Part shown: positions 1 to 25,802 of the stretch, one piece after another
Position numbering within the stretch: the stretch's first letter is position 1
Layout: every line of letters begins with the position of its first letter
IMG/VR virus record: IMGVR_UViG_3300035698_019877
Coordinates: 1 to 25,802 of that record
Source: a virus
DNA length: 25,802 nucleotides
Reading direction: 5' to 3' (one strand)
The notes under the pieces: model-generated
Databases searched by the model: none
What the model saw: only the letters and a program-made list of their open reading frames with translations
Told to the model about the DNA's origin: nothing
Translations under genes and position numbers: made by a program

Positions 1-461
1 CCTAAATTAAGCCTCTGTATATAAGCATAGTGTATGTCACCAAAATCATCAGATTGAACAATCTCTTTTAATTTTATAATTTCGGGGCTATATAAAAAAA
101 TATGCCCAACCATCACAACCCTATTATGCTCATTAGCTAACGCTACTATCTCCTCTGACTCCTTTACACTGAGCGTCATAGGTTTTTCCACAAAAACATG
201 CTTACCAGCAGCAATAGCTTTAGTTGCTATCATATGATGAGTATTGGGAGGTGTAGCAATAACCACACCATCTACATCATTTCTCCCCAAACAGTGCTCC
301 CATTCAGTGTCGAAATGAACACCCCTATACACAGGGTTAGTAGCAAACTTTTTTAATTTATTAACATCTTTATCAAATGCAGCTGCTAAAACACCAAGTG
401 TATTAAAAACTCTCAAAAGATTTGGTCCCCAATATCCTAAACCAACCAGTGCTAATTTCAT
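1..461 (-). CDS. Gfo/Idh/MocA-family NAD(P)-dependent sugar oxidoreductase, 3' end cut off
   Basis: The first 153 residues are visible; the rest lies beyond the left edge. The ATG at 461 is preceded by AGGAGGA at 467-473, which overlaps the stop of the upstream glycosyltransferase. The protein opens with MKLALVGLGYWGPNL, a Rossmann nucleotide-binding start (GxGxxG-like). It later shows VVIATPPNTHH and HVFVEKPMT, the EKP motif that is the hallmark of this family, whose lysine takes part in catalysis. Relatives oxidise or reduce nucleotide-sugar or inositol substrates; WlbA-type UDP-GlcNAc(A) 3-dehydrogenases start in a similar way, but the substrate cannot be read from this half. As the last visible gene of the sugar cluster it probably makes or alters the sugar used by the neighbouring transferases (inference). 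Confidence 0.88.
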   Translation of the reverse strand, partial: MKLALVGLGYWGPNLLRVFNTLGVLAAAFDKDVNKLKKFATNPVYRGVHFDTEWEHCLGRNDVDGVVIATPPNTHHMIATKAIAAGKHVFVEKPMTLSVKESEEIVALANEHNRVVMVGHIFLYSPEIIKLKEIVQSDDFGDIHYAYIQRLNL

Positions 462-471
462 AAAAATCCTC

Positions 472-1122
472 CTAAAATGTTATGCCTTCAGGCCAAATGT
501 CTCTTCCACCATCCAAACTTTGTTTCTTTTTTAATTCCCTATATAAAACATTCATCTTTTCAAAATCATAATCAATACGGGGTTTCCAGTACATATTAAA
601 ATGGTGAAGATCTTCCTTGACCCATAATGATTTTCTTAACCCAACAACAACCTCATGAACATAATGAACCATATGAACTCTAGGAAAATCATTTCTAATA
701 AGACGCTGCTGCCAATCTGGGTACCAATTTTGTTTGGTGTATTCATCCTTCATATCCAAATCTGACCAATGTCTTCTAGAGAAATAAACACCGTCAATGG
801 GGTGGTCATGTATGTCATGTACTATCTTATTCAATTTTTTACCAAGATCTAATGTTATTTTTTCATCTGGCGCCAACCCAAAAACCCAGTCTGATTTATC
901 TTTAGTCCAGTACATCAAAGTATTTTTTGTTTTACCAAAATTTTTAAAGGTAAACAATTTAGTTTTACATCCATAAGATTCAGCAATCTCTTTAGTTCTA
1001 TCAGTAGTTCTATCATCTACCATTATATAACTTTCTTCAACAAACGGAAGAATAGTCTCTAACATCATAGCTATACAATGTTCCTCATCTTTTACAAATG
1101 CTGAATGAATGAGCTTAGGCAT
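472..1122 (-). CDS. GT2-type (GT-A fold) glycosyltransferase
   Basis: A 216-residue protein that fits a short family 2 glycosyltransferase, which moves a sugar from a nucleotide-sugar donor. The N-terminus (HSAFVKDEEHCIAMMLET, then a MVDDRTTDRT segment around residues 34-43) is the usual GT2 opening: a strand with N/K-DE, a helix, then the D-D-x-S/T-x-D-x-T nucleotide-binding loop. A VFGLAPDEKIT segment near residue 80 is the likely DxD-equivalent (metal or donor site). No membrane segment is seen, so it is probably cytosolic. The start at 1122 has GGAGAATAGT in front, formed from the end of the methyltransferase gene one base upstream. Acceptor and sugar are unknown. Confidence 0.82.
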   Translation of the reverse strand: MPKLIHSAFVKDEEHCIAMMLETILPFVEESYIMVDDRTTDRTKEIAESYGCKTKLFTFKNFGKTKNTLMYWTKDKSDWVFGLAPDEKITLDLGKKLNKIVHDIHDHPIDGVYFSRRHWSDLDMKDEYTKQNWYPDWQQRLIRNDFPRVHMVHYVHEVVVGLRKSLWVKEDLHHFNMYWKPRIDYDFEKMNVLYRELKKKQSLDGGRDIWPEGITF

Positions 1123-1123
1123 A

Positions 1124-1621
1124 CTATTCTCCTTTCCTAAATTTAACTATCATATTAAAACCATTTTCCTTATAATCAATTTCTTCCAGTCCTACTTCAG
1201 AACATACAACCTTAAACCAAGCACGGTCAAAAGCAACATAATGAAAATTTCCAGAATAATCTTGGCCACCATAAAGTAGCCAAGATATATATTCAGCATT
1301 CTTCCACCCTTTTTCAGATTTATAGTGTTTAATTATCTTTGCTAAATTGGGAAGCCTAAATTCAATTATACCGCCAGGCTTCAATTTTAACAACCAATTA
1401 AGTAAAACCTTTTTAGTTTTAGGAATAGGAAAATGCTCAATAATATCACTAGCCAAAATGTAGTCAAAGTGGTAATCTGGGAATGGTAAGGGGTCTGTAA
1501 CATTCAGTACATGGTCCACAACTGGAAGATTACGCTCGTCTACATTAATACATTTATAACCGGAAGGATATTCAGTATATGTCCGCTCCCCACAACCTAC
1601 ATTAAGTGTTAATTTATTCAT
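1124..1621 (-). CDS. small class I SAM-dependent methyltransferase
   Basis: A 165-residue protein with the class I methyltransferase core. LNVGCGE at residues 6-12 is motif I (the SAM glycine loop). A VDH-x-x-NVTDPLPFPD stretch near residues 35-49 matches the motif II/III region, and the segment FDYILASDIIEHFP is the acidic motif IV block seen in Methyltransf_11-like enzymes. It is short for the family and lacks much of a C-terminal substrate domain, so the substrate cannot be inferred; the setting suggests a sugar or glycan. It begins inside the end of the homing endonuclease gene (ATGA overlap, 1618-1621), with GGAGGT directly upstream, so translation is probably coupled. Confidence 0.85.
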   Translation of the reverse strand: MNKLTLNVGCGERTYTEYPSGYKCINVDERNLPVVDHVLNVTDPLPFPDYHFDYILASDIIEHFPIPKTKKVLLNWLLKLKPGGIIEFRLPNLAKIIKHYKSEKGWKNAEYISWLLYGGQDYSGNFHYVAFDRAWFKVVCSEVGLEEIDYKENGFNMIVKFRKGE

Positions 1622-3210
1622 CTAACCTCCATCTCATACTTTAAATTACCACAGTCCCAGATCCTATTCCAACCCTCTTCTTTACGAATTTCAATTTCTG
1701 TTTTATTAACAGGATCATTAAATGTTTTTCTAAGAGCAAACCTATGTAGTCTCTTTTTATTTTTGAAATACCAATAACTAGGTTTAGTGTAATCAACAAA
1801 AGTAAAACCAATGTTCTCATACAAATTACCAACAGACCATCTCCTATCAGCAAAAGTAAATATTTTTTTACAACTAAAATTCTTTTTAAAATAAGACATA
1901 AATTTAGATGCTATCCCCACCACTATACACCCAATTCTAGAACAAAACCTTGAAAGCTCATATAGACCAGGAACATCTTTTCTATAACCTTTGGATACAG
2001 AAGGTTTAGAAAAAGTCATTACAGAAACCAATTCATTTTTATAAAAAGCACCTAATTTTACAGCAGATCCAGTATACCCTTGTAAATGATTTTCTTCACA
2101 AAATTTCTTAGCTATATTAGCAGGTATTTCTTCTATATAACATTTTCTAGCATGTATCTTAGTAAAATTATTTTTAATACCCAATATATTAGACAATCTG
2201 GAAAATACTATATCTCTATTATTTAGAAATTCGTCCTCGAATATAGTAATTAATTTGTAACCCAACTCCAAACACTTGTTTAACTTATTAATATGATAAT
2301 TTTTGTCCTTACCAGCCGATTCTGAATGCCAGTACAAACCACAGTATTCTATAGCCACTTTCTTTTCTCGAACAACAATATCTAACTCATAAGGACTAAT
2401 CACATCCCTACAATTAGATTCAAAAGTCACATTCAAAAGTGACATGAATTCTCTTATGATAAGTTCTTGCCCAGAAGAACCCATACCAGAACATTCAACA
2501 CAGCGAGAGCCTTTGTGTAACCAATTATTCCAATTAACCTTATAAATATGACCAGCAGGGCACTCCAATTCTAAAATCTGAGAAGAATTATCATATTTTT
2601 TTGTTATTAATTTATATCCTTCTTTTGCTAAAATACCCTTTATTTCTTCTACATCAGCCCTTATACCACCATTACAATGTGGGCATCTTCTGCCTTGAAG
2701 AAAATTGTGAAAAGATGACTCATAAACATGCCCTTTATCACACACTATAGTTAGGGGTGAAAACACATTAACATACTTATCTGACAACAGTTTATAACCA
2801 ACTGATGACAAAGATTCTTGTATATCTTTTTTAGACTTCTTTATATTCCCAGAACAAAAAGGGCATCTTATTCCTTTTCTTAAATGATCTATACGCATAC
2901 TCCATAAATGCCCTTTAGAACACCTGTATTTAAACTTCTGCTTAGAATTAACATACACATCGTCAATAAGCTCTAAACCAGCCTCTTTAAATTCTGCTCT
3001 TATTATATCTAAATTCAACACAGCGTTACCACTACAATAAGGGCATCTGTGCCCAGATTTCCAATCTGCCCAAGAAATACAGTGTTCATGCCCCTTATTA
3101 CATCTGTAATTAAGTTTCTCTTTAGCTGAAACCCAAACATCTGTAGTAAGAGTATATCCATCTTTTAGAAATTCCCCTCTTACAAAATCTATAGTAATTT
3201 TTTTAGGCAT
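1618..3210 (-). CDS. free-standing VSR-like homing endonuclease with four zinc-ribbon repeats
   Basis: 530 residues in three parts. (1) Residues 1-242 are four tandem modules of about 60 residues, each ending in C-x3-H ... C-x2-C (C37/H41/C56/C59, then the same set at +60, +120 and +180), like the probable zinc-ribbon family DUF4379; a DNA-reading role is inferred. (2) Residues about 247-335 form a VSR/EDxHD-type nuclease: E249, D277 in YELDIVV, E288 in AIEYCGLYWHSE, then H295/H306. This fold is known from phage homing endonucleases such as I-Bth0305I. (3) Residues about 350-520 are a C-terminal part common in phage proteins of this kind (ARKCYIEEIP, HLQGYTGS, ADRRWS). The gene overlaps its neighbours by 1 and 4 bases, sits inside the sugar operon and directly follows the two-intein gene. 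It looks intact. Confidence 0.85.
   Translation of the reverse strand: MPKKITIDFVRGEFLKDGYTLTTDVWVSAKEKLNYRCNKGHEHCISWADWKSGHRCPYCSGNAVLNLDIIRAEFKEAGLELIDDVYVNSKQKFKYRCSKGHLWSMRIDHLRKGIRCPFCSGNIKKSKKDIQESLSSVGYKLLSDKYVNVFSPLTIVCDKGHVYESSFHNFLQGRRCPHCNGGIRADVEEIKGILAKEGYKLITKKYDNSSQILELECPAGHIYKVNWNNWLHKGSRCVECSGMGSSGQELIIREFMSLLNVTFESNCRDVISPYELDIVVREKKVAIEYCGLYWHSESAGKDKNYHINKLNKCLELGYKLITIFEDEFLNNRDIVFSRLSNILGIKNNFTKIHARKCYIEEIPANIAKKFCEENHLQGYTGSAVKLGAFYKNELVSVMTFSKPSVSKGYRKDVPGLYELSRFCSRIGCIVVGIASKFMSYFKKNFSCKKIFTFADRRWSVGNLYENIGFTFVDYTKPSYWYFKNKKRLHRFALRKTFNDPVNKTEIEIRKEEGWNRIWDCGNLKYEMEVR
2485..3210 (-). repeat. four tandem 60-residue zinc-ribbon modules in the homing endonuclease
   Basis: The cysteine and histidine ligands recur with a period of exactly 60 residues for the first three modules (C37, C97, C157 and C217; the last CxxC pair is shifted by one residue). 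Each module has the pattern of a short helix, a G-[YL]-x-L-x-x-x-x-[YW]-V segment, then C-x2-GH, a W/H-rich stretch and RCPxCSG. The protein modules are clearly related, but the DNA copies have diverged and are not exact repeats. Confidence 0.8.
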
Positions 3211-6200
3211 TATAACTCTACAATATTATCTATAATTTTTTGACCAATATTTTCCCATCCAAAATTATCACAGATATACTGCTTTAATTTAGTAGACTTA
3301 AGTATAGACGCATCTCTATGTTCAAAAACATATTTCATTAAATCAGAGCCATGCTCAACATCAGGTTCAGCCCATAGTTGATTCCCTCGATACCACGGGC
3401 TCCATGGCATACCAGAAACTGGGGTTTTAGTATAGTTTACTAAATAACTATTATCAGGTTTAGCATACTCTGTACTGCCACCAAACCCAGTAACTATAAT
3501 TGGGTTACCAATAGCCCCAGCAGTAAAAGGACAATTATGCATCAATATACCATTTCCAACAAAACTTTCAGCTTCTTTTACAGTAAAATCATACATATAA
3601 TCATTATATTCTATATCTTCTATATTAGTAATTTTAACTAAAAAGTAATTATCTGTCTCTACATGGTGTTTTCTATATGAATCTAACACATTATCACATA
3701 TAAATTTTTCATAATCTTCGTTTGCTATACTCACATTATACGGGTTAAAGTTACCAAATTTACCTATAGACTTAACACATATACGAGGGCACATATTTAG
3801 ACTATTAAGTATGGTCTTTACTTGGTATGCTAATGTATGTGATACAGTTGTTAAAGCGTAAGCACTACCAGAATCATGTCCATCTCCAATAAACAAACTT
3901 TTCAAAAGAGGTAGTAAATGTTTACCAGATAATAACAACCATTTAGGAATACATTTATTTACAGCCCCCTTTCCAAAAAGATTAGCAAAAACTTCTGCTA
4001 AAATTTTATTACTTACTATAATTCTACATTTATTGTCATATTGCTGTAGATAAATAGAATTATTACTAACTCCAAAACTATCCTCAAAAACCTCTGCTAT
4101 TTTTTTAGCTACATCATATTCATTTTTATGTAAATCTATTTCAATAAAACTACCATTATTATTACTTCCTTCTGCTATATACCAACCAAACAAAGATAAA
4201 ATACTATAATCTATTGTAATAAAACGATTTATTTTGTTAGGCTCTTTAACTAAAAAATCAATACTTAATAATATGTCATAAGCTTTTCTTGTACTTGAAC
4301 CTTCTTTAGGTATAGTATTCTTTTTAATATGGCTTACCGCACCTTCAAATATTTTCTTTGTAAACCCATAGGTTTTAACTAGACTAGAGTAACTATATTC
4401 AGTATCTTTAGGAGAATATCCCATTTTAATAGCTATAGTAGTATCATCTTCTATGATATCATCTCTATCTATATAATCTAATAAATCTATTTTTTCTGGT
4501 AATTTTTCATCAAGTGCTGGTTTAGGTATTGCTACATAATCACCTACTTCCACACTACCTGCTTCACACCAATAGAGTTTTTCCTCTATTTCATTCTTCG
4601 TATAATTATATCTTTTCCAATTTGATAGATCTTTTGTTATATAGAGCGGGTGTTCATAACTGACTATACTATCTTCGTGTAATTTTACAGAGAGTTTTAA
4701 AGCTCTTTCAACATGTCTTTTTGAGACTGAAGTTATTTCATGAAATCCCCCATCTTTAGATAGTGCCTTATCTCCTTTACAAACATCTTTTGCTTTTTTA
4801 ACTCCTTCATCATTAATAACATTCATATCTCCACCGACACAAAGACCAAACCCTTCGCCACGATCAAATGAGGTATAACAATCCCCTCTAGCGTGTAGCC
4901 CAAGAATTTCATCATTAGACAGCATATCTAAAATCAAATATATTTTAGGGTATTTATCCATAGGCATAACAAATTTCATACGCTTAACAGTGCTTCTTAT
5001 AGCATCCTTCTCTTGATCACTATAATCACTTCTATAAGTTTTTAAAACAAGAGCTACATTCTCATCATTCTGAAAAGACCTCCAATATGCTTTCATCAAA
5101 GCCAGTGGGTGTTTTCTCTCTGTATTACTGCAGAATAACACTTTACCATTGCGTTCTACCAACATGGTATGGTTTTTTACTCTAGCACAATATATATACC
5201 CATCATAATCTATTTCTTTCAGATTGGCATAATACATACTTGGTTCATTATTCTCTCTATTAACAGACACAGTATATTTAAGTCTTCTCCCTTGGATAAT
5301 TCTACCGTCTATTTTTCCTGGATTATTATCTTTAGGATCTGAAATAGAAATTGCACCCGACATACCGACTTTCAATAAGCATTCCTGGACATCTTCTGCT
5401 AATTTTTTGGAAGTAGTAACATATTTACACCAAGTACCGTTTCTATGAAAACTACCATCACCCTTAATAAGGGATTCAAGTAGCAACAAAATATGATCTG
5501 TACATAAACTCTTTATATCTTCATCAATATATTTCTCATAACATTTTCCGAACTGTTGTAAATACAAACATAACTCTCTAGAATTAAAAATAATATCTTT
5601 ACCACAATCTATAGGGGTGAACCCTAGATTCTCAATACATTCCCAAATCTCTTTTCTATATGCTTCACTTTTCGTCTGTGTTATAACAACTCTATAGTAA
5701 TTATCTGTAATCTCGATGGAGCCTTCGGATAAATACCACCCCATAAAACGCATAAAAGAATCTATAGGCAACTTTAGAGGCTCACCATTATTAAGTTTGT
5801 AACTACTATTAGAGTATGGAATTTCAAAGTAACATAGTCTTTTACCATTCCATCTACAATTTTTTTTGGTCCTATACTTACCTGAAACTTTCAACTCGCC
5901 TTCTTTATTAGTTATTACCATCTCATTCAGTGGCTTTAACTCCCAAGAACCTTCAGGATCTACCTTGTAAGAACCCTTCATATGTTCTTTAACAACCATT
6001 TTATGTTCCGGATTAACACACAAATCAAATTGGGCACCTTTTAGATGAAACATTTTATCTTTCCTATAAAAACTAACTATCTCATCCGGATTATAATATT
6101 CTAGTTCATCAGTATCTTTATTAAGAGTAGCTATTTCATCTTCGTATACCAAGTCTTTAAAATATTTAAATCCATTTCTTGTAAGAACCCTAGTCTTATC

Positions 6201-6728
6201 ATCGTAACACCATTGAAATATACTATAAAATACAAAGGTGTCATCCCCAACACCATTTACTTTGTAAGGTTTAATACCGTCGAATTCAGACATGTTAATA
6301 CCATGTGGAACCACACCAATAGGAATAGTAACACCACTATTCTTAAAAACACCCCTATTCCAAGTACAACCTACTAAAACTTTATCAACATTCTCATTAA
6401 TATATTCAGGCCATTTATTATGAAGTCTATCAGTTTCCCAAATAGTGTAGCCTATATTTAACTTTCCATCCTCTCTGTACTTATCCCAAAACTCTGGTGT
6501 AGTATGAATAATTACTACATTATAATCAACATTTTTATTAATTAAACTCTTAAGCACATCACCGTGTTTACCTAACTCCGGCCTAGCGGGTTCAAAAGAA
6601 ATAGAATTAACTGTAATAGGCACACCAAGTTTATGTAAAGCCAATATATTACCGCGTGATGCCTGTGCATAACCAGAATTATCCAGGCATGGGGCTATAT
6701 ATTTAATACCTGTTATTTCCGTACCCAT
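3210..6728 (-). CDS. GT4/GT-B glycosyltransferase precursor interrupted by two inteins
   Basis: The 1172-residue precursor should splice to a 374-residue glycosyltransferase made of residues 1-173, 536-629 and 1066-1172. The N-terminus (APCLDNSGYAQASRGN) resembles that of the upstream transferase at 6776-8092, and the GT-B donor-site motif EGFGL-CPFTAGAIGNPII is restored only after the second intein is removed. The second acidic residue of the usual E-x7-E pair appears to be Thr. Intein 1 (residues 174-535) splits FQW^TERKHP; intein 2 (630-1065) splits EGFGL^CPF. Both carry LAGLIDADG endonuclease motifs. The ATG at 6728 has GGGAGGT upstream. The stop shares one base with the ATG of the homing endonuclease gene. 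Acceptor and sugar are unknown. Confidence 0.9.
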   Translation of the reverse strand: MGTEITGIKYIAPCLDNSGYAQASRGNILALHKLGVPITVNSISFEPARPELGKHGDVLKSLINKNVDYNVVIIHTTPEFWDKYREDGKLNIGYTIWETDRLHNKWPEYINENVDKVLVGCTWNRGVFKNSGVTIPIGVVPHGINMSEFDGIKPYKVNGVGDDTFVFYSIFQWCYDDKTRVLTRNGFKYFKDLVYEDEIATLNKDTDELEYYNPDEIVSFYRKDKMFHLKGAQFDLCVNPEHKMVVKEHMKGSYKVDPEGSWELKPLNEMVITNKEGELKVSGKYRTKKNCRWNGKRLCYFEIPYSNSSYKLNNGEPLKLPIDSFMRFMGWYLSEGSIEITDNYYRVVITQTKSEAYRKEIWECIENLGFTPIDCGKDIIFNSRELCLYLQQFGKCYEKYIDEDIKSLCTDHILLLLESLIKGDGSFHRNGTWCKYVTTSKKLAEDVQECLLKVGMSGAISISDPKDNNPGKIDGRIIQGRRLKYTVSVNRENNEPSMYYANLKEIDYDGYIYCARVKNHTMLVERNGKVLFCSNTERKHPLALMKAYWRSFQNDENVALVLKTYRSDYSDQEKDAIRSTVKRMKFVMPMDKYPKIYLILDMLSNDEILGLHARGDCYTSFDRGEGFGLCVGGDMNVINDEGVKKAKDVCKGDKALSKDGGFHEITSVSKRHVERALKLSVKLHEDSIVSYEHPLYITKDLSNWKRYNYTKNEIEEKLYWCEAGSVEVGDYVAIPKPALDEKLPEKIDLLDYIDRDDIIEDDTTIAIKMGYSPKDTEYSYSSLVKTYGFTKKIFEGAVSHIKKNTIPKEGSSTRKAYDILLSIDFLVKEPNKINRFITIDYSILSLFGWYIAEGSNNNGSFIEIDLHKNEYDVAKKIAEVFEDSFGVSNNSIYLQQYDNKCRIIVSNKILAEVFANLFGKGAVNKCIPKWLLLSGKHLLPLLKSLFIGDGHDSGSAYALTTVSHTLAYQVKTILNSLNMCPRICVKSIGKFGNFNPYNVSIANEDYEKFICDNVLDSYRKHHVETDNYFLVKITNIEDIEYNDYMYDFTVKEAESFVGNGILMHNCPFTAGAIGNPIIVTGFGGSTEYAKPDNSYLVNYTKTPVSGMPWSPWYRGNQLWAEPDVEHGSDLMKYVFEHRDASILKSTKLKQYICDNFGWENIGQKIIDNIVEL
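3534..4841 (-). mobile_element. intein 2 in the glycosyltransferase (LAGLIDADG, 436 aa)
   Basis: Covers residues 630-1065. It starts at Cys in CVGGDMNVIN; block B is SIVSYEHPLY, with the His kept. The endonuclease blocks are LSLFGWYIAEGS and LLKSLFIGDGHD, both with an acidic residue at the catalytic position. The C-terminal block is SFVGNGILMHN followed by Cys (+1), a standard His-Asn/Cys junction. Excision restores RGEGFGL joined to CPFTAGAIGNP, the nucleotide-sugar binding loop, so the enzyme should be inactive until splicing occurs. Its sequence is not close to intein 1, which points to separate acquisitions. Confidence 0.93.
5124..6209 (-). mobile_element. intein 1 in the glycosyltransferase (LAGLIDADG, 362 aa)
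   Basis: Covers residues 174-535 of the precursor. The first residue is Cys (CYDDKTRVLTRNG, block A) and block B is CVNPEHKM. The endonuclease blocks are FMGWYLSEGS and LLESLIKGDGSF, with the catalytic-position Glu and Asp kept. The C-terminal block runs from HTMLVERNG to VLFCSN, followed by extein Thr. The penultimate residue is Ser where His is usual, a known variation that can slow Asn cyclisation. Removing it joins FQW to TERKHPLALMKAYW, a continuous glycosyltransferase sequence. The reading frame is open throughout. Confidence 0.92.
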
Positions 6729-6775
6729 CAGATACCTCCCAAAAGTTTAATTGAGTTACCACTTTACAATTCATC

Positions 6776-8092
6776 CTAAAATTCCTCCGCTTTAAGTGTT
6801 CTCTCAGATTCTTCTGAGGCGGCCAAACCGTTATTTCCTTCTTTAACTATGTCCATATAAGCCTTATCAAATAGATCAACCCACTTCGGCGCAACACTAG
6901 TTTGCCAATCCATCTGTGTCATAATCCAAGCATATGCATTCTCTGCCTTTTTCTTAGCTTCATCATAATTATTATAAACCTCAAGCATAGTATCAACTAG
7001 ATTATTAACATCAACTAAAGGTCTAATTACTTCATTATCATGTGGAAGCACAGTGTAAAGGCTTGGGTCATCACCACTCTTAACAAGGTAACCACGCTCT
7101 TCAGTAATGTTTTCTGTAATAGCCGTATTATCAGGCATAATAATTGGTGTTTTAGTAGCCATGGCCTCAATCCACGATAGCCCCCATCCTTCACCGAGAG
7201 TAGTGCTAATAACGCAGTCTGACGCATTGTAGATCAAATTTACTATACCAATAGGATATCCTTGATTAGGACCGAAATTTTCAGGGAAAATAACATCTTC
7301 CTGTACGCTGAAACCAAAAGAATCGCAAACTTTAACCAAATCCCACCCTTGATCTTGTTTGGCCATATGTAAATACAAAATAGAATTTGGTACTTGTTTT
7401 CTAAACTCCTTAAAAGCCTGCAAAGTTCTAGGAATATCCTTACGCTGTTGATTTCTATTCAAATTAGTAAAAATGAATTTATCATGGTGTTTGCCAAAGT
7501 ATTGCTGCCTAAACTTAGCAATATCTTTACCACTCATAGGGGTAAAATTAGCGGTGTTAGCCCCATGAGGAATACTATACATATCCTTAACTTCTGGAAA
7601 TGCTCTTTTAGCCTCTCGCTTACCAAACTCAGAATAGGCAACTAGATAGTCTACAGAATTAACATTCCTAATCCAATCTCGGTTAGGTGAGCCATCCACA
7701 GGAAAATAACAAATAGATTTAAATTTTTTCAACTCAGCTTCCCTTAAATGTTGCATTAGTTCCGGTAGAAAATCCAAAATAAATGTGTCCTGCAAAAAGA
7801 ACAAAATGTCATACCCTACTTGTTTAATCATATCAGGAATCATACCACATATTTTTTTACGGCCGTATGGATCTCGCTCCGAATTAGTACCAGTAGGCCA
7901 AATTCTATAGGGAAAAGTGTGTGGATCACCCCAATAATTAACACCTAAAATATCAATTTGGTACCTACCAGTTTTATGAAGCCCTTCAAAAATGTTTCTA
8001 CTTACTGTGCCAAAACCTGTAGCACAAGTGGGCGAATCACAATAAGCAAGCACCTTAATAATTTTATTAGTATCTATATTCTTTTCCATCAT
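6776..8092 (-). CDS. GT4-family glycosyltransferase
   Basis: A 438-residue GT-B enzyme that should use a nucleotide-sugar donor. The N-terminal Rossmann half begins VLAYCDSPTCATGFG (residues 14-28). The C-terminal half has NLNRNQQRKD (210-219), IFPENF (268-273) and the donor motif EGWGLSWIEAMATKTPII (301-318), with the complete E-x7-E pair (E301, E309). Its layout parallels the two-intein transferase downstream; both have an SxGx-x-x-SRxN-like N-terminal loop, so they are probably paralogues. The C-terminal tail (about 415-438) is acidic and low in complexity. Two adjacent ATG codons sit at the start behind GGAGAAGGTATAAGG; either could be used. A 47-base gap to the next gene holds only that gene's ribosome binding site. 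Confidence 0.9.
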   Translation of the reverse strand: MMEKNIDTNKIIKVLAYCDSPTCATGFGTVSRNIFEGLHKTGRYQIDILGVNYWGDPHTFPYRIWPTGTNSERDPYGRKKICGMIPDMIKQVGYDILFFLQDTFILDFLPELMQHLREAELKKFKSICYFPVDGSPNRDWIRNVNSVDYLVAYSEFGKREAKRAFPEVKDMYSIPHGANTANFTPMSGKDIAKFRQQYFGKHHDKFIFTNLNRNQQRKDIPRTLQAFKEFRKQVPNSILYLHMAKQDQGWDLVKVCDSFGFSVQEDVIFPENFGPNQGYPIGIVNLIYNASDCVISTTLGEGWGLSWIEAMATKTPIIMPDNTAITENITEERGYLVKSGDDPSLYTVLPHDNEVIRPLVDVNNLVDTMLEVYNNYDEAKKKAENAYAWIMTQMDWQTSVAPKWVDLFDKAYMDIVKEGNNGLAASEESERTLKAEEF

Positions 8093-8096
8093 AACC

Positions 8097-9272
8097 TTAT
8101 ACCTTCTCCTTTACTTTTTTAATTTTTTTAGTCGCCAAAAATGGTGTTGTAAAATTAACTTGTGCCGAGCTTACAACAGCACTCTTAATAGTCGAATTAT
8201 CATTAAGATATTTATCCACAGCACCTTTGTTTATGTTAACCAAATTTACAAAATCCTCTTTAGGTACTAGAGAAAAAACAGTTTTAGTGTCGTAGGTAGT
8301 CCTAGCGTTCTGCCTGATATATAATTGTTCATTAACACCCATCAACTCTTCCCCTGTTTCCCTTATTTTTTCCATAGCAACCATAGCTAGTTCTCTTTCA
8401 CGGCCATCTAATATCTTTTTTGTATCCCTTACACGCTTCCACTCACCTATCAACTCTTCATCTGAAAGTGAAATTGTTGCTAAAAAATTATAATCAGATT
8501 TCTTACACGCACTCTCATATTCGTCACAGTAATCTTTAAAATCACACCATGGACAAAACATATTGAGGCTAGCCTCCGCCTTACCAGAGTCAAATTTTGT
8601 CATCGAATCGTAAACTACCTTTAGATATGCCTCAAATTCTACCCTTTCTTCTTCAGTTCTATAAGTGTAAAGCATATCAGATTTAAGCATGTCTAAACTT
8701 AAAATAATTCGTTTATAGCCAGGATACAATTTATGAGCCACATAGTCGTAAATAGATAGCTGAATATCAGTTCTTAACTGCTCTGGTGTAGGAGCAGTCT
8801 TAGATGTTTTGTAGTCTACAATAAGTAAAGTGTCCTCATTATTCTCCACTACTTTATCAATAGCTCCAATTAGTGGTACACCATCTTTTGTAGTAACTTC
8901 ATTCATCTTTCTAAACCCAAATCGATGTTCCAAAGACACAAGTTTACCCTCAGCACCAGCCATAAAATCATTAATCCTGACTTTAACTAAATTACAGCCC
9001 AATAAATGAGCACTATGGTCCGCTATACCTTCCTTTACAGAAACTTCATCATATTTCTTTAAAACTTTAGCCTTGTCAGCCTTTGTTAAATCTTCTTTTT
9101 TCAACCAAATACTACCAGCATACTCCAAAGCCTCATGACAGGCCAACCCCATCTTAAATGCTGGGTTAGAAACCTTTGGAAGCTTTTCAATATAATTGAA
9201 TTTATACTTTAATTTACATTGAAGGAAGGAGTTAACTCTAGTAGCACTCAATTTAATGTTATTACTCGCCAT
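8097..9272 (-). CDS. PD-(D/E)XK nuclease of the RecB/Cas4/AddB type with a probable 4Fe-4S cluster
   Basis: A 391-residue protein when started at the ATG at 9272, which has AAGGAGAG six bases upstream; the frame stays open upstream but only inside the resolvase gene. Nuclease residues are present in the usual order: H46, D139 in LIGAIDKV, D153 and K155 in IVDYKTSK, then Q171 in the QLSIYDYVA helix. A cysteine set typical of Cas4 and AddB frames the domain: C19 in FLQCKLKYKF and C240/C243/C249 in FCPWCDFKDYC. These probably hold an iron-sulfur cluster. Residues about 265-391 are a helical tail of unknown function. A DNA end-processing or recombination role is likely, given the RuvC-like neighbour (inference). 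Confidence 0.9.
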   Translation of the reverse strand: MASNNIKLSATRVNSFLQCKLKYKFNYIEKLPKVSNPAFKMGLACHEALEYAGSIWLKKEDLTKADKAKVLKKYDEVSVKEGIADHSAHLLGCNLVKVRINDFMAGAEGKLVSLEHRFGFRKMNEVTTKDGVPLIGAIDKVVENNEDTLLIVDYKTSKTAPTPEQLRTDIQLSIYDYVAHKLYPGYKRIILSLDMLKSDMLYTYRTEEERVEFEAYLKVVYDSMTKFDSGKAEASLNMFCPWCDFKDYCDEYESACKKSDYNFLATISLSDEELIGEWKRVRDTKKILDGRERELAMVAMEKIRETGEELMGVNEQLYIRQNARTTYDTKTVFSLVPKEDFVNLVNINKGAVDKYLNDNSTIKSAVVSSAQVNFTTPFLATKKIKKVKEKV

Positions 9273-9750
9273 TCTTTCTCTCCTTAACCACCTCATTATA
9301 ATAACATAATGCTTGTGCTATACTATCAGTTATGTCATTGTGAGTATCATATTTAAAATCTTTTAGTTTAAACTTTTTAACTATAACATGGTACAATTCT
9401 TCTTTTGTCTTAACCTCAAAGTAAGCCTTCGGTGTTTTATTACTCATTATATACGGACTGTTACCAGTAATTGACTTGGCACACTCTTCCCCTACACCAG
9501 CAAACTTAGACAAAGTTTTCAATGTACTTATATTTCTACCAGCAAAACCATTTTCTATAACAACACATTCTGGTTTGTATTTATTTAGGAGCTTAACCAG
9601 TTCATGTCTAAATATAACCAGTTTTTCTGCTCTGTCAAGTGCTATTTTAATTTTTATTACACCAAAATTATAAATTCTATTTTTAACTGTATAACACCAA
9701 CCTGTAGATTTGGAAGATATATCTAAACTAAAAATACTGTCTTTTGTCAT
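9262..9750 (-). CDS. RuvC-like Holliday junction resolvase
   Basis: A 162-residue RNase H-fold endonuclease similar in size and order to RuvC, which cuts four-way DNA junctions during recombination or before packaging. The acidic residues are in place: D10 in FSLDISSKSTGW, E66 in CVVIENGFAG, and D139/D142 in HNDITDSIAQAL. The spacing between the second and last motifs and the GRNISTLKTLSKFAG helix match the family. AAGGAGTATTTA precedes the ATG at 9750, whose first base is also the last of the DnaJ stop (TAATG). It overlaps the start of the nuclease gene by 11 bases. Phage RuvC-like enzymes often stand in for endonuclease VII (established). Confidence 0.88.
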   Translation of the reverse strand: MTKDSIFSLDISSKSTGWCYTVKNRIYNFGVIKIKIALDRAEKLVIFRHELVKLLNKYKPECVVIENGFAGRNISTLKTLSKFAGVGEECAKSITGNSPYIMSNKTPKAYFEVKTKEELYHVIVKKFKLKDFKYDTHNDITDSIAQALCYYNEVVKERKNGE

Positions 9751-10526
9751 TAAATACTCCTTAACAATTCTTTCTGATCGTCTGTAAGCCCCTCTACTTT
9801 AGGGTATTTCATCCTAAATTTAACAACTAATGTACCTTGTGGTCCACCATTTGTACCTTTACCACCCTCACCTCTTTTAATATTAACAAAATTATCATGA
9901 GAACCAGCAGGTAGTTCCACTTCAACCTGCCTATTAACTCTGATAGTCCCATTACCAACACACTCCTTACACTGGTCCTGAGCCACTTCTCCTCTACCAT
10001 TACAATCTTTACATGTGGTATGTGTCATCATTTGTACGCCTTGATAACTAATAGATTGTACTATTTCACCAGCTCCTTTACATTCTTCACAAGTTTTGGC
10101 AGTGGAATACCCTTTACCATTACAAGTCTGGCAGGTGTCATTGTATGATATGTTAAAACTATGAATACCACCTAAAATAAACATACTTATTGGCACCTCG
10201 GCAACAAACTTTAAGTCTATACCCTGCGTAGGAGCATTAGGGTTTGGCCTTCTACTTCGCATGTTCATACCGAAATTATGGAATGGGTTAAAACCTGGTG
10301 AAAAACCACCTCTTTGGAATTGGTTAGGGCTATCATACACCTGTCTTTTTTTGGGGTCTGAAAGAACCGAATAGGCTTCATTAACCTCTTTAAATTTATC
10401 CGTAGCCTTGGCATCACCATTAGTTCGGTCTGGATGATATTTCATAGAAAGTTTCCTAAAAACCTTTTTAAGATCTTCAGGAGAAACATCTCTAGAAACA
10501 CCTAAAGTTTCATAATGATTACGCAA
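9750..10526 (-). CDS. shortened DnaJ-like co-chaperone (TTG start)
   Basis: 258 residues against about 375 for bacterial DnaJ. In order: a J domain (residues 3-66, HPD at 31-33), a Gly/Phe-rich linker (68-90), the start of C-terminal domain I, and a zinc domain with four CxxCxGxG-type repeats (C132/C135, C146/C149, C172/C175, C186/C189). Then a brief strand region (VEVELPAG, GTLVVKFR) goes straight to QKELLRSI, so most of domain II and the dimerisation part are missing. It should stimulate a host DnaK; phages use such proteins for replisome remodelling or capsid folding (inference). The start must be TTG at 10526, with GGAGG nine bases upstream, because the J domain begins at residue 3 and the nearby ATG is out of frame. 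Confidence 0.9.
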   Translation of the reverse strand: MRNHYETLGVSRDVSPEDLKKVFRKLSMKYHPDRTNGDAKATDKFKEVNEAYSVLSDPKKRQVYDSPNQFQRGGFSPGFNPFHNFGMNMRSRRPNPNAPTQGIDLKFVAEVPISMFILGGIHSFNISYNDTCQTCNGKGYSTAKTCEECKGAGEIVQSISYQGVQMMTHTTCKDCNGRGEVAQDQCKECVGNGTIRVNRQVEVELPAGSHDNFVNIKRGEGGKGTNGGPQGTLVVKFRMKYPKVEGLTDDQKELLRSI

Positions 10527-10752
10527 AGTTAATTACCTCCCACTCAAAACCACACTCAGAACACTTATATACACCATCCTCAACCTCAAAACTTAAGGCC
10601 TCACAGCGCAAGCAGTAATGTACATACTCTAATATAGATTCCTGTCTTTCCCCCATCTCAATCACCTCAATATTACCCTTATAAGTTAAAGTTGCACTAA
10701 TATCCTCTAAATCCTTGTAAATAACATATTCAAAAATAATGCTTCTACGCAT
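10519..10752 (-). CDS. small zinc-ribbon protein, function unknown
   Basis: A 77-residue protein from the ATG at 10752, chosen over an in-frame ATG 18 bases upstream because AAGGA sits at proper spacing before it. The N-terminal half is strand-rich and charged. The C-terminal part carries two knuckles, CLRC and CSEC, separated by VEDGVYK, ending in GFEWEV; this is a rubredoxin-like or transcription-factor-like zinc ribbon. Such ribbons bind nucleic acid or proteins. The gene overlaps the start of DnaJ by 8 bases, and its start lies just past the stop of the upstream gene. Confidence 0.7.
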   Translation of the reverse strand: MRRSIIFEYVIYKDLEDISATLTYKGNIEVIEMGERQESILEYVHYCLRCEALSFEVEDGVYKCSECGFEWEVINFA

Positions 10753-10753
10753 A

Positions 10754-11119
10754 TTATTCCTTAATTTCATCCATACTTAACATTCTAATAATCTGGCCCG
10801 TTATCTCTACCTCTGACTCCTTAAAAACCAAAACTACCGGAACATATAAATGGTTTGGTAAAAGATCTGGATATTGTTTAGTCCCTAACAATACTTTCTG
10901 AATAGATGGTAAAAAAAGTGCTTTAGACTTGTCATCAAGAATATTAAATTCGCCGTCTTCTTCACTAAAAAACTCAGGATCTAAATCGGTGTACTTACCC
11001 TTTCTTGGTATAACCACCTTATGTTCACTTTTAACAACAACAAATGGGTAATGCCTTGCTGGTAAAAAAGCCATCGATGGTGTGCCAACTTCAAAATTGT
11101 CTACAATATTATCACTCAT
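10754..11119 (-). CDS. conserved-looking small protein of unknown function
   Basis: I do not recognise this 121-residue protein. It begins after a full AAGGAGG site (about 11123-11129). It has a run of likely beta strands (YPFVVVKSEHKVVIP, HLYVPVVLVFKESEVEI) and an acidic middle (about residues 47-65: DLDPEFFSEEDGEFNILDD). There is no membrane segment, signal peptide or cysteine motif. Its position between the SSB-like and DnaJ genes suggests a replication accessory role, but nothing in the residues shows it. Confidence 0.6.
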   Translation of the reverse strand: MSDNIVDNFEVGTPSMAFLPARHYPFVVVKSEHKVVIPRKGKYTDLDPEFFSEEDGEFNILDDKSKALFLPSIQKVLLGTKQYPDLLPNHLYVPVVLVFKESEVEITGQIIRMLSMDEIKE

Positions 11120-11144
11120 TTAATCCTCCTTGTTTTTTTGATAA

Positions 11145-11450
11145 TCAATCTTTATTTCTTGCGACACTTTCATCTAAAACCCTAAATCCTATTACCTTCC
11201 CATCGTCAACATCAAGAGACAAACAACCCCACCCGTTTTCGTATGTCCCAAACATTCCGTTTAAAATTCCAACTAGCCCGACTTGACAATAAGTCCCTTG
11301 ACATCCAACCTGTATTGTAGGATGATCTGCAAGTTCTTGATTACACGGAACACGGATTGAAAACAAATTACCTATTGACGCTGAATCAAGTTCCAATGCA
11401 TTATTTAAAAAATCAACTACCTCTTGTGTTGAAATACTGCTTTTAATCAT
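11145..11450 (-). CDS. small protein of unknown function
   Basis: A 101-residue protein with a good start (AGGAGG nine bases before the ATG at 11450). The first 25 residues look like a helix (TQEVVDFLNNALELD). The rest is glycine- and strand-rich with three Cys (C36, C50, C55), GLVGILNGMFGTYENGWGC and a final IGFRVLDE strand. I cannot place it in a family. It lies between the SSB-like protein and another unknown, probably in the same transcript. Confidence 0.6.
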   Translation of the reverse strand: MIKSSISTQEVVDFLNNALELDSASIGNLFSIRVPCNQELADHPTIQVGCQGTYCQVGLVGILNGMFGTYENGWGCLSLDVDDGKVIGFRVLDESVARNKD

Positions 11451-11463
11451 AACAATAAACCTC

Positions 11464-11778
11464 CTAAATAACTATAAAATTATCTATTACAACCTCAGTC
11501 CAATACTTTCTCTCACTCCCGCCACAATGACGACATTGGCCATCGTAATAGCGCTCCTCTATATGCCCATTAATCTTTACAAAGGTATTATTGGATAGTT
11601 CGCCGAGAGATTCGGCACATTTAAAAGAAGAAATCTTCAAAAATTGATAACTACTATTAGAACCTGGCGCTGGAATGGCCAATGTACCCTTAAATAACCA
11701 ACTATTGTAGTCACCGACCATTTTTATACTAGAATTTCTTATTTTTCCCACTAATTCTACAAAATTTTTACCTTCCAT
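11464..11778 (-). CDS. probable single-stranded DNA-binding (SSB-like) OB-fold protein
   Basis: 104 residues from the ATG at 11778, chosen because TAGGAGT lies upstream; a longer frame starts inside the primase gene. The strand pattern fits an SSB OB fold: NFVELVGKIRN, SWLFKGTLAIP, FLKISSFKCAESLGEL, FVKINGHIEERYYDG, then KYWTEVVIDNFIVI, which matches the closing SSB strand (usually T-E-V-V-A-D-N). A CRHCGG loop is inserted between the last two strands and could hold half a zinc site. The acidic C-terminal tip seen in bacterial SSBs is absent. Position directly after primase supports a role coating single-stranded DNA at the fork. The family call rests on this pattern only. Confidence 0.58.
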   Translation of the reverse strand: MEGKNFVELVGKIRNSSIKMVGDYNSWLFKGTLAIPAPGSNSSYQFLKISSFKCAESLGELSNNTFVKINGHIEERYYDGQCRHCGGSERKYWTEVVIDNFIVI

Positions 11779-11791
11779 AACAAAAAAACTC

Positions 11792-12862
11792 CTAAATATA
11801 TTCTTTAAGGTATTCAATAATAGCGTGGTTAGTTAAATCAGCTGGGTCCAACCCTTTACCATTTTTGTCCATCTCTGTTATAAAAACCAATCTAACATCT
11901 ATCTTACCTGATATATCTTCTACAGCCTTCAAAGCACCCCCTACGCCAGGCATATCATTATCAAACATTATAACTACACCTCTTTTAACATAGGTATATA
12001 TTAAATTCTGTTGCCCTAGGGTCAATTTAGATCCAATCACAGCTACAACATTGTCTATACCCAAAGAATGAAGCTTCCAAACACTTTTAAACCCTTCAAC
12101 TATTATTAAAAACTTCTCTTCTAGTAAAGGTAATGCAACATTTAAATTATACAATACCAAATCCTTATCAAAATTCTTAGTTAGTATATATTTACCTTCA
12201 AAATCTATATTTTCTCTTATATCCCTTAAACCATAAGCAAGCAACACACCATCTTCATCACGGATAGGAATAACATCCCTCTCTAAACCATCAACACCTA
12301 CATAACCACCACCAATTTCAAAAAAGTCCAAAACTTCACTACTGAATTCTTTATTGAATATTTTACAAGGAAGGCTTCTGAAGTTCCTAAGGGTCTCCTC
12401 ATTAACTATTTTAGCAGTTACTCGCTTTCTATAATGCTGCCTAACAAACTCATCCTTCTCCCTACCACGCCTGTAATTAACTAAATCTTCTATCTTAGTC
12501 TCAACATCGCCTGTAAGTGTTTTAAGATAATCTACTGCATCCATAAAATCAACATTTAAACAAGATCTTATAAGTGATATTACATCACTACCATACACAT
12601 CATGGCACTTACGGGAAAAACAAACCCAACTCTTTTTTTCCTTATTAAATCTAAAAGAGGTAGGGTTGTCACCACCATGTATTTTACATGGTCCTCGCAA
12701 CTCTTTAGAAGTCTCTCTTGTTATCTTAAAACCTAAAGATTCTACAAGGTATCTAGGGTCAACAACAGATTTTAGATATTCAAGCTTTTGCTTAAATCTG
12801 TCCCAATCATCAGTAAGACCCTTCGTCCTCATCGTAGTATTCGTCCGACGAACTGTCTGCAT
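11792..12862 (-). CDS. DnaG-type DNA primase (zinc finger plus TOPRIM)
   Basis: About 356 residues from the ATG at 12862. It has a CHC2-type zinc finger (C59, H62, C81, C86: GPCKIHGG ... VCFSRKC), a linker with basic patches, then a TOPRIM core: VEGFKSVWKL (E256), GSKLT, FDNDMPGVGG (D301, D303) and DPADL (339-343). It makes RNA primers at the fork and should pair with the adjacent DnaB-like helicase. It lacks the C-terminal helicase-binding domain of bacterial DnaG (about 580 residues). The start is uncertain: 12862 has AAGGAAG upstream; the ATG at 12832 has no clear site but would overlap the helicase by 23 rather than 53 bases. Either start keeps all motifs. Confidence 0.92.
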   Translation of the reverse strand: MQTVRRTNTTMRTKGLTDDWDRFKQKLEYLKSVVDPRYLVESLGFKITRETSKELRGPCKIHGGDNPTSFRFNKEKKSWVCFSRKCHDVYGSDVISLIRSCLNVDFMDAVDYLKTLTGDVETKIEDLVNYRRGREKDEFVRQHYRKRVTAKIVNEETLRNFRSLPCKIFNKEFSSEVLDFFEIGGGYVGVDGLERDVIPIRDEDGVLLAYGLRDIRENIDFEGKYILTKNFDKDLVLYNLNVALPLLEEKFLIIVEGFKSVWKLHSLGIDNVVAVIGSKLTLGQQNLIYTYVKRGVVIMFDNDMPGVGGALKAVEDISGKIDVRLVFITEMDKNGKGLDPADLTNHAIIEYLKEYI

Positions 12863-14213
12863 TATAAACATCTTCCTTATCGAAGGCAATCAACTGGTCA
12901 TGAGCCTCTCTAATTTTTAATCTTTCTTTAAAAAAATGATAACCAATACCGGCCTCAGTAGTACTACCGCCTCTTCTAGTGTCTTTAATTACCAATTTAT
13001 GAGTGCCATACTGCATACCTCTTTCTTTCTCTTCATCCGTTCTATTTTGCCAAAAAGCTACAATATCACCATATCTAGCTATTCTATCACTATCAGCAAC
13101 ATCATGCTGTCTGTTCAATTGAACAGCAGTTAAAAATGGAATTTCAAGTTCACCAGCTAAGTCCTTAAGTTTGGTAGTAACATCGCCTAGAATCTGATAT
13201 TCTTTTCTTTGCCTGTCAACACTGGATGAGTCTGGTTCTTTTAAATAATCAAACACAGCAAAACCAATGTTATGCTTAATCTTAAACTTTTTATACAAAG
13301 AAACTATTTTCTCTACGCTATAACCAGGCATATATTCATGGAACAAATAACCTTCTTTTATATATTTAAGACATTTTTGTACTAAAATTCTATGCTCCTC
13401 GTCAGTATATCCACCGTGTTTAATAGTTCTTTCCTTCACACCTGTCATTGAGGCAACCAACCGGTCTCTAAATTCACTAAATGACATTTCAGTATCAATA
13501 TATAAAGTTGGATACTTTTCCATATAAGATATATGTGCTGCCATACTCATAAGGAAGGCACTCTTTCCCATCTTTTTACGAGCTGCAACAACCATTAATG
13601 TACCAGGAATCATACCATCTATCTGCTTAGTAAGGACAGGAAAACCTGTACTAAGACCTGAATATTCGATTTCATTGTCACGCCGTTCCTCTATCATGTC
13701 TACCAAACCATCGGCTAAATCTCTAGGCTCTTTGATAGCACGACTAGCTGTAGATAAATCCAAAATGCTGTTCTCAACCATGCCCATAATAGTAGCACTA
13801 TCAACATCACTTTTAGCATTATCAATTAAATAGGATCTTTGGTGGTCAAGCATTAAAAACAACTTGAATTTAGTACTAGCCTCAAGAACATTCTGCAAAG
13901 TAATACCAAAATTCTCATCCGATACAAACAAACGAGCTATACTTGTCAGATACTCATAACCACCTATATCATTTAAAACACCAGCATCTTTAGCCTCTCC
14001 TATAACTATGTGTAAATCAAACTTAGAGATACCCCTCCTCTGTAAATCACGCATAATTAAGTATATCTTCATATGATCTGGGTGTAGAAAATCTTCTGGG
14101 TCCATCTTAGAAGACACAGTATAAAAATAATCCATGTTCTTAAGACAATACCTTAAAATAGACCTTTCATCTACCGGCCTACAAAAAAACTCCTGTGCCT
14201 CAATCTGATTCAC
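12810..14213 (-). CDS. DnaB-like replicative DNA helicase (GTG start)
   Basis: A 467-residue hexameric helicase of the DnaB/RecA fold. The N-terminal domain (about 10-110) includes DPEDFLHPDHMKIY, as in DnaB. The ATPase core has Walker A ARKKMGKSA (211-219; most DnaB proteins have RPxxGKT/S), TEMS (241-244, catalytic Glu), VFDYL as Walker B (320-324) and TAVQLNR as motif H4 (362-368). An arginine pair at DTRRGG (411-416) may supply the finger. The C-terminus is very acidic (SSSDEYYDEDEGSY), and its codons overlap the primase start. The GTG start at 14213 has GGAG eight bases upstream, and TAGTG links it to the preceding gene. Confidence 0.93.
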   Translation of the reverse strand: MNQIEAQEFFCRPVDERSILRYCLKNMDYFYTVSSKMDPEDFLHPDHMKIYLIMRDLQRRGISKFDLHIVIGEAKDAGVLNDIGGYEYLTSIARLFVSDENFGITLQNVLEASTKFKLFLMLDHQRSYLIDNAKSDVDSATIMGMVENSILDLSTASRAIKEPRDLADGLVDMIEERRDNEIEYSGLSTGFPVLTKQIDGMIPGTLMVVAARKKMGKSAFLMSMAAHISYMEKYPTLYIDTEMSFSEFRDRLVASMTGVKERTIKHGGYTDEEHRILVQKCLKYIKEGYLFHEYMPGYSVEKIVSLYKKFKIKHNIGFAVFDYLKEPDSSSVDRQRKEYQILGDVTTKLKDLAGELEIPFLTAVQLNRQHDVADSDRIARYGDIVAFWQNRTDEEKERGMQYGTHKLVIKDTRRGGSTTEAGIGYHFFKERLKIREAHDQLIAFDKEDVYNADSSSDEYYDEDEGSY

Positions 14214-14671
14214 TATCTACGCTCCATTCTTGTAGTTTGTAGCTCATTTTCACGCCGACTTAGTTCACGCTTAAAAGCATTTATCAATTCCTGAATAGTT
14301 ACATCTATACCATTAGTTAGAAGAAGTTCATTTTCTACTTCCTCTAGCTCAGTTCTAAGTCTAGTTAGCTCTGGGTCAGTGGTAACAATGTACTCTCTTG
14401 CGTCTGCTTTAGTTTTATATTTCTTTAATATATCTGGAGATAATAGTTTGAAAACTACAGCATCGATGAACCTCCTCTTCTTTATAGTCTCAGCTTTGGT
14501 AATATTTATTTGATATTTAAGATAAACATTGTATTGAGCCAACGCAATACAATATTTACTAACTTCCAAATCTTCTATTGTATCAAGTTTTTGATAATCA
14601 AAATTAAAGATGTGGTCTAAAAAACTATGATTAAGACTCATCTCTTTAATAGGCAATATAATTTCTGACAT
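14213..14671 (-). CDS. helical protein, possibly a UvsY-like recombination mediator
   Basis: A 152-residue, nearly all-helical and charged protein. Its architecture (a helix with LEVSKYCIALAQYNVYLKYQ, a KKRRFIDAV basic helix, KKYKTKADAREYI, a TDPEL turn, then a long C-terminal helix ending RRENELQTTRMERR) recalls UvsY-type mediators that load a RecA-like recombinase onto SSB-coated DNA. Length (UvsY is about 137) and the nearby RecA fit, but no residue-level signature proves it; a helicase loader is the other option given its place before DnaB. It starts in a TAATG overlap and ends in TAGTG. Confidence 0.45.
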   Translation of the reverse strand: MSEIILPIKEMSLNHSFLDHIFNFDYQKLDTIEDLEVSKYCIALAQYNVYLKYQINITKAETIKKRRFIDAVVFKLLSPDILKKYKTKADAREYIVTTDPELTRLRTELEEVENELLLTNGIDVTIQELINAFKRELSRRENELQTTRMERR

Positions 14672-14922
14672 TATGAAATTTCCTCATCTTTTCCTTTGTC
14701 TATTTCTTTAACATACATACCAGTACAGAAGTAATCAAAAATAAATTCACCTGTATTTGGATCTTTAAAATTAACCCAATCTGATCTCATACCAATTTGT
14801 TTACAGAGAAGACTCAAAGCACAATATTTAGGGTCACCCGTTATAGTACCATCACTAACTGGCTCCCAGTCTATACAATCTTTTCCAGATTTCTTAGGAT
14901 TAACATTAATTAAATTACTCAT
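14671..14922 (-). CDS. small protein of unknown function
   Basis: 83 residues from the ATG at 14922, where GATGGGGG serves as the binding site; a longer reading (from 14934) lies inside the nuclease gene. Four cysteines (in GKDCID, KYCALSLLC and YFCTGMY) could bind metal, but their spacing is not a standard knuckle. It ends in a basic-acidic tail (DKGKDEEIS). I cannot assign a family. It overlaps the upstream nuclease by 8 bases. Confidence 0.6.
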   Translation of the reverse strand: MSNLINVNPKKSGKDCIDWEPVSDGTITGDPKYCALSLLCKQIGMRSDWVNFKDPNTGEFIFDYFCTGMYVKEIDKGKDEEIS

Positions 14923-15271
14923 AGAAACCCCCATCTAACGCCTTATAAATTTTATTTTTTACTAGTTCCTTAGTTACTTCTTCATCATAATAAAACCTTA
15001 CTAGGCAAAACTTTGTGTTCTCTTGTACATATTGTAGTTTTAAGTTGTCCCTTTTCTTTTGGCCGCGAAAATTTTCAACACATCCATGAAAATGGTGTAC
15101 ATAACATTCATGTTGCCTCCCCTGTACCTCAATAAAGATACCAAACTCCTTGACATAAAAATCAAAAAAGAGCCTAGTGTCTTCAAATTGAACATAGTGT
15201 TCCTTAATTATATTATATCTTGGAAATACTTCTTTAAGGAAACTATGAATCTGATCAGCTATTTTGCTCAT
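14915..15271 (-). CDS. small PD-(D/E)XK (VSR/DUF559-like) nuclease
   Basis: 118 residues from the ATG at 15271; a GTG six bases upstream is less likely. The core LFFDFYVKEFGIFIEVQGRQ (D40 region, E-V-Q-G-R-Q-H) followed by QKKRDNLKLQYVQ and FCLVRFYYDE matches the Vsr/MutH-like restriction fold: an acidic strand, an E-x-[QD]-G-x-x-H strand, a K/RD helix and a final strand. Related small nucleases are widespread in large phages and may act in recombination, repair or host DNA breakdown. Lying directly after recA suggests recombination (inference). It overlaps the RecA stop by 17 bases. Confidence 0.7.
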   Translation of the reverse strand: MSKIADQIHSFLKEVFPRYNIIKEHYVQFEDTRLFFDFYVKEFGIFIEVQGRQHECYVHHFHGCVENFRGQKKRDNLKLQYVQENTKFCLVRFYYDEEVTKELVKNKIYKALDGGFYE

Positions 15272-17420
15272 ATTCACTCTTCAAACCAGTCATTTCAATA
15301 ATACCATCACGAAGATACCTGTATAACTCTTCATTTTCTCTTAATACCTCAATAGCTTTTATTTCTCCCTGGGCAAAAAATTTGTCTACACCTGGTTTGT
15401 AGTAATAAGCACCACGCTTTTCTACAAGCCCCAAACCCTCAGCTAAAGTAAGGCATTCAGAATGTATATCATACCCAACACCATAAATAAGCGGAATTTC
15501 AGCAGTTCTAAATGGGGGAGCTAGCTTGTTTTTTCTAATTTCAAATGTAGTCTTATGACCAATAGTCTCGCCAGTAATAGGGTTAACTATCCTAGAAGAC
15601 TTAGCCTCACCGCCAGAAACTGAAATTCTACCAGTAGCATAAAAACCAATGGCCTCACCACCTGTAGTTATCCTGGGGTCGCCGTAAGCACCAATCTTAT
15701 ACCTAAGCTGATTAATAAATATCAAAAGTGTGTTTGTTTCGCTTGCTATAGGAACAAACCTCCTCATTGCTTTGCTCATCAATCTAGCCAACAACCCCAT
15801 AAAATCATCGCTTATTTCTGCTTCAGACTCTGCTTTGGGAATAAGCGCGGATACACTATCCACTACAGCAACATCAAGCTCTCCGGTCTTCATATACATT
15901 TCTAAAGCATCCAAATTATCATCACCTACATAAGCTTGGATCATTTCAACCTTATCAATATCAACATCCATAGCCCTAAAAAGTGTTGGATCAGCTGCGT
16001 GTTCTGCGTCAACAAAACAACACAACATTTTTCTTTTTTGGGCCTGCGCCATAACACTCATCGCAAGTGTGGTATTATGACTAATAAAACCATTGGACAC
16101 AAAACTATGAGTTTCTGGCATCACGACATCAAATACTGGAACAATACCTACATCTTCAACATTACTAACTTTATCACACGCATACTTACTTAACTCACAT
16201 AAATGGTATAAAATTAAAGCAGTAGCACCACCAATCTCTAAATTAGTAAGAGTAAGGTGCCCTAAAATAGTATTTAATTTACCAATAGACAAGCTTCCGC
16301 CACTACACCTATCTATGTCGTAGCTCAACGAGCGATAACTCTTGCTATCAACACCCTCAACATCAGCATATAAAACCTTCAACAATATATCCTGATATGG
16401 GTAGTTCCACTTATTAAACATAGGTTCTTTTTTTAAATTAAAATCTACAAATTTATTTACTTTATCATCTAAAACAAACCCTATTTCAATCATAAAAGTT
16501 ACTACATCTTCATCATAAATTTCTATGTAATAACAACTATTACCATAAGTGCCATTAGTATCTATCTTAATTATTGATTTAATACCAAATCTTCCCAACA
16601 ACAAAAGCTGAAGCTGTCTCATTAAATTATGAGAAACACCACTTGCGGTAATCCTATTAGGCTCTCCACAACAACAATTAGAACTGAAATAAGATGACAA
16701 AAATTTGGAAATTACTTTGTTAGAACTTTTACGAATTTTAATAGGAACAGAACTATCAAATAACACTTTATCTTGGCCATTTAACTGCTCGTCAGCAACC
16801 AACATACCTAGAAATGCTGCTTCATCCTCTGAAATTTTATCATTGTCTATATCATAACTAGACTTACTTATTAAAATACAGTCACCAATCTTAATATCCT
16901 TAGTTCGCCTCCACACAATCAGACCAGTGTCACTGTCAATTACCTTATACTTATGCTGGCCAGTAGATTCTGTTTCAAAACCAGCACTAGTAGTTATTTT
17001 TTTAACTTCTTGATTCCCACTCCAAACAAAATGAGATGTCTCTTCGATTTGTCCATCTTTGTTTAAAAGCCCACAAGAACACTTAGTATTTTTATCTGCT
17101 ACACACACTGGTGTTCCGTATAGACTAAAAAGCTCCTCAATGGTTAGAAGTCCATGTTGTGTGTTCAAATAACTATCCTTACTTTGACATTTACCACCTG
17201 AAGGAGGACCATAAAACTCATATATCCTTCCTCTAGCTAAACCACCTCTGCCCACAGCAACATCAAGGCCTAGGGAACCTGTGGAAACGGTGTCTATAAT
17301 AAGATCTCCCTTTTCCCCCATAGTGCTAATAACACTACCATATTTCTTAATAATGGCCTTCTTAGCTATTTCTAAAGTACTTCTAGTCTTAGGATCGCTA
17401 TCAACTTTTTTCTTTGCCAT
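15255..17420 (-). CDS. recA: RecA recombinase precursor with an intein in the P-loop
   Basis: The precursor is 721 residues from the ATG at 17420 (GGAGGG upstream); removal of the 372-residue intein leaves 349, matching E. coli RecA (353). The exteins show GPPSGGK^TT as Walker A (71-77 plus 450-451), LDVAVVDSVSAL as Walker B (515-526), the L2 DNA loop FINQLRYKIGAYGDP and TTGGEAIGFYA, and a short C-terminal domain that lacks the long acidic tail of E. coli. The protein coats single-stranded DNA and drives strand exchange, probably in phage recombination-dependent replication. It overlaps the unknown gene upstream by 20 bases and the nuclease downstream by 17. Confidence 0.96.
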   Translation of the reverse strand: MAKKKVDSDPKTRSTLEIAKKAIIKKYGSVISTMGEKGDLIIDTVSTGSLGLDVAVGRGGLARGRIYEFYGPPSGGKCQSKDSYLNTQHGLLTIEELFSLYGTPVCVADKNTKCSCGLLNKDGQIEETSHFVWSGNQEVKKITTSAGFETESTGQHKYKVIDSDTGLIVWRRTKDIKIGDCILISKSSYDIDNDKISEDEAAFLGMLVADEQLNGQDKVLFDSSVPIKIRKSSNKVISKFLSSYFSSNCCCGEPNRITASGVSHNLMRQLQLLLLGRFGIKSIIKIDTNGTYGNSCYYIEIYDEDVVTFMIEIGFVLDDKVNKFVDFNLKKEPMFNKWNYPYQDILLKVLYADVEGVDSKSYRSLSYDIDRCSGGSLSIGKLNTILGHLTLTNLEIGGATALILYHLCELSKYACDKVSNVEDVGIVPVFDVVMPETHSFVSNGFISHNTTLAMSVMAQAQKRKMLCCFVDAEHAADPTLFRAMDVDIDKVEMIQAYVGDDNLDALEMYMKTGELDVAVVDSVSALIPKAESEAEISDDFMGLLARLMSKAMRRFVPIASETNTLLIFINQLRYKIGAYGDPRITTGGEAIGFYATGRISVSGGEAKSSRIVNPITGETIGHKTTFEIRKNKLAPPFRTAEIPLIYGVGYDIHSECLTLAEGLGLVEKRGAYYYKPGVDKFFAQGEIKAIEVLRENEELYRYLRDGIIEMTGLKSEYEQNS
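16074..17189 (-). mobile_element. RecA intein (372 aa), inserted between Lys and Thr of Walker A
   Basis: Covers residues 78-449. It starts with Cys (CQSKDSYLN) and block B is ESTGQHKYKV (T-x-x-H). The endonuclease-like blocks are FLGMLVADEQL and LLKVLYADVEG; both catalytic-position Asp residues remain, though the usual following Gly is Glu or Val, so activity is uncertain. The C-terminal block is SFVSNGFISHN followed by Thr. It is cysteine-rich: KCSC at 113-116 and CCC at 249-251, which could bind metal or sense redox state (inference). It splits the ATP loop, so RecA cannot work before splicing. Confidence 0.94.
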
Positions 17421-18009
17421 CAATTCCCTCCACAAGCCCATCAAACACTAAAGAACCTGGGCCATAGTTTTTTATATACCAATCATATGTTTTCTTACAA
17501 TACTCATCTGATTCTAATTCTTCTTTCTCTAATTCTCTATCCCTTATAATACCCAAAGCAACTTCAGTAACCCAACCAAGATTCTTTTGACCAAATATAC
17601 CAAAATTCATACTGTTAACAGTAAGATTAAACCTACTGAAATTACTAAACACTGTCTCTATAATTAAGGAACATTCCTTTAAGGCATGTTCTTTATCACA
17701 CCCACTAGACAACATTCTAGACTCTATAAAAGTCTTAGCTATTTTTCTATCTCTTTGATTATTCCTATGTCTACCAACCTTGCTTGGAAATTTGTAGTCA
17801 AGCAACCCATAGAACAGATGTATTAAATCATCCATCTTCTTAACATTACTAAAATTCCCTTCTGGACTCTTAATAACCCTATAACCACGCGTCTTTAAAT
17901 ATTCGGCACACAAACTAATTATAACTGAGTTATTATCTATATAAAACAAAGAAGATTGGTTTAGTTGCTCTCCAATAACCTTATAAAGACCCTCTAAAAC
18001 AGCATCCAC
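17401..18009 (-). CDS. protein of unknown function between clamp and RecA (GTG start)
   Basis: I do not recognise this 202-residue protein. It is mostly helical by eye with mixed charge: an N-terminal SLFYIDNNSVIISLCAEYL stretch, a basic middle (KVGRHRNNQRDRKIAK, about 78-93), then a hydrophobic IIETVFSNFSRFNLTV segment and an acidic linker (EKEELESDEY). No catalytic motif is visible. The start is GTG at 18009, with AAGGAG six to seven bases upstream and a TAGTG join to the clamp stop. Its place in the clamp-RecA operon points to replication or repair. Confidence 0.65.
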   Translation of the reverse strand: MDAVLEGLYKVIGEQLNQSSLFYIDNNSVIISLCAEYLKTRGYRVIKSPEGNFSNVKKMDDLIHLFYGLLDYKFPSKVGRHRNNQRDRKIAKTFIESRMLSSGCDKEHALKECSLIIETVFSNFSRFNLTVNSMNFGIFGQKNLGWVTEVALGIIRDRELEKEELESDEYCKKTYDWYIKNYGPGSLVFDGLVEGIDGKEKS

Positions 18010-19148
18010 TATTTTCTCCTTCTAATAGGCCGAATAAGTGCTTTCTGGTTCTCTGAATTAAAAGAATCTACAATGAAACTACCATTTTCATCAGTAAATT
18101 TTATAATTAATTTATCATCTTTAATAGCATCAACAGTTTGTAACAAATATTGTCCATTAAGGTCTATAATAAAACCACCTTTGTATTCCAAATCTACATC
18201 ACAAGTGAAATTAGCCACATCATTTCTAAAAGCCAATCTACCATCAGACATTTCGATAGTAAACCGGTTGTAATCGTCTTCGTTTAATACATCACTAAAT
18301 GGCCGTAGGTTACCCATAAGAACCTCTTTATCTATAACAACCATGTTTTTAAAATCATCAAAAGAATTACTATAATCTGGGTATTCATGTCCAACAATCC
18401 TTCTACCCCAGAACATAATGTCATCGAACTTAACTTTAATAACTCTGTCATCTATTTCAAAAAACAACTGAGTTTCACCACTTAAAGCCCTTCTAAGACC
18501 CATAATAAAATCATACTTAAGAATAAAACTACCTTCCTTCAAGTTGCCAACATTATTAACCTTATATTCGGACAATATTTTACCATTAGTTCCAGCAAAG
18601 TAAATATTGTTTTCATCAAAATGAATATTTATTCCTTGAAGTGCTACCATTGGGCTATTGGGTTCTACTGCGTAAAGAACTTTTCCTAATGCAGCCTTAA
18701 ACATGTTAGAGTTCAAAACAAAATTTGGCTGATCAAAAGGTTTAGGCTTTCTTATACCTGAACTATCAAAATTATCAAGTTTCAATCTACCTCTAGAAGT
18801 CTTACCATTTTCTAATTTATTCGAGACAGTTATCAACACACTCTTTTCATCTACTTTAAATTTAAATGTTTTAGCGCCTGATGTACCATCCCAAGGTGGG
18901 AATGAAGTGACGAAAGATTTGATTTTACCGAAAATTAAAGACACCTTGCCAGGCTCTTTAACAGAAACCTCATTGGTATGAATCATACAACCAGTTGATA
19001 AATTATTAGACAAAAATAAAACAGAGTCACCTGAATCAGATGCCTCTATTAGTATCCTGCCAGTTGTGTCAGCAGTATTCAACTTAACTGTAACACCCAG
19101 AGCTTTTACAATCCTCTGTAATTCCATAGTACCAATACTAAACTCCAT
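18009..19148 (-). CDS. dnaN: DnaN-like beta sliding clamp
   Basis: 379 residues from the ATG at 19148 (AAGGA seven bases upstream), close to bacterial DnaN (366). Three similar beta-rich thirds are visible; clamp-like signatures include LQRIVKALGVTV near the start, the middle repeat FKAALGKVLYAVEPN-x-PM-x-ALQGINI (as in E. coli RxLIxxTxFAxxxxxxRxxLxGxxxE), the EYPDYSNSF strand near residue 260 (the P-D-Y motif) and a third repeat from VLMGNLRPFSDV. It should ring DNA and tether the polymerase, and it probably recruits host or phage polymerase. It is the first gene of the replication operon, behind the only promoter I can see. The C-terminal peptide is basic (RPIRRRK), unlike the canonical MPMRL ending. 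Confidence 0.88.
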   Translation of the reverse strand: MEFSIGTMELQRIVKALGVTVKLNTADTTGRILIEASDSGDSVLFLSNNLSTGCMIHTNEVSVKEPGKVSLIFGKIKSFVTSFPPWDGTSGAKTFKFKVDEKSVLITVSNKLENGKTSRGRLKLDNFDSSGIRKPKPFDQPNFVLNSNMFKAALGKVLYAVEPNSPMVALQGINIHFDENNIYFAGTNGKILSEYKVNNVGNLKEGSFILKYDFIMGLRRALSGETQLFFEIDDRVIKVKFDDIMFWGRRIVGHEYPDYSNSFDDFKNMVVIDKEVLMGNLRPFSDVLNEDDYNRFTIEMSDGRLAFRNDVANFTCDVDLEYKGGFIIDLNGQYLLQTVDAIKDDKLIIKFTDENGSFIVDSFNSENQKALIRPIRRRK

Positions 19149-19204
19149 AATTAAATCCTTCCATATTTTATAAACATTTATATTTAGACATAGCAATAAT
19201 TCTT

Positions 19205-19243
19205 AGCTTATTTATACAATAAGCATTGAATCTCATTTGTCAA
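19205..19243 (-). promoter_or_regulatory. sigma-70-like promoter for the replication operon
   Basis: In the 107-base gap between the structural and replication genes the minus strand reads TTGACA (19243-19238, perfect -35), a 16-base spacer, then TATTGT as the -10 (four of six, with the key first, second and last positions). An alternative TATAAA is 21 bases away and less likely. The clamp gene starts about 60 bases downstream with its own binding site. This is the only gap above 50 bases between full-length genes, which supports a promoter here. Confidence 0.5.
19206..19224. repeat. 7-bp perfect inverted repeat at the -10 region
   Basis: GCTTATT at 19206-19212 and AATAAGC at 19218-19224 pair perfectly around a 5-base TATAC loop. 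It covers the -10 element on the minus strand, so it could be an operator for a repressor or a processed hairpin. It has no following T run on either strand, so it is not a typical terminator. Confidence 0.5.
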
Positions 19244-19255
19244 GTTAAATTATGC

Positions 19256-21322
19256 CTAAATTATGTCTATGCCTTTACCTTGACCTACACCTACAACAAG
19301 CTGCTTGCTCTGTACATTAATACTTGACGATAAACCAGATGAACCAGGCTTTTCATATATAAGATTTACATATGCTGATAACATAGTACTCATACTGCCT
19401 CTTGTCAAGTTAATACTAGCAGATAAATTTCCAACCGGCTCATCAGTAACATAATCTACCACTAACCTAACAGCCTCATCAATATCAACATATCTGGTTA
19501 AATCATGTAAAACTCTAGCTCTAAATAGCTTTCTTTTTATACTTAAAGCTCTATCTTCTGGTATATAAGCCTTAACATCAACAACCCACCTATCTAATAA
19601 ATCATCAGCACTAAAAACAACATTTCCAGAGCTTAAATAAATATAATCCTTTACCATACTCTTAAATGTTATTTCAACAATCTTAGACAACAGAGCTTGC
19701 CCATATCTGTTAATATTGTAAACTAACTCTTTATTCTTCGTATATTTAAAATTATAGTCCTCTATTCTTACAGGTGTTAAGGAAGAACTTAAACTTGTAG
19801 AATGTAGTATACCTTGTATGGAAGCCGTAAGATATGAAAGTCTTTTAAACATAGACACATATATAGGAAGAATATCAACAACTTTTACAACACCACCAGT
19901 TGAAGTTACTCTAATTGGGAACTTGTCCATAACAACAGTTACTGGTGAATAGCCAACAGTAGCAGCAAGATTCCTAATAAGTCTATGTCCAAAAACACCA
20001 TTGATATACGCAGATAAATCATCTTTGTATACAGATCTAATATAAGCTGTAAGCTCACCATATCCAGAAGAACCACAAGAAACATTAATCATGGCTGCCA
20101 AATCTTTATGTTCCATAGTAGACACAGCCAATACAGTAGTCATTCTAATCATCTTAGGATAAATAGACGCGGTAAGCACACTAACATAAATAGTTGGGTT
20201 TATAGATGCACTCAAAATACCAGCTGTTATTGGTGTCATATTAGCCGATAAATCAGTTTGTTGCCAGGCACCCATACTAGCACTTAAATTAAACGGAACT
20301 TTTGTAGCATAACAACCTTTAATAGCAGCCGACAAAAATGACCTATAATCCACCGCGTTCAAAGATGCCCTTAAATTATACGGGTAATCAAGAGCATTCA
20401 AACTAGCTGATAAAAATAATGTATCCCAAGAATGGATGTTAGCTGTTAAAGGTACAAATGGTATCGCAAAAACACTAGCAGATAAATTATACAGGTAAGT
20501 AGCTCTTAGATGCCCACTTAAATCACTATAATTAAAAGCTCGAATATAAGCCTGCAAATCTTTAGATACAGTGCGACCCCAACCCTTAACTGTAGCCAAC
20601 AAATTTACCCATTCGTGAGCACTAATAGACGCATTTAAATTCGAATAATAAACAGATTTAATATCAGCGCCCAAATCCTTAGAAGCCCACCCTCTCAAAT
20701 AAGCTGGTAATATACGCTGTGGCCAAACCTTTAAATAAGCTGGAAGGTCTACCCCCTGTATTGGGTTCAAAGATGCCTGTAGGTCATAAACCATTAAAGC
20801 AGAGATTGTTGCACCAAAATCCACCGCTTGCCAGCCCATCAAATACGCAGAAAGGTCTGTGTCTGATTTAGAAAACACATTAATAAAAGCAGATAAATCA
20901 GCTGGAAAATGAGCTTGAATACTAGCTGTAAGATCCTTACACGCAAAACCTCTAATAGACGCAATAAAATCACTCCATGTCAAACCCTCTAATGTTGCAG
21001 ATAGGTCTTTATAACTGGAAATAATTTCTTGATCAATACCTACAGAAGCAGTTAAATTTCTTGCCCCTTCATAAACACAACGACCTCTTATAATCTGAAC
21101 ACCATACTTAGAGTAACCAATAATATAGGTAGGACACTCTTTTACTGTGTCGTATTCTGCTGGTGGCTGAGACATGACATTTATAGACGCCCCCAAATAA
21201 GAAGTAGCCACTACAGAACCAAGCTGGCTAAAATCAAAAGCAAGCTTATCCATGTCAGGTTTAGTGTAGCCACCAGAACCGAATTGAAAAGGTAAGTTAT
21301 TCATAGGGGGTGTATTAGCCAT
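19256..21322 (-). CDS. large virion-type protein made of about 30 twelve-residue repeats
   Basis: A 688-residue protein with a non-repeat N-terminus (1-86), a repeat region (about 87-456) and a mixed C-terminus. The repeat is 12 residues: [DN]-L-[ST]-A-[SYFT]-[IL] followed by six variable residues, often with GW. Core L positions include 107, 119, 131, 143, 157, 169, 181, 192, 205, 217, 229, 241, 256, 268, 280, 292, 304, mostly 12 apart. More copies occur at 498, 511, 633, 648 and 664; a non-repeat charged domain (about 515-625) is spliced into the series. This suggests an extended beta-solenoid or strand-turn array, such as a fibre or surface adhesin; function is unknown. No signal peptide. 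AAGGATGG precedes the ATG. Confidence 0.85.
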   Translation of the reverse strand: MANTPPMNNLPFQFGSGGYTKPDMDKLAFDFSQLGSVVATSYLGASINVMSQPPAEYDTVKECPTYIIGYSKYGVQIIRGRCVYEGARNLTASVGIDQEIISSYKDLSATLEGLTWSDFIASIRGFACKDLTASIQAHFPADLSAFINVFSKSDTDLSAYLMGWQAVDFGATISALMVYDLQASLNPIQGVDLPAYLKVWPQRILPAYLRGWASKDLGADIKSVYYSNLNASISAHEWVNLLATVKGWGRTVSKDLQAYIRAFNYSDLSGHLRATYLYNLSASVFAIPFVPLTANIHSWDTLFLSASLNALDYPYNLRASLNAVDYRSFLSAAIKGCYATKVPFNLSASMGAWQQTDLSANMTPITAGILSASINPTIYVSVLTASIYPKMIRMTTVLAVSTMEHKDLAAMINVSCGSSGYGELTAYIRSVYKDDLSAYINGVFGHRLIRNLAATVGYSPVTVVMDKFPIRVTSTGGVVKVVDILPIYVSMFKRLSYLTASIQGILHSTSLSSSLTPVRIEDYNFKYTKNKELVYNINRYGQALLSKIVEITFKSMVKDYIYLSSGNVVFSADDLLDRWVVDVKAYIPEDRALSIKRKLFRARVLHDLTRYVDIDEAVRLVVDYVTDEPVGNLSASINLTRGSMSTMLSAYVNLIYEKPGSSGLSSSINVQSKQLVVGVGQGKGIDII
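19955..21055 (-). repeat. main block of the dodecapeptide repeat (protein residues 90-456)
   Basis: About 30 copies of a 36-base, 12-residue unit, diverged at DNA level but locked in phase at the L-x-A-x-[IL] core. Insertions of one to four residues interrupt the phase at a few points (for example 15 residues from 241 to 256 and 16 from 330 to 346). The 12-residue step, rather than 20 or 40, is unusual for phage fibre repeats I know of. Confidence 0.8.
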
Positions 21323-21331
21323 TATCCATCC

Positions 21332-21856
21332 TTAAGAAGGTTCTAAATGATCATAAATTAAAGCATTTTTATCCTCATCAGACCACAACGCTACAGCATA
21401 ATGTGGTTCGTTATAAGTACTTTCTATAGCAAAAATACCATCAGTTCCAGCACTAGTAGTAGAACCAATCAAAGAACCATTACTTCTTCTGTATAGCCTA
21501 ACAGGTATTCCAGACACTCCACCAGCATCGTCTGACACTGTACCAGAACATAAAAACATATTATCAAACGAATAAGTTTCGCTGTTTTCTGCAAAACCAC
21601 TTGAAGTAGCTCGTACATACCAACTATAATTTGTTGCCTCAACTGTATCAATTGTAGCAGAAACAGTCGCACTATCAACAAACCCTGATACAGTAGTTCC
21701 TATAGGAACACCAACACCAGTATAAAAAGTTGCGTCAATAGAGTAATGAGTGGCCAAACTACCTGTAACTGTAACAGTAATAGTTAAAAGCTCGGTAATA
21801 CCATAAACTTGTATACCGGAAGGCGGAAACGGATTAGTAAAAATGAAATCAACCAT
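21332..21856 (-). CDS. small Ig-like structural protein with C-terminal regulatory-like domain
   Basis: A 174-residue protein. Residues 10-100 are a beta-sandwich of fibronectin-III or Ig type (TITVTVTG, TVSATID, YSWYVRATSSGFAEN). Residues 103-173 are a carboxypeptidase-regulatory-like domain: SGTVSDDAG, IPVRLYRRSNGSLIGS, DGIFAIES, then YDHLEP. The same C-terminal domain ends the LamG protein at 22960-25587 (YDIIAHDKIHPEN). Likely a virion surface or baseplate part that presents the shared domain. AGGGG seven bases before the ATG lies in the end of the propeller gene. Confidence 0.75.
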   Translation of the reverse strand: MVDFIFTNPFPPSGIQVYGITELLTITVTVTGSLATHYSIDATFYTGVGVPIGTTVSGFVDSATVSATIDTVEATNYSWYVRATSSGFAENSETYSFDNMFLCSGTVSDDAGGVSGIPVRLYRRSNGSLIGSTTSAGTDGIFAIESTYNEPHYAVALWSDEDKNALIYDHLEPS

Positions 21857-21858
21857 AT

Positions 21859-22959
21859 TTATACCCCTAAACTGACATTTATATCAACAATATCTTCTTG
21901 ATCTAATGTTTGTATTTCATAACTATAATAGTCATTTATACTACCATCATCTAACTTTATAACCATAAAGGCATCGTTTGTAGCAACATACATTTTACCA
22001 CTAGTTCTGCTGGCATTTGTATCCGCCCACACCGAAGTAAAAGCAAAACTATCTTGCTGGCCTGAAAGTATATCAGCAGTAAAATTAGTACCAGAAACAA
22101 CAACTGTAGTAGCCTTACAATAAATATCCGTAATTTGAACATCCTCATCAATAACATATACACCAGATGTGGTAGCCAAAAATATAGTATTTCCTCCTCC
22201 TACAGCAGTCCCCTCAGTAACAGAAAGATCTGTCAAACTGACAATAAATGTGTAGGTTTCATCTATATCGCTAATATATGTACCAGTCCTTCTTAATTCA
22301 TCACTATCAGGACCTTGAAATATATAATAACCAGTCCTATACGAAGTCATAAAACATTTATATGGGTAACCACTTACCGTTACATAATGGTCATAATACG
22401 GTTCTGAACCTATCTTATAAAAATCTACACCACCAGCTGTTGAACAGAAAAATCTATCACTATTCCCATGAATGTACCTAACATGATTATTAGTTAATTC
22501 CGGCTCTAATGCCCACTCTAACATATGAGTAGTTAGATTATAAGGGGTAAGAGTGCTACCGCTTACTGTAGACATAGGTAGATATTTTATACCACTTTTC
22601 GTAGTGCCTAGAAAAACATAATCGTCATTAGCCCAAACTGTATTAAAACCACCACGATACTCAACATAAGCCACTTTAGTCTCTAAACTAACATCAATAA
22701 CATCCAAACCAAAATCTATTGCAGCAAACACATAGTTACCATGAGTCCACAGTTGATTAAGTATTCCGAGAAAACATTCATTCCATTGAATCCAATCATG
22801 TTCTGCCCATTGACCAGAATTAGATTCTACCCATACATCATAGCAAACAGTATCAGGTACAATTGGAGAAAAATCGTAAACTCCACCACTCCATGTTGGT
22901 GGTGTATAATCTAATGTAATAAAATTAAATATACCACCATCTATTGTTAATATCGACAT
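21859..22959 (-). CDS. beta-propeller-like virion protein
   Basis: A 366-residue protein with at least five strand repeats of the propeller type: LWTHGNYVFAAIDFGLDVID (70-89), VWANDDYVFLGTTKSGIKYL (108-127), RYIHGNSDRFFCSTAGGVDF (161-180), GNTIFLATTSGVYVID (256-271) and VWADTNASRTSGKMYVATND (310-329). Each has a W/H-x-[NG]-x-x-x-[VI]-F-[LA] core and a G-[VL] turn. A six- or seven-blade fold is likely; ligand and location are unknown. Such proteins are common in phage tail and baseplate operons. Its ATG sits directly after the stop of the LamG gene, with GGAG supplied by that gene's last codons. Confidence 0.7.
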   Translation of the reverse strand: MSILTIDGGIFNFITLDYTPPTWSGGVYDFSPIVPDTVCYDVWVESNSGQWAEHDWIQWNECFLGILNQLWTHGNYVFAAIDFGLDVIDVSLETKVAYVEYRGGFNTVWANDDYVFLGTTKSGIKYLPMSTVSGSTLTPYNLTTHMLEWALEPELTNNHVRYIHGNSDRFFCSTAGGVDFYKIGSEPYYDHYVTVSGYPYKCFMTSYRTGYYIFQGPDSDELRRTGTYISDIDETYTFIVSLTDLSVTEGTAVGGGNTIFLATTSGVYVIDEDVQITDIYCKATTVVVSGTNFTADILSGQQDSFAFTSVWADTNASRTSGKMYVATNDAFMVIKLDDGSINDYYSYEIQTLDQEDIVDINVSLGV

Positions 22960-25587
22960 TTAGTTCTCCGGATGAATTTTATCATGTGCTATTATATCAT
23001 AGTCATCAGATAGTTCAGGTAGAATTACCACAAAATGATAATTATTTAAACCACTGGAGATAATAAACCACCCTGTAACTGGGTCAGATAAGGCTGTTCC
23101 TATAAGCTCACCAGTTGTTCTATTATAAAGACAAACTGTACGCTGCGTTGGTACCCCCTGAATCTTAACTATACCTGAGTAATAAAAAATAGGTTGATCT
23201 TGTATAACATATGTGTTCAAAATATCAAAGCTACTATTATAATCTGCTTTTATCCAAGCATCTGATCTTGCCAAAGTAGGAGAAAACCAAAATTTGTCCG
23301 CCGTACCATAGTAATGCTGTGAATACTGATTTCCGAATATATACATTGGTTGAGCGTTATCAACATCTACAGATGACACGCTATTTGAGTTTTCTAAACT
23401 TCCATTAACAAATATCTTAAGAACATCATCTTTACGCTGGAAAACCCAATGCCTCACTACACCGTCATTATATGAGCTGTTCGAAGTATCCACATATTGT
23501 TCAGAATTAACCCCAAATTCCAACGACCCAGCACTCCCAGATGCTGTAGCATAGTTAGCAAAAACTGTAGGTCCTTGGTAAAATCCAGATGTTGAATATT
23601 TACCTAAAAGCATACCACAACTCGAACCATCCCACTCCGTAACTACAGAGATAGTAAAGTCTCCAGTACTAGAATCAAGATGATTATGATTTGCTATAGT
23701 AATATATTTATTTGTACCATCAAAATCCAAACCTTTACCAGTGTCTCCATAATAACTGTCTGTATAAGAAGTACCAGTAACTGTGCTATCCATATCATAG
23801 GAAGTAGAATCAGTTATTGCTATACTATTTTGTAATATATCTGCTAAATGGTATACTACTTTGTAATTACTATCCCACACATTAACAGAACCTGCACTAT
23901 TCAAGTCATGTACATATGTAGTGTTATCTGATTGTGTATTATCATAATACAACAACAATTCCTTATCTGTGCCTGAAGATAAAGTAGGTACTTTAGCCCA
24001 CAAAGTAGCCACTTGTAACCAGTAATTCCAATCCTCTATTTCTACATGACATTGCTCAGTTTCGGAATTATATAAAGCTATTTTTTTTTCATTAGTAGCA
24101 ACAAGCTCTACCCAGGTGCCGTCATATTTCTGATTCGGAGGAGTAAAATTCTTTGTCCAACGGGCCGCATTTGAAACCCTAACATTGGAAATCTTACCTG
24201 AAAAAGGGTAAGAGTCTGAATTGTACAATCTACCTACACTCAAATATTGTGTAGTTGTGTATATAGTAGAAATACTATAGTAGTAAGAATCTATAACACC
24301 ATCTAAAAATATATACCAGTCAGCGCCATATCTTACTACAGCTACATGATGCCAATCAATATCTGTAATTTGTGTTGTAGTTTCACCAACAACTTCGGTT
24401 GTTGCTCCATTATATATATAAACTTTTACAGTGTTATCAGAGTCAAAGAATACATTCCAGCCGCCGTCCACACTACCGCGTGTCCATTTTGCTATCAAAT
24501 CTTCTTGACCTGTAGAGTCACGCTTAACCCAAAAATCAATAGTAAAATCATCAGACTCAAAATTAGCTATTGAATTATCAGTAGAGTAAAGGAATTCCTT
24601 GTTGCCAGAAAACAAATAACTACCACCATGGTTAGTGTCACCAGCACCAGTGGTAGGTTCTATAGCAGGAATTTTATTACTAGCACCATACGCAAAAGCT
24701 ATTTCTGTGTAAGAACCAGCGTCATATTCATCACCATTAATAAGCAACTTAGTATAAGAATCTACCTCTTGTATTGTTTCTGGAAGACTTCCGCTAAATG
24801 TAGTAGTCCACCTCGCAATACCTTTAGAAACTCTTAAACCCTGTATATAACCATAAAAACAATAGCCACTACTAAGATTATAATAACTACCAACCATTGG
24901 ATACCATGTAGGATCTTTGTATATTGCAGAAGCATGTGACCATGTATCCTGTTGAACTCCGTCTCTAAAAGTGTAAAAAGTTTCTCCGGTACGAACTACA
25001 GCTAAATGACTCCAAGCATTAGCTACTATAGATCCTAAAGTTTTACTACTAGCTATATCCCAACTACTGCCATTTGAAGACATATAAACATATGGACCAT
25101 AACCACATATAATACCACAAGACGCCACATTATAAGCACCACATAGAACTATTCTACTATTAGTAGTATCTAACCTATATTCCCACCAATCGATAGTAAA
25201 ATCTTCAGTAGCCAAATCGAAATCTGGTAGGTTACCTTCCACATTAATAGAGGTTGAAGCAGTACCGTTAAAATATAGACTACTCCCCCCATAAACAGTT
25301 TTGTTACTATTTGAATATAGAAATGTATTTCCAGAAGAATATGGTGTAATAATATGCCTACCAGCAGCGTCACCTACAGGCTGTAACAAAAACTCAGTAT
25401 AAGAATCTACACCATCTGAGGTAGTTGCCAGTTCGGCTATTATAGAACTTAAATCAGAACTAGTAATACCTGCTGAATCAGACAGCTGTATAGCAACTGG
25501 AAAATCAGTAAGATCCCCCTCTATTTTTGTGCCGTCTATAGTTAACTTAACCCTTTTACTATAATCTTCATCATGCCAGACAGTCAT
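22960..25587 (-). CDS. three-LamG lectin-like virion protein with split DUF2341 domain
   Basis: An 875-residue protein; no signal or membrane segment. Domains by motif: DUF2341 first half (1-55: WHDEDYSKRVKLTI, FPVAIQL), LamG 1 (60-274), LamG 2 (275-489), DUF2341 second half (494-550: KIALYNSETEQ, WAKVPTLSS, LLLYYDNTQ), LamG 3 (about 580-785), and a regulatory-like domain (803-875) shared with the gene at 21332-21856. LamG 1 and 2 are tandem copies: both begin VDSYT, contain DFTID-[WF]-W and HxAVVR, and end RVS-x-x-x-RWT. LamG folds bind glycans, so host-receptor or capsule binding is likely (inference). GGAGG precedes the ATG. A 9-A tract (24081-24089) in the coding strand is a possible slippage site. 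Confidence 0.85.
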   Translation of the reverse strand: MTVWHDEDYSKRVKLTIDGTKIEGDLTDFPVAIQLSDSAGITSSDLSSIIAELATTSDGVDSYTEFLLQPVGDAAGRHIITPYSSGNTFLYSNSNKTVYGGSSLYFNGTASTSINVEGNLPDFDLATEDFTIDWWEYRLDTTNSRIVLCGAYNVASCGIICGYGPYVYMSSNGSSWDIASSKTLGSIVANAWSHLAVVRTGETFYTFRDGVQQDTWSHASAIYKDPTWYPMVGSYYNLSSGYCFYGYIQGLRVSKGIARWTTTFSGSLPETIQEVDSYTKLLINGDEYDAGSYTEIAFAYGASNKIPAIEPTTGAGDTNHGGSYLFSGNKEFLYSTDNSIANFESDDFTIDFWVKRDSTGQEDLIAKWTRGSVDGGWNVFFDSDNTVKVYIYNGATTEVVGETTTQITDIDWHHVAVVRYGADWYIFLDGVIDSYYYSISTIYTTTQYLSVGRLYNSDSYPFSGKISNVRVSNAARWTKNFTPPNQKYDGTWVELVATNEKKIALYNSETEQCHVEIEDWNYWLQVATLWAKVPTLSSGTDKELLLYYDNTQSDNTTYVHDLNSAGSVNVWDSNYKVVYHLADILQNSIAITDSTSYDMDSTVTGTSYTDSYYGDTGKGLDFDGTNKYITIANHNHLDSSTGDFTISVVTEWDGSSCGMLLGKYSTSGFYQGPTVFANYATASGSAGSLEFGVNSEQYVDTSNSSYNDGVVRHWVFQRKDDVLKIFVNGSLENSNSVSSVDVDNAQPMYIFGNQYSQHYYGTADKFWFSPTLARSDAWIKADYNSSFDILNTYVIQDQPIFYYSGIVKIQGVPTQRTVCLYNRTTGELIGTALSDPVTGWFIISSGLNNYHFVVILPELSDDYDIIAHDKIHPEN

Positions 25588-25802
25588 TACACTACCTCCG
25601 TATAAAGTGTTCCACTATTTGTTACTTTTATCAACCACTCACCGCTATCTGGAGCAGTTAATATTATACCATCTACTGCCTGTATTCCTGAAGAGGTAAC
25701 TCTCAAATAGTTGCCTTCGATGCCTGAATATGTAGATGGGGTGTCTGTCAAACCAGTGAAAGAGGGGTATGTACTAACTACTTCAGACCATGATACATAA
25801 GC
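25587..25802 (-). CDS. phage structural protein with GLTDTP motif, N-terminus cut off
   Basis: The last 71 residues are visible. SFTGLTDTPSTYSGIEGNYL is the GLTDTP-type motif found in many phage tail and adhesin proteins, followed by short beta-repeat-like text (RVTSSG, IILTAPDSGEWLI, VTNSGTLYTEVV). The stop overlaps the next start as TAATG. The start and any receptor domain lie beyond base 25802. Confidence 0.75.
   Translation of the reverse strand, partial: AYVSWSEVVSTYPSFTGLTDTPSTYSGIEGNYLRVTSSGIQAVDGIILTAPDSGEWLIKVTNSGTLYTEVV

Follow-up and report, generated by a model that had tools for sequence, protein, structure and literature searches.

Two LAGLIDADG inteins in a viral GT-B glycosyltransferase gene, and the recurrence of inteins across its family

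The 25.8 kb virus record analysed here (the window) contains a glycosyltransferase (GT) gene into which two class 1 inteins with homing endonucleases appear to have inserted, each at its own site. The favoured reading, with a probability of about 0.88, is that both are selfish homing inteins that would be spliced out to restore the enzyme, with DNA cutting and homing as their presumed means of spread. Enzymes that act on DNA or nucleotides are generally regarded as the preferred hosts of inteins, which often sit at their phosphate-binding loops. The initial annotation had recognized this pair of distinct LAGLIDADG inteins within a single GT-B sugar-transfer enzyme, and Pfam matches, predicted folds and intein-free alleles confirm that assignment.

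The precursor occupies positions 3210 to 6728 on the minus strand, as do all window features below, and is a single open frame of 1172 amino acids plus a stop codon. Alignment to intein-free homologues places the N-extein (GT residues 1-173) at 6210 to 6728 and the 94-residue middle extein (residues 174-267) at 4842 to 5123; between them, at 5124 to 6209, lies intein 1 (I1), with 362 amino acids inserted at site 1, residues 173/174 (FQW/CYDD...FCSN/TERK). Intein 2 (I2) follows at 3534 to 4841, with 436 amino acids inserted at site 2, residues 267/268 (EGFGL/CVGG...LMHN/CPFT). Splitting the frame at the junctions leaves a C-extein of 107 amino acids (residues 268-374 and the stop codon) at 3210 to 3533, which contains a third intein site, GMPW/SPWY at 311/312, that is empty here. 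When split at FQW/C...SN/TERK and EGFGL/C...HN/CPFT, the exteins of 173, 94 and 107 residues join into a protein of 374 residues, and the lengths given initially, including that of the spliced product, are correct.

The joined exteins align with intein-free viral homologues from end to end at 52-68% identity, gapless at both junctions, as the initial proposal required. For L018, an intein-free homologue with 67% identity to the exteins, the AlphaFold2 (AF2) model (pLDDT 92) has the two-Rossmann GT-B fold, and the family's closest solved relative is the chlorovirus glycosyltransferase B736L (PDB 3oy2; profile E 1e-14, fold E 8e-19), an enzyme from a virus of algae that shares only 18% identity and whose solved chain is intein-free. 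The GT-B part of the proposed family label thus holds, but strict GT4 membership does not: the Pfam Glycos_transf_1 match of the joined exteins (14.6 bits) is below the cut-off of 26.4 and, in the EX7E motif, Glu263 is invariant while the second Glu (residue 271) is Thr in the window GT, so the enzyme is filed as a GT4-like GT-B protein. A GT profile search of prokaryote genome contigs found no relative. On the L018 model, whose residue numbering is the same as that of the window exteins, site 1 comes after a strand whose position makes it the first in the C-terminal Rossmann domain, site 2 falls within the EGFGL loop past Glu263, where the second intein had been placed from the outset, and site 3 lies between two strands.

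I1 passes the Pfam cut-off for LAGLIDADG_3 only (PF14528, 1e-10), with no Intein_splicing match by sequence, and its splicing part was therefore examined by structure. Its AF2 model (pLDDT 84), for which nine sequences were used, either allelic or related, matches endonuclease-bearing inteins over residues 1-362; the best match is TliVMA (Z 25.9 over 306 residues), and PI-SceI reaches Z ~21. Like I1, these inteins (PDB 7qsu, 7qss and 1vde) consist of a HINT domain with an inserted LAGLIDADG endonuclease; unlike I1, they reside in V-ATPases, and their identity to it is 11-17%. The terminal residues C1, N362 and T+1 are those that a class 1 intein requires, T+1 is present in all nine alleles occupied at site 1 (the window and eight relatives with allelic I1 inteins), and the LAGLIDADG acids E162 and D251 are invariant across the I1 family. 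The assisting residues are less regular: His B:10 is present, Asn is found at B:7 (NxxH for TxxH), and the penultimate residue is Ser, with Gly-Asn ends in relatives. Judged by these residues, I1 could splice slowly or incompletely. Such assisting residues are common and not universal; splicing without a penultimate His is the subject of a paper cited in PMC4031507. Overall, I1 is a class 1 LAGLIDADG intein whose model shows a full HINT splicing fold and an endonuclease, and for which splicing itself would be expected.

I2 has the more conventional profile. It exceeds the cut-offs of Pfam Intein_splicing (3e-10; 40.4 bits against 35.8), Pfam LAGLIDADG_3 (PF14528, 9e-8) and the NCBIfam intein C-terminal model TIGR01443; its C1, HN end and C+1, with Ser at B:7, conform to the class 1 splicing blocks, and its LAGLIDADG acids E224 and D320 are invariant across the I2 family. 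The junctions had been called clean, and this stands for the terminal residues (Cys...Asn followed by Thr or Cys) but not for the Ser-Asn end and the NxxH block B of I1. Likewise, the splicing blocks sought by HMM search are over cut-off in I2 and absent by sequence in I1, though the predicted fold of I1 is that of a complete intein.

Across the family, inteins are present in 12 of 34 distinct homologous GT genes, and 22 have none; when only homologues found with extein queries are counted, in a search whose patterns avoid the intein sites, 9 of 31 are occupied. Three sites are filled in six combinations (only site 1, only site 3, 1+2, 1+3, 2+3 and 1+2+3). Site 1 is filled in the window, L048, L049, L051, L053, L054, L060, L063 and L073; I2 alleles at site 2 are found in L042, L054 and L060 besides the window; and site 3 is filled in L011, L014, L042, L063 and L060. 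Every intein-bearing GT gene other than that of L060 is a single open frame. The L060 contig has all three sites filled, with frameshifts in its inteins 2 and 3 that are either sequencing errors or decay, and it carries a group I intron as well (RF00028, L060:6531-6755; 71.4 bits against a gathering score of 50, when L060 6400-7100 was searched alone with laxer filters). This intron lies between FG and MPW, immediately ahead of the site 3 intein, so that in the L060 GT gene an intron and an intein are separated by just a few codons. The Rfam search of seven loci together at gathering level had returned nothing, which for L060 was a filter effect, as the later detection shows; the intron search of the window itself was made at the gathering level. 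A putative further insertion site at residue 212 in L054 and L060 was rejected because the tblastn alignment had run into an intein.

The gene tree indicates repeated gain or loss, with sites 1, 2 and 3 needing 7, 4 and 5 changes and occupancy scattered over its branches. Moreover, the I1 tree conflicts with the extein tree, as predicted by lateral homing, and I1 moves independently of the GT gene. In particular, L048 and L054 are joined by their exteins at 100/100 and fall in opposite clades of the I1 tree at 100/100; in the AU test, the intein data reject the extein grouping of L048 with L054 (p 6e-9) and the I1 clade is in turn rejected by the extein data (p 2e-4), these p values being somewhat optimistic since the groups were chosen with the trees already in view. 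This test of independent spread rests on I1, the I2 alleles being too few for a tree. In the pair L053 and L063, dS is 0.61 in the intein and 1.03 in the exteins, a difference that a recent intein transfer would give. Where dS could be estimated among relatives, dN/dS is 0.08-0.17 in exteins and I1, which indicates constraint on both enzyme and intein; these values are the relatives', as the window exteins are too diverged from their nearest intein-bearing relative for dS.

Occupied sites also differ from empty ones in sequence. Cys, Ser or Thr is found at +1 in 18 of 18 occupied sites and in 68 of 84 empty ones (p 0.07, pooled over sites and with related alleles that are not independent). At site 2, Cys at +1 is present in 4 of 4 occupied and 2 of 30 empty alleles (p 3e-4, again with non-independent related alleles), as either co-conversion or selection for the splicing nucleophile would give. 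Further, the intein sites lie in better conserved stretches than expected by chance (joint p 0.003), although these hits on conserved loops could reflect function-driven retention instead of homing-site conservation.

The donor-binding loop is occupied in other glycosyltransferases as well. Along its entire length, I2 is related (~26-34% identity) to inteins in two other settings: EGWGL/S of the neighbouring gene gt2 (L042 and L054), and EGWGL/T and EGFGL/T of distant GTs (L148 and L150). The gt2 genes of L018 and L063 carry inteins at EGFGF/S. The L063 element (L063:908-1363) is a mini-intein of 152 residues without an endonuclease, and its relative at this site in L018 is 382 residues long and does bear an endonuclease; a further intein in L063 gt2 ends in HN/CAKKDQGW. 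It is conceivable, and quite improbable, that one intein lineage moved between paralogous and distant GT genes at this loop and that several slow inteins time glycan synthesis in infection.

I1-type inteins have a wider range of hosts. One lies in another GT (L080) within one residue of site 1, an equivalence that is tentative because the alignment has low identity, and others lie in apparent tape measure, minor head, terminase and RNA polymerase genes identified by eye. A class III aminotransferase (Pfam) on a viral contig (L075:2533-4851), another enzyme that does not act on DNA, also carries an I1-type intein. Among deposited phage records, the nearest relatives of I1 and I2 are inteins of thymidylate synthase, terminase, nicotinamide phosphoribosyltransferase and ribonucleotide reductase, which share ~22-41% identity with I1 and I2 and differ in their host proteins. 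No glycosyltransferase was among the annotated intein matches listed from 50,697 phage records, some of which have no annotation; an Enterococcus phage frame with an intein match was considered as a GT host and rejected, since nothing in its annotation suggests a glycosyltransferase.

The GT gene is part of a glycan cassette in which gt2, a GT4-type glycosyltransferase by Pfam (6776 to 8092), precedes it; gt2 is intein-free here, and the inteins of its relatives lie at EG[WF]G[LF]/S. Behind the GT gene is a free-standing homing endonuclease-like gene (1618 to 3210; phrog_559 1e-124, phrog_3339 9e-94, and Pfam), whose ATG overlaps the GT stop codon and whose product combines zinc-finger repeats, an MTES_1575-like nuclease region and a Mom-like domain. 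Pfam and synteny then identify a methyltransferase (1124 to 1621; Methyltransf_11) and a GT2-type glycosyltransferase (472 to 1122; Glycos_transf_2). Many relatives keep the arrangement gt2, GT, (endonuclease), methyltransferase, GT2, with the endonuclease-like gene behind the GT in L042, L024, L034, L039 and L049 and the methyltransferase directly behind it in L029, L051, L021 and L023. The GT family and its glycan cassette are a mobile-element hotspot. Elsewhere in the window, the RecA gene (15255 to 17444, minus strand) contains the virus's third LAGLIDADG intein (16074 to 17189), inserted past the Walker A lysine (GGK/C...HN/TTLA), and positions 19256 to 21322 (minus strand) encode a 688-residue protein, possibly structural, with many repeated LSAYI/LxASI-type motifs.

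In the proposed mechanism, splicing of each intein would begin with an acyl shift at Cys1, followed by transfer to Thr+1 (site 1) or Cys+1 (site 2) and Asn cyclisation; both inteins would excise after translation, and the exteins would rejoin as the 374-residue enzyme. An intein would spread when, during co-infection, its LAGLIDADG endonuclease cleaves the intein-free allele of another phage and the break is repaired with the intein-bearing copy as template. Selfish homing combined with splicing accounts for the existence of empty alleles, the mosaic occupancy, the tree conflict and the intact endonucleases, and no regulatory role is needed to account for inteins in the GT family. The initial annotation had suggested such a role, with splicing gating sugar transfer. 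Under conditional splicing, the inteins would be kept because, by splicing slowly or in a stress-sensitive way, they postpone or gate glycosylation while infection proceeds. Both inteins break conserved core motifs, so that, judging from the fold, the unspliced precursor should be inactive, as had been supposed; the non-canonical assisting residues of I1 could slow its splicing; and a precedent is described in PMC6195587, where the two inteins of M. smegmatis DnaB have very different rates and stress responses. However, gating predicts retention, which is not seen: each intein is absent from most homologues, the 22 intein-free genes and the scattered occupancy form a mosaic, I1 moves independently of the GT gene, the endonuclease acids are invariant, and gt2 and other phage proteins bear similar inteins without a common function. 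The gating proposal is thus not upheld, and conditional splicing is considered improbable.

It is somewhat less probable still that one or both inteins are degenerate and do not splice, leaving the GT as a pseudogene or as an enzyme working in fragments. The unusual end residues of I1 and the frameshifted inteins of L060 are compatible with decay, but the window gene has 1172 stop-free codons, catalytic residues are invariant in exteins and inteins alike, and the low dN/dS extends to the exteins of intein-bearing relatives. That the inserts are instead integral parts of the enzyme, HINT or endonuclease domains of the BIL or hedgehog type, is barely credible. The HINT fold alone cannot tell inteins from BILs, and both are among the fold matches of I1; against this stand the precise empty alleles, the allelic copies at identical positions, the terminal Cys...Asn/Cys-Ser-Thr junctions and the full-length match to endonuclease-bearing inteins.

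Selfish homing inteins in several sites of one gene have counterparts among archaeal replication proteins. The haloarchaeal mcm and polB genes have four and three intein sites, respectively, filled singly or together as in the GT gene; all lie in the conserved catalytic domain, their inteins spread horizontally, and the +1 residue matters for splicing (PMC10643990). The GT, in contrast, is a sugar transferase of an uncultured virus, and beside the intein sites its family has an insertion site for a group I intron and an adjacent free-standing endonuclease gene. Mycobacteriophage TerL inteins are concentrated at catalytic motifs, with five sites in TerL1, and the non-terminase hosts noted from that work are mostly DNA or nucleotide enzymes and a portal protein; the term 'glycosyl' is absent from the paper (PMC5050341). 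A search of open-access literature for inteins in glycosyltransferases found no paper; such absence, here and among the phage records, is weak evidence. The elements are canonical inteins, and what is apparently new is the GT host class and their recurrence in it.

Phage sugar transferases are repeated hosts of inteins: one enzyme has three insertion sites, and others are hit at the corresponding donor loop. The family therefore offers a natural test of how intein sites are chosen, whether by conservation of the DNA target, by nucleotide binding of the host protein or by its essentiality, since alleles with no, one, two or three inteins are all at hand, as is a mini-intein form.
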